The notes beneath the pieces were generated by a model, which saw only the letters and a list, made by a program, of their open reading frames with translations, had not been told where the DNA came from and searched no databases. A stretch of DNA of 64,000 nucleotides, taken from Flavobacteriaceae bacterium D16. Lineage in GTDB: Bacteria; Bacteroidota; Bacteroidia; Flavobacteriales; Flavobacteriaceae. The DNA lies in assembly GCA_021295155.1 (NCBI GenBank), contig JAJTJC010000036.1, forward strand, positions 1,209,690 to 1,273,689, read 5' to 3'. Shown piece by piece: positions 1-64,000 of this stretch (positions are counted from its first letter, which is position 1; every line of letters begins with the position of its first letter). Position numbers and translations under genes: made by a program.

Positions 1-119
1 CCAACCTTATCGATTGTTGATGATGCGATTGTAGAGGGTAATGAGACGATCGACTTGGGCTTAAGCGCACCGACAGGTGATGCGAGTTTAGGAGCACAGA
101 CCACTACTACCTATACCAT
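1..119. repeat. Calx-beta tandem repeat, copy A (identical to 364-482)
   Basis: These 119 bases are identical to 364-482, a period of 363 bp (121 codons). The repeat unit clearly continues upstream of the window. Identity at the DNA level, not just at the protein level, points to recent duplication or gene conversion of a Calx-beta module. Confidence 0.9.
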
Positions 120-3100
120 CAATGATGACGATAGTGTTACGGTAGTGTTTTCCCAGGCCACGGGATCAGACTCAGAGGCAGTAGGGGGGAATCTACCGAC
201 CTTGTTTGTAACGGGTACGGTAAGTGCAGCTACTACGGTAACGGTAACGGCCACTGGAGGTACGGCTACCGGAGGTGGTACGGATTACAATTTTACTTCT
301 CCTCAGGTTGTAAATATACCTGCAGGGACCTATGACGGTACTGCTACAACCCAGATAACGATCCCAACCTTATCGATTGTTGATGATGCGATTGTAGAGG
401 GTAATGAGACGATCGACTTGGGCTTAAGCGCACCGACAGGTGATGCGAGTTTAGGAGCACAGACCACTACTACCTATACCATTATTAATGATGACAGCGC
501 TACCTTATCCATTGTGGCAACTACCCAGGCAGCTGAGGATGCTACTGATGGTTTGTTTACTATTACTACTTCAAACCAGTTTCCCACGGCTACAACAGTG
601 ACATTTACGGTAGGTGGAACTGCAATTGAAGGAACTGATTATACCGCCATAGGTGCTGCTGTTCTCTTTCCTGCGAACACTGCTTCGGTTACCATACCGG
701 TGGAGGTATTAACAGATGCTATTTTTGAAGGTGACGAGACCGTCATTATTACCATGACGGGAACAAATAATGGTAATGTTACCATTGGCAGTCCTGCCTC
801 CGCTACAGTTACTATAACGGACAACGATAATGCAACATTAACCATAGTAGATGCAAGCGCTTCGGAAGACGTAGCAGGTGGGAACATGGTTTTTACAGTC
901 ACCTTAAATAATGATGTTGCCTCAGGAACAGAAGTCAGCTTTACATTTTCAGACGGCACAGCCACTTCAGCAGATTATTCTGGCACTCCGGGGATCTTAA
1001 TATTTGACGGCAATGCCGGAGAAGTGGAAACTATCACGGTTGCTATTACCAATGACGCATTATTTGAAGGAACTGAGAATTTCATTGTGAATCTGGGTAC
1101 TCCTACGAACGGAGTTACCGTGATCGGTTCTCCTGCAACTGGAACTATAACAGATGACGATACAGCATTGCTAACAATTACTAATGAAACAGTAGCTGAG
1201 GATGTTGCTGGCGGTAATATGGTCTTTACGGTTACTCTTGATAATGCTGTAGCCGGAGGTACACAGGTGGACTATACCTTCACGGATGGTACAGCAACTA
1301 ACGGAGCTGATTACACAGGTACTCCAGGTACGCTTAATTTTACGGGTACTGCAGGTGAGACCGATAACATAACGGTTCCTATCATAGATGACGGCCTTGT
1401 AGAAGGAACAGAAACCTTTACCGTTACTTTGGAAACGCCATCTAACGGCGTTGGCACTAGCGGTTCTCCTGCAACAGGTTCGATCACCAATGATGATTCT
1501 GCTTCCATCAGTGTCAATGATCCGACTCCTGTTAATGAAGGGGATACAGGAATCCAATCAATTACATTTACAGTTACACTTGGACAGTCTGATCCCACAG
1601 CTCCCATTACGGTAAACTATCTGATTTCCGGAGGTAATGAAGACACGACTTCCAGTACCTTAACCTTTCCGACCGGGACTACCGTCCTGTCCCAGGATAT
1701 CGTTGTAACCACTAACGGCGATACGGATCTGGAAGGGAACGAAACGGTCCAGATTACACTGAGTAATGCAAGTAGCAATGCCAGTATCGCAAAGGCGACA
1801 GGAACCAGTAGTTTCCTTAATGATGACCAGGCTAATATTTCTGTTAATGATCCTACCCCGGTCCCAGAAGGAAATTCCGCAACGGCTTTGATTAATTTCG
1901 AAGTAAGTATTGACCAATCTGATCCTTCTAATGATATTACCGTAGATTATACAATTAGTGGTGGAAATGAAGATAGCGATACAGGTACAGTAACCTTTAC
2001 AGCTGGTACCCCTTCTCTGATTCAAACCATCCCGGTGACTACTAATGGTGATACCACAGTTGAAGCCGATGAGCCAGTATCGATCACGCTGAATAATCCC
2101 TCTTCTAATGCCTTAATTTCAAAAGTTGCGGGGACTAGTAGTTTTACTAATGACGATCAGGTACTTATTACCATAAACGACCCGGCTACAGTTCCGGAGG
2201 GGGATTCAGGCACAACAACCCTGACCTTTACGGTTAGTATTGACCAGGCCGATCCCAATAATGCGGTTACTGTTAATTATTTAATTGGCGGAGGTAATGA
2301 AAGTGGAACCAGTAGCAGCCTTTCTTTTCCTGCTGGCACCACTACACTCTCTCAGGATATCACGGTCACCACTACAGGAGATACCGCTGTGGAAGCGGAT
2401 GAACCCGTAACAGTTACTCTTAGCGGACCAAGTGGGAATGCAGTGCTGGATGCTGACAATGTGGGTAGTAGTAGTTTCACCAACGATGATTCGAGTACCA
2501 TCAGTATTAATGATCCCACTGCAGTACCTGAAGGGGATACTGGTACCGCTACCATCACCTTTACTGTTTCCCTGGGTCAGGCAGATCCTAATAATCCTAT
2601 TACGGTAGATTATCTTATTAGTGGGGGTAGTGAAAATGGTACAGGATCTACCCTAACTTTTCCAGCGAATACCACAAGTTTAACGGCGGACATAAATGTA
2701 ACAACTCCAGGTGATTTTATTGTACAGAACGATTTACCTGTTTCCGTTACACTCAGTAACCCTAGTGGTAATGCCACTCTGGCAACGGACAACGTGGGTG
2801 AAAGTGCCTTTTTAGATGATGATGTAGCTGGTTTTACGGTTTCTCCACTATCCTTAAATACCGTTGAAGGCGGTACTTCCGTAACATTTGATGTAGTATT
2901 GGATGCCGCTCCCGCAACTGAGGTTATTCTCGATGTGACTTCTCAGGATACAACGGAGGGAACCGTTAGCCCTTCAAGCCTTACGTTTACTACAGCCAAT
3001 TGGGATTTGGTCAGACAAGTTACGGTCAGCCCATTTAACGATGTGCTGGTAGATGGAACACAAAATTACGACATCTCTATATCGGTAGATGATTTGAATA

Positions 3101-5868
3101 GCAATGACTTTTTTGACCCACTCCCAGATCAGTTTGTAAATGTAACCAACGATGATGATGACGCTGCAGGTATTTTTGTTTCTGCGATTAGTGGGAACAC
3201 TTCTGAGGACGGGGTAACAGCTACTTTTACTGTTTTTTTAGAAAGTGAACCCAGTGGTGATGTCAATATTCCTTTAACCAGCAGTGATTTAGGAGAAGGA
3301 ACTATTCCCATTACAAGTATAACTTTGAATAGTTCAAATTGGGATACTGGTGTTCCTGTTACCGTAACGGGTATTAACGATGATTTGGTAGATGGCCCCG
3401 TGACTTTCAGCATTGTAACCGGAAATGTGACCTCCGCAGATGCTAATTATGATGTGCTTACAGGGATCGATATCCAAGACATTACCGTTGTTAACAATGA
3501 TAATGATGTGGGTAACCTAAGCATAAGTAATGTAACGGTAAATGAGGATGATGGTACTGCCGATATAGAAGTGACGATCATTGAACAAGTGGAAGGTGGC
3601 TTTACGGTAGATTTTGTTACTACCGATAATACAGCAACTGCAGGTCAGGATTATACCGCTTCCAGCGGGACTATAACCTTCATAGGAGACCCGGGAGAGG
3701 TACAAATCATCTCCGTCCCTATTATTGATGACGGTATTGTAGAGAGTAGTGAGTTTTTAATTGTGAATATTAATAATGTAATAGCCAATGGAAATATTAA
3801 TATTACTAAAGCCCTCGGGGTAGTAAGTATTATTGATAACGAAGCCCCTAATGTGACTGTTGATGATATTGTGGTGAATGAAGGTGACGGCAACGCAGTA
3901 TTTACCCTAACATTGAATGGAGGGAATGTTCCTGGTGGATTCACAGTGAATTACAGCACTCAGGACAGCACGGCCGTAGTTGGTTCAGATTATGGCATAC
4001 TTAATGACAACAACCCTATATCCGGCACAGTTAACTTTACAGGAGCGGATGGGCAATTCCGAACTGTTTCTATTCCCCTTTTAGAGGATACCGTAGTGGA
4101 GCAGGCTGATGAGATTTTCTTTTTAAATCTGAATAGCATTTTAGGATCAAGTCTTGTTAATATTGGAAATCCCAGGGGAGTGGCTACCATAACAGATAAC
4201 GATGTTTGTCCTGCTGGTACTGATGCTCCATTATTGGATCCCGCCGTACCTACTTCATTTTGTGATGTCACTGGTCAGGACCTTGATGAATATACCAATA
4301 GTGTGCCTCCGGCGGGAACAGAATTACGCTGGACCAACGATCTGGCCAATATATTGGATCCTGCAACGCATTTAATAAACGCGGTAGTAACCTCAGATTT
4401 TCCTGGAACCTATTATGGATTTTTCTTTGATGTGGCCAATAATTGCGCGAGCCCGGTTCTCGAAGTGACCCTGGAATTCAATACTACACCAGCACCGGTT
4501 AGCGCAACTGGAGCTGATATCTGTGGTGAGGGATCTGCCACCATAAACGCCATATTCTCAGAAGGTACAGTAAGTTGGTATGCCACTGAAACAGGGGGTA
4601 CCCCTTTAGGTACAGGTGAAGACTTTATTACTCCAACAATTACCGAAACAACCATATTCTATGCGGAAGGAAATGCCAACGGCTGTATTACACCAAGGGT
4701 TGCTGTTACAGTTACGGTTTTAATTCCTCCAAATGCTGGAATCCCTTCAGATGGAGCTATATGTAGTGTAGACGTTAATGGACCCACCATCATTGATCTG
4801 GATGATCAGCTTAGTGGAGCAGACCCTGGAAACTGGGCTATTACTACAGACCCCTCTGGTGGCCAGGTAGCCTTTGATGCAGACAACATTGTTGATTTTG
4901 CTGGACTTCCTGATGGCGATTATGTTTTTACCTATACCACTACTGACGCCCAGGCACCATGTACAAATGAATCAGTACAAATTACCATAACGGTTACAGA
5001 GTGCTCTGAGGATACCGATAACGATGGTCTTACAGACGGACAGGAGGTAGGTATTGGCACTGATCCTAGCAATCCCGACACTGATGGGGATGGGTTGACT
5101 GATGGAGAGGAAGTAAACAATATAGATGATCCAAATACAACTGCAGTTCCAGAGCGTACAAGTAATCCTTTAGACCCCTGTGATCCTTTCCTGACAGAAA
5201 ACTGTAACCCAGAACCGATAGACCTGAGTGTTGAAAAAGTAGCAAGTGTCGCTCAGGCCATCGCAGGGGATCAAGTAATTTTCACAATAACAGTTACAAA
5301 CCTGTCCACTAGTAGGGTTGTCGACATAGAGGTTACTGATGTTCTGGAAGATGATTTTATATATATTTCGGATATACCTGCTGCCGGTAGTTATGATCCG
5401 CAAACCGGTTTTTGGTCGATTCCTGAACTATTAGAAGGTGAGGTTATTAACTTGAGCATTACGGTACAGATTAATCCCGAATTGGATGCATTTGTTACCT
5501 TGAATAACACGGCTTTGCTTACATCGTCATTGCCTGCCGATAACAATGCAGACAACAACTCTTCCTCTGTAAGTATTGAGGCTAGTCCGGAGATTCCGGA
5601 TGATTGTGGAATACAATTTAACCAGTTCTCCCCGAATGGTGATGGAACTAATGATTTACTAATTGTAAACTGTATAGAACTTTTCCCAAATAATAGTCTG
5701 GAGATATTTGATCGATACGGGAACAGCGTGTTTTCAGCAAAAGGATACAATAATACCTGGGATGGAACTGGCAAAAACGGCGAGTTACCAAAGGGTACCT
5801 ATTTTTACATTCTCGATTTTGGTGAAGGAGAGGAAGTACGTAAGGGATGGATCCAAATAATTCGATAG
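1..5868 (+). CDS. Giant Calx-beta repeat adhesin, T9SS type B cargo (5' end outside window)
   Basis: The frame is open from base 1, so the true start lies upstream; 1955 residues are visible. About 12-13 Calx-beta-like modules of roughly 105-121 residues fill residues 1 to about 1400, each ending in a Ca-binding-type acidic turn (NDDS, TDND, DDDT). Ig-like beta modules follow (about 1410-1660), then thrombospondin type 3 repeats (about 1669-1715, DTDNDGLTDGQE and DTDGDGLTDGEE), a DUF11 module (about 1740-1863) and a C-terminal CHU_C / type B T9SS sorting domain (about 1870-1955, FSPNGDGTND and NTWDGTGKNG). Such proteins are exported through SprA and held at the cell surface; SprB of Flavobacterium johnsoniae is the known example. 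It probably acts as a Ca-stabilised surface adhesin or gliding-type filament; the ligand is unknown. The stop lies 4 bp before a PorP/SprF gene, suggesting one operon with its secretion partners. Confidence 0.9.
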   Translation, partial: PTLSIVDDAIVEGNETIDLGLSAPTGDASLGAQTTTTYTINDDDSVTVVFSQATGSDSEAVGGNLPTLFVTGTVSAATTVTVTATGGTATGGGTDYNFTSPQVVNIPAGTYDGTATTQITIPTLSIVDDAIVEGNETIDLGLSAPTGDASLGAQTTTTYTIINDDSATLSIVATTQAAEDATDGLFTITTSNQFPTATTVTFTVGGTAIEGTDYTAIGAAVLFPANTASVTIPVEVLTDAIFEGDETVIITMTGTNNGNVTIGSPASATVTITDNDNATLTIVDASASEDVAGGNMVFTVTLNNDVASGTEVSFTFSDGTATSADYSGTPGILIFDGNAGEVETITVAITNDALFEGTENFIVNLGTPTNGVTVIGSPATGTITDDDTALLTITNETVAEDVAGGNMVFTVTLDNAVAGGTQVDYTFTDGTATNGADYTGTPGTLNFTGTAGETDNITVPIIDDGLVEGTETFTVTLETPSNGVGTSGSPATGSITNDDSASISVNDPTPVNEGDTGIQSITFTVTLGQSDPTAPITVNYLISGGNEDTTSSTLTFPTGTTVLSQDIVVTTNGDTDLEGNETVQITLSNASSNASIAKATGTSSFLNDDQANISVNDPTPVPEGNSATALINFEVSIDQSDPSNDITVDYTISGGNEDSDTGTVTFTAGTPSLIQTIPVTTNGDTTVEADEPVSITLNNPSSNALISKVAGTSSFTNDDQVLITINDPATVPEGDSGTTTLTFTVSIDQADPNNAVTVNYLIGGGNESGTSSSLSFPAGTTTLSQDITVTTTGDTAVEADEPVTVTLSGPSGNAVLDADNVGSSSFTNDDSSTISINDPTAVPEGDTGTATITFTVSLGQADPNNPITVDYLISGGSENGTGSTLTFPANTTSLTADINVTTPGDFIVQNDLPVSVTLSNPSGNATLATDNVGESAFLDDDVAGFTVSPLSLNTVEGGTSVTFDVVLDAAPATEVILDVTSQDTTEGTVSPSSLTFTTANWDLVRQVTVSPFNDVLVDGTQNYDISISVDDLNSNDFFDPLPDQFVNVTNDDDDAAGIFVSAISGNTSEDGVTATFTVFLESEPSGDVNIPLTSSDLGEGTIPITSITLNSSNWDTGVPVTVTGINDDLVDGPVTFSIVTGNVTSADANYDVLTGIDIQDITVVNNDNDVGNLSISNVTVNEDDGTADIEVTIIEQVEGGFTVDFVTTDNTATAGQDYTASSGTITFIGDPGEVQIISVPIIDDGIVESSEFLIVNINNVIANGNINITKALGVVSIIDNEAPNVTVDDIVVNEGDGNAVFTLTLNGGNVPGGFTVNYSTQDSTAVVGSDYGILNDNNPISGTVNFTGADGQFRTVSIPLLEDTVVEQADEIFFLNLNSILGSSLVNIGNPRGVATITDNDVCPAGTDAPLLDPAVPTSFCDVTGQDLDEYTNSVPPAGTELRWTNDLANILDPATHLINAVVTSDFPGTYYGFFFDVANNCASPVLEVTLEFNTTPAPVSATGADICGEGSATINAIFSEGTVSWYATETGGTPLGTGEDFITPTITETTIFYAEGNANGCITPRVAVTVTVLIPPNAGIPSDGAICSVDVNGPTIIDLDDQLSGADPGNWAITTDPSGGQVAFDADNIVDFAGLPDGDYVFTYTTTDAQAPCTNESVQITITVTECSEDTDNDGLTDGQEVGIGTDPSNPDTDGDGLTDGEEVNNIDDPNTTAVPERTSNPLDPCDPFLTENCNPEPIDLSVEKVASVAQAIAGDQVIFTITVTNLSTSRVVDIEVTDVLEDDFIYISDIPAAGSYDPQTGFWSIPELLEGEVINLSITVQINPELDAFVTLNNTALLTSSLPADNNADNNSSSVSIEASPEIPDDCGIQFNQFSPNGDGTNDLLIVNCIELFPNNSLEIFDRYGNSVFSAKGYNNTWDGTGKNGELPKGTYFYILDFGEGEEVRKGWIQIIR
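364..482. repeat. Calx-beta tandem repeat, copy B (identical to 1-119)
   Basis: Second copy of the exact 119-base direct repeat. The copies diverge immediately afterwards, one reading ATCAATGAT and the other ATTATTAATGAT. Later modules of the gene are diverged in DNA. Confidence 0.9.
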
Positions 5869-5872
5869 CAAC

Positions 5873-6850
5873 ATGGCCTTGGATACCTACATAAAGAACC
5901 TTTTTTACTTAATCATTGTCCTAACATGTAGTACCATGACTTACGGTCAATTAGAGCCGCAGTATACACAATATATGTATAACATAGGAAGCTTTAACCC
6001 TGGATACGTAGGTTCTGTAGAAAAGGCTGAAATTGCCGCTATGTACAGGGCACAATGGATAGATATTGATGGGGCTCCGCGAACTTTGCGTTTTGGGGCT
6101 AATATTCCTATGGCAAATGGTAAAAATGGTTTAGGATTTAACGTTATCAGTGACCAGCTTGGACCTACAAGTCAGACATTTTTCGACGCATCATATTCAT
6201 TTCAAGTTAATTTATCAGCCGACACCTATTTGTCTTTTGGGGTAGACGCTGGTGGTGGTATCTTGGATATTGACTTTACCAAAGGTAATTTTCAAGACCC
6301 CAATGAACCATTATTGAATACAACAGTCTTCAATAAATTTTATCCAACCGTAGGGGCCGGGATTTTCATGTATGCAGAGGATTGGTATTTAGGGGCTTCC
6401 GTACCCAATTTTTTAACAGGCATCACCAAAGATGAGGAGGTGGCAGCGCTTTTTAACGATCGCGTACAAGTACATCTTATAGGTGGTGCCGTGTTAGATC
6501 TGGGAGACCAATTTAAGTTTAAACCTGCTTTGCTTGCTAGTTATTTTGAAGGCCTTCCTTTTAGGTTGGATATTTCTGCTAACTTTTTATTTAATGATAT
6601 TTTTACATTTGGAGCAGGATATCGTATAGATAATGCATTAAGTGGTCTTGCGGGTGTCCAGATTTCTAGCGGTATGTTTTTAGGTTATTCATATGACTAC
6701 AGTACAAATGCTCTCGCCCAATACAATCAGGGATCACACGAAGTGATTCTGAAATTTTATCTCGGAGAAGGAGGTAACAGAGGCAAACAGAATCGCTCAA
6801 AAAATAAAAAAGGTAAACCAGAACAAATCGATTCGCCAAGATTTTTTTAG
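5873..6850 (+). CDS. PorP/SprF family type IX secretion outer-membrane protein
   Basis: This 325-residue protein has a signal peptide (about residues 1-26, ending TYGQ) followed by the family opening LEPQYTQYMYN and a series of amphipathic beta strands, as in an outer-membrane barrel. The PorP/SprF family members pair with SprB-like type B cargo; SprF of F. johnsoniae is required for SprB secretion or attachment. The gene starts 4 bp after the adhesin stop, and its own stop abuts the next ATG without a gap. It is therefore probably the dedicated outer-membrane partner of the adhesin rather than the core PorP of the secretion machine. The C-terminal tail is basic (KQNRSKNKKGK) and may be periplasmic. 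Confidence 0.88.
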   Translation: MALDTYIKNLFYLIIVLTCSTMTYGQLEPQYTQYMYNIGSFNPGYVGSVEKAEIAAMYRAQWIDIDGAPRTLRFGANIPMANGKNGLGFNVISDQLGPTSQTFFDASYSFQVNLSADTYLSFGVDAGGGILDIDFTKGNFQDPNEPLLNTTVFNKFYPTVGAGIFMYAEDWYLGASVPNFLTGITKDEEVAALFNDRVQVHLIGGAVLDLGDQFKFKPALLASYFEGLPFRLDISANFLFNDIFTFGAGYRIDNALSGLAGVQISSGMFLGYSYDYSTNALAQYNQGSHEVILKFYLGEGGNRGKQNRSKNKKGKPEQIDSPRFF

Positions 6851-8797
6851 ATGAGAAACAGGATTGCAATAACATATCTATTGATTTCCTTCTTGCTGTC
6901 TGCAGGGTTTACCCTAAATGCTCAGGAAAACATGTCGCGAGCAGACGTGCTTTTTTACCAGTACCAGTATCAGCAGGCAATTACGGAATATCTTGAGGAA
7001 CAGGAAAAGAACCCGCTATCTAACCAGCAACTGCTTAACCTTGCTGACGCCTATTTTAAGACCGGCAACAAGGAAAAGGCAAGGACTATCTTCCTGGAGG
7101 TTTTTAAGCGAGATAGCAACATGGATGCTTCCTATTTTAATAGGATGTTACTGGCAATGTCAAACGAAAACAGTGGAGATCGTGTCAAAGCTTTTTTAGA
7201 AACTCGTAAAACAGATTTTACTGCAGAATTTCTGGAGAATGTCCAGTTTAACTTTGACCTTATGGAAAAAGAAGCGGCAGGCGTTCTGGATTTCCAGTTA
7301 TTCAATGTACAGGCGAATTCTTCAACATCCGATTTTTCACCTTCTTTTTTCAAGGATCAATTGCTTTTTGCCAGCTCAAGGGGATACAAAAAAAAAGAGG
7401 TTTATGGTCCCACAGGAGAGGCCTATACAGACATTTTCCTGGCTTATGTGAACATAACGGGCGATATTATCAGTGCAAACCATTTTAAGGGAATTCCAGA
7501 AACTCCATTCCATCAGGCCACTCCTTTTTATGCCGAATCAAGGGATCTACTCTTCTATGTAAGATCCAATATTGAAAATGAAGAGATGTTGTTCAGTGAT
7601 GAAGGGAAAAACACTCTAGCAATTGGGTTGGTTGATAGTTCTGGAGAATTTCGATATGCCTTTAGAGACCAGAACACCTCATTTTATTATCCCTTCTTTG
7701 ATGAACAAAATGAGAAACTCTATTTTGCTGCTGATCTGGAAGGCGGTTATGGGGGTACAGACTTGTATTACGTGTACACTAATAATGGACTTATTATGTC
7801 GTCTCCGGTAAACCTGGGGCCCAGAATTAACGGACCTGGAAATGAGATAGCACCCTTTATTTTTGAGAACAGCCTGTATTTTTCCTCTGATGTTTTCTAT
7901 GGTTTTGGAGGTATGGATGTGTATAGTTCAAAGATCCTTGGTAACGACTCCTTTAGTATTCCCGTGAATTTAGGTAATGAAATAAATACCAAATACGATG
8001 AGTTTGGGTTTATTATCAGAAACTTCGGGGACGAGAGTTTACTGGGTTATTTCGCCTCTAATCGCCCTGGAGGAAAGGGCAAGGATGATCTTTATGGATT
8101 CAGGGTTGCAGAAAAACCTGGCATTAAAACCTTTGCCCTGAACGGGCGTATTGTTAATGAAGTTACCGGGATTATAGTCCCTGAGGCCTATATCAAAGTA
8201 CTTGATGGATCGGGAAATGTTCTTAAAGAACTCTATGCTGCGGACAATGGAACATATCAGTTCGAAATTCCCTGGGAGGAAGGGATAAGCCTGGAAGTAA
8301 CCAAAGACAAGTACTCCACTTACAGGGCTTCCTATGACGAAGCCCAAATGGAAGCGATTCAGGGATCACTTTTTGACATTTCCATCGCTTTTATTGAAGA
8401 CCTGGTTGAAGAAAAAGAGGGTCAAACCGTTATTAAACTAAACAAAGCCTATTTCAGGAGAGGTCAAAGTCAAATCACTCCCGAGTTAGCCCTGGAATTG
8501 GACAAGGTTGTAGACATAATTCAGAAATTTCCAGGATTGCAACTAAGGATTGAATCGCATACGGATAGCCGCGGTGGAGGTGCCACCAATTTCCGAATAT
8601 CCCAAAATCGTGCTAATGCTATCAAAGATTACCTGAAATCTCAGGGAGTGCCTGAATCCAATATCCTTTACGCGATTGGGTATGGGGAGGACAAGATCCT
8701 GAATGATTGCACAAACGGGGTATACTGTCTGGATACCTTCCATAAGCAAAATGAACGTCAGCTTATTGTAGTGCTGAACTACAATATCCTTTACTGA
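6851..8797 (+). CDS. OmpA-family protein with TPR, beta-propeller (PD40) and CNA-like domains
   Basis: This 648-residue protein begins with a signal peptide (ends LNAQ). TPR-like helices occupy about residues 28-125 (ADVLFYQYQYQQAITEY). Four or five WD40/PD40-like blades follow (about 150-420, with LLFASSRG, LYFAADLEGGYGGTDLYY, YFASNRPGGKGKDDLYGF), then a carboxypeptidase-regulatory-like domain (about 425-510) and an OmpA peptidoglycan-binding domain (about 530-648, ESHTDSRGGG and RISQNRANAIKDYL). This is the architecture of the OmpA-type proteins (PorE-like) found with PorP/SprF genes in Bacteroidota, thought to anchor the secretion or adhesin complex to peptidoglycan. The ATG directly abuts the preceding TAG, implying translational coupling. 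Confidence 0.88.
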   Translation: MRNRIAITYLLISFLLSAGFTLNAQENMSRADVLFYQYQYQQAITEYLEEQEKNPLSNQQLLNLADAYFKTGNKEKARTIFLEVFKRDSNMDASYFNRMLLAMSNENSGDRVKAFLETRKTDFTAEFLENVQFNFDLMEKEAAGVLDFQLFNVQANSSTSDFSPSFFKDQLLFASSRGYKKKEVYGPTGEAYTDIFLAYVNITGDIISANHFKGIPETPFHQATPFYAESRDLLFYVRSNIENEEMLFSDEGKNTLAIGLVDSSGEFRYAFRDQNTSFYYPFFDEQNEKLYFAADLEGGYGGTDLYYVYTNNGLIMSSPVNLGPRINGPGNEIAPFIFENSLYFSSDVFYGFGGMDVYSSKILGNDSFSIPVNLGNEINTKYDEFGFIIRNFGDESLLGYFASNRPGGKGKDDLYGFRVAEKPGIKTFALNGRIVNEVTGIIVPEAYIKVLDGSGNVLKELYAADNGTYQFEIPWEEGISLEVTKDKYSTYRASYDEAQMEAIQGSLFDISIAFIEDLVEEKEGQTVIKLNKAYFRRGQSQITPELALELDKVVDIIQKFPGLQLRIESHTDSRGGGATNFRISQNRANAIKDYLKSQGVPESNILYAIGYGEDKILNDCTNGVYCLDTFHKQNERQLIVVLNYNILY

Positions 8798-8882
8798 TAC
8801 TTGCCGTTTCTCCAAAAATCTTCCAAAGTTATTCCATCTGGCTGACAAGGAATATTTATATTTAAGGGTAAAGACCTTCTGT

Positions 8883-9140
8883 ATGAAGCATTCTGAGAAG
8901 TCGCAGAAATACTGGAAAAAGAACCTGCAATACCTGGCTATCTTACTTAGCCTGTGGGCTCTGGTTTCCTATGGGTTTGGTATCCTCCTAAAAGATACGC
9001 TGGACCAGATTCCGCTCGGGGGATTCAAACTGGGGTTTTGGTTTGCGCAACAAGGGTCTATTTATGTTTTTGTGATCCTGATTTTTGTCTATGTCTGGTT
9101 GATGAATCGCCTGGACAAGAAATACGGATACCAGGAATAA
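8883..9140 (+). CDS. DUF4212 small subunit of sodium/solute symporter
   Basis: This 85-residue protein has two transmembrane helices (about residues 17-38 and 52-75), with LLSLWALVSYGFGILL and the family-type segment FKLGFWFAQQGSIYVFVILIFVY. DUF4212 proteins are encoded immediately before VC_2705-type sodium:solute symporters and are regarded as their small subunit. Here the symporter starts 24 bp downstream. With acs next, the likely substrate is acetate or another short-chain monocarboxylate. Confidence 0.9.
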   Translation: MKHSEKSQKYWKKNLQYLAILLSLWALVSYGFGILLKDTLDQIPLGGFKLGFWFAQQGSIYVFVILIFVYVWLMNRLDKKYGYQE

Positions 9141-9164
9141 TTCCAGCCGATTAATACTTTTTAT

Positions 9165-10856
9165 ATGGACGTTCAAGCCTGGACCTTAACTATTGTAGTA
9201 TCCACTTTCCTATTGTATATCGGGATCGCTGTGTGGTCCAGGGCAGGTTCTACGAAGGAATTCTATGTTGCCGGAGGTGGTGTCCACCCCTTGGCAAATG
9301 GCCTGGCTACAGCTGCTGATTGGATGTCTGCCGCTTCCTTCCTGGGGATGGCAGGTCTTATATCTGTCAATGGCTATGATGGTTCAGTTTATTTAATGGG
9401 TTGGACCGGAGGTTACGTATTACTGGCTTTATTACTGGCACCCTACCTTCGGAAATTTGGCAAGTTCACTGTGCCCGATTTTATTGGAGATCGCTATTAT
9501 TCTAATATTGCCCGAACTGTAGCAGTGTTCTGTGCTTTGTTAGTCTCATTTACCTATGTAGCCGGACAGATGAGAGGGGTAGGCCTGGTATTTTCTAGGT
9601 TCCTGGAAGTTCCTATCAATACCGGGGTGGTCATAGGAATGGTTATTGTACTTTTCTACGCCGTTCTTGGAGGCATGAAAGGGATTACCTATACCCAGGT
9701 AGCCCAATATTGTGTGCTCATCTTTGCCTTTATGGTCCCGGCCATATTTATCTCGATTCAAATGACCGGTAACCCCATACCGCAATTGGGAATGGGAAGC
9801 ATGGTATTAGGTGAGGAAATATCCTTACTGGATAAATTGGATGGTCTGTCCCGTGACCTGGGTTTTCATGTGTATACGGAAGGATCAAAACCTATGATCG
9901 ATGTGTTTTTTATCACGGCAGCCCTCATGGTGGGAACAGCAGGATTACCCCATGTAATTGTACGCTTTTTTACGGTTCCAAAGGTTCGGGATGCCCGAAA
10001 ATCTGCCGGCTATGCCTTATTGTTTATTGCAATTCTCTATACTACCGCACCTGCGGTTGCTGTATTTGCCCGTACCAATCTAATTGAAACAGTTAGCAAC
10101 CAACCCTATGAAGATATGCCGGATTGGTTCTCTAAATGGGAAACCACGGGGCTTATCCGGTTTGAAGATAAAAATAAGGACGGTAGGCTACAGTATGTGG
10201 CAGACCCGGAGATCAACGAATTAACCGTAGATCCCGATATCACGGTACTGGCTAATCCGGAAATTGCCAATCTGCCTAATTGGGTGGTGGCCCTTGTTGC
10301 AGCAGGTGGACTGGCAGCTGCCTTGTCTACTGCAGCTGGCTTGTTGCTGGTTATCTCTACTTCAATATCCCATGATCTTATTAAAAAACAGTTCCGTCCT
10401 AACATTTCAGATAAGGGAGAACTTATTGTTGCCCGTTTATCTGCTGTAGTCGCTGTCTGTATTGCCGGATACTTCGGAATTAACCCTCCGGATTTTGTTG
10501 CAGCAACCGTTGCATTAGCATTTGGACTTGCCGCAGCTTCATTCTTTCCAGCCATTATTTTGGGCATTTTTTACAAGAAAATGAATAGGGAAGGAGCCAT
10601 TGCAGGAATGCTGGTTGGGATAGTGATTATGTCATTTTATATGCTTAAATTTAAGTTTGATTTGTTCGGTGGGGGAAGTCAGGAAGATTGGTGGTTTGGG
10701 ATTTCCCCAGAGGGTTTTGGAACCGTCGCCATGTTGCTGAATTTTGCTGTTTCCATCGTCGTAAGTCGGTTTACTCCAGACCCTCCCTTAAGTGTTCAGG
10801 ACATCGTAGATCACATCCGCATCCCTTCAGATGCAGGGGATGCTCAGAAGCACTAA
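9165..10856 (+). CDS. Sodium:solute symporter, VC_2705/ActP-type (probable acetate uptake)
   Basis: This 563-residue inner-membrane protein of the SSS family has about 13 predicted helices and the early motif EFYVAGGGVHPLANGLATAA. A long hydrophilic loop (about residues 305-370) carries an EF-hand-like stretch DKNKDGRLQY (D335, N337, D339, G340). Then comes the conserved VAAGGLAAALSTAAGLLL region. It probably couples Na+ entry to uptake of acetate or a similar acid, since acetyl-CoA synthetase follows 12 bp downstream and a DUF4212 subunit precedes it. The substrate is inferred from context; other monocarboxylates are possible. Confidence 0.88.
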   Translation: MDVQAWTLTIVVSTFLLYIGIAVWSRAGSTKEFYVAGGGVHPLANGLATAADWMSAASFLGMAGLISVNGYDGSVYLMGWTGGYVLLALLLAPYLRKFGKFTVPDFIGDRYYSNIARTVAVFCALLVSFTYVAGQMRGVGLVFSRFLEVPINTGVVIGMVIVLFYAVLGGMKGITYTQVAQYCVLIFAFMVPAIFISIQMTGNPIPQLGMGSMVLGEEISLLDKLDGLSRDLGFHVYTEGSKPMIDVFFITAALMVGTAGLPHVIVRFFTVPKVRDARKSAGYALLFIAILYTTAPAVAVFARTNLIETVSNQPYEDMPDWFSKWETTGLIRFEDKNKDGRLQYVADPEINELTVDPDITVLANPEIANLPNWVVALVAAGGLAAALSTAAGLLLVISTSISHDLIKKQFRPNISDKGELIVARLSAVVAVCIAGYFGINPPDFVAATVALAFGLAAASFFPAIILGIFYKKMNREGAIAGMLVGIVIMSFYMLKFKFDLFGGGSQEDWWFGISPEGFGTVAMLLNFAVSIVVSRFTPDPPLSVQDIVDHIRIPSDAGDAQKH

Positions 10857-10868
10857 AATAATTTTTCT

Positions 10869-12776
10869 ATGAGTAATTATCACATTAAAAACCTGGAAGA
10901 ATATTTTCAGGTTTACCGTAGGTCTGTAAGAGATCCTGAAACCTTTTGGGAAGAAATCGCAGAAGAGCATTTTGTGTGGCGTAAAAAATGGGACAAAGTG
11001 CTAAGCTGGGACTTCAAAAAACCAGAAATCAAATGGTTTGAGAATGCTAAACTCAACATTACTGAGAATTGCCTGGACCGGCACTTAGCTATTCGTAAAA
11101 ATAAAACAGCTATTATTTTTGAACCCAATGATCCCAAGGAGGAGGCAGAGCATATTTCATACAAGGATTTGCATGAGCGTGTATGTAAAATGGCTAACGT
11201 GCTTACGGCTAAGGGTGTCAATAAGGGCGATCGGGTCTGCATTTACCTGCCTATGATCCCGGAACTTGCTGTTTCAGTCCTTGCATGTGCCCGTATTGGG
11301 GCAATCCATTCTGTGGTTTTTGCAGGCTTTTCATCCACAGCCCTGGCTACACGAATTAATGACTGCGATTGTAAAATGGTAATTACCTCAGACGGTTCTT
11401 ACCGGGGGAAAAAGAAAATCGATTTAAAAGGTATTGTAGATATCGCTCTGGAAGAGTGTGCCGGCGTTGAAACCGTATTGGTTGTAAAAAGGACAGGGAC
11501 CAATATAATTATGAAAGAGGGCCGCGATGAACTCATACAACCTTTACTGGATAAGGCTGATAGTAATTTTGAAGCGATCCAGATGGATGCTGAGGATCCA
11601 CTTTTTATCCTCTATACTTCGGGATCTACCGGGAAACCCAAGGGTATGGTCCATGCCTGTGGCGGGTATATGGTCTTTACTGCTTATACCTTTAAAAATA
11701 TTTTTCAATACAGGGAAAATGATGTTTACTGGTGTACGGCAGATATTGGATGGATTACCGGACATTCCTATATCGTTTATGGCCCATTAGCCAATGGGGC
11801 TACAACTGTGATGTTCGAAGGAGTGCCGACCTATCCGGATTATGGACGATTCTGGCAAATAGTTGAAAAACATAAGGTAAATCAGTTTTACACGGCCCCT
11901 ACTGCTATAAGGGCACTGGCTAAAGAGAACGTCCAATATGTAGAACAATATGATTTGTCTTCACTGAAAGTACTGGGAACCGTAGGAGAACCAATCAATG
12001 AAGATGCCTGGCATTGGTACAACAATGTTGTGGGTAATGACAAAAGTCCAATTGTGGATACCTGGTGGCAGACTGAAACAGGGGGTATTATGATTTCACC
12101 TATTCCTTATGTAACACCAACAATTCCTACCTACGCTACCTTGCCCTTTATTGGGGTGCAACCAGCGCTGATGGATGAGCATGGTGATGAAATCAAAGGC
12201 AATCAGGTGCATGGCCGACTGTGCATTAAGTTTCCATGGCCGGGTATTGCAAGGACAATATGGGGTAATCACGACCGATATCGGGACACTTACTTCTCTG
12301 CCTATGAAAATATGTATTTCACGGGAGACGGAGCCCTTCGGGATGAAGTAGGGTACTACCGGATAACTGGTCGCGTAGATGATGTGATCATTGTCTCCGG
12401 GCATAACCTTGGAACAGCCCCAATAGAAGATGCTATCAATGAGCACCACGCGGTTGCAGAATCTGCTATTGTTGGCTTCCCTCATGAAATCAAAGGGAAT
12501 GCCCTTTATGGTTTTGTTATCCTGAAAGAAGAGCGGGAATCACGGGATAGTGACGAGCTTCGCAAAGAGATCAATCAACAGATTACGGAGCAGATTGGGC
12601 CAATCGCCAAACTCGATAAAATCCAGTTTGTATCAGGATTACCAAAAACCCGTAGCGGGAAGATCATGCGTAGGATCCTGAGGAAGATCGGTGCTAAGGA
12701 TACCGATAACCTTGGAGATATCAGTACGCTGCTCAACCCAGAGGTCGTGCAGGAAATCATGGATAATGCGTTATAA
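10869..12776 (+). CDS. acs: Acetyl-CoA synthetase (AMP-forming)
   Basis: This 635-residue enzyme activates acetate with ATP and CoA through acetyl-AMP in the cytosol. Visible motifs are the P-loop YTSGSTGKPKG, the acetate-pocket motif TWWQTETGG (the Trp that restricts the pocket to acetate), TGDGALRDEVGYY, the hinge region GRVDDVIIVSGHNLG and the C-terminal acetylatable lysine in KTRSGKIMRRILRK. The family usually has GHRLGT at the hinge-distal site; here it is GHNLGT, a modest substitution. Length matches the family (about 630-660). It is the last gene of the acetate uptake operon and ends only 5 bp from the convergent transporter gene, so no separate terminator fits between them. Confidence 0.95.
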   Translation: MSNYHIKNLEEYFQVYRRSVRDPETFWEEIAEEHFVWRKKWDKVLSWDFKKPEIKWFENAKLNITENCLDRHLAIRKNKTAIIFEPNDPKEEAEHISYKDLHERVCKMANVLTAKGVNKGDRVCIYLPMIPELAVSVLACARIGAIHSVVFAGFSSTALATRINDCDCKMVITSDGSYRGKKKIDLKGIVDIALEECAGVETVLVVKRTGTNIIMKEGRDELIQPLLDKADSNFEAIQMDAEDPLFILYTSGSTGKPKGMVHACGGYMVFTAYTFKNIFQYRENDVYWCTADIGWITGHSYIVYGPLANGATTVMFEGVPTYPDYGRFWQIVEKHKVNQFYTAPTAIRALAKENVQYVEQYDLSSLKVLGTVGEPINEDAWHWYNNVVGNDKSPIVDTWWQTETGGIMISPIPYVTPTIPTYATLPFIGVQPALMDEHGDEIKGNQVHGRLCIKFPWPGIARTIWGNHDRYRDTYFSAYENMYFTGDGALRDEVGYYRITGRVDDVIIVSGHNLGTAPIEDAINEHHAVAESAIVGFPHEIKGNALYGFVILKEERESRDSDELRKEINQQITEQIGPIAKLDKIQFVSGLPKTRSGKIMRRILRKIGAKDTDNLGDISTLLNPEVVQEIMDNAL

Positions 12777-12781
12777 ATGCA

Positions 12782-14035
12782 TTAAGTAAGCTCAATCCAG
12801 CAGTAGTACAGGGCGAAAAGGGTAAGGAAAATTATCCCGGCAAAGGTGAGCCCCTGTAACCATTTTTTAGGCCAATACTCTCGAGGTAAATCGTGGCTCA
12901 TAACATTTTTGAGGTTCATATACCCCACAACCGGAGCCAGGACAAAGGAGATAAAAGTGGCCAGGGACACCAATATGCCCATATTGGCACTAAAAAGAGT
13001 TACGACCACAAAATTTACAAGTGCCAGTACAATAACGCCTGCAGCATAGTGTCGTCTCCGGGAGAAATCCTTGTTTTCCGGAGTCAGGTAGCCTATTATG
13101 TCTATACTAACCCTGGAGATGGCGTCGTGGGCAGTCATGCAGGTGCTAAACATGGTGGCAAAGGCAGAAACTGCTATAAAGATATAGGCCCAATTTCCAA
13201 TATGCGTGGTGAACAGTTGTACCACCTGATCGGCAAAGGTCACCGCATTGCCGCTTAGTTCCGTATTTGTTCCGTATAGGGTCATCCAGCCAATGATTAG
13301 GAAAAATATGGCCAGCAATGCCGTCATCAGGTAGCCCGAATTGAATTCCTGAAGGGCTTCCTTCAAACTGGGTTTATTTCCGCTTAGCTTGTATTTTTCC
13401 AGACTCCAGAGACTAATCCAGCTCGAGGCTTCCACGGCTGTGGGCATCCATCCAATCAGGCCGATAAGAAACAGTATGCCAACATCGTTGAAAATAGGTG
13501 CTCGCTCAAAATTGGGAACTGGACTTACCTGTCCTTTGAACAATACTAGAATCGTAGTCACCAACAGGGCAATAAATAAAATAGAGACTACTACTTTAAG
13601 GGAATCTTCGAGAAATTTGTACCGCCCTATGATCAGAAGTGCGCTGATAAAAATAAATAGCCCAAGGGCTACAGTTGAGACAGAAAGATCGGGAAGATCA
13701 AAAAGGTTGATAAACAGGCCTGCAGTAACTACATACAGGGCTGCCAGGATGGTGAACGTAGTCATCAGGGTAATAAACGCATACAGCCATAACCAGCCCT
13801 TCCCGCGCCTCAGGTAACCTTCAATCAAAGATTTGCCTGTAACATTGGTATATCGGATCCCAAACTCAAAAAAGGGATATTTCAAAAGGTTCGCAAGGAT
13901 AATAGGGATAACCATAACCCAACCGTATTGAGCTCCTGCTTTTGTAGAGAGCACCAGGTGGGAGGTGCCTATGGCCATACTTGCAAAGAGCAGTCCCGGT
14001 CCAAGATTTCTCAGGAAGGTTTTTAGTTTGGGCAT
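12782..14035 (-). CDS. Nramp-family-like transporter lacking the canonical DPGN metal motif
   Basis: This 417-residue integral membrane protein has about 11 helices and an overall Nramp (LeuT-fold) pattern: LGPGLLFASM at the start of TM1, KAGAQYGW after it, and an MP motif in TM6. Canonical Nramp metal transporters carry DPGN in TM1 and MPH in TM6. At the aligned places this protein reads GTSH (residues 23-26) and MPTAVEAS (197-204). The family assignment rests on fold-level similarity. Substrate is uncertain: it may not be Mn2+ or Fe2+, and could be another cation or an organic solute. It is convergent with acs. No co-transcribed neighbour is obvious; the SanA-like gene upstream starts its own unit or reads through. 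Confidence 0.75.
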   Translation of the reverse strand: MPKLKTFLRNLGPGLLFASMAIGTSHLVLSTKAGAQYGWVMVIPIILANLLKYPFFEFGIRYTNVTGKSLIEGYLRRGKGWLWLYAFITLMTTFTILAALYVVTAGLFINLFDLPDLSVSTVALGLFIFISALLIIGRYKFLEDSLKVVVSILFIALLVTTILVLFKGQVSPVPNFERAPIFNDVGILFLIGLIGWMPTAVEASSWISLWSLEKYKLSGNKPSLKEALQEFNSGYLMTALLAIFFLIIGWMTLYGTNTELSGNAVTFADQVVQLFTTHIGNWAYIFIAVSAFATMFSTCMTAHDAISRVSIDIIGYLTPENKDFSRRRHYAAGVIVLALVNFVVVTLFSANMGILVSLATFISFVLAPVVGYMNLKNVMSHDLPREYWPKKWLQGLTFAGIIFLTLFALYYCWIELT

Positions 14036-14087
14036 ATAAAGGTTGGCTTAGTGCTACTAAAATAGGATATTTTATGAATTAGTAAGC

Positions 14088-14723
14088 CTATTGAATTTCA
14101 ATGCGTTTGCCGTAATAGCGCGGCTGGGTATTAAGCACAAGATCTACAAAAACCTTTACCCGGGCCAGGTATTCTCTTAGGTGTACCTTTAAACCGGGAT
14201 TACCACTTACATCCTTGGCGTTGAAACCTATGGCCGCCAGACCCTTTTTCCGGGCGAGGTAAATGGCCCTTTTGTTGTGGAACTCCTGGGAAATTACCGT
14301 TACACTGTCCAGCCCGAAGATTACCTTCGCACGTACCATGGAATCCAGTGTTCTGAAACCGGCGTAATCCAAAAAAATACGATCCTCTGGAATGCCTTCC
14401 TTTACCAGGTCATTTTTGATGGTTGTGGGTTCATTATAATAAATGCTTCCGTTATCGCCACTGACCAGTACATACTGTATCTTACCTGCCTGAAACAAAT
14501 CTACCGTAGCCTGTATCCTATGAGTGTAGTAAGGATTTAGCCCTCCTTCCACCAGTCTCCGTGCTGTCCCTAGAACCAAACCTACTTTGTTATGGGGAAT
14601 ATCGGCAACAGTGTCATAGGTTTTACTTTTTGTAGCCTGATCGATGACAATATTGGCCAACAAGATCACCAACAATGGCAAGGCGATTAGAAGCAAGACT
14701 AATATGCGGATTTTTTTCCTCAT
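14088..14723 (-). CDS. SanA/ElyC/YdcF family (DUF218) envelope protein
   Basis: This 211-residue protein has one N-terminal transmembrane helix (about residues 8-28, IRILVLLLIALPLLVILL) and a DUF218 domain. Family motifs are VGLVLGTA (residues about 47-54), LVSGDNGS, PEDRIFLDYAGFRTLDSMVRA and TVISQEFHNKRAI. SanA and ElyC act in cell-envelope integrity (vancomycin exclusion, peptidoglycan or polysaccharide precursor handling) in enterobacteria; the biochemical activity is not established. I take ATG at 14723 as the start because the longer frame would begin with TTG at 14735. Confidence 0.85.
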   Translation of the reverse strand: MRKKIRILVLLLIALPLLVILLANIVIDQATKSKTYDTVADIPHNKVGLVLGTARRLVEGGLNPYYTHRIQATVDLFQAGKIQYVLVSGDNGSIYYNEPTTIKNDLVKEGIPEDRIFLDYAGFRTLDSMVRAKVIFGLDSVTVISQEFHNKRAIYLARKKGLAAIGFNAKDVSGNPGLKVHLREYLARVKVFVDLVLNTQPRYYGKRIEIQ

Positions 14724-14786
14724 TTTTAAAAGCAAATAGTATTGAGTTCTGTTCCAGCAGGAAAATAAGGAGTAGCTAAATTTAAC

Positions 14787-15848
14787 TTATTTAACTCTTG
14801 CTGCAGCCAGGATTTCTTTCTGGAACTTCTCCTCAGTATGCAAGACTACAAAGAAATCCGCAATAAATTTCCTCGCTCGTTTAAATTGATTCGGGTCCTG
14901 AAATTGAGTCTTAAAACTATCGACAATTTCTAGCATTTGATTCTTTTTCCCCAGGAAATCCTGTCGGATAAATTCATATACATCTTCATCACGCTTAAAC
15001 CCACGATACAAGCGCTCAGTTACCTTTGTGATATTCAGGTTCTGGTCCTGTATCTGTGAAACTACTGCGTAATTGGCGTTTACCAGTCCTGACATATCAA
15101 AATCATAAGGTATGGGTATGGCCTTTCTGCCGGCCAGGAATATCAGTTTTTCATTGTGCTGATAGGCAACAGAAAAATCAGTATTGCCAATCATATACTG
15201 GAAGAAATCGTTTTGAACAGAACAAATATTGTCTTGTTGTAGTGGATGTACGGAACGCTTCAGTTTTTTCGCCCCATGGCGTTTAGCTACTTGATCTATA
15301 TCTTCAATCAGGAAACCGATTAAGGTGTGGGACTTCTCTTTTTTTCCTCTGATCTCTGTTAGCTGCAGAAAAACAGGTTTTGTCTTAAAATGGAAAGGCG
15401 TAATTACCTCATATAGTTTATAGGCCAGATATTCCTTTAGAACGTAGTCCTGACTATTTTTCAACTGGCAGGGAAGCACTAGTTTAAGCTCCTTGTTACC
15501 TTCAAACAATGTTCCTTTGGCTTTCTTCTTTTTGATTTTAAATTTTACCGGTGGGAAATAGCAGTTTTTCCGCCGAAAATTTCCCCTTGCACGTAGTTTG
15601 ATATCCAGTGATTTCCACTCATGGTTGGCATCTGTATATTCCAGAACTGATTCCAGATAGGTACTGTCATTTGTTTCTCTACGTAATTCCTTATTGGAAT
15701 ATCGAAGTTTGATGGTAAGCGGTTCTTCCTTGGAAAAGAGTGGGGTAATGATGGTTTTATCTGAAGAATCCTGGATGTCCTGAGTGTAGGAGTGGAAACA
15801 AAAGGTCAGGAGCCCAATCAAAATAAACAATGCCTTGGGTATTTTCAT
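14787..15848 (-). CDS. Exported CotH-kinase-like protein
   Basis: This 353-residue protein has a signal peptide (about residues 1-22, ending YTQ). I assign it to a CotH-like kinase fold from motif order, not full-length identity: the RARGNFRRKN segment (87-96), a hydrophobic-charged stretch LKLVLPCQLKNS, DYVLKEYLAYKLYE (134-147), MIGNTDFSVAYQHN (219-232, resembling the catalytic N-D-N loop) and PIPYDFDMSGLV (246-257, resembling the metal-binding D-D motif). CotH proteins phosphorylate spore-coat or secreted proteins; a flavobacterial target is unknown. It follows no obvious partner; the SanA-like gene lies downstream on the same strand after 63 bp. Confidence 0.6.
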   Translation of the reverse strand: MKIPKALFILIGLLTFCFHSYTQDIQDSSDKTIITPLFSKEEPLTIKLRYSNKELRRETNDSTYLESVLEYTDANHEWKSLDIKLRARGNFRRKNCYFPPVKFKIKKKKAKGTLFEGNKELKLVLPCQLKNSQDYVLKEYLAYKLYEVITPFHFKTKPVFLQLTEIRGKKEKSHTLIGFLIEDIDQVAKRHGAKKLKRSVHPLQQDNICSVQNDFFQYMIGNTDFSVAYQHNEKLIFLAGRKAIPIPYDFDMSGLVNANYAVVSQIQDQNLNITKVTERLYRGFKRDEDVYEFIRQDFLGKKNQMLEIVDSFKTQFQDPNQFKRARKFIADFFVVLHTEEKFQKEILAAARVK

Positions 15849-15940
15849 TATCTTGTGGTTGGATTTATCTTTATTAAGGTACTAATTTTCTGGCTATTAG
15901 AATTTATCTCTCCATAATCAACTATAGAACTTTTATAGTG

Positions 15941-16633
15941 ATGGCCATTGCCATCTTGACTGTATTTCTGTCCTATTGGTTTGAATTCAGCTATGATGTA
16001 GACCTTACACTTCTAAGTATTGCTATTGTGTTCCCCCTGGTTTTTACCATTCGGGGCTCCTTCAGGAGACGGGAAAAGGCTCTTGAGCACCTAAGTAAGT
16101 TCCGGTCGGCTCTTAAAACCGTGAATTATTTTGTGTTGAACAATCTGGAATTACCACAAGAGGATAAGAACAAGATGGAGGGTATACTATCTCAGATCAG
16201 CAGTAAAACCATTTTGCATTTGGGAGGGAACTTCAAGAGCACAAAAGAGCTGGATGAGATCATTAATAGTGTAAATCTCTTCATGCTGGAAACCGGAGAA
16301 AATGTTTCCCCTAAACTAAAGGACCGGGTTTTTCGATTTATGAAGGACCTACACGAGTCTATTGAAAACCTGCACGCGATCAATATACATCGGACCCCAA
16401 TTACCCTAAAAGCCTATTGCAAGGTATTTATATACATTTTCCCCTTCATTTATGCCCCTACCATTATATTCCATGTAGGACCCACAACTCCGCAAGGGGT
16501 TAGCTATTTCATAGTGCTACTCACCCAATTTATCCTGATCTCCCTTTACAATATCCAGGACCAGTTGGAATATCCTTTTGATGATGATGGCCTGGATGAT
16601 GTAAACCTGGAAAACTTCCGCATAGACCGCTAG
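15941..16633 (+). CDS. Bestrophin-like membrane protein (divergent)
   Basis: This protein of about 230 residues has two N-terminal helices (about 2-20 and 26-43), a soluble helical middle (about 45-150) and two helices near 160-205. The C-terminal stretch QDQLEYPFDDDGLDDVNL resembles the bestrophin (UPF0187) signature of an acidic loop after PF, and HRTPITLKAYCKVF resembles the segment before the third helix. Bestrophins are anion or cation channels of about 290-300 residues, so this one is short. The start is uncertain: ATG at 15941 is preceded directly by GTG at 15938, and the frame is open upstream to a TAA at 15875 with no ATG. The channel role is inferred; it may be an unrelated membrane protein. 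Confidence 0.5.
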   Translation: MAIAILTVFLSYWFEFSYDVDLTLLSIAIVFPLVFTIRGSFRRREKALEHLSKFRSALKTVNYFVLNNLELPQEDKNKMEGILSQISSKTILHLGGNFKSTKELDEIINSVNLFMLETGENVSPKLKDRVFRFMKDLHESIENLHAINIHRTPITLKAYCKVFIYIFPFIYAPTIIFHVGPTTPQGVSYFIVLLTQFILISLYNIQDQLEYPFDDDGLDDVNLENFRIDR

Positions 16634-16669
16634 TGTACTACAAATTGGCACTCATCACATACTGATTTA

Positions 16670-17179
16670 TTAGATCCAGTAGGTGGTGGCACTCAATGTT
16701 TCGGTGTCAATAGTGAGAAAGCCAGCCGGAATATCCTCCAGCTTACCTCCATGATAACCCATGATGGTTCCAGGATTAAGTAATAAGGTGGGACCTATTT
16801 TTTCCTCCTTAAGCGTATGATTATGACCGTAGCAAACCAGGTCGTAAATCCCCAACTTAGCCAGTTCCCGGGCTTTGTCCGGATAGTGGTTCATAGCCAC
16901 AGTTTTGCCGTCAAAATCTCCCCTGAAATATTCCCCGTGTAATTGCATGTGTGGATATTGATGCAAATTCTGTATGATTGCGGCCACATCGCCATCATTA
17001 TTGCCCAGTACCAGGTGTATAGGATTAGGGTATCCCCGACCGAGAAGGTGAATAATAAAAGGAGCGCAGAGGTCTCCGCAGAACAAAAGGGCATTTGTAT
17101 TTTGTATCTCCGGCATAGCCAAAGCATTTTTTAAGTTCCATACGTTATCATGGATATCAGATAGGATGGCAAGTTTCAA
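16670..17179 (-). CDS. YfcE/MJ0936-type metallophosphoesterase
   Basis: This 169-residue cytosolic phosphodiesterase has all the calcineurin-like metal motifs: LAILSDIHDN (D and H), FCGDLCAP, VLGNNDGD, AMNHYPDKA and YGHNHTLKEE, then LLNPGTIMG. The family hydrolyses phosphodiester model substrates; the natural substrate is not known. The start codon must be TTG at 17179: two sense codons upstream there is an in-frame TGA, and the protein begins precisely at the conserved MKLAILSDIHDN. It lies convergent with the bestrophin-like gene, with a 36-bp gap. Confidence 0.9.
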   Translation of the reverse strand: MKLAILSDIHDNVWNLKNALAMPEIQNTNALLFCGDLCAPFIIHLLGRGYPNPIHLVLGNNDGDVAAIIQNLHQYPHMQLHGEYFRGDFDGKTVAMNHYPDKARELAKLGIYDLVCYGHNHTLKEEKIGPTLLLNPGTIMGYHGGKLEDIPAGFLTIDTETLSATTYWI

Positions 17180-17281
17180 AGCAAATCAATGATTGTTAAT
17201 AAAATAAAAACCCTGGACGAAGGAAATTTAAGGTAAATCCTCTTAATTTTATGGGTACAAACTAAAATTATCACATTGGTT

Positions 17282-17830
17282 ATGAGAAGTATTCAGCTAA
17301 CATTAGGATTGTTTGCGTTCTTATTCTTATTTGGATGGAACAACTATGATGTCCACGCACAGTCGCGTAAAAAAGTAGAAAAGATCAGAGCAGACGCCCA
17401 AGAGGCCAAAGCAGAATTTCTGGAGTCGGACTGGCGAATGGAAAAGCATTTTAACAACGCTCACGGATATGTGATCTTCCCCAATGTAGGTAAAGGGGCA
17501 ATCGGAATTGGCGGAGCCGCCGGTAATGGCGTAGCCTATGAGGGCGGAGAGGAAATCGGCATGGCCAAACTTACTCAACTCAGTATTGGTTTTCAATGGG
17601 GTGGACAGGCTTACCGGGAAATTATCTTCTTCCAGGATAAGGCTGCCATGGATCGATTTAAGGAAAATAAGGTAGAATTTTCAGCACAGGCTTCGGCGGT
17701 GGCGGTTACCGCAGGTGCCTCGGCCGATGCCAAGTACGTGGATGGGGTAATGGTCTTTACCATGCAAAAAGGCGGATTGATGTACGAGGCCTCTGTAGGC
17801 GGACAAAAGTTTAAGTTTGATGCGTTTTAG
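17282..17830 (+). CDS. Exported SYLF-domain (Ysc84-like) lipid-binding protein
   Basis: This 182-residue protein has a signal peptide (about residues 1-26, ending VHAQ) and a SYLF domain (about 30-182), with GYVIFPNVGKGAIGIGGAAGNG near the start, IGFQWGGQAYREIIFF in the middle and the C-terminal KGGLMYEASVGGQKF. The SYLF (Ysc84) domain binds phosphoinositide-type lipids in eukaryotes; bacterial members are periplasmic and poorly studied. I chose ATG 17282 over the longer TTG 17276 start. A strong hairpin with a T-run follows the stop at 17851. Confidence 0.88.
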   Translation: MRSIQLTLGLFAFLFLFGWNNYDVHAQSRKKVEKIRADAQEAKAEFLESDWRMEKHFNNAHGYVIFPNVGKGAIGIGGAAGNGVAYEGGEEIGMAKLTQLSIGFQWGGQAYREIIFFQDKAAMDRFKENKVEFSAQASAVAVTAGASADAKYVDGVMVFTMQKGGLMYEASVGGQKFKFDAF

Positions 17831-17850
17831 AGACACGCTTTATATAATAA

Positions 17851-17878
17851 AAAACCCTGACCATTTGGTCAGGGTTTT
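17851..17878. terminator. Bidirectional rho-independent terminator
   Basis: A perfect 12-bp stem (AAAACCCTGACC / GGTCAGGGTTTT) with an ATTT loop. It follows the SYLF gene on the plus strand and tRNA-Leu on the minus strand, and has A-runs on one side and T-runs on the other, so it can serve both. Confidence 0.9.
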
Positions 17879-17885
17879 CTCAAGG

Positions 17886-17970
17886 TACTCGAGGCGGGAC
17901 TTGAACCCGCACGGCCATAATGGCCATTGGATTTTAAGTCCAACGTGTCTACCAATTCCACCACTCGAGC
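17886..17970 (-). tRNA. tRNA-Leu (UAA)
   Basis: Reading the minus strand, the 7-bp acceptor GCTCGAG pairs with CTCGAGT. The anticodon stem TTGGA/TCCAA encloses CTTAAAA, giving anticodon TAA (reads UUA). A long variable arm, as in leucine tRNAs, and GGTTCAAGTCC in the T arm are present. 85 nt; the terminal CCA is not encoded (the sequence continues CCT). Confidence 0.95.
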
Positions 17971-17972
17971 AT

Positions 17973-18070
17973 GTTCTCCGAAGCCTTTCAGCCTTCGTAG
18001 CTTAGCTACTTGCACCTCCGCTATAGCTTCAGCGGCACGCGGACTGCGAAGTAGGCTGGCGTAGGAGAAC
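17973..18070. repeat. 98-bp imperfect palindrome between two tRNA genes
   Basis: The ends GTTCTCC (17973) and GGAGAAC (18064) are complementary. Nested inside are CAGCC/GGCTG, TTCG/CGAA and CCGC/GCGG, with a TAGCTTAGCTA centre on the left. The whole can fold as one long imperfect hairpin. No coding function is supported. Confidence 0.7.
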
Positions 18071-18077
18071 AGAATAA

Positions 18078-18102
18078 AAAAACGCTGACAAGCAGCGTTT
18101 TT
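18078..18102 (-). terminator. Terminator after tRNA-Gly
   Basis: On the minus strand a 10-bp stem AAAAACGCTG / CAGCGTTTTT with a 5-nt loop lies 5 bp downstream of the tRNA-Gly 3' end. It would end a tRNA-Gly transcript; tRNA-Leu lies beyond it and would need read-through or its own promoter, which I could not find. Confidence 0.75.
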
Positions 18103-18106
18103 GTCG

Positions 18107-18179
18107 AGCGAAAAACGGGATTCGAACCCGCGACCTCCACCTTGGCAAGGTGGCGCTCTACCAACTGAGCTATTTTCGC
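18107..18179 (-). tRNA. tRNA-Gly (GCC)
   Basis: On the minus strand the acceptor GCGAAAA pairs with TTTTCGC, the D arm is GCTCAGTTGGTAGAGC, the anticodon stem CCACC/GGTGG encloses TTGCCAA (anticodon GCC), and the T arm has GGTTCGAATCC. 73 nt; CCA is not encoded. A promoter of flavobacterial type lies upstream at 18298-18327. Confidence 0.96.
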
Positions 18180-18297
18180 ATTTCAAAATACCTTCCGAAC
18201 GAAAACGATCTTTGCCCTCGTTAGGCGCTCCACTCCTGACAGTTATCGTCAGGATTCGCATATTTCGCTGAACGTTCCTACCCATCAGATAGGGACG

Positions 18298-18327
18298 CAA
18301 ATTTAATACAAATTCGCTAAATCCAAA
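18298..18327 (-). promoter_or_regulatory. Promoter of the tRNA-Gly (and tRNA-Leu) unit
   Basis: On the minus strand, TTTG (18327-18324), an 18-bp spacer and TAAATTTG (18305-18298) match the Bacteroidota sigma-A pattern TTG..TAnnTTTG. Transcription would start near 18291, leaving a leader of about 110 nt with a TCCTGAC/GTCAGGA hairpin (about 18233-18253). Confidence 0.65.
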
Positions 18328-18354
18328 GTACTTTTCAACTAAAAAGCGGGTAGT

Positions 18355-20976
18355 TTAAGAGCTGGCACGTTTGTTTTTGCTCAGCATCCTTTTAATCTCA
18401 TTGAGCTTCATCAAGGCCTCCACCGGAGTGAGTGTATTGATGTCCAGGTGAACAAGTTCTTCCTTGATTTGCTCTAGCAGCGGATCATCCAGGTTGAAGA
18501 AACTGAGCTGCATCTCATTTTGTACCGCCTTCAGGTCTTCAGTAAGTTCTTCGCTGGAATGCGATTGTTCCAGGCGCTTCAGAATCTTGTTGGCTTTGTG
18601 AATTACCTGTTGGGGCATTCCCGCCATCTTGGCAACATGAATTCCGAAACTGTGCTCACTACCCCCTGGCACCAGTTTTCTGAGGAACAACACATTGTCT
18701 TTGAGTTCCTTTACAGAAACATTGTAATTCTTGATCCGTTCGAAGGTGGCCGACATCTCATTGAGTTCATGGTAATGCGTGGCAAAGAGGGTTTTGGCAT
18801 GCGCAGGATGTTCGTGCAGGTATTCTGAGATCGCCCAGGCTATGGAAATGCCATCATAGGTGCTGGTACCCCTGCCTATTTCATCCAGCAATACCAGACT
18901 GCGTTCCGACAGGTTGTTTAGAATGGTAGCCGTCTCATTCATTTCTACCATAAAAGTTGATTCCCCCATGGAAATATTATCACTGGCCCCAACCCGGGTA
19001 AAAATCTTGTCTACAACCCCAATTCGGGCTGAATCTGCGGGAACAAAACTTCCCATCTGGGCCAAAAGTACAATTAACGCGGTTTGCCTTAGCAGGGCAG
19101 ATTTACCACTCATATTAGGCCCGGTGATCATGATGATTTGTTGCTCATCACGGTTCAGGACCACATCATTGGGCACGTAATCCTTGCCTGGAGGCAGTTG
19201 TTTTTCAATAACAGGATGTCTTCCATTTCGGATCTCAATTTCTGTGGAATCGTCAATTACCGGGGCTACATAGCGGTTTTCTTTGGCCAGCTGTGCAAAG
19301 CCACATAAACAATCCAGTTCGGCTATGGCAATAGCATTCTGTTGCACAGGGCTGATGTATTCACGCATCCAGACAACCAGCTGTGCAAAGAGTTGCTGCT
19401 CTAATTCCAGGATACGTTCCTGGGCTCCCAGGATCTTGGCCTCGTATTCCTTGAGTTCCTCCGTGATGTACCTTTCGGCATTTACCAGGGTTTGTTTACG
19501 GGTCCATTCTTCCGGTACCTTGTCCTTGTGTGTATTCCGCACCTCTATATAATACCCGAATACATTGTTAGAGGCAATTTTTAGCGATGGGATACCGGTA
19601 CGCTCGCTCTCTCGTGCCAGCATCTGATCCAGATACGCTTTTCCTGTAGTGGCCAGGTTCCTCAATTCATCAAGTTCTACTGAATACCCTACGGCAATAG
19701 CATCACCTTTCTGGATATGGGTGCCAGCTTCTTCCATCAACATCTCCTTTATTCGGGTGCCCAAAGCGTCACAAGGGGAGATGTTTTTGCCCAGTTTGTT
19801 CAGGGCAGGGCAGCTGGATTCCATCAATTGATGTCGGATTGGGATAATGGCTTCCAGGGAGTTCTTTAACTGTACGGTTTCCCGGGGATTGATTTTGCCT
19901 GTAGCTACTTTGGAAATCAAACGCTCTAGATCCGCAATTTTTCTGATATATTCCTGGAGTTTTTCCAGAGGGGCTTCTTTCTCCAACAGATGGCTCACGG
20001 CCTCATGCCGTTTCTTGATTTTAGCGATGTTTTTAAGGGGCAGTGCCAACCAGCGTTTTATCATACGGGAACCCATGGAGGAAAGCGTTTTGTCTATAAC
20101 TTCCAACAGGGTTACTGCCTGTTCATGCTGGGAATGATGGAGCTCCAGGTTCCGGATGGTAAAGCGATCCATCCAGATGTATTCTTCTTCGGCAATCCGC
20201 TGTATTTTATTAATATGACCCAGCTGTTTATGACGGGTTTCCGATAAGTAATGCAATACAGCTCCGGAGGCAAGGATGCCGTTATGCAGATGATCTACGC
20301 CAAATCCTTTCAGGGAAGTGGTTTTAAAATGGGTATTCAGGGATTCCTGGGCATAGTCTTCCTGGAAAACCCAATCGTCTAATAAAAATAAATGCCACTG
20401 CTTCCCAAAGGTTTCTAAAAAGCTGTTTTTTTCAGTTTTGGAAATCAGGATTTCCGAGGGGTTGAAATTTTGGAGCAGTTTATCAACCTGTTCCGTATTC
20501 CCTTCAGCGGTCAGGAATTCCCCGGTAGAGATATCCAGAAAAGCCATACCGGTACTACGGGAACCAAAATGAATGGCACAAAGGAAATTATTCTTCCTGG
20601 AGTTGAGAATATCATCATTCAGGGCAACACCTGGTGTTACCAGTTCAGTTACGCCGCGTTTTACTATGGTTTTGGTTAGTTTAGGATCTTCGAGTTGATC
20701 ACAAATCGCAACGCGCTGACCAGCGCGTACTAATTTGGGAAGGTATGTATTCAAGGCATGGTGCGGAAAACCGGCAAGTTCAGTTTTATCACCCCCGTTA
20801 TTGCGATGGGTAAGGATGATATCCAGGATGCCGGCAGCCTTAATGGCATCTTCCCCAAAGGTTTCATAAAAATCCCCAACACGGAATAAAAGCAGGGCAT
20901 CAGGGTACCTGCTCTTGATGTTGTTGTACTGCTGCATCAAGGGGGTTACCTTCTTTATATTTGCTTTCTTACCCAA
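18355..20976 (-). CDS. mutS: DNA mismatch repair ATPase MutS
   Basis: This 873-residue protein recognises mismatches and small loops as a dimer and recruits MutL. The mismatch-reading motif is [11 protein letters not shown] (F-Y-E) near residue 33. Clamp and lever helices occupy about 240-580. The ATPase has Walker [14 protein letters not shown] and Walker [17 protein letters not shown], and an HTH tail lies after residue 800 ([15 protein letters not shown]). The start is TTG at 20976: an in-frame TAA lies six codons upstream and the only early ATG is at residue 14 (MQQYNN), inside the conserved opening TPLMQQY. It is divergent from the SpoU methyltransferase gene. Confidence 0.96.
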
Positions 20977-21111
20977 TACTTTAATTTTGTTTTAATTTTA
21001 CCCTCAGGGGTAACCACTAAAATACCATTTCTCTTTGGGTGGGAGAATATTTGTTGATATTTTCGGATAACTTACAAACACCGCTTTAGACCCCTTTGCA
21101 AGAAAGTTAAT

Positions 21112-21666
21112 ATGGAAAAGCGAAAGCTACTCAACAGCGAATTAGATCGTTTACGCCCTGATCAATTTAAAGAGGCCAAAAAAACTCCGATAGTGCTGGT
21201 TTTAGATAATGTTCGGAGTCTGAATAATATTGGTTCGGTTTTTCGTACTGCGGATGCTTTTCTGGTTGAAAAGATCTACCTCTGTGGTATCACAGCCTCT
21301 CCACCCCATAAAGACATTCACAAGACGGCATTGGGAGCTACCGAGAGTGTGGATTGGGAGTATCGAAAAGATACCAGAGAACTGATCGAAGAACTTAAAT
21401 CCCAATATCACTGCCTGGCTATTGAACAAACCGAAAATGCCTATATGCTACAGGAATTTCAGCCGGAAAGCGAAATGAAGTATGCCCTGGTATTGGGTAA
21501 CGAAGTAAAGGGAGTGGGGCAGGAGGTAGTCAACAGCTGCCACGGCTGTATCGAGATCCCGCAATTCGGCACCAAACATTCGCTCAATATTGCCGTAAGT
21601 GCCGGTATAGTTACCTGGGATTTCTGGTCAAAACTTCAGCTAAAATCAAGCACAAAAAAACCCTGA
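21112..21666 (+). CDS. SpoU/TrmH-family RNA methyltransferase
   Basis: This 184-residue SPOUT enzyme transfers a methyl group from S-adenosylmethionine to a ribose 2'-O in RNA. The three family motifs are visible: VLDNVRSLNNIGSVFRTADA (motif 1, N and R), LVLGNEVKGVGQEVV (motif 2) and IPQFGTKHSLNIAVSAGIV (motif 3). It lacks the extra N-terminal RNA-binding domain of RlmB and is close in size to the minimal TrmH/TrmL proteins. The RNA target (tRNA or rRNA) cannot be named from sequence. The stop codon overlaps the hairpin of a terminator for the opposite strand. Confidence 0.88.
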   Translation: MEKRKLLNSELDRLRPDQFKEAKKTPIVLVLDNVRSLNNIGSVFRTADAFLVEKIYLCGITASPPHKDIHKTALGATESVDWEYRKDTRELIEELKSQYHCLAIEQTENAYMLQEFQPESEMKYALVLGNEVKGVGQEVVNSCHGCIEIPQFGTKHSLNIAVSAGIVTWDFWSKLQLKSSTKKP

Positions 21667-21682
21667 CAATTGCTTGCCAGGG
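21654..21682 (-). terminator. Terminator of folK-dNK (minus strand), overlapping the SpoU gene stop
   Basis: On the minus strand CCCTGgCAA / TTGtCAGGG forms an 8-bp stem with one mismatch and a 4-nt loop, followed by seven T. It lies about 140 bp downstream of the folK-dNK stop and overlaps the TGA of the convergent methyltransferase gene. Confidence 0.65.
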
Positions 21683-21822
21683 CACTCGATATATAGTTTG
21701 AGCTAGTTAGTTCCTTACAAAAGGGACGTGCAATAAAAGAAATGTATTCTAGCTGTGCAAATATTTACTTAAATAATTGTTAAGGGGTAAGATCAGACCG
21801 ACGACCTGCCTGTTGGGGGTTT

Positions 21823-22959
21823 CTAGTTCATCATATGCTCCATAATCGTGTCCAGGATACGTTCGTAATCCGACCTTCTGTCTACAAAATCCAGATAGGT
21901 AACATCTATAACCAGCCGGTTGCCTTCGGGAATAGTTTTTAGAAATTCCACATAGCCCTTGTTGATTTGTTCCAGATACTGCGGTGCAATCTGTTGTTCG
22001 TAGTCCCGGCCCCTTTTCCTAATGTTTTCCAGTAAACGCTGGGTTTCCTGGTGCAGGTAAATGTAGAGATCCGGCTTTTTAACCTCTTTGTACATAAAGG
22101 TGAATAGCTTTCGGTACAAAGCATATTCTTCGGGCCCGAGGGTAACCTTGGCAAAAATGAGCGATTTAAAAATATCGTAATCACTTACCATAAACTTCTT
22201 AAACAGATCAAACTGGTGGGTATCATCTGTATACTGCTGGTAACGGTCTGCCAGGAAAGACATTTCCAGCGGAAAGGCATATCTGGCCTGATCTGTGTAG
22301 AATTTAGGCAGGAAGGGGTTGTCTGCAAATCGCTCCAATACCAGTTTGGCGTTGAACTCTTCCGATATTTTTTTGGCCAGTGTGGTTTTGCCCACCCCTA
22401 TATTACCTTCTATGGCTAGCAGATGAAGCTGGGCAAAGAACTCTTCCCGGTTCGCGTAAAGCTTATGGTCTGTTTTGCTCAGGGTGCTACTGTCCTTACA
22501 TTCCTGAAGCAAATTTCGTGTGTCTTTATTGAGTATGGGATGATAAAATTGCGGGGCAATATCAGCCAAAGGTTTTAATACAAACCGGCGCTTTTCCATA
22601 TGAGGGTGGGGAATAATAAGCTCACTGCTCTTAACCTCCTCCTGGCCGTAGTAGATGATGTCGATATCCAGCGTGCGGGAGATATAGCCGGACTCTTGCC
22701 CCCGAACCCTTCCGGCTGCTACTTCTATTTGCAATAAGGTCTTAAGGACATCATCTGGAGTTTTTGAGGTGTCCAACGCAATACAGGCATTCAGAAAAGG
22801 TGCTCCTTCAAAGCCCCAGGCCGGGGTCTCATAAATGGAAGATAGTTTCGTTACAGGGCCCAAGGCATCACCTAAGGCGATTACAGCCCTTTGTAACTTA
22901 TACAGGCGGTTTCCTAGGTTGCTTCCTAAAGACAGATATACGGTAACAGCTTCCTTCAT
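21823..22959 (-). CDS. folK: Fusion: HPPK (FolK) plus deoxynucleoside kinase
   Basis: This 378-residue protein combines two enzymes. Residues 1 to about 160 are 6-hydroxymethyl-7,8-dihydropterin pyrophosphokinase of folate synthesis (SLGSNLGNR at 9-17, SRTLDIDIIYYG at 94-105, IPHPHMEKRRFVL). Residues about 178-378 are a deoxynucleoside/deoxyadenosine kinase-type domain: Walker A EGNIGVGKTT (184-193), VLERFADNPFLPKFY, and a lid region IRKRGRDYEQQI. The dNK domain salvages deoxynucleosides into dNMPs. The start is taken at ATG 22959, 8 residues before SLGSN; the longer frame from 23019 adds 20 non-conserved residues. The fusion joins folate and dNTP supply in one polypeptide. Confidence 0.92.
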   Translation of the reverse strand: MKEAVTVYLSLGSNLGNRLYKLQRAVIALGDALGPVTKLSSIYETPAWGFEGAPFLNACIALDTSKTPDDVLKTLLQIEVAAGRVRGQESGYISRTLDIDIIYYGQEEVKSSELIIPHPHMEKRRFVLKPLADIAPQFYHPILNKDTRNLLQECKDSSTLSKTDHKLYANREEFFAQLHLLAIEGNIGVGKTTLAKKISEEFNAKLVLERFADNPFLPKFYTDQARYAFPLEMSFLADRYQQYTDDTHQFDLFKKFMVSDYDIFKSLIFAKVTLGPEEYALYRKLFTFMYKEVKKPDLYIYLHQETQRLLENIRKRGRDYEQQIAPQYLEQINKGYVEFLKTIPEGNRLVIDVTYLDFVDRRSDYERILDTIMEHMMN

Positions 22960-23069
22960 TTCGAAGAGGCAAATTAAAGAAAAGAATTGTACATTTTGGA
23001 TAGAATAAGGGATAAGCACAGGAAGGTTAAGAAAATCTTTAAATCACAACAGATGCCAGGTGCTTTCCC

Positions 23070-23077
23070 TATCTTTG
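23070..23077 (+). promoter_or_regulatory. Possible -7 box of sppA
   Basis: TATCTTTG matches TAnnTTTG, 78 bp upstream of the sppA ATG, but no TTG sits at the right distance. A small hairpin (ATCAGTT/AACTGAT, 23107-23124) lies in the presumed leader. Confidence 0.35.
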
Positions 23078-23154
23078 GACGTTTTGCAACAAGGGCCATT
23101 TTTTAAATCAGTTTTTTAACTGATAAAACCTGGGCCTTTTACAGTTAAATTGAG

Positions 23155-24912
23155 ATGAAATTTTTAAGAAATTTACTGGCCTCTATCATCGGAAGCATCG
23201 TGGCTTTTGGTATTATCTTTTTTATGTTTCTGATCTTTATTAGCCTGGCCGGTGCAGAGCAAGGTGTGGTAGTCAGGAATAATTCAGTTTTAGAACTAAG
23301 GCTTCCCCTCCCAATAAAGGATTATACAGGCACAGATGACGCCGATCCTTTTGCCGGCTTATTTGAGCAAAAACAGGGGCTTGATGAGATCCTGCATGCT
23401 ATACGTGTAGCTCAATCAGACGACAAGATTTCCGGTATAAGCATCAACAGAAATTTTTTGATGGCAGGTATGTCTCAGACCCAGGCCATTCGCCGGGCCC
23501 TTTCCGAGTTCAAGAGCAGTGGCAAATTTGTATATGCCTATGGGGATATCTACCTGCAAAAGGATTACTACCTGGCTTCTGTAGCCGACAGTATTTTTAT
23601 CAACCCGGTAGGCAGTATGGATTTCAAAGGGCTGTCTGCTGAGATCTTATACCTGAAGCGACTTCAGGAAAAGACTGGTGTAAAAATGGAAGTCATCCGA
23701 CTAGGGAAGTACAAAAGCGCCGTGGAGCCATTCCTTGACGACGAAATGAGTGAAGAGAACCGGATGCAGATCAAGGAACTTATAGGAGGTGTCTGGGAGT
23801 CCATGCTGGAGGAGATTGCCGAATCCCGTGGGATTTCATCTGAAGAACTCAACCAGATTGCAGATACCCTTGGAGCCAGGAATCCGGTATTCGCCAAAGC
23901 ATCTGGATTATTAGATGGCATATTATTTCAGGATGAATACGACGCTCTCATCAAAGAACAATTAGGAGTATCGGAGGACAAAAATTACAATACTATCTCC
24001 CTGTTAGATTATTCGCAGTTTGCCAGTACCAAACGGCTGAATAAAGGTAAGGACCGGGTAGCAGTCATTTTTGCCGAAGGGGAGATTTTTTACGGTGAAG
24101 GAAGCCCCGATATTATCGGTCAGGGAACCATGACCAAAGCCTTGAAAAAGGCCAGGGAAGATGAGAGGGTTAAAGCCGTGGTACTCCGGGTTAATTCACC
24201 TGGGGGTAGCGCACTTACTTCAGACATCATCTGGCGGGAAGTAGTCCTTACTAAAGAAAAGAAACCTTTGGTGGTATCCATGGGAGACGTAGCCGCTTCC
24301 GGAGGTTATTATATTGCCGCTGCAGCCGATAAGATCTTTGCTGAATCAACTACTATTACGGGATCTATAGGGGTATTTGGGACTATACCTAATATAAGTG
24401 GCCTTGCCGACAATATCGGTGTTAATGCCGAACAGGTTGGCACTAATACTAACGCCGTGGATTATTCCTTTTTTGAACCCATGTCTGATAACTTCAGGGC
24501 TTCTCTGAAAGAAAGTATTGCAACTACTTACCAAACCTTCCTGGAAAGGGTCGCAAACGGCCGAAACATGACAGTGGAAGAGGTGGAACAGTTAGCCCAG
24601 GGCCGGGTGTGGACCGGAGAGGTTGCGCAAAAAATAGGCCTGGTAGATGAAATTGGAGGTCTGGAAGATGCTATTGCGGAAGCCGCCAGCCTGGCAGGAA
24701 TTGAAAATTATAGCTTGAGGAAACTACCACGCTATAAATCGGATTTTGAACGCCTGATGGAGGATTTGAGTGGAGCAAGTACAGAAATTCGGGAAACTGC
24801 AATAGAAAAAGAACTTGGAGCAGAGGCATATGGCATACTGAAGGAGATCCGAGCAACCTTAAATCAAAAAGGAATACAGGCCCGAATGCCATTTAGTATC
24901 AATGTCCGCTAG
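23155..24912 (+). CDS. sppA: Signal peptide peptidase SppA, 67-kDa type
   Basis: This 585-residue membrane protein has one N-terminal helix (about 8-30) and two ClpP/crotonase-type domains. The catalytic lysine lies in [15 protein letters not shown] in the first half and the catalytic serine in [18 protein letters not shown] in the second half, as in E. coli SppA (618 residues, tandem repeat architecture). It degrades cleaved signal peptides in the membrane. Its last 11 bases overlap the start of the queuosine-precursor transporter gene, so the two are co-transcribed. Confidence 0.93.
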
Positions 24913-25627
24913 TAAAATGACCCTCAACGATAAGAAGCAGGCCTTTCGTATCTATCTGTATCTGGGTGCTCTGTTTATAACTTCCCTGGTTGTTTCTAAT
25001 CTTATATTCCAGAAATTTTTCTATTGGAATCCTTTTGGAGATGCTACTATTTTTGGAGCTCCACTTTTTGAGATCTCCGTAGGGGTATTGCCTTATCCCA
25101 TTACCTTTCTTATAACGGACTTGATTTCCGAGATCTATGGTAAGAAAAAAGCAAATCAGGTGGTTACCGCCGGAATCTTTGCCTCCTTCTTTTCTATGGG
25201 CATTGTTCTGCTGGCCGATTTGGCTCCTGCAATTCCCTCCTCTCCGGTGAATGATGAACTTTTTGGGAAGGTTTTTGCACTATCGCCTATAGCAGTGCTG
25301 GCGTCCATGATAGCTTATCTTTGTGCCCAGTATGTGGATATTGCCATTTACCACTTCTGGAAAAGGTTAACCAAAGGGAAGATGCTCTGGTTGCGTAATA
25401 ATTTTTCGACCTTTTCTTCCCAGATTATCGACACCTTTACCGTTGTGGGATTGCTTTGTGTTTTCGGGGTAATCCCCTGGAATATGTTTTATGGATTGGT
25501 AGTAAGCGGGGTCATTTTTAAGATCTTTATCGCCTTTCTGGACACTCCTTTGCTCTACTTTTTTGTTTTTCTGCTCAGGAGCCGATTTAAATTGGAAGTG
25601 GGGGAGGAAATAGCGCTTGAAATGTAA
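24902..25627 (+). CDS. Queuosine precursor transporter YhhQ family (VUT/DUF165)
   Basis: This 241-residue inner-membrane protein has about 6 helices. Family marks are VSNLIFQKFFYWNPFG, LPYPITFLITDLISEIYGKKKANQ, an AYLCAQYVDIAIYHFWKRLT segment and the C-terminal FSSQIIDTFTVVGLL. YhhQ family members import 7-cyano-7-deazaguanine or 7-aminomethyl-deazaguanine for queuosine in tRNA. ATG 24902 overlaps the sppA end by 11 bp; an internal ATG at 24917 (residue 6) would remove the overlap and cannot be excluded. Confidence 0.9.
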   Translation: MSASKMTLNDKKQAFRIYLYLGALFITSLVVSNLIFQKFFYWNPFGDATIFGAPLFEISVGVLPYPITFLITDLISEIYGKKKANQVVTAGIFASFFSMGIVLLADLAPAIPSSPVNDELFGKVFALSPIAVLASMIAYLCAQYVDIAIYHFWKRLTKGKMLWLRNNFSTFSSQIIDTFTVVGLLCVFGVIPWNMFYGLVVSGVIFKIFIAFLDTPLLYFFVFLLRSRFKLEVGEEIALEM

Positions 25628-25677
25628 AATAAATACCCTCTTTTACTGTTTGTATTGCATAGGCTAATTGTGCACTT

Positions 25678-28374
25678 ATGAAAAAGAAACTCCTTATTGT
25701 CATCGCTAGTATACTGGTGGTGTTCTTTGCAGCTTTGATTCTACTGCCCTTGTTTTTTGAAGCAAAAATTGCGACACTACTTAAGGAGAATGTAAATAAG
25801 CAGATCGAAGGTGAATTTGATTTCGATCAGGCAAGCCTTTCACTCATTGCCAGTTTCCCCAAGGCCAAACTTAGTCTGGAGGGATCACATCTTATAGCCC
25901 CTGAACCTTTTGTGGGAGACACCTTATTCTATGCAGGCGCACTAAGCCTGGAAATGGCCATTAGCGAGTTGTTTAAAGGTTTGGATGATACTATAACTAT
26001 TGAGAACATAACTGTAGACCGGGCTAGACTAAACCTGAAGGTGAATGCTGATGACTCGACCAATTATGATATAGCCAGCAACACCCCCGGAAAGAACGAA
26101 AGCCAGGAGGAATCCACTCCATTTTCCTTTTCTCTGAAAACCTATGCCATAAAGGACTCTGAAATTGCCTATCACAGCAGTCCTTCTAAGATAGACCTTA
26201 AAATATTCCTTGAAGATCATAAAGGTTCAGGTGATTTATCCCTGGACAATAGCAAGCTGGATACCCAAACTAAGGGATTGCTTTCGTTTGAGTTAGATAG
26301 CGTTGCGTATTTGAAGGACATCCCTTTTGAACTCAAGGCATTGATTGGAATGGATTTGAAACAAAATCGATATCAATTATTGGAAAACCAGGCCTTACTT
26401 ATGAATCTCGCCCTGGTGTTCGAGGGAGAGGTTTTGGTTAATGAGGATCATCAGGAAATAGATATTCGATTCGATGCCCCAGCTGCAGATTTTAAAGACT
26501 TTATCGCAATAATGCCCGAGGCTATTGTACAAGATATGGATCGCGTAAATGCTTCTGGTAAACTAGCGGTCTCCGGAACTATAAAGGGGATTTCCTCAGA
26601 AGAAAGTATCCCCGGGTTTGATGTTCAGCTTAAAACGGAAAATGCTACAGTCCAATACGCAGATTTACCACGCACTATTGACAATATCGTCCTGGACGTT
26701 GGATTGGTTAATTCTTCTGGTAAGGTTTCAGGAACGCGTTTGGAGATAAAACAATCGTCTTTTGCTATTGCTCAGGATCAATTTCAGTTAAAAGGAACTA
26801 TAAGTGATATCATGGGCGATAAACAGGTGGGAATGGAAGCCCAAACGCGAATGGATTTAGCTCGCCTGGGAGAGGCATATCCCTTACCGGCTGAAATGAA
26901 TTTAAGCGGGAAATTAAATGCAGATTTCCGCGCATCTTTCACGGTAAAAGCACTGGAAGCCCAGGAGTATAACAGAATCAAGATGGATGGCGCAATAGAC
27001 CTGCGGGACTTTGTTTACAACAATCCGGAATTAAATGCTCCGCTTATCCTGAAAAATCTTAAAGTAAAATTAGACAACGATAGGACAATAATTCAGGAAG
27101 GAAATGGTACAGTAGGGCAAAGTGATTTCCAGCTGAGCGGATCATTGCAGCACCTGGCAGGGTATGCATTGGGAAAACAGGACCTGCAGGGAAGCCTGAA
27201 TTTAAGATCTGATACTTTTCTTGTGTCCGATTTTATGGGCCCGGAAGAACCAAACGTTCAGGAGACGACTCCTGATTCAACAGCAGCCTTAAAAATTCCA
27301 ACAGACCTGGATCTGGAATTCAATACTGTGGCTGGTAAAATTGTTTATAATGATCTTGAATTGAAAGACTTCAAAGGAAAGATAAGGGTCCAAAATGGGG
27401 CGATTGACTTTGATGAGGTTACCACAGGATTCTTTGAGGGTCAGCTCGCTCTAAAAGGTTCACTAAATACCCTTACAGAGCAGCCAGAATTTGCCGTTAC
27501 TTTGGATATGGAAAGTCTTCAGATACAAAAAGCATTTGAAGCCATGGAGCTCTTGCAAGTGGTGGCACCAGTGGCGGGTGCCCTGAAGGGAAAATTCTCC
27601 TCTCAGGTAGAATTGGCTGGAAAACTGACCAACAGCTATACACCGGAACTCGCCACCTTGACTGGCGCTGTTTTAGCTGAAATTCTTACAGCGGATGTAC
27701 AGTCAGGTGAACTCCCCGTCTTAACAGAATTGAATTCTTCTTTTGACTTTTTCGACACCAACAAATTGGATCTAAGAGGCTTAAAGACAGCACTGGCTTT
27801 CGAAAATGGCAAAGTGAGGGTTAAGCCATTTAATATTAAATATGACGATATCCTGATCAAGGTTGCAGGCGGGCATGGTTTTGACCGCTCCCTGGATTAT
27901 CAGCTTACCCTCGATGTTCCTGCAAAATACCTGGGCAAGGAAGTACAGGGTATGGTGGCAGCATTAGAGGAAGACGATTTAAAAGAACTAAGTATTCCTG
28001 TGCAGATTGGTCTGGGAGGTACGCATACATCACCTCGGATTAGTTCTGACCTAAGCAGTGGGGTTAAATCCCTAACCAATAACCTGCTTGAGCTGCAAAA
28101 GCAAAAGCTGATCAATAAAGGAAGTGACCAGGCGAAATCATTGATTGGTGGTTTGCTGGGTAAGAAATCAGATTCTGCGGACTTGGATAAGGGTGACAAT
28201 ACTCTGGACAACGTCCTGAAAGACCTTACTACCCAACCACAAGATAGTTTGGGCAAGGATTCCCTTAAAAAGGAGTCGAATCCTTTAGAAGAAAAGGCAA
28301 CCGGGCTTTTGAAAAACTTATTAAAAGGCAAGAAAAAGGATACTTCCAAGACCGGCAGTAAGCAGTCTAACTGA
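25678..28374 (+). CDS. AsmA-family protein
   Basis: This 898-residue protein has an N-terminal signal anchor (about 1-27, KKKLLIVIASILVVFFAALILL) followed by AsmA N-terminal features (FDFDQASLSLIASFPKAKLSLEG) and a long region of beta-rich repeats. The C-terminal AsmA-like part includes KVRVKPFNIKYDDILIKVAGGHGFD. A low-complexity charged tail after residue 800 (KSDSADLDKGDN, EKATGLLKNLLKGKKKD) is probably cytoplasmic or periplasmic linker-like. AsmA/TamB-like proteins form hydrophobic grooves between inner and outer membrane for lipid transport; the exact role here is inferred. The stop overlaps the convergent DUF2797 gene by 8 bp. Confidence 0.85.
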   Translation: MKKKLLIVIASILVVFFAALILLPLFFEAKIATLLKENVNKQIEGEFDFDQASLSLIASFPKAKLSLEGSHLIAPEPFVGDTLFYAGALSLEMAISELFKGLDDTITIENITVDRARLNLKVNADDSTNYDIASNTPGKNESQEESTPFSFSLKTYAIKDSEIAYHSSPSKIDLKIFLEDHKGSGDLSLDNSKLDTQTKGLLSFELDSVAYLKDIPFELKALIGMDLKQNRYQLLENQALLMNLALVFEGEVLVNEDHQEIDIRFDAPAADFKDFIAIMPEAIVQDMDRVNASGKLAVSGTIKGISSEESIPGFDVQLKTENATVQYADLPRTIDNIVLDVGLVNSSGKVSGTRLEIKQSSFAIAQDQFQLKGTISDIMGDKQVGMEAQTRMDLARLGEAYPLPAEMNLSGKLNADFRASFTVKALEAQEYNRIKMDGAIDLRDFVYNNPELNAPLILKNLKVKLDNDRTIIQEGNGTVGQSDFQLSGSLQHLAGYALGKQDLQGSLNLRSDTFLVSDFMGPEEPNVQETTPDSTAALKIPTDLDLEFNTVAGKIVYNDLELKDFKGKIRVQNGAIDFDEVTTGFFEGQLALKGSLNTLTEQPEFAVTLDMESLQIQKAFEAMELLQVVAPVAGALKGKFSSQVELAGKLTNSYTPELATLTGAVLAEILTADVQSGELPVLTELNSSFDFFDTNKLDLRGLKTALAFENGKVRVKPFNIKYDDILIKVAGGHGFDRSLDYQLTLDVPAKYLGKEVQGMVAALEEDDLKELSIPVQIGLGGTHTSPRISSDLSSGVKSLTNNLLELQKQKLINKGSDQAKSLIGGLLGKKSDSADLDKGDNTLDNVLKDLTTQPQDSLGKDSLKKESNPLEEKATGLLKNLLKGKKKDTSKTGSKQSN

Positions 28375-29161
28375 CCTCAAGCGATACATAGTATCCTTCA
28401 TTACTGCGCACATTGAATACGGTATTGTCTTCGAAAATAAGATACTGCCCTTTGATACCCTTTAGTTTTCCCTGGTAGGAGGGTGTTTTACCAAGATTCA
28501 GGCTTTTGACCTTTTCCGGGTATTGTAGCACGGGAAAATCCATATGGATCTCACCACCTTTATCTAAGAAGTATTCGAGGGTTTCAGCAGGGATATAAGG
28601 TTTGAGTTTATCCCGCCAGGCAAGAAGGTTTTCATCATCTACATCGTTGGTTAGCATTTTTCGCCAATTGGTTTTATCGGAAACATGTTCCTTTAAAGCC
28701 ACTTCCGTAATGCCTGCCAGGTAACGGTTAGGGACTTCAACAATAAGAATGGCCTCGTGGGCACCCTGGTCGATCCAGCGTGTTGGCACCTGGGATTTTC
28801 TGGTGACACCCACTTTTATGGAACTTGAGTTAGCCAAATAAACCACATGCGGCTGTAATTGTACCTTCTTTTCGTATTCCAGGTCACGGTCTTCCTTATC
28901 GAGATGCGCCTTGCTCAATTCGGGTCTCATGATCCATTCACCGGCCTGCGGGGTTTCAAAAAAGCAATTTCGACAAAAACCCTGACGAAAAATAGGCAGG
29001 TCTTCCCCACATCTCAAGCACTGATACTTGATGAAATCGATCTGTAAATATTTGTCCAAGACCTGATTCACATTCAGAAAGTCGTTTTCAAACAACATAT
29101 AATACTGAATGGGTTCGCCCATTTCACTTTCCATTTTCTTAAGAACCCCCTGATATTGCAT
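28367..29161 (-). CDS. DUF2797 family protein
   Basis: This 264-residue protein has a zinc-ribbon-like segment CLRCGEDLPIFRQGFCRNCF (CxxC..CxxC, residues about 51-70). DUF2797 motifs follow: HVVYLANSSSIKVGVTRKSQVPTRWIDQGA, which resembles a GIY-YIG-like core, and ANLLAW-like helical segments. Function is unknown; a role in nucleic-acid handling is only a guess. It overlaps the convergent AsmA gene by 8 bp at their 3' ends and is divergent from the GH3 gene. Confidence 0.85.
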   Translation of the reverse strand: MQYQGVLKKMESEMGEPIQYYMLFENDFLNVNQVLDKYLQIDFIKYQCLRCGEDLPIFRQGFCRNCFFETPQAGEWIMRPELSKAHLDKEDRDLEYEKKVQLQPHVVYLANSSSIKVGVTRKSQVPTRWIDQGAHEAILIVEVPNRYLAGITEVALKEHVSDKTNWRKMLTNDVDDENLLAWRDKLKPYIPAETLEYFLDKGGEIHMDFPVLQYPEKVKSLNLGKTPSYQGKLKGIKGQYLIFEDNTVFNVRSNEGYYVSLEVS

Positions 29162-29185
29162 GAACTAAATGAAGCTTTAAATCGA

Positions 29186-29216
29186 TTTGAATTTACTATA
29201 TTTCAGTCTACTTTTG
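29186..29216 (+). promoter_or_regulatory. Promoter of the GH3-family gene
   Basis: TTTG (29186-29189), a 19-bp spacer and TACTTTTG (29209-29216) match the flavobacterial promoter closely. Transcription would start near 29223, only about 15 bp before the ATG. Confidence 0.7.
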
Positions 29217-29237
29217 ACGACCTAAAGATATTCAAAA

Positions 29238-30752
29238 ATGCCGATCCCGCTTTTTAATTCCATAGCCTCCTGGCTCTTGAAAAAGCGCTATCACCAAATT
29301 GAACTCTTTCTGAAATACCCGGCGGAGGTACAGCAGGAAGTGTTGCAACAGCTATTGCATCTGGCAGAGGAGACTGAAATCGGCAAACAATATGAATTTG
29401 AGACCATAACCGACTATAAGACTTACATCAATAGGGTCCCTATTGTTACCTATGAGGAAATGGAGCCCTTGATAGAACGAACAAGAAGAGGCGAGCAGAA
29501 CTTGTTCTGGCCTACTTCCATAAAATGGTTTGCCAAAAGCAGCGGTACGACCAATGCGAAAAGTAAGTTTATCCCAGTGAGCATGGAAGCACTTGAAGAT
29601 TGCCACTACAAATCGGGTAAGGACCTACTCTGCTTGTACCTCAACAATAATGAAAATTCTCAGCTTTTTACCGGGAAAAGCCTCAGGCTGGGAGGGAGTA
29701 AGGAATTATACGAAGATAACGGAACCTTTTTTGGGGACCTGTCGGCAATCCTCATAGACAACATGCCTTTCTGGGCAGAATTAAGCAGTACACCAAGCAA
29801 CCGGGTTTCGCTGATGAGCGAATGGGAAAGCAAGATGTACGCCATTATTGAAGAAAGTATACAGGAAAATGTAACCAGTCTGGCAGGGGTGCCCTCCTGG
29901 ATGCTTGTACTGTTGAACCGCGTACTGGAACAGACCGGAAAATCGCATCTTTTTGAGGTCTGGGAAAATCTCGAGGTCTATTTTCACGGGGGAGTAAGCT
30001 TTAATCCCTATCGGGACCAATATACCAATCTGCTACCCAGGAAACGCTTTCGATACTATGAAATTTACAATGCCTCCGAAGGGTTCTTTGCAATTCAGGA
30101 CCGCAATGATGAGCAGGATTTGCTTCTCATGCTGGATTACGGAATATTCTATGAGTTTATACCGATGGACGTTTTCGGAAAACCCACGCAAAAAACTGTT
30201 CCCTTATGGGAAGTTGAGTTGGATACCAATTATGCCATGGTGATTACTACCAATGCCGGACTTTGGCGGTATCAGATCGGGGATACAGTAAGGTTTACTT
30301 CCTTGAATCCGTATCGTATCAAGGTTACTGGACGTACTAAGCACCATATTAATGTATTTGGCGAGGAGCTTATTATAGAAAATGCAGAAGAAGCCCTTAA
30401 GCGCTGCTGCCTCGAGACCGGGGCTGAGATCAAGGACTATACAGTAGCTCCTGTATTCATGAAGGGGAAGGCCAAGGGAGCACACGAATGGTTGATAGAG
30501 TTCCGAAATGCCCCTAACAAAATGGATGGATTTCGGGATGCATTAGACCGTGCGCTCCAATCTCTTAACTCGGACTATGAAGCGAAACGCTATAACAACA
30601 TGACCCTGAATTTACCCAAAATCCAGGTAGCCCGTGACAATTTATTTTATGACTGGCTTAAAGCCAAGGGCAAGCTTGGGGGGCAACATAAAATCCCGCG
30701 ATTGTCCAATGACAGGGCTTATATCGATGAATTGCTTCATATGAACCAATAA
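29238..30752 (+). CDS. GH3 auxin-responsive-promoter family acyl-adenylating protein
   Basis: This 504-residue protein belongs to the GH3 family of the ANL adenylating superfamily. The ATP-binding signature SSGTTNAKSKFIP (residues about 97-109) and TNAGLWRYQIGDTVRFTS, which leads into TGRTKHHINVFGEELI, mark the N- and C-terminal domains. Plant GH3 enzymes conjugate amino acids to hormones such as indole-acetic and jasmonic acid. Bacteroidota carry homologues whose substrates are unknown. It has its own promoter and precedes a degenerate alpha/beta-hydrolase by 61 bp, a possible partner. Confidence 0.9.
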   Translation: MPIPLFNSIASWLLKKRYHQIELFLKYPAEVQQEVLQQLLHLAEETEIGKQYEFETITDYKTYINRVPIVTYEEMEPLIERTRRGEQNLFWPTSIKWFAKSSGTTNAKSKFIPVSMEALEDCHYKSGKDLLCLYLNNNENSQLFTGKSLRLGGSKELYEDNGTFFGDLSAILIDNMPFWAELSSTPSNRVSLMSEWESKMYAIIEESIQENVTSLAGVPSWMLVLLNRVLEQTGKSHLFEVWENLEVYFHGGVSFNPYRDQYTNLLPRKRFRYYEIYNASEGFFAIQDRNDEQDLLLMLDYGIFYEFIPMDVFGKPTQKTVPLWEVELDTNYAMVITTNAGLWRYQIGDTVRFTSLNPYRIKVTGRTKHHINVFGEELIIENAEEALKRCCLETGAEIKDYTVAPVFMKGKAKGAHEWLIEFRNAPNKMDGFRDALDRALQSLNSDYEAKRYNNMTLNLPKIQVARDNLFYDWLKAKGKLGGQHKIPRLSNDRAYIDELLHMNQ

Positions 30753-30813
30753 ATGTGCATTCAACAATAATTCTTAAGATATTCAGCCTTCCTAAATTTA
30801 GAAAACCTAACCA

Positions 30814-31371
30814 ATGAGTAAAAGACTAGTAATTTTATCCGATATCTGGGGATGCAAAAAAGGCCTCTGGATTACTTCCTACCTCGGATATTTACAATCT
30901 TATTTTGATATTACCTTTTATGATTGCAGGGAATTGGGTTATGTAGATATGAAGGTAAACACAGCAGATGAACTTCATAATGCCTTTTTAGATGGTGGTA
31001 TGGAAGCTGCAGTTCAGAATTTGCTTAAAAAGGAGCAGGAACCTGCTCATTATCTGACATTTTGTGCGGGGTCTACTATTGCCTGGAAAGCGGCATTGAA
31101 GGGCTTACCTATTCAATCGCTCTACGCAATCTCTCCTTTTGGTTTACAGGCATCCTTGGATAAACCAGATATCCTGGTAAACTTACTTTATGGAGAATAT
31201 CAAAACATAACCCCTTCTGAAAAAAGAAGTTCTGAAGAAGGACTGATTCTGGAAACCATTCCCAAATTTGGGTACGAGCTGTATACTGATGAGAAGATCA
31301 TACAAAAGGTCTGTCTGGACCTTTTAGAGAGCAACTTCAATATTCAATATCAATATATGGAGGTAAGTTAA
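30814..31371 (+). CDS. Alpha/beta-hydrolase-like protein with altered catalytic residues
   Basis: This 185-residue protein has an alpha/beta-hydrolase-like order: a first strand LVILSDIWG, an elbow-like LTFCAGSTIAWKAA (residues 81-94) and a late KFGYELYTDEKIIQKV (151-166). In active hydrolases the elbow reads G-x-S-x-G and the late motif GH(E). Here the nucleophile position appears to be Cys84 and the histidine position Tyr154. It may be an inactive relative or use a different chemistry; I did not recognise a named family. It follows the GH3 gene on the same strand, and ends 10 bp before the convergent clpX. Confidence 0.6.
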   Translation: MSKRLVILSDIWGCKKGLWITSYLGYLQSYFDITFYDCRELGYVDMKVNTADELHNAFLDGGMEAAVQNLLKKEQEPAHYLTFCAGSTIAWKAALKGLPIQSLYAISPFGLQASLDKPDILVNLLYGEYQNITPSEKRSSEEGLILETIPKFGYELYTDEKIIQKVCLDLLESNFNIQYQYMEVS

Positions 31372-31380
31372 GCGATAAGA

Positions 31381-32616
31381 CTAGGAAACCGCTTTTAGCT
31401 TTTTGATTGTTTCGTAGGAAAGTTTGTCTTCGGCATAAGGTTTAGTAACCTTGAATTCTTTTTCTTCACTACTTGGAAGTTCAAACATGGCATCGGTAAA
31501 TACTGCTTCACAAAGGGAACGCAATCCACGTGCTCCCAGCTTATATTCTACCGCCTTATCCACGATATAATCAAGGGCCTGTTCTGTAATCTTAAAGGTG
31601 ATATCATCCATGGCAAATAATTTCTCATATTGCTTGATGATGGCGTTCTTGGGTTCAGTAAGGATTGCCCTAAGCGTTTTCTTGTCCAGGGGATTCATGT
31701 GCGTAAGGACAGGTAAACGGCCAATAATTTCAGGGATGAGTCCAAATTCTTTTAGGTCCTTGGGGATAATATATTGAAGTACATTGGTGTCATCCAGAGT
31801 TTCCTCGCGCATAGAAGCACTATACCCAATGGCCTGCATGTTCAGTCTTTTAGTAATGATGCGTTCAATCCCGTCGAATGCTCCTCCGGCGACAAACAGG
31901 ATATTCTCTGTGTTAACCTCTATAAATTTCTGATCAGGGTGTTTACGGCCGCCTTTGGGCGGTACGTTAACAACCGTGCCTTCCAGTAATTTCAAAAGTC
32001 CCTGTTGAACCCCTTCGCCGGAAACATCCCGGGTAATGGAAGGGTTATCGCTTTTGCGCGCAATTTTGTCAAGTTCGTCTATAAAGACAATCCCTTTTTC
32101 GGCTTTTTCCAGGTTGTAATCTGCAGCCTGTAATAAACGTGTAAGGATGCTTTCAACATCTTCTCCTACATATCCAGCTTCGGTAAGTACGGTGGCATCT
32201 ACAATGGCAAGCGGTACATTGAGCATTCTGGAAATGGTTTTGGCCATTAAGGTTTTACCAGTTCCGGTTTGCCCAACCATTACAATATTACTTTTCTGGA
32301 TTTCAACATCGTCCTCTTTGGAGTGCGGTTGGAGAAGCCTTTTGTAATGGTTATAAACGGCAACAGAAAGCACTTTTTTAGTTCGTTCCTGCCCAATTAC
32401 ATAAGTATCCAGAAAGGTTTTGATCTCCTTGGGTTTCTTCAGGACCAACTCTGCATTGAGGTCATCTTTTTTAGACTGCCTGGACTCCTCAGCTACAATG
32501 CCGTGGGCTTGCTCAATACATCGGTCACAAATATGCGCATCCAGCCCGGCAATCAAAAGATTGGTCTCAGGCTTTTTTCGGCCGCAAAACGAACATTCTA
32601 AATTTTCTTTTGCCAT
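31381..32616 (-). CDS. clpX: ATP-dependent Clp protease ATPase subunit ClpX
   Basis: This 411-residue unfoldase feeds substrates to ClpP. The N-terminal zinc domain has CSFCGRKK and CDRCIEQA. Walker A is GQTGTGKT (115-122), the pore loop is GYVG (148-151), Walker B is IVFIDELDK and the sensor region follows GARGLR. The ClpP-docking loop, usually IGF, reads IGY (263-265). The start is ATG 32616, directly at the zinc domain; the longer frame from 32652 adds 12 unconserved residues. It lies 85 bp downstream of clpP in the usual tig-clpP-clpX order. Confidence 0.96.
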
Positions 32617-32701
32617 ATTCGTGAGTGTCTGTCCAACTCTATAACGCCGCAAAAGGCATTTTGGTTTACAATATACCTTTTTCGGTCTGCGTTAGCTCAG
32701 A

Positions 32702-33382
32702 TTAATCGCTTTCCCGCTCAAGAATTTCGTCTATCATACCATACTCCTTGGCTTCCTGAGCTTTCATCCAGTAATCCCGGTCACTATCTTCATACACCCT
32801 GTCAAAAGACTGTCCGGAATGTTGAGAGATAATATGGTACAATTCATCTTTTATTTTAAGTACTTCTTTGGCAGCGATCTCAATGTCGCTGGCCTGACCC
32901 TGAGTTCCAGACATGGGCTGATGGATCATTACGCGGGAGTGTTTTAGTCCGCTACGCTTCCCTTTTTCTCCGGCACATAACAATACAGCCGCCATAGATG
33001 CCGCCATCCCTGTACAAATGGTCGCTACATCTGGTTTGATAAACTGCATGGTGTCATAAATCCCCAGGCCTGCGTAAACGCTACCGCCAGGAGAGTTGAT
33101 GTAAATCTGTATGTCCTTGGATGAGTCCGCACTGGCAAGGAATAACAATTGAGCCTGAACGATGTTGGCTACCTGGTCGTTAATTCCGGTACCCATGAAG
33201 ATGATCCTGTCCATCATCAGCCTGGAAAACACATCCATGGCAATGGCATTCAATTGACGTTCCTCAATAATATTAGGGGTCATGCTTACGGGATACATAC
33301 TTTCCAGAATGCTGTCGTAGTAGGTGCTGCTAATCCCCTGATCTTTTATCGCGTAGTTTTTGAATTCTTTAGCGTAATTCAT
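32702..33382 (-). CDS. clpP: ATP-dependent Clp protease proteolytic subunit ClpP
   Basis: This 226-residue serine protease assembles into a tetradecamer with ClpX (or ClpA/C). The catalytic Ser is in GMAASMAAVLLCAGEKGKR, His in SRVMIHQPMSG and Asp near the DRDYWM segment. It has the extended N-terminal region (propeptide, about 30 residues) typical of Bacteroidota. A terminator-like hairpin lies 20 bp upstream of its start. Confidence 0.96.
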   Translation of the reverse strand: MNYAKEFKNYAIKDQGISSTYYDSILESMYPVSMTPNIIEERQLNAIAMDVFSRLMMDRIIFMGTGINDQVANIVQAQLLFLASADSSKDIQIYINSPGGSVYAGLGIYDTMQFIKPDVATICTGMAASMAAVLLCAGEKGKRSGLKHSRVMIHQPMSGTQGQASDIEIAAKEVLKIKDELYHIISQHSGQSFDRVYEDSDRDYWMKAQEAKEYGMIDEILERESD

Positions 33383-33402
33383 GCTTTGTCCTGTCGAGTT
33401 TT

Positions 33403-33434
33403 AAAAAAAGGTGCCGAAACACAAGTATCGGCAC
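33403..33434 (-). terminator. Terminator or attenuator between tig and clpP
   Basis: On the minus strand GTGCCGA / TCGGCAC (7 bp, 10-nt loop) is followed by C and seven T. The T-run ends 20 bp before the clpP ATG. It would end the tig transcript, or act as a leaky terminator that sets the tig:clpP ratio. Confidence 0.75.
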
Positions 33435-33504
33435 TGTAAAGATACTTATTTAATCAAGAATTTAAGCCCGGTCTCCGTGTAACGAAATCCTTTCTCCATC
33501 CGGG

Positions 33505-34827
33505 CTATCCGTAAACTTCCTTGACAAAATTGTCGTAGGTTACTTCTTTGACCTTTAAATTGGCCTTTTCCTTGTAAAGATCAAGCAGTTTCTTGCTCAT
33601 CAGCTGTTCAGAAAGCCTTTTCACTTCATCCTGATTGCTGAGTACGCGCATAACAATAGGCTCTAATTCTTCGTCCTGGGGATTCATCTGACCGTATTGG
33701 GCCATCTGAGTCTTAATAAATCCTTTGGCGAATTCTTTCAATTCATCAAACTGAAGTTCAATATTGTTATCCTTGATTAATTTACCTTCAATTAGCTGAT
33801 AACGAAGGCCTTTTTCAGACTTCTCATATTCATCCTTGGCTTCCGCTTCAGAAAGTGGTTGCTCACCTGTGGTTTGAATCCATTTTTGTAAAAACTCTAC
33901 AGGCAGATCAAATTTTACAGCCTCAATTAAACGCTCTGTCACATCATTAAGCAGTTTTTGATCTGCTTGTTGTTCAAACTGTTTTTCGGCGTCCTCTTTG
34001 ATCTTTGCACGCATTTCTTCTTCAGACGATACTGTTCCTTCCCCAAAGAGGCGATCAAATAGTTCTGTAGTAAGTTCTGCAGGTTCTCGTTCGTTGATTT
34101 CCTGAATCGTAAACTCAACTTCGATGTTCAGTCCATCCGCTTTTTCTCTGTCAACTCCAAGCGTACTGGGAAGCAGGTAATCTTCCTTGAACAGCCCTTT
34201 GGTTTTAAGAGTTACCGTATCGCCTACTTTGCTGCCAACCAGCGAATCCAGGGCTTTTTTACTTTTTATCTTTTCGAGTTCAATAGTACTGTCCCTATTG
34301 ATCTCTTCGCTTTCGTTGCTAAAGGTGCCTGTTACCTCGAACCCTTTTTCAATTACCGATTTGTTTACCAGTTTCCCGTATTGCTTTTTTACACGGTCTA
34401 CTTGCTCGGAAACCATTTTTTTATCGGCTACGATCTTATAATGGGGGATGCTTTTTTTGGTTTTGAGGCTGACCTCAAAGTCAGGGACCAGTCCCAGTTC
34501 AAATTCAAATGAGAATTCGTCTGAATCCCAGTTGAAATTATCCTGTTGTTTGGGCAGTGGATTACCCAGAACATCCAGTTTTTCTTCCGTAAGGTAAGTG
34601 TTGAGGTTATCCTGAATTAATTTGTTTACCTCGTCTACCAAAACCGCCTTGCCATATTGTTTTTTGATAAGTCCCATAGGAACCTGCCCTTTCCTGAAAC
34701 CCGGAATGTTGGCTTGCTTTCTATAGTCTTTAAGGATTTGCTCCACCTTATCTTGATAGTCCTCTTTGGAAATATCAACTTTTACAACTGCATTTAACTC
34801 GTCTATTTGTTCTTTGGTAATATTCAT
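33505..34827 (-). CDS. tig: Trigger factor
   Basis: This 440-residue ribosome-bound chaperone has the ribosome-binding N-terminal domain (GFRKGQVPMGLIKKQYG, the signature loop that contacts protein L23), a peptidyl-prolyl isomerase-like middle domain (about 150-245, with GTFSNESEEIN and TKGLFKEDYLLPSTLG) and a long helical C-terminal chaperone part. Length is typical. It is upstream of clpP and clpX, as in most bacteria, with its own promoter and a terminator after it. Confidence 0.95.
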   Translation of the reverse strand: MNITKEQIDELNAVVKVDISKEDYQDKVEQILKDYRKQANIPGFRKGQVPMGLIKKQYGKAVLVDEVNKLIQDNLNTYLTEEKLDVLGNPLPKQQDNFNWDSDEFSFEFELGLVPDFEVSLKTKKSIPHYKIVADKKMVSEQVDRVKKQYGKLVNKSVIEKGFEVTGTFSNESEEINRDSTIELEKIKSKKALDSLVGSKVGDTVTLKTKGLFKEDYLLPSTLGVDREKADGLNIEVEFTIQEINEREPAELTTELFDRLFGEGTVSSEEEMRAKIKEDAEKQFEQQADQKLLNDVTERLIEAVKFDLPVEFLQKWIQTTGEQPLSEAEAKDEYEKSEKGLRYQLIEGKLIKDNNIELQFDELKEFAKGFIKTQMAQYGQMNPQDEELEPIVMRVLSNQDEVKRLSEQLMSKKLLDLYKEKANLKVKEVTYDNFVKEVYG

Positions 34828-34954
34828 TGAAAAATAATTTGTACTACACCTGATATTGTGTTCGCATTGATTTTGGGTAATGTATACCGTATGACTAACT
34901 CCTCACAATTATTTCTTAACTGATTCTAGCCGTGAATCTATGAATTAGAGCATG

Positions 34955-34985
34955 CAAAAGTAGCGTATTTTGCTTAGTTCAACAA
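34955..34985 (-). promoter_or_regulatory. Promoter of tig
   Basis: On the minus strand TTG (34985-34983), a 20-bp spacer and TACTTTTG (34962-34955) match the flavobacterial consensus. The start near 34948 leaves a leader of about 120 nt before the tig ATG. Confidence 0.7.
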
Positions 34986-35017
34986 GTTTTATACCCTTGA
35001 AAAACAGACCTCTCTGC

Positions 35018-35368
35018 TTACTTTTTATTTTCTGATTTCAGGAAGGAATGCAGGATGGAATTCAATAGCGATAGGAGCAGGCTAAACAGGAGGGCCCACC
35101 AAATACTGCTTACTGAAAAGCCATTGATCAGGGCATCGGCTAAAAGGATTATCAGGGCATTGATGATAAGTAAAAAGAGCCCGAGGGTGATTATGGTAAT
35201 CGGCAAGGTGAGAATTATAAGAATAGGCTTGACCAGGAAATTAAGCAAACTTAAGACCAGCGCCACAATAATTGCAGTAATATAGCTGTCTACGGTAACA
35301 CCAGGTAATATATTGGCCAGTACCACCACTGCCAATGCGCTCAGTAATAATTTCAGTATAAAATTCAT
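35018..35368 (-). CDS. Small four-helix membrane protein, phage-holin superfamily IV type (DUF360-like)
   Basis: This 116-residue protein has four hydrophobic helices (about 2-20, 27-47, 54-76, 84-108), with the conserved region LNFLVKPILIILTLPITIITLGLFLLIINA. Such proteins are annotated as mycobacterial 4-TMS phage-holin family but occur widely in non-phage chromosomes; no lytic role is implied, and no phage genes lie nearby. I take ATG 35368, the first with the hydrophobic start MNFILKLLLS; the longer frame begins 48 bp upstream and overlaps a terminator hairpin. Confidence 0.8.
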   Translation of the reverse strand: MNFILKLLLSALAVVVLANILPGVTVDSYITAIIVALVLSLLNFLVKPILIILTLPITIITLGLFLLIINALIILLADALINGFSVSSIWWALLFSLLLSLLNSILHSFLKSENKK

Positions 35369-35378
35369 GTCCAAATTT

Positions 35379-35407
35379 AAAAAGGTGCCGAAACCTTCGA
35401 CACCTTT
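35379..35407 (-). terminator. Terminator of the SGNH lipoprotein gene
   Basis: On the minus strand AAAGGTG / CACCTTT (with an inner CG/CG step) is followed by five T. It ends 10 bp before the ATG of the downstream membrane protein. The segment GTTTCGGCACCTTTTT is shared with the tig-clpP hairpin. Confidence 0.7.
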
Positions 35408-35429
35408 AAAGTACAAAATATTTTAATTT

Positions 35430-37055
35430 CTAGTTGATGTAAAGCCCTTTATAGTCCAGCGGATTGACTCCTGGTAGGTTAGAGCCGTATTTGGCATTGA
35501 TTGCTTCAATAATAGCATTTGCCAGCAATGCAGATCCTCTGGGAGCCGGGTGTACCCCATCCAAAGAAAATCCTCCACCTGTGGCGAATGTATCAGTAAC
35601 TATACTGCCATCACTTAAAGGTGCCCCTTGTGTTGAGATGACATTTTGATAGGTGTTTACATCTACTAATGCGAGGTCATATTGGGTGGCCAGAGCCGCA
35701 ATCGTTTGGTTATAAGCTGTGGTTGCAGTTTCAACGGCCTGTTGCTCTTCTGGAGTCAATACCCATTTATCTTCCAGGGGAAGAGAAACGCCTTCCACAG
35801 AAAATTGACCTGCAAGTTGGGCAGACAATCCCTGGTTGACTAAATTCTGTAAGACGTCTGTATTTACTGTTCCGATCACCGTAGAGCTGGTTAAAACGAT
35901 CAAATCTTCAGCGGTCGCCTGTCTTGCCTGTCCATAAGTTGCTCCCAATAAATTGGCTACAAGTGGCGCGGCCTGGGGCGGTAATCCAAACTGTGCGATG
36001 AAGGCCTCGAATGTCGGAAGATCTGCGAGCAGGGCCCCTGCAATAGTAGCAGATAGATTTGCGAGATCTTCATCTATGATGACCACAGGACTTGCCTCCG
36101 TCTCTGAAAATACCACGATACGTTCTGTCGCACCTATGGCTGTATAAATTTGATTCAAAGCACCGAATATTGTGTTCAGGAGCGGAATTTGAGGTCCAAA
36201 ATCAGGATTCGAAGGATCCAAAGGGTTATATGGAACCGTTGTAAAATAGGGCAGGGCACTTACGTCTGGTAGATTGACCACTACGCCGTCAGCGCCATTC
36301 GCAGTAAGCGTTTGCAGCAGGCCGGAATAAACACCTGCAAAAAGGGTCGGATCTGTTATATCTGAACCTCCGTAGGTTGTGGCATCAGGGTTGCCTGTTT
36401 GGTCTACTCCTGAACCACCTGAAGCGGCAAAACCCAATACATCGTTGTTTCCGATCCACAAAGAGAAAAAGGTAGGATTCTGCGCCGCAGCATCCTCAAT
36501 AATTGTCGCATTGGGGGAGCTTGCAAAGCGGGCATAATAGGGATTAGCCTGACCTAGGGCAACACCAGCCACATTACCATATCCCTCAGCTACCAGGTGA
36601 TAACTTTTGGCACCGGGAACGCCCATATTGTTGAAGGCTCCACCCAGAACATTAGAAATTTCAGTTGTCCCAGTTCCGCTAACCGCAGTTGGTGTAGGAG
36701 ATCCGGTTGAAAAATCGAGAATTAGCCTGTTTCCCAAAATAGGTTGTCCGCCCAGGGTGGCGCCACCCAAGTTATCGGCCATAAAAGGAATATTAAAAGC
36801 ACCACCACCAACAAGTTCGAAATTACCCGCCAGCATATTGGGGTATGAATTTGTTTGTCCTTCAATAAATAAAGCGTTGTCAGAGTATCCGGCGGTAATC
36901 GAGTTGCCCAGGGCAACATAATTCGAAAAATCGGCGGTTCCAGCAGTAAATACTATGGGATCCGGATCAGGGATCTCATTGCCTGAGAAGTCGTCATCGC
37001 TACAGGAAATCAAAAAAAGTCCGCCCATGGCGAACAGCATCCAAATCTTTTTCAT
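35430..37055 (-). CDS. SGNH/GDSL-type lipoprotein hydrolase
   Basis: This 541-residue protein begins with a lipoprotein signal peptide (MGGLFLISCSDDD, acylated Cys about residue 18). The SGNH blocks are visible: ALGNSITAGYSDN (block I, the catalytic Ser), a Gly-containing LVAEGYGN segment (block II-like), LWIGNNDVLGFA (block III, Asn) and DGVHPAPRGSALLA (block V, Asp and His). It is an outer-membrane-directed esterase or lipase; the substrate is unknown. A strong promoter lies upstream and a perfect 14-bp palindrome lies further upstream of that. Confidence 0.9.
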   Translation of the reverse strand: MKKIWMLFAMGGLFLISCSDDDFSGNEIPDPDPIVFTAGTADFSNYVALGNSITAGYSDNALFIEGQTNSYPNMLAGNFELVGGGAFNIPFMADNLGGATLGGQPILGNRLILDFSTGSPTPTAVSGTGTTEISNVLGGAFNNMGVPGAKSYHLVAEGYGNVAGVALGQANPYYARFASSPNATIIEDAAAQNPTFFSLWIGNNDVLGFAASGGSGVDQTGNPDATTYGGSDITDPTLFAGVYSGLLQTLTANGADGVVVNLPDVSALPYFTTVPYNPLDPSNPDFGPQIPLLNTIFGALNQIYTAIGATERIVVFSETEASPVVIIDEDLANLSATIAGALLADLPTFEAFIAQFGLPPQAAPLVANLLGATYGQARQATAEDLIVLTSSTVIGTVNTDVLQNLVNQGLSAQLAGQFSVEGVSLPLEDKWVLTPEEQQAVETATTAYNQTIAALATQYDLALVDVNTYQNVISTQGAPLSDGSIVTDTFATGGGFSLDGVHPAPRGSALLANAIIEAINAKYGSNLPGVNPLDYKGLYIN

Positions 37056-37107
37056 TTTGTCAGTATGATTTTAGTTTAGTTAAACTGCCATTTAGGCAGG
37101 GCAGAGT

Positions 37108-37137
37108 CAAAAATAATTAAAAATGCAAGACATGCAA
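37108..37137 (-). promoter_or_regulatory. Promoter of the SGNH lipoprotein gene
   Basis: On the minus strand TTG (37137-37135), a 19-bp spacer and TATTTTTG (37115-37108) match the flavobacterial promoter. Start near 37101. The palindrome at 37154-37167 lies upstream of the -33 box. Confidence 0.7.
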
Positions 37138-37153
37138 GTTGGGGGGTGTTAAA

Positions 37154-37167
37154 TTATGCATGCATAA
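37154..37167. promoter_or_regulatory. Perfect 14-bp palindrome, candidate operator (copy 1)
   Basis: TTATGCATGCATAA is a perfect inverted repeat about 100 bp upstream of the SGNH lipoprotein gene and between it and the YbfF-like gene. Its 12-bp core TATGCATGCATA recurs at 57914-57925 in the etfB/pdhB intergenic region. Regulator unknown. Confidence 0.45.
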
Positions 37168-37181
37168 CAAAACCCTGGCAA

Positions 37182-37952
37182 TCAATTCTTGAGAAATACT
37201 TCAGCATATTCAATAAACTGCTGTGGGTTTTCTGCATGCAGCCAATGACCGGCGTCCTCAACGGTTTCCAAATAGGCTTTTGGAAAGTGGTTTCTGATCA
37301 AATTAATATCGGCATCTGCCACATATTCAGAGCGGCTTCCTCGTAGAAAAAGTACAGGCCCGTCATAGGTTGCAGTAGCCTCGAGAGCATCTCCTATCTC
37401 TTCCATTTTTTGGGATAGTACCTTCAAGTTAAAGCGAAAGTCGAGCTTATCTTTCTCTACCCAATGCAGGCTTTTCAGGAGAAACTGCCGAATACCCCAG
37501 TCGTGTAAATACTTAGCCAGTTCAAAATCAGCGGCACTCCGGGATTTCAATGAAGCCACTGGAAGTGCTACAAGTGCATCTATTATATATTGGTGATGAG
37601 GAGGGTAGAATTTAGGGGCAATATCCGCAATAATCAATTTTTTTATCCGGTCCGGATGGGTACATGCAAAGGTCATGGCTGTTTTCCCGCCCATAGAATG
37701 CCCCAGGATACACGCACTTTTCAGGTGGTGATGATCCATGTAGGTTAACAGGTCTTCAGCAAGGATATCGTAGTTGAAATCTTCAGACCAAAAACTCTTA
37801 CCGTGGTTGCGCTGGTCAATTAAATGCACCTGGTAGCCCATTTTGGAGAATTGACTTCCGAGGGTTTTCCAATTATCGGACATACCCAAAAATCCATGCA
37901 GGATTAACAAGGGATCTCCTTCTCCCAGGATATTTGAATGTAATATTTCCAT
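37182..37952 (-). CDS. Alpha/beta-hydrolase, YbfF-type esterase
   Basis: This 256-residue cytosolic hydrolase has the oxyanion HGFLGMSDNW, the nucleophile elbow GHSMGGKTAM and the catalytic His in EDAGHWLHAENP, with the acid probably the Asp of VADADI (strand 7). It is close to YbfF-type esterases, whose E. coli member hydrolyses acyl thioesters and small esters; the physiological substrate is not known. Its ATG overlaps the pdxJ stop by one base (TAATG), so the two are one transcription unit. Confidence 0.88.
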   Translation of the reverse strand: MEILHSNILGEGDPLLILHGFLGMSDNWKTLGSQFSKMGYQVHLIDQRNHGKSFWSEDFNYDILAEDLLTYMDHHHLKSACILGHSMGGKTAMTFACTHPDRIKKLIIADIAPKFYPPHHQYIIDALVALPVASLKSRSAADFELAKYLHDWGIRQFLLKSLHWVEKDKLDFRFNLKVLSQKMEEIGDALEATATYDGPVLFLRGSRSEYVADADINLIRNHFPKAYLETVEDAGHWLHAENPQQFIEYAEVFLKN

Positions 37953-38665
37953 TAGCTCAGGCGATGCAGGTACATGTTTACTACGTTTTCCAATCCCATG
38001 TAGATAGACTCACATATCAGGGCATGCCCTATGGATACTTCCAGTAACTCAGGGACCTCTTGTTTAAAATGTGCAATATTATCCAAATTCAGATCGTGTC
38101 CTGCATTAACGCCAAGCCCCAATTCGTTGGCTAACTGCGCTGCTTTCGCGAAAGGCATTACGCCCTCTAGCTTACCAGCAGCAAAATCGCTGGCATACTG
38201 TTCTGTGTAAAGTTCTATGCGGTCTGTTCCTGTTTTTGCAGCTCCTTCAACCATGCTAGTGTCCGGATCTACAAATATGGATGTTCGAATCCCATGGGAT
38301 TTAAACTCACTGATAACTTCCTGAAGGAATTTCTGATGGGTATGTGTATCCCAGCCTGAATTGGAGGTTATGGCGTCTACAGCATCCGGCACCAAAGTTA
38401 CCTGTGTTGGCTTAATTCCGGTTACCAGTTCAATGAATTTAGGGATTGGATTACCTTCAATATTATATTCAGTGGTTATAACATCCTTGAGTTCACGCGC
38501 ATCCTGATAGCGAATATGGCGTTCATCGGGTCTTGGATGTACGGTAACTCCGTGGGCACCAAAATCCTGCACATCACGAGCAACCTGCACTACATTGGGC
38601 ATATTGCCTCCTCTGGAATTTCTCAAAGTGGCAATTTTATTGATGTTCACGCTTAGTTTTGTCAT
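37952..38665 (-). CDS. pdxJ: Pyridoxine 5'-phosphate synthase PdxJ
   Basis: This 237-residue TIM-barrel enzyme condenses 1-deoxyxylulose 5-phosphate with 3-amino-1-hydroxyacetone phosphate to make pyridoxine 5'-phosphate (DXP-dependent vitamin B6 route). Motifs are NINKIATLRNSRGG (residues about 7-20), GVTVHPRPDERHI, LVPDAVDAITSN-type strand, VNAGHDLN (catalytic His) and EVSIGHALICESIYMGLE. Length matches the family. It is divergent from the CBS-domain gene. Confidence 0.95.
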   Translation of the reverse strand: MTKLSVNINKIATLRNSRGGNMPNVVQVARDVQDFGAHGVTVHPRPDERHIRYQDARELKDVITTEYNIEGNPIPKFIELVTGIKPTQVTLVPDAVDAITSNSGWDTHTHQKFLQEVISEFKSHGIRTSIFVDPDTSMVEGAAKTGTDRIELYTEQYASDFAAGKLEGVMPFAKAAQLANELGLGVNAGHDLNLDNIAHFKQEVPELLEVSIGHALICESIYMGLENVVNMYLHRLS

Positions 38666-38759
38666 TATGAACCTGCATTAATTTTTAGGTCCACAAAAAT
38701 ACAAATAAGGCACACCTTTTGATGTTTAAAATTAGTAATTTGCACCAGATAGCGTAGAT

Positions 38760-39416
38760 ATGCACCTTCAATCACACATAATCAACACCTTACCAGTCTT
38801 TAATCTTGATGATTCAATGACTGAGGTTATTGAATTTTTCCAGCATACCACTTATTCTCATGTGGCTATAGTGGAAGACAGGAGGTTTGTCGGGGTGCTC
38901 TCTGAAACAGATCTTGAGAGCTTTGAACAAGTTAAGAAAGTAGAAGACTACCGCTATGATTTGGAAGCATTTTTCGCGCGTAAGGAAACATCCTGGCTGG
39001 ATGCACTTGAACTTTTTGCACGAAATGAAGCCAACCTGATACCAGTTCTTGGTGATAATGAATCGGTGCTGGGTTATTTTGACCTCAATGATATTGTAGC
39101 CGAATTTATCGATACACCCTTCTTTATTGAACCCGGGGTTATCCTGGTTATCGCAAAAGGCATTAAGGACTATTCCTTTAGTGAGATTGCTCAGATAGTG
39201 GAAAGTAATAATGCAAAGCTGCTGGGAGCTATTATTACAGAAACCCGAGACGAGCTCATACAGATTACCCTGAAGATTACTTCGGAGAATAGCAATGATG
39301 TAATCCAGACCTTACGCCGATACAATTATAATATCCTTTTCGGCAACGATGAAGACCAATTCATGGAAAGCCTCAAAAGGCGCTCGGAGTATTTGGATAA
39401 ATACCTAAATGTCTAA
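38760..39416 (+). CDS. CBS-domain protein (AcuB-like)
   Basis: This 218-residue protein has two CBS domains (about residues 1-65 and 70-130, with SHVAIVEDRRFVGVLSETDL and NLIPVLGDNESVLGYFDL), followed by an ACT-like or helical C-terminal part (about 135-215). It starts the conserved cluster CBS-nadK-DUF6089-uppS-bamA. CBS pairs bind adenine nucleotides and sense energy or NAD-related ligands; the link to the NAD kinase 5 bp downstream fits such sensing, but no target is known. Confidence 0.88.
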   Translation: MHLQSHIINTLPVFNLDDSMTEVIEFFQHTTYSHVAIVEDRRFVGVLSETDLESFEQVKKVEDYRYDLEAFFARKETSWLDALELFARNEANLIPVLGDNESVLGYFDLNDIVAEFIDTPFFIEPGVILVIAKGIKDYSFSEIAQIVESNNAKLLGAIITETRDELIQITLKITSENSNDVIQTLRRYNYNILFGNDEDQFMESLKRRSEYLDKYLNV

Positions 39417-39421
39417 CAGGC

Positions 39422-40303
39422 ATGAAAGTCGCCATCTACGGACAGGAATACCAGGAGACTGCCCTGGAATATGTTGTGGAACTCCTTGAAGAACTCCAAA
39501 AAAATCAGGCCGTTGTACTATTTGAGTCTCAATTCTACCAGTTTTTGGGTGGTGTTAAGGCTTTGGGTCAGTACAGTACCTTTACTTCCGATAAGGGTTT
39601 AGACAGTACATTCGACTTGTTTGTGAGTTTTGGTGGAGATGGTACAATTTTAAGGGCTATCACCTATATAAAGGACCTTGGTATACCTGTTGTTGGAGTA
39701 AACACAGGTCGACTGGGATTTTTATCCACTTTTAAGAAAGAGGAAGTCAGGCGGGTGGTAACTGAATTTAAAGCAGGAGCCTACGAGTTGGTAGAAAGGA
39801 GTTTGGTGGCAGTTTATTCTGATTATGAAATACCCGAATTCGGCAGTCTGAATTTTGCTCTAAATGAGGTGTCAGTAAGCCGCAAGGATACTACATCCAT
39901 GATTACCATTGCTACCTATCTGAATGATGAGTATCTCACCTCTTACTGGGCTGATGGATTGATTATTGCCACGCCAACGGGCTCTACAGGTTATTCGCTG
40001 AGTTGTGGAGGGCCGGTGATTACACCAACCGCCCAATCACTTGTCATAACCCCCATTGCCCCGCATAATCTGAATGCAAGACCTTTGGTTATTTCAGACA
40101 ATACAGAAATAAGACTAATTGTTTCAGGACGAGAGGAGCATCACCTGTTATCCCTGGATTCCCGTTTGGCAACCATAGAAAACGGAAGGGAACTAACAAT
40201 AAAAAAGGCAGGTTTCAAGATTAAAATGGTTGAATATACTTCAGAAAGTTTTCTCAAAACGCTACGCAATAAACTGCTCTGGGGGGAAGACCGCCGGAAT
40301 TGA
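39422..40303 (+). CDS. nadK: NAD kinase
   Basis: This 293-residue enzyme phosphorylates NAD to NADP with ATP. The signature GGDGTILRA (about residues 72-80), NTGRLGFLSTF, NEVSVSRKDTTSM, and TPTGSTGYSLSCGGPV are all visible. It is the second gene of the envelope cluster, 5 bp after the CBS gene, a pairing conserved in Flavobacteriia. Confidence 0.95.
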   Translation: MKVAIYGQEYQETALEYVVELLEELQKNQAVVLFESQFYQFLGGVKALGQYSTFTSDKGLDSTFDLFVSFGGDGTILRAITYIKDLGIPVVGVNTGRLGFLSTFKKEEVRRVVTEFKAGAYELVERSLVAVYSDYEIPEFGSLNFALNEVSVSRKDTTSMITIATYLNDEYLTSYWADGLIIATPTGSTGYSLSCGGPVITPTAQSLVITPIAPHNLNARPLVISDNTEIRLIVSGREEHHLLSLDSRLATIENGRELTIKKAGFKIKMVEYTSESFLKTLRNKLLWGEDRRN

Positions 40304-40412
40304 TCTTAGCTGAAACAATAAATGCCCTCAATTCCTGTTTAACATGGAAGAACCTCTATAACGTAAACCCGATTTGTATGGGTTGATAGTGGTCAAGAAC
40401 AAAAGGGATTTG

Positions 40413-41099
40413 ATGAGGGGAATCATTGCTGTAACATTCTTTTTTTTGTTGTTCTCGGGAAGTGCGCAAACCTATGAGGTGGGCCTTTTTGCCGGGGGTG
40501 CCAATGCCATAGGCGATGTGGGTAAGATGAATTATATCGCTCCGTCCGGTATTGCTTTCGGGGCTATTGCCAAATGGAACAAAAGCAAACGTTACGCATG
40601 GCGGGCCAGCGCAATTTATGGCGAATTTTCCTTTGATGATGCCAAATCAGATATTCCTTCCAGAATTCAAAGAGGTTACTCAGTTGACAACTCGATATTG
40701 GAGGTCTCAGCTGGACTTGAATTTCATTTCTGGGAGTATAATCTTCACAAGGTTGGCCCCGCGATGACCCCATATCTGTATACAGGACTTTCATATTTTC
40801 GCTACGACTATAATTACTTTGATGCTGGTTTATTGCAGAATCTTGACCAGCGAGATGGCTCATTTGCTATCCCAATGACCTTGGGAATTAAGGCTAGGAT
40901 AAATCAATTCCTTATTTTTGGGGCTGAAATTGGAGCAAGGTATACTTTTACCGATAATCTTGATGCCAGTAACCCGGAAGGTACTAACTTTGAACAATTC
41001 CGTTTTGGGAATATTTTTAGTGATGACTGGTACGTGTTTTCAGGATTTACAGTAACTTATACCTTTGGCAGGAAACCCTGCATGGATTGTTTTGAGTAG
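40413..41099 (+). CDS. DUF6089 outer-membrane beta-barrel protein
   Basis: This 228-residue protein has a signal peptide (about 1-19, LLFSGSAQ) and an eight-strand-like barrel (TYEVGLFAGGANAIGDVG, GLEFHFWEYNL, VFSGFTVTYTFGRK). I take ATG 40413; the longer frame from TTG 40374 would put 13 polar residues in front of the signal peptide. It lies between nadK and uppS in a conserved order, so an envelope-biogenesis role is likely, but none has been shown that I can cite. Confidence 0.85.
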   Translation: MRGIIAVTFFFLLFSGSAQTYEVGLFAGGANAIGDVGKMNYIAPSGIAFGAIAKWNKSKRYAWRASAIYGEFSFDDAKSDIPSRIQRGYSVDNSILEVSAGLEFHFWEYNLHKVGPAMTPYLYTGLSYFRYDYNYFDAGLLQNLDQRDGSFAIPMTLGIKARINQFLIFGAEIGARYTFTDNLDASNPEGTNFEQFRFGNIFSDDWYVFSGFTVTYTFGRKPCMDCFE

Positions 41100-41106
41100 C
41101 AGATAA

Positions 41107-41847
41107 ATGAACACTATTGAAGATTTAAAAAGCGAAAATCTTCCGAGACACCTGGCTATAATAATGGATGGTAATGGCCGCTGGGCGCAGCAGCGCGGCA
41201 AATTACGTGTCTTTGGTCATCAGAATGGTGTGCAAGCGGTAAGAGCCACAGTAGAGAATTGTGCAAAAGCGGGCATAGATTATCTTACCCTTTACGCCTT
41301 TTCCACAGAGAACTGGAAAAGACCAAAGATTGAGGTGCAAACCCTTATGAAACTGCTGGTTTCTACCTTAAAAAAAGAACTTGCTACTTTAAAAAAGAAC
41401 AATATCCGGCTGAATGCCATAGGTAACATCCAATCGCTACCCAAAAAAGTCCTCCTGGAACTGCAGGAGGTAATGGACAAAACCAAATCTAACTCGGGGA
41501 TGACCCTTACCCTTGCCCTAAGTTATGGGTCAAGGGAGGAGCTGAAACAGGCAATCCGCTGTTTGGCGACCAAAGTTAAAAATAACATAATTTCCCCCGA
41601 AAATATTGATGAAACCGTTATAAATAGTCATCTTTACACGCACGATTTACCAGATGTAGACTTGCTTATCCGGACTAGCGGGGAACGCCGGATCAGCAAT
41701 TTTTTGCTTTGGCAGATTGCTTACGCTGAATTGTATTTTGTAGATGCATTTTGGCCCGATTTCAGCGAGGAGCATTTGGTAGCGGCTATTTTGAATTACC
41801 AGAACAGAGAACGAAGATTTGGAAAGATCAGCGAACAACTTAACTAG
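41107..41847 (+). CDS. uppS: Isoprenyl transferase (undecaprenyl diphosphate synthase)
   Basis: This 246-residue cis-prenyltransferase makes the C55 lipid carrier for peptidoglycan and surface polysaccharides from FPP and IPP. Motifs are AIIMDGNGRWAQQRG (residues about 17-31), LTLYAFSTENWKRP and LLIRTSGERRISNFLLWQ. It starts 7 bp after the DUF6089 gene and ends 4 bp before bamA. Confidence 0.95.
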   Translation: MNTIEDLKSENLPRHLAIIMDGNGRWAQQRGKLRVFGHQNGVQAVRATVENCAKAGIDYLTLYAFSTENWKRPKIEVQTLMKLLVSTLKKELATLKKNNIRLNAIGNIQSLPKKVLLELQEVMDKTKSNSGMTLTLALSYGSREELKQAIRCLATKVKNNIISPENIDETVINSHLYTHDLPDVDLLIRTSGERRISNFLLWQIAYAELYFVDAFWPDFSEEHLVAAILNYQNRERRFGKISEQLN

Positions 41848-41851
41848 GGGT

Positions 41852-44473
41852 ATGAATACAAGATTACTCCGAACACTCTATTTTTACTTCCTCCTTCTAT
41901 TTATAACCTATCCGGCCTTTAGCCAGGAACTAACCTATGGTCAGGGAAAGGAATATATCCTTGGGGGCCTTACGGTTACAGGACTGGAAAGTTACAATGA
42001 ACAAACCGTAAAAACCTATACCGGACTTAGAGAAGGAACTCCGATTACGGTACCGGGAGATCAGATCAGTGATGTGATCAAGAAGTTATGGAGCCTTGAA
42101 CTTTTCAGTGACATAGAATTCTACATTACCAATATTGAGGAAGAAAAGATATACCTGGAACTCTTCATTAAAGAACGGCCCACTTTATCCAAAGTTACTG
42201 TATACGGGGTTAAAAAAAGGAAGGTGCAGGACATCATAGACGACACTGACCTGAAAAAGGGCAAGAAGATTACGGAAAGTCTTATTGCCAATACCAAGAA
42301 TTATTTACAAAATAAGTATAGGAAACAAGGGTACCTGAATGCAAAGGTTTCCATTGCTACCGCCCGCGATACTTCGGATACCAATGCCCAGAGCATGGTG
42401 GTCAATGTTAAGAAAGGGGATAAGGTAAAAATAAAGAACATCATCTTTGAAGGCAATGAGATGATATCGTCTTCCAAGCTGCGAAAGGCGATGAAGAATA
42501 CCAAAAAGAAACGGCCTGGGCGTTTCTGGAAAAAATCAAAATACATTGAAGACGATTATCAGGAAGATCTGACCAGTCTGTTAGATAAATATGCCGAAAA
42601 AGGATACAGGGATGCCCGTGTTGTTTCCGATAGCTTGGTGATCTTGAACGAAAACAATATTGATATTCGCATTAAAGTAGAAGAAGGGGATAAGTACTAT
42701 TTCGGTAATATTGATTTTGTTGGGAATTCCGTTTATACGGATCGCATGCTGAGTCAGGTGCTTGGAATTAAAAGGGGAGATACCTATAATGGGGTGTTAC
42801 TAAGAGAACGAATAGCCGATAATACCAAACCTGATGCCGAGGACCTTACTAACCTCTATCAGAATAACGGATACCTCTTTTCTCAGATCAACCCGGTAGA
42901 AGTATCGGCACAGAATGATACCATAGACTTTGAAATTCGAATAATAGAGGGTAAGGAAACCTTTCTGAACCATGTTACGGTAACAGGAAACGATAAAACC
43001 AATGACCATGTGATCTTCCGGGAACTTAGAACGCGTCCGGGACAGCGCTACAGTAAGGATAATATTATCAGGAGTGTACGCGAATTAGGACAGCTGGGAT
43101 TCTTTGATGCGGAACAAATCAGTCCGGATATTCAGAATCCAAATCCCAATGAGGGAACCGTTGATCTTGGTTACAACCTCGTAGAGTCGGGCTCAAGTCA
43201 GATTGAATTACAGGGTGGATATGGCGGCGGCGGTTTTATTGGTACCCTGGGCCTGTCCTTTAATAACTTCTCCATTCAAAACCTATTCAAAGGTGAGGCT
43301 TACAAACCTGTACCTATGGGTGATGGGCAAACATTTGCCTTACGCCTTCAGGCAAGTAGGACTTTCCGTGTATACAGTCTAAATTTTTCTGAACCCTGGC
43401 TGGGAGGTAAAAAACCGGTTCGTTTCAACCTTTCTTTGTCCAGAACACAGCAATTCCTCGCTTCCTTTAGTAGTAATGGTCGGATACAGGTGAATAAAGA
43501 TCAACAGTTTTCGATAACAGGAGTATCGCTTGGCCTGGCCAAACGCGTACAATGGCCAGATGACTTTTTTACTATCTCACATGCCCTGGGCTATCAGTTG
43601 TACAACTTTGAGAACTATCGTACCGGGCTCTTTAATTTTGGTAATGGTCAGTCTAATTCTCTGGCATACACGCTTGGGATCTCAAGGAGTTCAGCAGGTC
43701 CTGGAAGAATATATCCCGTATCGGGTTCTATATTTGAGATTACAGCCAAGTTTACACCTCCGTATTCCCTGTTTAGTGACAAGGATTTTGCGGCACTAAA
43801 GGCTAGGAGTGAAGAACTCAACGAGCTGAGGACAGAAAGAGCACAGCAGGGAGGAACCCTGACCGATGAGGAACGAACGGAACTGGAAGAAGTAGATCAG
43901 GAACGTTTCCGATGGTTAGAATACTATAAGATCAAGTTTAAAGGTGACTGGTACACGCGTATAGTTGATAAACTGGTACTGCGAACCAATGCAGAATTTG
44001 GCTTCCTTGGTAATTACAATAGCGATGTGGGTAAGGTTCCTTTTGAACGCTTTTTCTTAGGAGGTGACGGTCTGGGCAGAAACTTTACACTAGACGGTCG
44101 TGAAGTTATCCAATTGCGGGGATATGAAAACAATTCCCTAACGCCGGTAGACCCCTTAACAGGGCAGCAGGAGGGTGGAATTGTCTACAATAAATACTCC
44201 ATGGAACTCCGATATCCCCTTACTTTGAAGCCAACAGCCTCTATTTATGGGCTTGTTTTTATGGAAGCGGGTAACTCGTTCAACAATTTTCAGGATTTTA
44301 GACCGTTTGAATTAAAAAGATCTGCCGGAGTGGGGCTAAGAATATTCATGCCGGCCTTTGGTCTTTTGGGGATCGATTTTGGATATGGCTTTGATGAAGA
44401 CCTGAGACCACAGTCTGCAGGTACAGGCCCAAGTGGGTGGCAAACCCACTTCATTATAGGACAACAGTTCTAA
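41852..44473 (+). CDS. bamA: Outer-membrane assembly factor BamA
   Basis: This 873-residue Omp85 protein inserts beta barrels into the outer membrane. After the signal peptide (about 1-24) come five POTRA domains (about 30-420), then a C-terminal barrel with a final Phe. The lid-loop motif reads QLRGYENN (the VRGF/Y motif). A charged stretch at about residues 640-690 (ARSEELNELRTERAQQ, LTDEERTELEEVDQER) is inserted in a barrel loop. The start is ATG 41852, with a signal peptide; the longer frame overlaps uppS. It is followed by two OmpH/Skp chaperone genes after about 100 bp. Confidence 0.95.
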   Translation: MNTRLLRTLYFYFLLLFITYPAFSQELTYGQGKEYILGGLTVTGLESYNEQTVKTYTGLREGTPITVPGDQISDVIKKLWSLELFSDIEFYITNIEEEKIYLELFIKERPTLSKVTVYGVKKRKVQDIIDDTDLKKGKKITESLIANTKNYLQNKYRKQGYLNAKVSIATARDTSDTNAQSMVVNVKKGDKVKIKNIIFEGNEMISSSKLRKAMKNTKKKRPGRFWKKSKYIEDDYQEDLTSLLDKYAEKGYRDARVVSDSLVILNENNIDIRIKVEEGDKYYFGNIDFVGNSVYTDRMLSQVLGIKRGDTYNGVLLRERIADNTKPDAEDLTNLYQNNGYLFSQINPVEVSAQNDTIDFEIRIIEGKETFLNHVTVTGNDKTNDHVIFRELRTRPGQRYSKDNIIRSVRELGQLGFFDAEQISPDIQNPNPNEGTVDLGYNLVESGSSQIELQGGYGGGGFIGTLGLSFNNFSIQNLFKGEAYKPVPMGDGQTFALRLQASRTFRVYSLNFSEPWLGGKKPVRFNLSLSRTQQFLASFSSNGRIQVNKDQQFSITGVSLGLAKRVQWPDDFFTISHALGYQLYNFENYRTGLFNFGNGQSNSLAYTLGISRSSAGPGRIYPVSGSIFEITAKFTPPYSLFSDKDFAALKARSEELNELRTERAQQGGTLTDEERTELEEVDQERFRWLEYYKIKFKGDWYTRIVDKLVLRTNAEFGFLGNYNSDVGKVPFERFFLGGDGLGRNFTLDGREVIQLRGYENNSLTPVDPLTGQQEGGIVYNKYSMELRYPLTLKPTASIYGLVFMEAGNSFNNFQDFRPFELKRSAGVGLRIFMPAFGLLGIDFGYGFDEDLRPQSAGTGPSGWQTHFIIGQQF

Positions 44474-44531
44474 TTCCTGATTACTTCCCCGGAATAGCCA
44501 AAGGATAATCCACTCATTTTAATAGTTTTAG

Positions 44532-44539
44532 TAATTTTG
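44532..44539 (+). promoter_or_regulatory. Possible -7 box of the ompH pair
   Basis: TAATTTTG matches TAnnTTTG, 36 bp before the first ompH-like ATG, but no TTG lies at -33. Confidence 0.35.
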
Positions 44540-44574
44540 GCACGATATTTTCTATGTTATAAAAGCAAGCAGTA

Positions 44575-45408
44575 ATGAAACACAAAGTTCTTTTAATATT
44601 GACTGCTACCTTGCTTACTTCTTTTGCCTTTTCGCAAAGAGGTGTAAGAATCGGGTACGTGGACATGGAGTATATCCTTGAAAATGTGGAAGAGTACAGG
44701 GAAGCAAATGAGCAACTGGCAAACAGGGTGCAGCGATGGAAAGTGGAGATTGAGCAAAAACAAGGTAGCATCGATCAGATGAAAAAAGACCTGCAGGCCG
44801 AAAAGGTGTTGCTCACAGACGAATTAGTAGCAGAACGTGAGGAGGAAATCGCAATTCTTGAAAAAGAAATGATCGAATATCAACAAGACCGGTTTGGACC
44901 CCAAGGCGATTTGGTGCTGCAGAAACAACGATTAATTCAGCCCATTCAGGACCAGGTGTTCAATGAGGTACAAAAGATAGGAACTAACAAAAAGTACGAT
45001 TTTATTTTCGATAAATCAGCGGATGTTGTAATGTTGTACTCCCAAAAAAGACACGATATCAGTGAATTAGTGCTTAGGGAAATTGGGAGGACCAGGAAAA
45101 TAAGCAAACCCAAAAAGAAACCAGCTAAGAGTAGGCTGGATGAGTTTGACGAAGGTCCTGAAAAGGAAGAGATCAGCGAAGCTCTGAAAGAACGTCAGGA
45201 GAAGGCAGATCAGGCGCAACAGGCTCGCCAGAAAACTTCGGAAGACCGTAGGGCGGAACAATTAAAATTGCGGGAGGAACGCAAGAAGGCCTACGAGGAA
45301 AGAAGGAAGAAGCTATTAGCCGAAAGAGAGGCTCGTAAAAAAGCGAAAGAAGAAGAACGTAATAAAGCAACGGAGAAGAAAAACGATACCGTTAATCAGA
45401 AGAACTAA
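44575..45408 (+). CDS. OmpH/Skp-family chaperone with long charged C-terminal tail
   Basis: This 277-residue periplasmic protein has a signal peptide (about 1-20, SFAFSQ) and a Skp-like coiled-coil body (about 25-172): RIGYVDMEYILENVEEYREA, then helices, then YDFIFDKSADVVMLYS. Residues about 175-277 form an extra segment made almost only of K, R, E, Q and A (EGPEKEEISEALKERQEK, EERKKAYEERRKKLLA). Normal Skp proteins stop near 165-170. It is 35 bp upstream of a second, normal-length ompH-like gene and 100 bp after bamA, fitting a role in carrying outer-membrane proteins to BamA. Confidence 0.88.
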   Translation: MKHKVLLILTATLLTSFAFSQRGVRIGYVDMEYILENVEEYREANEQLANRVQRWKVEIEQKQGSIDQMKKDLQAEKVLLTDELVAEREEEIAILEKEMIEYQQDRFGPQGDLVLQKQRLIQPIQDQVFNEVQKIGTNKKYDFIFDKSADVVMLYSQKRHDISELVLREIGRTRKISKPKKKPAKSRLDEFDEGPEKEEISEALKERQEKADQAQQARQKTSEDRRAEQLKLREERKKAYEERRKKLLAEREARKKAKEEERNKATEKKNDTVNQKN

Positions 45409-45442
45409 TTAAAATTAACACTCAAATAGTAAATAAAAGATC

Positions 45443-45952
45443 ATGAAACAATTGAAAAACGTAGCAGTAGCATTAGTACTGTTTGTTGCCGCCACTGGAT
45501 TTGTAAATGCTCAGAGTAAAATTGCCCATATTAATGTATCGGAATTATTAGCTGAGATGCCTGAAATGAAAGCTGCCCAGGCAGAGCTCCAAAAATTACA
45601 GGAGACGTATAGAGCAGATATCGAAAGCTCAATGACTGAATTGAAGAATAAGTATACCCAATATTCCAATGAAGCCAGCGCCAAGTCGGCAGAGGAAAAT
45701 GAAAAGCGAGCCTTGGAATTACAGGGATTTGAACGAAATATTGGGGAAGCCCAGCAGGCCGCACAACAAGAGCTGCAAAAAAAGCAGGCCGAGTTGTTCG
45801 AACCTATATCAAAAAAGGCCAAGGAAGCCATTGAGAAGGTTGCCGCAGCCCAGGGATTTGACTATGTAATCGATGCTACCCAGGGTGGAGGATTAATCGT
45901 AGCTAAAGGTCCAGACCTTCTTACTGCAGTAAAGCAGGAATTAGGATTCTAA
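45443..45952 (+). CDS. OmpH/Skp-family periplasmic chaperone
   Basis: This 169-residue protein has a signal peptide (about 1-23, VNAQ) followed by SKIAHINVSELLAEMPEMKAA, two long coiled-coil helices and FDYVIDATQGGGLIVAKG. This is the usual Skp length. It binds unfolded outer-membrane proteins in the periplasm. It is the second of a tandem pair, followed by a strong terminator. Confidence 0.92.
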   Translation: MKQLKNVAVALVLFVAATGFVNAQSKIAHINVSELLAEMPEMKAAQAELQKLQETYRADIESSMTELKNKYTQYSNEASAKSAEENEKRALELQGFERNIGEAQQAAQQELQKKQAELFEPISKKAKEAIEKVAAAQGFDYVIDATQGGGLIVAKGPDLLTAVKQELGF

Positions 45953-45971
45953 AAGCAATAGCACTTCAAGG

Positions 45972-46000
45972 AAACCGTTCTCATAAAGAACGGTTTTTTT
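45972..46000 (+). terminator. Terminator after the ompH pair
   Basis: A perfect AACCGTTCT / AGAACGGTT stem with a 5-nt loop followed by a long T-run. murI starts about 50 bp later. Confidence 0.92.
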
Positions 46001-46052
46001 ATTTTTATCCGTGACCTGACAGCTTCATATACAGCTGCAATTACTGGAATAC

Positions 46053-46841
46053 ATGAACAACAACCCTATCGGTATTTTTGACTCTGGTTTAGGTGGACTC
46101 TCCATCTGGAAGGATATTCAGAGCCTGCTGCCCAATGAGGAATTCTACTACCTGGCAGACAGCAGGCATGCACCATATGGGGATAAACCTCCTGAAGAAA
46201 TCCTGAGGTTGAGTATCAAGAACACGGAGTTTTTACTGGAACGGAATTGTAAACTCATTGTTGTAGCCTGCAACACGGCAACCACAAATGCTATTGCTTA
46301 TTTGCGAGATAATTATGCTGTGCCTTTTATTGGTATTGAACCCGCAATAAAACCTGCAGCCCTGCACACGAAGACTGGTAAGGTAGGCGTACTGGCGACA
46401 AAGGGTACCCTGGGGAGCTCTCTATTTCACCATACGGCCAGCAATCACGCTGCAGGGATAACCATAATTGACCAGATAGGCACGGGACTTGTTCCGCTGA
46501 TAGAAGCAGGAGAAGCCACTTCTGAAGCCAGCCGTGCACTGCTTTTAAAATACCTTACGCCCATGCTGGATGCCGGGGTAGACCAGATTGTTTTGGGGTG
46601 TACCCATTATCCTTTTCTGATGCCTTTGCTGGAAGGACTGCTTCCTGATCATATCAATGTCCTGGATTGTGGTATGGCTGTTGCTCGTCAGACCCAGCGT
46701 GTCCTATTGGAAAAACAATTAGGGCATACCTCCACAGAACCTGGACTATCCCATTTTTATACCAATAAATCCCCGGATATCCTGAATAAAATGCTCGGGC
46801 AACTCAATGCCAGTGGGGATGTAAAATTTATCGATTTTTAA
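46053..46841 (+). CDS. murI: Glutamate racemase
   Basis: This 262-residue enzyme makes D-glutamate for peptidoglycan. Motifs are IGIFDSGLGGLSIW (residues about 6-19), VACNTATTNAIAYLR (catalytic Cys), LGCTHYPFLMPLL (second catalytic Cys) and LLPDHINVLDCG. It lies after the ompH terminator, so it probably has its own promoter, though I could not see a clear one. Confidence 0.95.
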   Translation: MNNNPIGIFDSGLGGLSIWKDIQSLLPNEEFYYLADSRHAPYGDKPPEEILRLSIKNTEFLLERNCKLIVVACNTATTNAIAYLRDNYAVPFIGIEPAIKPAALHTKTGKVGVLATKGTLGSSLFHHTASNHAAGITIIDQIGTGLVPLIEAGEATSEASRALLLKYLTPMLDAGVDQIVLGCTHYPFLMPLLEGLLPDHINVLDCGMAVARQTQRVLLEKQLGHTSTEPGLSHFYTNKSPDILNKMLGQLNASGDVKFIDF

Positions 46842-46849
46842 TTAGTAAA

Positions 46850-47344
46850 TTATTTCCTTGTATAAGTGAGGTAGCTAAAGGGGAAGGCATGCCGGTCGTC
46901 CTTTTCGTGGTACGTTTCCTCCACCAGTTCCCACTCTTTCATATCAATTTCAGGAAAGAAGGCATCGGCCTCAAAACTTGCATGTACCCTGGTGAGCTCT
47001 ATCTTGTCTGCATGGGGTAAAGCCTGGGTATAAATTTCCCCTCCTCCTATTATGAAAGCCTGTTCCGCCTTATTTACTTGCTGTAGGGCCTCTTCCAGGC
47101 TGTGCACTACCTCACATTCAGGATGCCCTGGGGAATATGTTTTATTACGGGTGATGATGATATGAAAACGATTGGGCAGTGGTTTTGGGAAGCTTTCAAA
47201 AGTCTTGCGACCCATAATTATTTTATGCCCGGTGGTGATTTTTTTGAATCGCTTGAAATCGTCTGGAAGATGCCAAAGTAACTTATTGTCTTTACCCAGG
47301 GATCTGTTCTCTCCCACTGCTGCAATCATGACTATATTGCCCAT
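46850..47344 (-). CDS. folA: Dihydrofolate reductase
   Basis: This 164-residue enzyme reduces dihydrofolate with NADPH. Motifs are AAVGENRSLGKDNKLLWHLP, DFKRFKKITTGHKIIMGRKTF and FIIGGGEIYTQAL (GG motif), all in the usual order. Its ATG overlaps the stop of the 2TM gene by one base, so they are one unit. thyA lies about 4.5 kb away on the same strand. Confidence 0.95.
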   Translation of the reverse strand: MGNIVMIAAVGENRSLGKDNKLLWHLPDDFKRFKKITTGHKIIMGRKTFESFPKPLPNRFHIIITRNKTYSPGHPECEVVHSLEEALQQVNKAEQAFIIGGGEIYTQALPHADKIELTRVHASFEADAFFPEIDMKEWELVEETYHEKDDRHAFPFSYLTYTRK

Positions 47345-47730
47345 TACACTTTTTTTTTATTGGGATCGGGGATCGGAATTTCAACCTCTATCTCCTTTTG
47401 TAATGCAGCAAGGCGTTCCTGCTGCTGGGCTACCAGTCGTTCTCTTTGGCTGCGCTCCCATTCTTGCCCCATAAAAGGATTCAGCAGGAAAACGTTTAGT
47501 GCATGCAGGATCAGCAAGAAAAACCATAAAAGAATACCCCATAGGTACCAGTCATATTCCCCCCCGTAATTAAGGGCCTTGTTTAATATTATGAAGAATA
47601 GGGACCCTACTAAAAAGAGTATAAAATGCCGGTACAACTTTTTTTTCTGAGCAATACGCTTTTGTGCATATTCGAGTTGCTCGTGTTGTTCAAGGCTTAT
47701 ATTAGGTTCCGCTTTTTTTTTGGAGCTCAC
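47344..47730 (-). CDS. 2TM-domain protein
   Basis: This 128-residue protein has two helices (about residues 37-57 and 66-88) flanked by charged segments, the 2TM pattern of Bacteroidota: AQKRIAQKKKLYRHFILFL then WYLWGILLWFFLLILHALNVF. The start is probably GTG at 47730 (protein MSSKKKAE), with AAGGA a few bases upstream, rather than TTG at 47754. The C terminus is rich in E, Q and R (WERSQRERLVAQQQERLA). In related proteins 2TM domains often precede histidine-kinase domains; none is visible here. It overlaps folA by one base. Confidence 0.8.
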   Translation of the reverse strand: MSSKKKAEPNISLEQHEQLEYAQKRIAQKKKLYRHFILFLVGSLFFIILNKALNYGGEYDWYLWGILLWFFLLILHALNVFLLNPFMGQEWERSQRERLVAQQQERLAALQKEIEVEIPIPDPNKKKV

Positions 47731-47789
47731 GCTTATCCTTATATTTAACTGCAAAGATAAAGGAATTCACCCATCGAGTATTTAGCCAT

Positions 47790-48875
47790 ATGGAACATCT
47801 GAGAAAACAATTTCCGGTTTTGAATCAAGGAATTTATGCCGATACGGCAGCATCCGGGTTGTTATATGAGGATTTACTGGAATGGAGGCAGGGGCACGAC
47901 CTGGATTTTCTAATTGGCGGAAGTACCATGAAGTTCGAAAGTTTTGATCTGGTAGATAAAACACACCAATCACTGGCTAACTTTTTTAATGTTTTACAGG
48001 AGGATATTGCCCTGGTTCCCAATTTTTCCCTTGGGCTAAACCTTATCCTGGAAGGCTTGCACAAAGACTCCAGAATATTGCTTTTGGAAGAGGATTATCC
48101 TTCCGTGAACTGGCCTTTTGAGAGCCGTGGTTACCCCATTAGCTATGTGCCTGCAGACGCAAACCTGGAAGACCATATCTGGAAGATGCTGGCTTCAGAA
48201 TCAGTTTCTGTTTTTGCTTTTAGCCTTGTTCAGTGGGTGGATGGATTTAGAATGGACCTTGACTTTTTAAAGGAATTGAAATTAAAGTACCCTGAACTCA
48301 TTTTGATTGCAGATGGCACACAATTCTGTGGGGCATTTGATTTTGATTTTGCAGAGTCAGGCATTGATGTTTTGGGGGCAAGCGGATACAAATGGCTGCT
48401 TGCAGGATATGGTAATGGGTTTTATTTGTTTAACCCTGAATTGAAAAACAGAATGTCCCTTCCATCAATAGGCTTCAATGCTACCGGGGGGAGACCTGAT
48501 AAAAAAGCGCAAATACCGTTTTCCAGAAGGCTGGAACCGGGGCATTTGGATAGTTTCAACTTCGGGAGCCTTAAGTTTTCACTGGAATGGTTGTCCAAAG
48601 TTGGAATGAAGAACATCACCACCCATAATGAGCAACTAATTAACAAGGCTTGGACAACACTCACAGACATGGGTGTTTTGGAACCCCGCCTAAAAGCAAG
48701 GAAAGAGCATGGCCCAATCTTCAGTATTGATCCAAAAAGGGGCCTGGCCGCCTCATTAAGTGAAGCAGGCGTTATTTTTTCGGAGCGAGGAGGACGTATT
48801 CGCTTAAGTTTTCACTTCTACAATACAGAAAAAGAGGTAGAGCAGGTTATGGAGCTAATCAAAAGGCAACTGTAA
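47790..48875 (+). CDS. Class V aminotransferase fold PLP enzyme
   Basis: This 361-residue PLP enzyme resembles cysteine desulfurases and related lyases. The PLP lysine is in GASGYKWLLAGYGNGF; the cofactor Asp-type motif is LILIADGTQFCGAFDF. Closest families are SufS-like or isopenicillin epimerase-like proteins, but no active-site loop Cys of SufS is obvious. It is divergent from the 2TM-folA unit and lies two genes from egtD, so a sulfoxide lyase-like role is possible but unproven. Confidence 0.8.
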   Translation: MEHLRKQFPVLNQGIYADTAASGLLYEDLLEWRQGHDLDFLIGGSTMKFESFDLVDKTHQSLANFFNVLQEDIALVPNFSLGLNLILEGLHKDSRILLLEEDYPSVNWPFESRGYPISYVPADANLEDHIWKMLASESVSVFAFSLVQWVDGFRMDLDFLKELKLKYPELILIADGTQFCGAFDFDFAESGIDVLGASGYKWLLAGYGNGFYLFNPELKNRMSLPSIGFNATGGRPDKKAQIPFSRRLEPGHLDSFNFGSLKFSLEWLSKVGMKNITTHNEQLINKAWTTLTDMGVLEPRLKARKEHGPIFSIDPKRGLAASLSEAGVIFSERGGRIRLSFHFYNTEKEVEQVMELIKRQL

Positions 48876-49025
48876 GATTTCGACAGTGGCAAAAACAAGG
48901 AGCCATTATTGTCAAAGTAAATCCATAGTTCCCTAAATATTATTAAAATGATAAAACTGATTTTCTTTGTTGTAGTTGAAGGGATTATTGTTTTGTTTTG
49001 CCCTTAAATTAAGTACAAAGAAAAC

Positions 49026-49322
49026 ATGTCGATTAGTAAACAGTATCTAAAGACCAAACCCGTTTGTAAGGTAACCTTTACTGTACCTGCAAAAGAAGCG
49101 AAGAAAGTAGCTGTCGTGGGTGATTTCAACAACTGGAACCCTAAGGGTAGTATGTTAAAGAAATTGAAGAATGGCAACTTCAAAGGCACCTTTGATCTTC
49201 CTAAAGAGCAAAGCTTTGAGTTCCGTTACTTGGTAGACGGAAATTACATAAACGATGATGCCGCGGATCGTTACCAGTGGAATGACTTTGCTGGAGCTGA
49301 AAACGCTGTATTGGAGTTGTAA
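49026..49322 (+). CDS. Stand-alone CBM48 (isoamylase early-set) protein
   Basis: This 98-residue protein is almost entirely a CBM48-like beta-sandwich: CKVTFTVPAKEAKKVAVVGDFNNWNP, then LKNGNFKGTFDLP and FEFRYLVDGNYINDDAADRYQWNDF. Such modules bind glycogen or related glucans; stand-alone versions in Flavobacteriia have no known partner. A terminator follows. Confidence 0.88.
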   Translation: MSISKQYLKTKPVCKVTFTVPAKEAKKVAVVGDFNNWNPKGSMLKKLKNGNFKGTFDLPKEQSFEFRYLVDGNYINDDAADRYQWNDFAGAENAVLEL

Positions 49323-49343
49323 TTACGAAAAAATTAAGCAAAG

Positions 49344-49375
49344 CCGGGTTGTTTTTGAAATAACCCGGTTTTTTT
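49344..49375 (+). terminator. Terminator after the CBM48 gene
   Basis: CCGGGTT / AACCCGG with an 11-nt loop followed by seven T. It also ends transcription near the 3' end of the DUF427 gene on the other strand. Confidence 0.8.
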
Positions 49376-49655
49376 ATTCTATAATTTCAACACCTTTCCA
49401 AAAAGCAACTCTTCCCTTAATACCCCTCGCAAGTTCACTGACTTCAGGATAATACCAGGCCGCATCCCTATTCTCTTTACCATCTACTTCCAGGTGGTAG
49501 TATGAGGCAACACCCTTCCAGGGACAGCTAGTATGGGTGTTACTATCCTTAAAATATACTTTCTGAATACTCTCTACAGGAAAGTAGTGGTTGTTCTCTA
49601 CAATTACGGTCTCATCGCTTTCTGCGATTACTTTGTTATTCCAAATAGCTTTCAT
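49374..49655 (-). CDS. DUF427 family protein
   Basis: This 93-residue protein matches DUF427: KAIWNNKVIAESDETVIVENNHYFP, then SCPWKGVASYYHLEVDGKENRDAAWYYPE and GIKGRVAFWKGVEII. The family is found in many bacteria and has no assigned reaction. Its start overlaps the egtD stop by 4 bp (ATGA), so it is the last gene of an egtB-egtD-DUF427 operon. Confidence 0.9.
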   Translation of the reverse strand: MKAIWNNKVIAESDETVIVENNHYFPVESIQKVYFKDSNTHTSCPWKGVASYYHLEVDGKENRDAAWYYPEVSELARGIKGRVAFWKGVEIIE

Positions 49656-50626
49656 GGCAATTTTTTAAAGATATAGTTCTTAAATAATTCTTTGCTGTCA
49701 CTAAAGACATCCACAATCCCCAGCCCCGCCTTGCCTGCTAACCAGGCTACTATTTCATCATCGTATTTCTGGCTGATTTCCGTATGAATCGTTTCCCAGG
49801 CTTTGAAATTCACCTTCAAATTCAAATCACTGATATTGACTTCCTGGGCTTGCTTGGAAACCAGATAGCTTTTTGCTGTTCCGGTCTCAGGATCATATAC
49901 TTCCCAGTGCCGGAAATTGTCCACATTAAAATCTCCCCCAAGTTCCCTGTTGATCCGGGTAAGGATATTTTTGTTAAACGCCTCCGTAACCCCTGTAGGA
50001 TCATTGTAGGCATCGAGTATTTGCTGAGGATCTTTCTTTTGATCAAATCCGACCAGGAAAAGATCATTCCCGGACATCACTTCTTGAACCTGCAGCAGGA
50101 AGTTGACTGCCTGGGGATGCAGCAGGTTTCCGATATTGGATCCCAGAAAGAGGATTACCTTTCTTTCTTGTTCCAACCGGCAGATTTCTTCAAGACTTTC
50201 AAAATAAGTGCCCTGTACGGGTCTTACCGCTAACCCCGGTAATTCAGATGTTAAACTTGTTGTTAATTCTTCCAGCACATTAGCACTAATATCAATAGGA
50301 AGGTATTGGAATGAGATCTTGTTCTCTTGGAGGTACTTAAGGAGAATCCGGGTTTTTGTGCCGTCTCCGGCCCCGAGCTCAATAAGGTTAAAGGTTTCTC
50401 CTGCACTGCTGAAATGCCCGGTGATTGCTTCTTTGTGAGCTTGCAGGATTTCCAGTTCACTGTTAGTGAGGTAGTATTCCGGAAGTTTCATGATTTCCTG
50501 AAATAGCTTGTCGCCCCGAGCATCATAAAAATATTTGGACGAAAGGTGCTTTGGAAAATCGGTTAGTCCCTGATAAACGTCTTGTTCAAAAACAGAGTTG
50601 AAGGTGGTTATTGTTTTTTTTGACAT
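49652..50626 (-). CDS. egtD: L-histidine N-alpha-methyltransferase (EgtD)
   Basis: This 324-residue SAM-dependent methyltransferase converts histidine to hercynine by three methylations. The SAM motif IELGAGDGTKTRILL (about residues 81-95) is visible, as are YFYDARGDKLFQEI (the family opening), FLGSNIGNL and VGFDQKKDPQQILDAYNDP. It lies 16 bp after egtB, with which it forms the core of ergothioneine synthesis. Confidence 0.94.
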   Translation of the reverse strand: MSKKTITTFNSVFEQDVYQGLTDFPKHLSSKYFYDARGDKLFQEIMKLPEYYLTNSELEILQAHKEAITGHFSSAGETFNLIELGAGDGTKTRILLKYLQENKISFQYLPIDISANVLEELTTSLTSELPGLAVRPVQGTYFESLEEICRLEQERKVILFLGSNIGNLLHPQAVNFLLQVQEVMSGNDLFLVGFDQKKDPQQILDAYNDPTGVTEAFNKNILTRINRELGGDFNVDNFRHWEVYDPETGTAKSYLVSKQAQEVNISDLNLKVNFKAWETIHTEISQKYDDEIVAWLAGKAGLGIVDVFSDSKELFKNYIFKKLP

Positions 50627-50642
50627 AGGTACTTTGTCGGGA

Positions 50643-51803
50643 TTAACGGGCTAACCTTAAACCGGTGTACTGCCATCGTTCATGGGGATGAAAGAAATTG
50701 CGATAAGTGGGTCTGCTATGCCCGGGAGTAGTAGCTATTGATCCTCCCCTGAGGACCTTTTGATTCACCATAAATTTTCCGTTGTATTCTCCTAAGGCGC
50801 CTGGAGCTTTCGTAAATCCTGGATAAGGGAGGTAGGCGCTCTCTGTCCACTCCCAACGCTGTCCCCAGGAGAATAGGGATTGTGCTGCTTCCCATTCAAA
50901 TTCTGTTGGCAGCCTCATGCCCTTCCATTGTGCATAGGCAAAGGCTTCATAATAACTTATATGGGTAATGGGAGTATCGGCATCAACAGCTTTCAGGCCG
51001 TTAAGGGTATAGTGATGCCATTGTCCCTCAATCAGATGCCAATATAACGGGCTTGTAATACCTTGTTGTTTTACCCAATCCCATCCGTCTGCATGCCAGA
51101 GCTCAAAACGGGTATATCCCCCATCTTCAATAAAGCGGATAAATTCCCGATTGGTGACGAGCTCAGCAGAGATCTCAAATGGTTCCAGGTATACCTTATG
51201 TCGCCCGAGTTCGTTGTCAAAGCAAAAGCCTTTACCCTTATGGCCAATTTCATATACCCCATCTGCTACGGGTATCCATAGTTCGTCAGGGGCCTCTGGA
51301 GAATGTTCGGGGATAAGTTCGGAATAAATCGGGAGCAGCGGATTATGACCAAGTATATACTTGATATCTGTCAGCAACAATTCCTGATGTTGCTGCTCAT
51401 GGTTGATGCCTGTTTCTAAAAGTTTCCATAGGGAAGCGTCGGGCTTTTTTTCAAAAAGTTCCTGAATATGTTCGGTGACGTATTTGCGATACTGGTAAAT
51501 GCGCTGCACTGATGGCCTGGAAAGATTGCCCCGATTGGCACGTACTACCCGTTTGCCTACCGTTTCGTAATAGCTGTTAAAAACAAAGGAGAAGTCTTTG
51601 TCGAATAAGCGATAGCCAGGGTCATGGGCCTTGAGAATAAATTCCTCAAAAAACCAGGTAGTATGGCCCAGATGCCATTTGGGTGGGGAAACTTCTTCCG
51701 CAGGTTGCACTACATAATCTTCGGTTTCAAGAGGAGCACAAAGGGTTTCTGACCGCTTTCGTGTGTCCAGAAAAGTATCCAGCAAAGTCTCGGTAAGCAG
51801 CAT
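50643..51803 (-). CDS. egtB: Ergothioneine biosynthesis sulfoxide synthase (EgtB-like)
   Basis: This 386-residue non-heme iron enzyme couples hercynine with a thiol donor and oxygen. It has an N-terminal DinB-like domain with HLGHTTWFFEEF and the iron ligand motif HEQQHQELL (HxxxHxE), and a C-terminal FGE-sulfatase-like domain (IPVADGVYEIGHKGKGFCFDN, GMRLPTEFEWEAA, MVNQKVLRGGSIATT). The start is taken at ATG 51803; GTG 51809 is closer to an AAGGA and is also possible. egtA and egtC are not in the window, which fits a type that uses cysteine directly, or genes elsewhere. Confidence 0.92.
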   Translation of the reverse strand: MLLTETLLDTFLDTRKRSETLCAPLETEDYVVQPAEEVSPPKWHLGHTTWFFEEFILKAHDPGYRLFDKDFSFVFNSYYETVGKRVVRANRGNLSRPSVQRIYQYRKYVTEHIQELFEKKPDASLWKLLETGINHEQQHQELLLTDIKYILGHNPLLPIYSELIPEHSPEAPDELWIPVADGVYEIGHKGKGFCFDNELGRHKVYLEPFEISAELVTNREFIRFIEDGGYTRFELWHADGWDWVKQQGITSPLYWHLIEGQWHHYTLNGLKAVDADTPITHISYYEAFAYAQWKGMRLPTEFEWEAAQSLFSWGQRWEWTESAYLPYPGFTKAPGALGEYNGKFMVNQKVLRGGSIATTPGHSRPTYRNFFHPHERWQYTGLRLAR

Positions 51804-51890
51804 AGCCACGTTTTCCTTAAAGATAGGAATATTGCCTTAATTTTCTGAACTGTAGTATTAGCCTGGCACGAGCTTTAAGCTAAAATACTA

Positions 51891-52715
51891 TTAGACAGCC
51901 ACAACACCTTTTATATGCGGATGCGGGTCATAATTGAGCAGGCTAAAGTCTTCAAACTTGAAATTAAATATGTCATCCACTTCAGGATTTAGCTTCATAC
52001 TGGGCAACGGACGTGGATCCCGACTTAACTGAAGTTCAATTTGCTCCATATGGTTGTTGTAAATATGGGCATCACCAAAAGTATGGATGAATTCTCCTGG
52101 CTGTAAACCGCATACCTGTGCTACCATGAGCGTAAAGAGCGCATAAGAGGCGATATTGAAAGGAACTCCGAGGAAGATATCTGCACTGCGCTGGTAGAGC
52201 TGGCAGGATAGTCTGCCGTCGGCAACATAAAACTGGAAAAAGGCATGACAGGGAGGGAGGGCTGCTTTTCCTTCTTCTACATTTTGCGCAAAGGATTTGG
52301 AAGTATCCGGAAGTACGCTGGGATTCCATGCAGTAACCATCAAACGCCTGCTGTCCGGGTTGGTCTTAATGTTGTGTATAAGTTGTTTGATCTGATCGAT
52401 ACCATCACCGTTCCAATTACGCCATTGGTACCCGTAAACCGGTCCCAGGTCACCATTCTCGTTGGCCCATTCATTCCAGATACGGACCCCATTCTCCTGT
52501 AGATAACCAATATTGGTTTCACCTTTCAAAAACCAAAGTAATTCATGAATAATGGACCTTAGGTGCAGTTTTTTGGTAGTAACCAATGGAAAACCATCCT
52601 GTAGGTCAAACCGCATCTGATATCCGAATACACTTATTGTTCCGGTTCCGGTACGGTCTTCTTTCTTACATCCATTTTCCAAAACGTGTTTTAGCAGGTC
52701 GTGGTATTGCTTCAT
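51891..52715 (-). CDS. thyA: Thymidylate synthase
   Basis: This 274-residue enzyme makes dTMP from dUMP with methylene-tetrahydrofolate. The catalytic Cys is in [13 protein letters not shown], followed by [39 protein letters not shown] marks the folate region. A promoter lies upstream at 52769-52797. It shares the strand with folA, but the ergothioneine cluster, the CBM48 gene and the 2TM unit lie between. Confidence 0.96.
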
Positions 52716-52768
52716 TCTATAGCATATTTATGGAGAACTGCCTGCAGGCAGGAATATTTCAACAGAAT

Positions 52769-52797
52769 CAAAAATACGGATTAGGGGCTTGTTTCAA
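52769..52797 (-). promoter_or_regulatory. Promoter of thyA
   Basis: On the minus strand TTG (52797-52795), an 18-bp spacer and TATTTTTG (52776-52769) match the flavobacterial consensus. Start near 52762, giving a leader of about 45 nt. Confidence 0.65.
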
Positions 52798-52868
52798 AAA
52801 GGGAGATGTTATCATTTATCAACAGGAACGGACTACTGGGTAAAAACAGGCTTTAATCAGGAGCGTTG

Positions 52869-53855
52869 CTACTGGTAGGCGTTTAATAGCCTTTTGCGAA
52901 TCTGTGCCTTTAGTGCTTCCGGGGCAAAAGCATGCTCAATAGCCTCAAGATTGCAATATTTGAATTGCTCAAGTGTCCACCCGAAAGTATCGGCTAGTTT
53001 TTGGTATTCCTTTTCCAATGTAGTATCCGATATGGTCCGGGCGTCCGTATTAATGCTCAGGGACAGCCCTTTTTTATAAAGCATATCAACAGGATGGTTT
53101 TCGATTCGATCAAAAACATTAACCTGGATATTACTTGTTGGGCATACTTCCAGATGCAGCCCTTGCTGTTTAATGAATTGCAAAAGGCTTTCATCTTCAA
53201 CACTACGAACCCCATGCCCGATACGGTGCGGATAAAACTGCCTGATCGTTTGCCACACGCTTTGTGCCCCACAGGCTTCCCCGGCATGAGCAGTGCATTT
53301 AATTTCGTTTTCCCTGGCGTAGTTAAATGCTTTTAGGTGCGCATCAATAGGATACCCCGCTTCATCTCCCGCAATATCCATTCCTGCAACCAAGGTTCCC
53401 CTGTAATTGTGAACAAGCTTTGCGGTTTGCAGACTTTGCTCTTCGTTAAATCGCCTTAATGTACAAAGGATCAGACGTGCTTCTATCCCATAGTTTTCAA
53501 TACCTTCCAGGCTTGCTTTGAGCACGGTTTCCACCACCTCTTCCGGACTAAGGCCTTCCCTGGTGTGGAGTAGGGGTGCAAAGCGGATTTCGGCATATAT
53601 AACATTATCGGCCTTAAGTTGTTTAAAAAGATCCAGGGTTACCAGATGCAATTGTTCCCGTGTTTGCATGAGCTCAAACCCTTTAACGGCACGGGTTAAA
53701 TAATCTGCGAGGTCTGTGCATTTGGGTGGAGCTACAAAATTGGTTTCATAATCCTCCCTACTCAGCTCGGGTTTGATCTGACGGGCCACTTCGAAACTTA
53801 GCGAACAATCGAGGTGGAGGTGCAATTCAATTTTAGGAAGCGATCGATGGGCCAT
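52869..53855 (-). CDS. add: Adenosine deaminase family protein
   Basis: This 328-residue metal-dependent hydrolase deaminates adenosine (or a related purine) to inosine. Motifs are LPKIELHLHLDCSLSF (metal HxH), CTAHAGEACGAQSVWQ (metal His and catalytic Glu region), HRIGHGVRSVEDESLL, EVCPTSNIQVN and INTDARTISDTTLEKEYQ (metal Asp). It lies 58 bp downstream of the nucleoside transporter, so the two may import and deaminate purine nucleosides together. Confidence 0.9.
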   Translation of the reverse strand: MAHRSLPKIELHLHLDCSLSFEVARQIKPELSREDYETNFVAPPKCTDLADYLTRAVKGFELMQTREQLHLVTLDLFKQLKADNVIYAEIRFAPLLHTREGLSPEEVVETVLKASLEGIENYGIEARLILCTLRRFNEEQSLQTAKLVHNYRGTLVAGMDIAGDEAGYPIDAHLKAFNYARENEIKCTAHAGEACGAQSVWQTIRQFYPHRIGHGVRSVEDESLLQFIKQQGLHLEVCPTSNIQVNVFDRIENHPVDMLYKKGLSLSINTDARTISDTTLEKEYQKLADTFGWTLEQFKYCNLEAIEHAFAPEALKAQIRKRLLNAYQ

Positions 53856-53912
53856 TGGGATCCCGGATTTTTAAATTTCGGTTTCTTTTCAGATCAAATT
53901 CAGAATTGTGGA

Positions 53913-55364
53913 CTATCCGAGTATCATGCCGGCAATCGTAGCAGAAAGGAGTGAAGCCAGAGTTCCTCCCAGAACAGCTTTCATACCAAATTCAGAAAGT
54001 GTTTTTCGTTGTCCGGGAGCCAGTGATCCAATACCGCCGATTTGTATCCCTATAGAAGCAAAATTGGCAAAACCACATAGCATATAGGTTGCCATAATAA
54101 CGGATTTATTAAATCCAAAATGTGGTGCGGAGGCCAGATCTTTTAACTCAGCCAGCTGGATGTAACCAACAAACTCGCTGGCCGCCAGTTTTATGCCCAG
54201 TAACTGCCCCATTAACATAATGTCTTCTGAATTAACACCAATAAGCCACATAAGCGGAGCAAAAATAACGCCGAGTATTGCCTCCAGCGAGAATTGGTCA
54301 TAGGTGCTGTTGGCAGCAATCCACGTGTTCAGAGAGGTAAGATCGCCTACCCAACCTAAAATCCCATTGATCATGGCAATGAAGGCAATAAATACCAATA
54401 ACATCGCCGCTACGTTTACTGCCAGTTTCAAGCCCTCTGAAGTTCCATTGGCAATGGCATCCAATAAATTGGTTCCTATTTTTTCCTGTGAAACCTGAAT
54501 CTCTTTATCAATTGCCTCAGTTTGGGGGTAAAGGATCTTAGATACTACAATAGCACCTGGAGCAGCCATCACTGAGGCCGCCAGCAGATGGCGGGCAAAC
54601 TCAAGCCGGAGCACGTCATCTGTTCCTCCGAGGAATCCGATGTAAGCGGCCAGTACGCCACCGGCCACTGTGGCCATACCTCCAATCATGACCAGCAGGA
54701 TTTCTGATCGATTCATTTTTTCCAAATAGGCTTTGATCATAAGTGGGGATTCTGTCTGACCGAGGAAAATATTCCCCGCTACGGAAAGGCTTTCCGCCCC
54801 GGAGATCCCCAGGGTTTTCGTCAGGAGCCAGGCCAATGCTTTTACCACTTTCTGGATCACCCCCAGGTAGAATAATACCGAAGTAAGCGCTGAGAAGAAA
54901 ATAATAGTTGGCAAAATCTGGAATGCAAATACATACCCAATATTGGGATTATCCACATTGAGCAGGCTTCCCAGGAGAAACTCACTTCCCGCAAGGGTAT
55001 AATCCAGAATACTAACGAAGAATGTCCCTATAGCCTGAAATATGCTCTGTACAAATGGAACTTTTAAAATGCCTATAGCAAGAACAAGCTGAATGCCCAA
55101 TCCTATGCCGACGGTTTTCCAATTTATGGCCCTTCGTTTTGCACTAAAAATAAATGCGATCAATACAAGAACTGCCATTCCTAAGGCTCCACGACCTAGT
55201 GAATTAGCAGAAAACCCCTGGTTGGGGGTAATGGTGGCTGTACTCTGCTGATCGACTATATCTACCGTTCCTACAGTTAAACTATCTGTAGTCAATGGTT
55301 CCTGAGCGATTAGTGATAAGGTAAATAAGAAAATAAATAAGGTAATCAGGGATCTGAATCTCAT
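53913..55364 (-). CDS. NupC-family concentrative nucleoside transporter with signal-peptide-like N terminus
   Basis: This 483-residue CNT-family transporter has the gating region and core motifs GQTESPLMIKAYL, MATVAGGVLAAYI, EDIMLMGQLLGIKLAASEFVGY and GFANFASIGIQIGGIG. Unusually it begins with a signal-peptide-like segment (about 1-20, TLSLIAQ) plus a polar stretch of about 35 residues before the first core helix. That would place a short extra domain in the periplasm, or the segment may be an extra helix. It lies 18 bp downstream of DUF151 and probably shares its transcript. Confidence 0.9.
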   Translation of the reverse strand: MRFRSLITLFIFLFTLSLIAQEPLTTDSLTVGTVDIVDQQSTATITPNQGFSANSLGRGALGMAVLVLIAFIFSAKRRAINWKTVGIGLGIQLVLAIGILKVPFVQSIFQAIGTFFVSILDYTLAGSEFLLGSLLNVDNPNIGYVFAFQILPTIIFFSALTSVLFYLGVIQKVVKALAWLLTKTLGISGAESLSVAGNIFLGQTESPLMIKAYLEKMNRSEILLVMIGGMATVAGGVLAAYIGFLGGTDDVLRLEFARHLLAASVMAAPGAIVVSKILYPQTEAIDKEIQVSQEKIGTNLLDAIANGTSEGLKLAVNVAAMLLVFIAFIAMINGILGWVGDLTSLNTWIAANSTYDQFSLEAILGVIFAPLMWLIGVNSEDIMLMGQLLGIKLAASEFVGYIQLAELKDLASAPHFGFNKSVIMATYMLCGFANFASIGIQIGGIGSLAPGQRKTLSEFGMKAVLGGTLASLLSATIAGMILG

Positions 55365-55382
55365 GTGGTTGAGGCTAATTGA

Positions 55383-56009
55383 TCACTTGCGTTTGGAAAT
55401 CTCATCCCGCAATTTGGCTGCTTTTTCATAATCTTCATTAGCCACGGCTTTTTCAAGTTCCTTATGTAGTTCCTCCAAGGTAAGCTCTTTATACGCCGGT
55501 GTGCTGCCCGAGTCAATCTCTACCGTTTCCCCTTCCTGAAGTATTTCATCGACAACAATGCTGTCATCACCATCCTTATCCTTATCCTTGGAGGAGAATT
55601 TCAGGAAGATACCGGCTTTATCCAGAATGGTCTTATAGGTAAATATGGGAGCATTGAAACGAAGCGCGAGGGCAATGGCATCACTGGTTCGGGCATCCAA
55701 AATCTCCTCAATTTTATCGCGTTCGCAAATAATGCTGCTATAAAAGACCCCGTCCACCAGTTTATGAATAATTACTTGTTTAATAACCACCTCAAAACGA
55801 TCAGCAAAATTTTTAAAAAGGTCGTGGGTGAGGGGTCGGGGAGGTTTAATTTCTTTTTCGAGGGCAATGGCAATGGACTGGGCTTCAAAGGCACCGATAA
55901 CTATAGGCAGCTTACGATCTCCCTCCAATTCATTCAATATCAGCGCATAGGCCCCGTTTTGGGTCTGACTGTATGAAATACCCTTGATTTGTAGTCTAAC
56001 TAAACTCAT
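55383..56009 (-). CDS. Bifunctional nuclease family protein (DUF151) with UVR motif
   Basis: This 208-residue protein has a BFN/DUF151 domain (about 1-135; KLPIVIGAFEAQSIAIALE, LDARTSDAIALALRFNAPIF) and a C-terminal UVR motif (about 172-208; LTLEELHKELEKAVANEDYE then KAAKLRDEI). BFN proteins can have RNase/DNase activity and the UVR motif mediates protein contacts. The reaction in this clade is not established. A terminator of etfA lies 14 bp upstream of its start, and the transporter gene follows 18 bp downstream. Confidence 0.9.
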   Translation of the reverse strand: MSLVRLQIKGISYSQTQNGAYALILNELEGDRKLPIVIGAFEAQSIAIALEKEIKPPRPLTHDLFKNFADRFEVVIKQVIIHKLVDGVFYSSIICERDKIEEILDARTSDAIALALRFNAPIFTYKTILDKAGIFLKFSSKDKDKDGDDSIVVDEILQEGETVEIDSGSTPAYKELTLEELHKELEKAVANEDYEKAAKLRDEISKRK

Positions 56010-56023
56010 CAGGTTGTTTAAAC

Positions 56024-56075
56024 AAAAAAAGGGCGTTTAAACAAAAGGTACAACCTGTTATTTAAACAGCCCTTT
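56024..56075 (-). terminator. Terminator after etfA
   Basis: On the minus strand a stem of AAAGGGC-GTTTAAA with TTTAAAC-GCCCTTT (one bulged base) is followed by seven T. It ends 14 bp before the DUF151 start. Three copies of (G)TTTAAAC lie in this 60-bp gap. Confidence 0.8.
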
Positions 56076-56096
56076 AGAGGCACAAATTAACAAAAT

Positions 56097-57065
56097 TTAG
56101 GCGTTTTGGGCCTTAAATTCCTTTAATTTTTCAGTGAGTTTCGGTACAACTTCAAAGGCATCTCCAACAATTCCATAGTCGGCCGCTTTGAAAAAAGGAG
56201 CTTCGGGGTCTGTGTTAATGACCACTTTTACCTTAGAAGCGCTAACACCTGCTAAATGCTGAATAGCTCCTGATATTCCTATAGCGATATATAAATTACT
56301 GGCCACCGGTTTACCTGTCTGCCCAACGTGCTCTCCGTGAGGACGCCACCCCAGGTCGGAAACAGGTTTGGAACAGGCGGTTGCAGCACCGAGCACATCG
56401 GCAAGATCTTCGATTAATCCCCAGTTTTCAGGTCCCTTTAAGCCTCGTCCACCGGAAACTACCACATCGGCGTCAGCAATAGTTGCCTTACCCACAACCT
56501 GGTCTATTTCAACGGATTTCGTTCCAAAATCTTCATCACTAAGTTTCGGACTAAATGCTTCTACGGAACAACTAACACTATTTTCATGAGTTCCATAAGC
56601 ATTATTGGAAACCCCGATAATGTTTTTATCAGCCTGTAGTTCTGTAAACATATAGCCTTTGTTAGTGAAAGCGGTTCGCTTTACTACGAGAGGAGATACA
56701 TTTTCTGGTCCGGCAACCGCATTAGTTGCGTATCCGGCTTCAAGCGCTCCTGCCAGTATTCCCGCCATATATTTGGCATCTGTGCTGGAACTTACAACTA
56801 TTACAGAGGCATTTTCATTTTTTGCAACCTCTGCTAATACGGCAGCGTAGGCCTTGGCATTGAACGTTTTCAGGGCATCATCCTGGATATGCAAAACCTT
56901 GGAAACCCCATAATTACCGAGCATTTCAGCCTCTTCTGCATGAAAAGCTACTGCGGTTACCTCTGCTCCGGTTTTATCGGCAATCTCTTTGGCATAAGAG
57001 GCTACCTCAAATGCATTTTTTTTGAATTTTCCTTTTTCTGATTCGGTATATACTAAAACTGACAT
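56097..57065 (-). CDS. etfA: Electron transfer flavoprotein alpha subunit
   Basis: This 322-residue FAD-binding subunit carries electrons from acyl-CoA dehydrogenases to the respiratory chain. The C-terminal FAD domain has VSGGRGLKGPENW, RPHGEHVGQTGKPV, AIGISGAIQHLAGVSA, and INTDPEAPFFKAADYGIVGD. It lies 35 bp after etfB. Confidence 0.95.
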   Translation of the reverse strand: MSVLVYTESEKGKFKKNAFEVASYAKEIADKTGAEVTAVAFHAEEAEMLGNYGVSKVLHIQDDALKTFNAKAYAAVLAEVAKNENASVIVVSSSTDAKYMAGILAGALEAGYATNAVAGPENVSPLVVKRTAFTNKGYMFTELQADKNIIGVSNNAYGTHENSVSCSVEAFSPKLSDEDFGTKSVEIDQVVGKATIADADVVVSGGRGLKGPENWGLIEDLADVLGAATACSKPVSDLGWRPHGEHVGQTGKPVASNLYIAIGISGAIQHLAGVSASKVKVVINTDPEAPFFKAADYGIVGDAFEVVPKLTEKLKEFKAQNA

Positions 57066-57100
57066 GAATTTCTTTTTGAATTAATAATTGGGGTAGGGCA

Positions 57101-57847
57101 CTAAATTACTTTGGCTTCATTGTGCAACAACTCGATCAGTTCGTCCAGGTTTTCCGCATCAATTAATTTTACCTCTCCTTTGGGGGCCGGGCGCTCAAAT
57201 TTGATCTCCTTGCTAGTTTGTTTAGCCTCCACGGCAGGAATAACATTAAGTATTTTTTTCCTGGCCATCATAATACCTCTCATATTAGGGATTCGAAGAT
57301 CACTTTCTTCCACCAGTCCTTTTTGACCACCAATTATCAGCGGCAACGAAGCTTCGATTTTTTCTTTTCCACCGTCAATCTCCCGAAATGCGGTTGCCTG
57401 ATTTCCCTCTACTTCCAGTGAAATACAGGTATTGACAAAATTCATATTGAGCATGGCAGCCATCATACCTGGTACCATCCCCCCATTATAGTCTATGGAT
57501 TCCCGGCCGGCTATAACCAGGTCATATTCCCCATTTTTAACCACCTCTGCCAATTGGCGTGCCACGAAGAGACCTTCGGTGGGGGTAGCATCGACCCGAA
57601 TACCTTCATCGGCTCCAATAGCGAGTGCTTTTCTCATGGTAGGTTCAACACTCTGATCGCCTACTGTAGCAACATGAACCACTGCACCTTGCTTCTCCTT
57701 AAACCACATGGCCCGGGTAAGTCCGAATTCATCATTGGGATTAATCACAAACTGCACTCCGGTGGTATCAAAACGGGTGTCATCTGCCGTGAAATTGATT
57801 TTAGAGGTTGTATCGGGTACACTACTGATACAGACTAATATTTTCAT
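57101..57847 (-). CDS. etfB: Electron transfer flavoprotein beta subunit
   Basis: This 248-residue subunit binds AMP and pairs with EtfA. Motifs are KILVCISSVPDT at the start, IRVDATPTEGLFVARQLAE, and AGRESIDYNGGMVPGMMAA with the C-terminal recognition region. A TAnnTTTG-like box (57892-57885) and a palindrome lie upstream, so it heads the etfBA unit. Confidence 0.95.
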   Translation of the reverse strand: MKILVCISSVPDTTSKINFTADDTRFDTTGVQFVINPNDEFGLTRAMWFKEKQGAVVHVATVGDQSVEPTMRKALAIGADEGIRVDATPTEGLFVARQLAEVVKNGEYDLVIAGRESIDYNGGMVPGMMAAMLNMNFVNTCISLEVEGNQATAFREIDGGKEKIEASLPLIIGGQKGLVEESDLRIPNMRGIMMARKKILNVIPAVEAKQTSKEIKFERPAPKGEVKLIDAENLDELIELLHNEAKVI

Positions 57848-57884
57848 AGAGATTTGTATTTGTTCAGTCCATTAAATATGGAAT

Positions 57885-57892
57885 CAAAGATA
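57885..57892 (-). promoter_or_regulatory. -7 box of etfBA
   Basis: On the minus strand TATCTTTG (57892-57885). No TTG lies at -33; the palindrome 57914-57925 occupies that place instead. Confidence 0.5.
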
Positions 57893-57913
57893 GCCAATAT
57901 ATTTGTAAAATAC

Positions 57914-57925
57914 TATGCATGCATA
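57914..57925. promoter_or_regulatory. Perfect 12-bp palindrome, candidate operator (copy 2)
   Basis: TATGCATGCATA, identical to the core of 37154-37167. Here it overlaps the expected -33 region of the etfBA promoter and lies about 110 bp upstream of pdhB. Confidence 0.45.
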
Positions 57926-57981
57926 ATAAATTTTGTTGCTTTTTTTGATTTTACCTACTGTTTTATTGGCTGATATTTTCC

Positions 57982-57989
57982 TATTTTTG
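57982..57989 (+). promoter_or_regulatory. Possible -7 box of pdhB
   Basis: TATTTTTG matches TAnnTTTG, 46 bp upstream of the pdhB ATG. A matching TTG is not at the usual distance. Confidence 0.4.
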
Positions 57990-58035
57990 TCAGCCGCAAG
58001 GACAAAGCCTTCAGGGGCAAAAAAAGAAGTATACG

Positions 58036-59013
58036 ATGAGAACAATCCAATTCAGAGAAGCTATCGCCGAAGCCATGTCCGAAGAAATGCGTCGGGATGA
58101 ATCCATCTACCTGATGGGAGAAGAAGTAGCAGAGTACAACGGAGCATATAAGGCTTCTAAAGGTATGCTGGATGAATTTGGACCAGAAAGGGTATTGGAT
58201 ACCCCAATATCGGAGTTAGGTTTTGCCGGTGTTGGCGTGGGTTCTGCCATGAATGGTAATCGACCCATAATTGAATTCATGACCTTTAATTTTTCCCTGG
58301 TAGGGATTGACCAGATCATCAATAATGCGGCAAAGATGCGGCAAATGTCAGGCGGTCAGTTTAATATTCCCATTGTTTTTCGCGGACCAACGGCCTCAGC
58401 CGGGCAGCTTGCGGCAACACATTCCCAGGCATTCGAAAGCTGGTTTGCCAATTGTCCCGGACTCAAAGTAGTTGTGCCCTCCAATCCTTATGATGCCAAA
58501 GGGCTCCTTAAGTCTTCTATTCGTGATGACGATCCGGTAATTTTCATGGAATCCGAGCAAATGTATGGGGACAAGGGAGAGGTGCCCGAGGGTGAATTCA
58601 CCATTCCAATTGGAGTTGCCGAAATCAAGCGTGAAGGAACTGATGTCACCATCGTTTCCTTTGGTAAAATTATCAAAGAAGCTTACAAGGCTGCAGAAGA
58701 ATTAGAGAAAGAAGGAGTAAGTTGTGAAATCATTGATCTTAGGACAGTACGCCCGATGGATCATGATGCCATTCTGAAATCTGTAAAGAAAACCAATAGG
58801 TTGGTTATCCTGGAGGAAGCCTGGCCGTTTGGAAATGTTTCCACCGAAATCACCTATCAAATACAATCCCAGGCCTTTGATTATTTGGATGCACCTATTG
58901 TAAGGCTAAATACAGCGGACACACCGGCACCGTATTCGCCAGTTTTATTAGCAGAGTGGCTTCCCAATGCTGAGGATGTCATAAAGGCTGTTAAGAAAGT
59001 GTTATACAAATAA
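58036..59013 (+). CDS. pdhB: Pyruvate dehydrogenase E1 component, beta subunit
   Basis: This 325-residue E1 beta subunit of a 2-oxoacid dehydrogenase has the thiamine diphosphate-binding region GEEVAEYNGAYKASKGM, the family core PISELGFAGVGVGSAMNG and the C-terminal half DVTIVSFGKIIKEAY. The length and the alpha-beta type fit PdhB; a branched-chain version cannot be fully excluded. The alpha subunit and E2 are not in the window, so pdhB stands alone here, as in many Flavobacteriia. Confidence 0.88.
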   Translation: MRTIQFREAIAEAMSEEMRRDESIYLMGEEVAEYNGAYKASKGMLDEFGPERVLDTPISELGFAGVGVGSAMNGNRPIIEFMTFNFSLVGIDQIINNAAKMRQMSGGQFNIPIVFRGPTASAGQLAATHSQAFESWFANCPGLKVVVPSNPYDAKGLLKSSIRDDDPVIFMESEQMYGDKGEVPEGEFTIPIGVAEIKREGTDVTIVSFGKIIKEAYKAAEELEKEGVSCEIIDLRTVRPMDHDAILKSVKKTNRLVILEEAWPFGNVSTEITYQIQSQAFDYLDAPIVRLNTADTPAPYSPVLLAEWLPNAEDVIKAVKKVLYK

Positions 59014-59164
59014 GCCTTTCCGAATTTCACAGGTACTTTTGATTGCATAAGTTGCAGCCACTGCATACGACCCTGAGGTTTTGCGCGTTTGAAGGGAAGC
59101 GGATAAGGCGTAAGTTTTACCGTAAACTTGCCACTAAGATGGCCCATATGAACCCTATATTCCC

Positions 59165-61657
59165 ATGAAGAGATTCCTGCTGTTTGTTTTTTTGCTCTTT
59201 GGCATGGCCCTGAATGCCCAGACCAAGGTGAGCGGAACAGTGGTTGACGAGGCAGGGGAAGCTGTGGCTTATGCCAATGTGTTGTTTAAAAATACTACGG
59301 AGGGAACTATAACCGACGAGGACGGTCGGTTTTATCTGGAATCTGACGAAAACTACACCCTGTTGTCCGTTTCCTTTATCGGATATGCCACAGAAGAAGT
59401 GGTGCTCAAACAACGCGTAACCTATAACCTGCAAGTAACTCTTAGGGAAGGGGAGCAATTAGATGAGGTAGTGGTCTATGTTGGGAAACAATCCAAAAAG
59501 GATAATCCGGCCATTGATATCTTGAAAAAGATCTGGGCCAACAAGCGCATAAACGGTTTAAAAAAATTCCGGCAATATCAGTATGACAAATACGAGAAGA
59601 TTGAATTCGACCTGAATACCATAGACAGCGCACTGATGAAAAGCAGGATGTTCAAAGGACTGGAATTCATATTTGCCGACCTTGATACCTCCAGGATTAC
59701 TGGTAAGACCTACCTGCCTTTATTCCTTAATGAAACCTTTTCCCAGGTATATGGCGATAATGGACTCAATCTGGAAAAAGAAGAGGTAAGGGGGAGCAAA
59801 AACTCCGGGTTCAGTAATAACCAGGCTATTATAGGTTTTGTGGATGACCTGTATTCAGACTACGATATTTACGATAACTACATCAAATTGGTGGACAAGA
59901 GTTTCACGAGTCCGCTATCCCGAACAGGAATCAATACCTATAACTATGTGCTGGCAGACAGCGCTTATATTGACAATAAATGGTGCTACCATATTATCTA
60001 TTATCCCAGACGAAAAAATGAGTTGACCTTTAAGGGCGACTTCTGGGTGAATGACACTACCTATGCGGTAAAGAAGATCGATTTGGAAGTGACCAAGAGT
60101 GCAAATATCAACTGGGTTAAGGAGATTTATATCCAGCAGGAATTTGAGGTGGTCAATGATTCTGTTTTCCTGCTAAAGCGGGATTACCTCATGAGCGATT
60201 TTAGTTTCAACAAAAAGGAAAAATCCAAGGGGGTATATGGTAAGCGGACAACGGTTTATGACAATTACGAATTTGACAACCCCAGACAAGAGGAATTCTA
60301 TAAGAAAGTATCTGATCCTTATAATCCTATAATATTTGAACGGGACAGTGTTTTTTGGAGAAACAATCGATTGGAATCTCTGAACAAAGATGAGCAGGGG
60401 ATCTACAAACTACTGGATACACTTAAGACAGTACCTAAATTCAAGACCTACTATAACCTGGTCAGTATTTTGGGATCAGGATACGTTGAAATAGATAAGT
60501 GGAACCTGGATATTGGAGATATATACAGCACTTTTGGTTTTAATGATGCCGAAGGAATTCGATTGCGTGGTGGTGCGCGTACTTATTTTGGGCAAAATGA
60601 TCCCTGGCGTCTGGAGGGATACCTGGCTTATGGTTTTGATGATAAAAAATTTAAACACGGCTTCTCCGCGAAATGGCTACTGGATCGCAAAAGCCGACTG
60701 ATTATATCAGGAGGAAATAGAAGGGATATTGAACAGCTGGGGATTAGTTTGACGGCTACCAATGATGTTTTGGGCAGAAGCGTTGCTTCCTCTGCCGTAT
60801 TTACAGTTGGAAATAATAACAGGCTTACCAATATCAATCTGAGTACAATAGCTCTGGAGGTAGAACCCCTGACCAATTTTCGAGTTCGTTTTGGTGGTTC
60901 TTTTCGCACCTTGAGTTCAGCCCTTCCAGAAGACTTTAGCCTGGACTATGTGGATCCGGGGTCTCCAACAGGAATATCTTCGGAAATCAGACAGTTCGAT
61001 TTAATTACCACCCTGATCTATACGCCGGGTAAGCGTACCATAGGCTATGGGGTAGAAAGACGCGATGTTAATGACAATTATAGCACTTTGCTGCTTAATT
61101 ACACCAAAGGCGTTCAGGGCTTCCTCCAGAGCAATTTCAATTACGAAAAAATACAGTTTTCCTATACACAACCCTGGCAGTTAGGGGGTTTCGGAAGGTT
61201 GTTAAGCACGGTGGAGGTAGGAAAGACTTTCGGGGAGGTGCCCCTTGGTTTATTAAACGTGATTCCGGGAAACCAGACCTTGTTTTCCATCTATAATACT
61301 TTTCCCAACCTGGATTTTTATGAGTTTGTGACGGATACCTACATTTCGGCAAACTTTGAACACAACTTTAATGGTCGTTTATTTTCCAGAATCCCTTTGC
61401 TGCGTAAACTCAACCTGCGTGAAATTGTTGGATTGAGGGGGGTCTGGGGAGAACTTTCCGATGAGAACATCGCCCTGAGCGCACCCACCAATATTCCCTT
61501 GATAGCTCCAAATGAAGAGATATACTGGGAATATTCTCTTGGCGTAGGAAATATATTTAAGATTTTTAGGATTGACTTTAACTTTCGGGGTAACTATCTG
61601 GACGCCCCTGATGCAAGAGCTTTCAGGATTAATGGTACTTTTGGTTTTAATTTTTAA
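59165..61657 (+). CDS. DUF5686 outer-membrane protein with carboxypeptidase-regulatory domain
   Basis: This 830-residue protein has a signal peptide (about 1-19, ALNAQ), a carboxypeptidase-regulatory-like domain (about 20-105: VSGTVVDEAGEAVAYANVLF) and a DUF5686 region with a C-terminal beta-barrel (FRINGTFGFNF at the end, final Phe). It resembles TonB-dependent receptors in its N-terminal module but lacks a plug. Function is unknown; surface protein or transporter is likely. It starts 151 bp after pdhB. Confidence 0.88.
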   Translation: MKRFLLFVFLLFGMALNAQTKVSGTVVDEAGEAVAYANVLFKNTTEGTITDEDGRFYLESDENYTLLSVSFIGYATEEVVLKQRVTYNLQVTLREGEQLDEVVVYVGKQSKKDNPAIDILKKIWANKRINGLKKFRQYQYDKYEKIEFDLNTIDSALMKSRMFKGLEFIFADLDTSRITGKTYLPLFLNETFSQVYGDNGLNLEKEEVRGSKNSGFSNNQAIIGFVDDLYSDYDIYDNYIKLVDKSFTSPLSRTGINTYNYVLADSAYIDNKWCYHIIYYPRRKNELTFKGDFWVNDTTYAVKKIDLEVTKSANINWVKEIYIQQEFEVVNDSVFLLKRDYLMSDFSFNKKEKSKGVYGKRTTVYDNYEFDNPRQEEFYKKVSDPYNPIIFERDSVFWRNNRLESLNKDEQGIYKLLDTLKTVPKFKTYYNLVSILGSGYVEIDKWNLDIGDIYSTFGFNDAEGIRLRGGARTYFGQNDPWRLEGYLAYGFDDKKFKHGFSAKWLLDRKSRLIISGGNRRDIEQLGISLTATNDVLGRSVASSAVFTVGNNNRLTNINLSTIALEVEPLTNFRVRFGGSFRTLSSALPEDFSLDYVDPGSPTGISSEIRQFDLITTLIYTPGKRTIGYGVERRDVNDNYSTLLLNYTKGVQGFLQSNFNYEKIQFSYTQPWQLGGFGRLLSTVEVGKTFGEVPLGLLNVIPGNQTLFSIYNTFPNLDFYEFVTDTYISANFEHNFNGRLFSRIPLLRKLNLREIVGLRGVWGELSDENIALSAPTNIPLIAPNEEIYWEYSLGVGNIFKIFRIDFNFRGNYLDAPDARAFRINGTFGFNF

Positions 61658-61745
61658 AACGGGTTAGTAAAACAGATCGTAAAATGTCCTTCTTACCACC
61701 GCTTTATAGGGCAACATATTCCTTTTATATTCTAATCCATTTCAT

Positions 61746-61753
61746 TACTTTTG
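61746..61753 (+). promoter_or_regulatory. Possible -7 box of hppA
   Basis: TACTTTTG matches TAnnTTTG, 32 bp upstream of the ATG; no -33 TTG is seen. Confidence 0.35.
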
Positions 61754-61784
61754 CACCCGTTTAAAACCATAAATAACTAAACAA

Positions 61785-64000
61785 ATGGAAATACTCGTAG
61801 ACTATCTTTGGGCCTTTGGTATTGTAGCTTTGCTTTTTGTCTGGCTAAAAAACATCTGGGTATCCAAGCAAGCTGTTGGAGATGCAAAAATGGCCAGAAT
61901 TGCCAAAAACATCGCCGACGGTGCCATGTCCTTTTTAAAAGCTGAATACCGTGTTTTATCTGTTTTTGTCCTGGCCGTCGCAGTCCTTTTATTTTTTAAG
62001 GGCCAAAGTGAAGCAGGATCCAATGGCATGGTAGCCTTATCCTTTGTGGTAGGAGCTATCTGTTCAGCACTTGCCGGTTTTATCGGTATGCGTGTAGCCA
62101 CCAAGGCAAACGTTAGAACTACCAATGCTGCCCGGGAGTCACTGGGCAAAGCACTGGAAGTAGCTTTTGCAGGAGGTTCTGTAATGGGACTTGGCGTAGT
62201 AGGTCTTGGAGTTTTAGGCCTTAGTGGCCTTTTTATGATATATAGCGGACAGGGATGGGAAATTGCCGAAGTACTGAATGTACTTTCCGGATTCTCGCTA
62301 GGGGCATCTTCCATTGCTCTTTTTGCCCGTGTTGGGGGTGGTATTTATACCAAGGCTGCTGACGTTGGTGCTGACCTTGTTGGAAAAGTTGAGGCTGGTA
62401 TCCCTGAGGATCACCCACTCAATCCCGCTACCATTGCGGATAACGTTGGGGATAATGTAGGTGATGTTGCTGGTATGGGTGCTGACCTTTTTGAGTCTTA
62501 TGTAGGTTCCATCATTGGTACCATGGTACTCGGGGCTACTTTTGTCACTATGCCTGAGTTTGCAGCTTCTTTTGACGGACTCGGGGCGGTGTATTTGCCA
62601 TTAGCCCTTGCCGCTGCAGGTATTATAATGTCTATCATCGGTACATTCTTTGTGAAGGTTAAAGAAGGGGGGTCACCACATAAGGCATTAAATTATGGGG
62701 AATTTGGATCAGCCTTCCTTATGCTGATCGTTTCTTACCTGCTTATCAACCAAATGCTACCCGAAAGCTGGATAGAGGGGGGTAAAACTTTTACCTCTAA
62801 CGGTGTATTTTTTGCCACTATCGCCGGTCTTGTAGCCGGATTGTGTGTAGGAAAGGTGACTGAATATTACACAGGAACCGGCACCAAACCCGTAAACAAT
62901 ATTGTCCGGCAATCCGAAACCGGTTCAGCAACTAATATTATTGCCGGACTAGGTGTGGGAATGATGTCTACCGCTATTCCAATTCTCTTGATAGCCGCAG
63001 CAATTATAATATCACACCATTTTGCAGGTTTGTATGGAATTGCCATCGCTGCTGTAGGGATGCTGGCCAATACAGGTATTCAACTAGCGGTTGATGCTTA
63101 TGGACCCATTTCTGACAATGCTGGTGGAATTGCCGAAATGGCTGAACTCCCTCCCGAAGTACGGGAAAGAACGGACAAACTGGATGCAGTAGGGAATACC
63201 ACCGCTGCTATTGGAAAAGGTTTTGCAATCGCCTCTGCGGCACTTACTGCTCTGGCCTTGTTTGCTGCCTTCATGAAAACCGCAAATGTTACCGCCATAG
63301 ACGTTTCCAGACCCGATATTATGGCTGGTCTCCTGATAGGGGGTATGCTTCCGTTTGTATTCTCAGCTCTTTCTATGGGAGCTGTTGGTCGCGCTGCTAT
63401 GGCAATGATCGAAGAGGTTAGACGCCAGTTCAGGGATATCCCGCAACTGAAGGCTGCTCTGGAGGTAATGAAAAAATATGATTCCGATATGTCTAAGGCC
63501 TCTGAAGCTGATCGCAAGATTTTTGATGAAGCGGACGGTGTTGCCGAATATGAAAAATGTGTGGAAATCTCTACCAGGGCTTCTATTCGTGAAATGGTAT
63601 TGCCAGGAATTCTTGCTATTGCCGTTCCTGTGGCAATTGGTTTTATAGGAGGAGCTGAAATGTTGGGTGGATTGCTTGCAGGGGTAACCACAGCAGGTGT
63701 GCTGATGGCTATTTTCCAATCCAATGCGGGTGGTGCATGGGATAACGCGAAAAAGATGATCGAATCAGAAGGAAGAAAAGGTTCTGATGCCCACAAGGCT
63801 GCAGTTGTTGGAGATACCGTAGGGGATCCTTTCAAGGATACTTCTGGTCCTTCCCTTAATATCCTCTTAAAACTTATGTCTGTTGTTGCTTTGGTAATTG
63901 CACCAAGTATTGCGATATCTGCGGATACCTTAACAGCCTATAATGAAACTAACACGGCTACTGAGATGGTAAGCCAGGAGGTTAAGAAAGAAGTTATGGT
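61785..64000 (+). CDS. hppA: Membrane-bound pyrophosphatase, K+-dependent, probably Na+-pumping (3' end outside window)
   Basis: The frame is open from ATG 61785 to the end of the window (738 codons visible), so the 3' end is missing. The family motifs are visible: the pyrophosphate site [32 protein letters not shown] and the late [17 protein letters not shown]. At the K+-determinant the sequence reads [10 protein letters not shown] (A474), the K+-dependent form (K+-independent enzymes have Lys). The Glu in DLFESY (E237) is where Na+-pumping relatives carry it. The enzyme couples PPi hydrolysis to ion export. Residue-based type assignment is inference. Confidence 0.93.

Follow-up and report, generated by a model that had tools for sequence, protein, structure and literature searches.

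What is the role of a 12-bp palindrome that recurs in the promoter regions of two separate genes of a flavobacterium, and which protein would recognize it? The window, i.e. the whole stretch of 64,000 nucleotides that we analysed, contains TATGCATGCATA at positions 37155–37166 and 57914–57925. An initial annotation had described the two copies as unique in the window and as lying in upstream regions, one before the promoter of an SGNH-hydrolase gene and the other over the -33 region of etfBA; it had further proposed that they serve a regulator responsive to fatty acids or acyl-CoA. Exact scans and scans allowing up to two mismatches agree that the window offers no third place, and the placement of both copies is right. 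The proposed function gains support from a third copy elsewhere in the genome, behind which a candidate MarR-family gene heads a beta-oxidation operon. As set out below, the sequence evidence argues that TATGCATGCATA is the operator core of an autoregulated MarR protein that would control a beta-oxidation regulon, a reading to which we assign a probability of about 0.83.

The first copy widens to a 14-bp perfect palindrome, TTATGCATGCATAA (37154–37167), and is located between the SGNH gene (35430–37055, minus strand) and an alpha/beta-hydrolase gene (37182–37952, minus strand). With boxes and gaps read off the sequence, this putative operator stands 38 bp upstream of the putative -7 box of the SGNH gene, TATTTTTG (37108–37115, minus strand), which places its centre at about -57.5; the flavobacterial consensus for this box, TAnnTTTG at -12 to -5, comes from passages of PMC9723704. 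The probable target encodes a 541-aa protein with an SGNH/GDSL-hydrolase domain (Pfam Lipase_GDSL_2, 37 bits at a cut-off of 32.9) and, by eye, a lipobox-like LISC near the N-terminus. Downstream of it, at 35018–35416, lies a gene whose product matches the 4-TMS phage holin superfamily IV (Pfam PF04020).

The second copy occupies the intergenic region common to etfB (57101–57847, minus strand; electron transfer flavoprotein beta subunit, Pfam ETF) and a divergent pdhB-like gene (58036–59013, plus strand; E1 beta subunit, Pfam Transket_pyr and Transketolase_C). Here, the putative operator CTATGCATGCATAA (57913–57926), which reads TTATGCATGCATAG toward etfB, is found 20 bp upstream of the putative -7 box TATCTTTG (57885–57892, minus strand) and thus over the -33 region, with its centre at about -39.5. 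The probable target is etfB, in line with which follows etfA (56097–57065, minus strand; alpha subunit, Pfam ETF_alpha). A TATTTTTG box also belongs to the pdhB-like gene, and the same copy stands 55 bp upstream of it, a feature that the initial annotation omitted. Unlike the gap to the etfB box, this second gap is variable (35–56 bp in 9/11 relatives with a box seen), so that pyruvate dehydrogenase may or may not be co-regulated through the region 57927–58035.

Genome-wide (3.22 Mb in 35 contigs), TATGCATGCATA occurs three times, always in intergenic regions, and its reversed control word not at all; it is therefore not a word common within genes, which the initial annotation had named as a possibility to be checked. 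The third copy, outside the window at C30:215661–215672, forms the middle of a perfect 28-bp palindrome, AAATTTATTATGCATGCATAATAAATTT. Directly downstream of it starts the gene for a 149-aa MarR-family protein, followed on the same strand by genes for an 801-aa FadB-like 3-hydroxyacyl-CoA dehydrogenase/enoyl-CoA hydratase, a 396-aa thiolase and a 603-aa acyl-CoA dehydrogenase, in an operon of the order marR-fadB-fadA-acyl-CoA dehydrogenase with marR at its head; an acyl-CoA-synthetase-like (AMP-binding) gene lies ahead of the site. The relaxed consensus YTATGCNNGCATAR yields four sites in the genome and its reversed pattern none. All four precede acyl-CoA- or lipid-related genes, and the palindrome is concentrated ahead of lipid-oxidation genes, the enrichment that an operator of this kind had been expected to show. 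The fourth site, TTATGCGTGCATAG at C11:423779, is situated between divergent YbgC/FadM-like thioesterase and FabK/nitronate-monooxygenase-like genes, both named from NCBIfam matches below the cut-off; relatives of the two (64–67% and 76–83% identical) flank a site in two further loci (L097 and L117), in one of which (L097) the thioesterase matches Pfam 4HBT_2.

Weaker look-alikes with two to three mismatches number 144 in the genome, versus 125 for the reversed control. Among 15 look-alike loci that we inspected, eight matches fall inside an open frame and a single locus (L007) fits the regulon. ACP and KAS II, as recognized by eye, are encoded in a stretch (L009) whose only match has two mismatches and does not fit the consensus. 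The sequence TTATGCGTGCATAC before a small ORF and, by eye, a dehydroquinate-synthase-like gene (L013) was excluded from the set of sites because it breaks the consensus.

Among 120 genomes of the family, the exact word TATGCATGCATA occurs 267 times, in 94 genomes, as compared with 8 occurrences of the reversed word, 14 of the control palindrome TTAGCATGCTAA and 29 of the reverse of the latter. Within the window, none of 100 dinucleotide shuffles contained TATGCATGCATA, and Markov models of order 1 to 5 predict 0.001–0.005 copies. Together, the shuffles, the Markov expectation and the family-wide control palindromes lead us to reject an origin by chance. Self-complementary short words are typical modification sites, yet the idea of a chance palindrome, or of a trace of restriction-modification or another DNA-level process, retains practically no probability, given only three genomic copies that stand at promoters with conserved spacing, a family-wide count far above that of control palindromes of the same letters, and conservation of the palindrome in orthologous promoters.

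This conservation is seen at etfB, which has matches in 119/120 family genomes. The consensus lies within 300 bp upstream of it at 30/30 loci (our own and the 29 closest), often as a palindrome like CTATGCATGCATAG, and the gap from operator to -7 box is 20–22 bp at 27 of these. Upstream of etfB in 13 more diverged MarR-bearing genomes, we found the exact TATGCNNGCATA core in seven, a near form in two and neither in four. Matches to the SGNH protein are present in 93/120 genomes, and the SGNH-side site is often absent: a site directly upstream was seen at 5/30 loci, again our own and the 29 closest (our own, G032, G026, G102 and G080), with a gap to the -7 box of 37–39 bp in all five. G104 and G086 supply two further sites directly before SGNH.

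Elsewhere, the SGNH gene comes after a gene for a TonB-dependent receptor. In eight pairs of site and SGNH gene that we compared, the site is located 2.85–3.0 kb upstream of SGNH in seven and 1.4 kb upstream in one. Among 20 stretches upstream of receptor-linked SGNH genes, 17 contain the receptor and 10 the TATGCNNGCATA core. In a separate count at TonB receptor promoters, the gap to the -7 box is 38–40 bp in 7/10. The boxes of TonB receptor promoters (L053, L065, L073, L076 and others) are often TAnnTTGC-like rather than TAnnTTTG. They resemble the alternative SM5 class described for Flavobacterium psychrophilum in passages of PMC9723704 and therefore suggest another sigma factor for the receptor promoters.

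These distances also bear on whether the first copy could serve the alpha/beta-hydrolase gene, for instance as part of its terminator, and not SGNH. The copy is only 15 bp away from the hydrolase stop codon, and in four relatives of the same arrangement the orthologous hydrolase gene (product 58–61% identical) ends 18–19 bp away. However, a loopless 14-bp palindrome makes a poor terminator hairpin, relatives keep the site at the same distance from the start of SGNH (about 100 bp) and from the SGNH -7 box, and a near-equal gap recurs at the TonB receptor promoters despite other neighbours. We thus regard a role for the hydrolase gene as very improbable and retain SGNH as the probable target.

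For the marR promoter, we collected loci by protein rather than by motif, using an alignment of 27 orthologues and taking the best 80 of 576 confirmed loci, which come from Eudoraea, Lentiprolixibacter, Maribacter, Arenibacter, Muricauda and others; MarR starts in the relatives were set by alignment. The consensus occurs within 250 bp upstream of marR at 80/80 loci, which would place an inverted repeat in the regulator's own predicted promoter throughout, and the 958,617 bases of these loci contain only one further match. With six scrambled patterns, the same loci yielded one match in all, and none upstream of marR. The gene neighbourhood is equally stable: downstream of marR follow fadB at 80/80 loci and thiolase (fadA) and acyl-CoA dehydrogenase at 77/80, the other three loci ending early, and fadD lies ahead of marR on the same strand at 76/80. 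Counting the first pattern match, the site ends 10–11 bp before a TAnnTTTG-like box at 69/80 loci; the 11 deviating gaps (0, 2, 38, 39 or none) mostly arise, by eye, where the pattern picks up a different match, where sites are in tandem or where the box is a variant. Among 29 loci with a consensus, the gap is 10–11 bp at 27. Eleven orthologues from other families (44–49% identical; L280–L290) are mostly preceded by recognizable forms, such as GTATGCACGCATAA or TTATGCGTGCATAC, and one of them (L290) has no recognizable operator form ahead of marR. In some genera, tandem operator copies, 28–29 bp apart, precede marR (L245, L249, L253, L256, L257, L277 and L279); the outer copy often shows a gap of 38–39 bp, as at the SGNH and TonB receptor promoters.

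The MarR protein itself carries the winged-helix domain PF01047 (42.5 bits, cut-off 24.6). At an E-value of 0.001, its only matches were MarR-type, generic winged-helix and SarA/Rot-type domains, with none to other DNA-binding types such as GntR or TetR. Its nearest named relatives are from Eudoraea and Lentiprolixibacter. A predicted model of an orthologue that is 92% identical (L181; mean pLDDT 86.8) shows a MarR fold and best matches MarR proteins (2gxg, Z 16.6, rmsd 3.1 over 140 residues; 4lln, Z 16.4, rmsd 1.7 over 137 residues). The solved structures among the matches listed are MarR-type, with Z-scores of 14.8–16.6, and include DNA-bound MepR, SlyA and OhrR as well as CouR with p-coumaroyl-CoA; no FabT chain appears among the 50 structure matches listed, which excludes nothing. 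Named NCBIfam MarR subfamilies (equivalogs such as SlyA, HpaR, OhrR and MarR) gave 11 matches, all below the cut-off, the best being Saro0803TransReg with 45.5 bits against a cut-off of 200.

To see which genes the site accompanies across the family, we inspected the genes around 69 exact sites out of the 267, a set that omits part of the sites adjoining marR; open reading frames were called crudely, as longest ATG frames. At 68/69 sites, a gene starts within 300 bp and points away from the site, and two sites overlap a frame edge. By clustering, 56/69 precede one of six gene classes, namely etfB (13), nitronate-monooxygenase-like (11), KAS III-like (11), TonB receptor (10), marR (7, partly left out) and SGNH (4). 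Among the remaining neighbours are genes for pyruvate carboxylase, S9 and M3 peptidases, a TetR-type protein, a 4HBT thioesterase and a short-chain dehydrogenase with, by eye, a resemblance to 2,4-dienoyl-CoA reductase. That some sites stand before peptidases, pyruvate carboxylase or unrelated genes counts against the proposed regulon.

Two further patterns were seen among these neighbourhoods. A secreted-looking protein family of 166–167 aa (one member scanned, no Pfam match) is encoded before the operator in L086, L089 and L120, in L089 and L120 opposite the nitronate-monooxygenase-like gene. At four KAS III loci (L062, L078, L094 and L119), the operator, 163–165 bp upstream of the KAS III-like gene, is directly followed by a terminator-like hairpin (cgctcacttgtgagcg-like plus a T run).

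A MarR orthologue is present in 114/120 family genomes, and exact copies occur in 94 of these versus 0/6 genomes without MarR (Fisher p 6e-5), which leaves 20/114 MarR-bearing genomes without one; in genomes of up to 2.8 Mb only, the comparison is 15/23 versus 0/6 (p 0.006). The relaxed consensus matches in 112/114 MarR-bearing versus 2/6 MarR-less genomes but is noisy (491 matches in the 120 genomes versus 103 for the reversed control), because its central NN admits chance matches. None of the five MarR-less genomes with etfB has a site upstream of it, a result that is weak alone since only 7/13 diverged MarR-bearing genomes keep the exact core. The relaxed matches in MarR-less genomes are three, one inside a 204-aa frame (L331) and two in the draft genome G015, where they precede genes for a KAS III-like and a nitronate-monooxygenase-like protein, with 84% identity to the L059 counterpart and 85% identity to the L082 counterpart, respectively. 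This draft has no MarR match, probably through incompleteness, as it is 84% complete and lacks an etfB match. The consensus is missing from two MarR-bearing genomes (G099 and G105), both of which show near variants before marR; in G099 (L316), marR is preceded by TATGCACACATA and TATGTGTGCATA repeats that adjoin each other and may represent a shifted operator.

A site before a gene marks a target, not the binder, and the palindrome could in principle belong to a different regulator for which marR is merely one target among others. Other regulators do lie near some sites, for example a TetR_C_23-domain protein in one genome (L074). But autoregulation is usual among MarR proteins and the site stands at marR in every locus of the protein-derived set, all six MarR-less genomes lack exact copies, and the neighbour classes at the 69 inspected sites include no second regulator gene that recurs. 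We therefore consider a separate regulator improbable and infer, from sequence, that the MarR protein would be what binds the DNA.

Under this MarR reading, a dimer would most likely sit on the inverted repeat with one winged helix per half site. In the frame of the TAnnTTTG box, operator centres fall near -30 at marR, near -40 at etfB and near -58 at SGNH and, in 7/10 cases, at the TonB receptor. At the marR promoter, the 28-bp palindrome spans about -17 to -44 and covers the -33 region, so that binding would be expected to shut off the beta-oxidation operon; this position fits autorepression, as in CouR with its boxes over -35 (passages of PMC4737184). MarR would leave the operator in response to an acyl-CoA or a fatty acid that the cell produces or takes up. 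Since the targets in our genome act on acyl-CoA, on its electrons or, plausibly, in the uptake of lipid, an acyl-CoA is probably the ligand. The window copies would add to the regulon etfBA, the electron acceptor of acyl-CoA dehydrogenase, and the SGNH-hydrolase lipoprotein, which possibly releases or binds lipid outside the cell, while the fourth genomic site would add the thioesterase-like and nitronate-monooxygenase-like genes.

Pathway logic favours repression of etfBA and SGNH as well, although the fixed upstream positions allow for activation. MarR might accordingly repress only its own promoter and activate etfBA, the TonB receptor and SGNH from three fixed operator distances, with gaps of 10–11 bp at marR, 20–22 bp at etfB and 37–39 or 38–40 bp at SGNH or the receptor. 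MarR activators have been reported, though most characterized MarR proteins repress (passages of PMC5487221). On the other hand, blocking is also open to a repressor that sits just upstream of -33, and because the targets seem to serve one pathway, one ligand should shift all of them the same way. We view such a dual mode as possible, though rather unlikely. More speculative still is its widest form, in which one MarR would act as the master switch of lipid use in Flavobacteriaceae and neighbouring families, repressing itself from near -30 and activating, via contact with RNA polymerase, from near -40 at etfBA and near -58 at the outer-membrane TonB receptor or SGNH genes of lipid uptake.

Much of the degradation of marine organic matter is due to Flavobacteriaceae, a family that also contains fish pathogens. 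In one of its members, F. psychrophilum, beta-oxidation genes are induced together by fish mucus and plasma; the main text of PMC9723704, as far as it bears on this induction, names no regulator for it and contains neither 'MarR' nor any of the searched motif words. In the open-licence PubMed Central papers searched, we found no described regulator of fatty-acid oxidation for Flavobacteriaceae, and in particular no flavobacterial MarR of beta-oxidation and no account of its operator. The beta-oxidation role proposed here for a MarR regulon is likewise one that we did not find described there; the operator is defined and its conservation broad. The operator word and the candidate protein make the control of fatty-acid oxidation directly testable in this family, and the word can be used to find regulon members in its genomes. 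If the MarR regulon is real, pairs of TonB receptor and SGNH genes whose substrate is not known become tied to lipid use.

Regulators of fatty-acid and branched-chain degradation are known from several protein families, namely FadR (GntR), PsrA/FadR (TetR) and LiuR (MerR); they share with the regulator proposed here the control of beta-oxidation but not its MarR family. Streptococcal FabT is, like our candidate, a MarR regulator of fatty-acid metabolism, the effector of which is an acyl chain on its carrier (passages of PMC5487221). FabT, however, represses synthesis (fab) genes, whereas the four sites in our genome lie at beta-oxidation genes, etfBA, SGNH and the thioesterase/nitronate-monooxygenase-like pair, even if KAS III-like genes of relatives do have sites. 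A close parallel is provided by CouR of Rhodococcus jostii RHA1 and by FerC, which, with related MarR repressors, are freed from DNA by the CoA thioester of their pathway (passages of PMC4737184 and PMC5487221). The predicted model shares the MarR fold with CouR (5cyv, Z 15.4, rmsd 3.2 over 140 residues, 20% identity), and the layout is alike, in that CouR and FerC use inverted-repeat operators over the -35 region at several promoters of one catabolic regulon, their own promoter included (same passages). They differ in pathway and operator, as CouR and FerC control hydroxycinnamate catabolism, with a CouR box of the form cATTGA-5 bp-TCAATg, and the present regulator would control beta-oxidation through the core TATGCATGCATA. 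MarR proteins that respond to CoA thioesters are described as an emerging theme (in part of PMC5487221), and, if our reading is correct, fatty-acid beta-oxidation joins the pathways governed by MarR regulators that are thought to sense such compounds.
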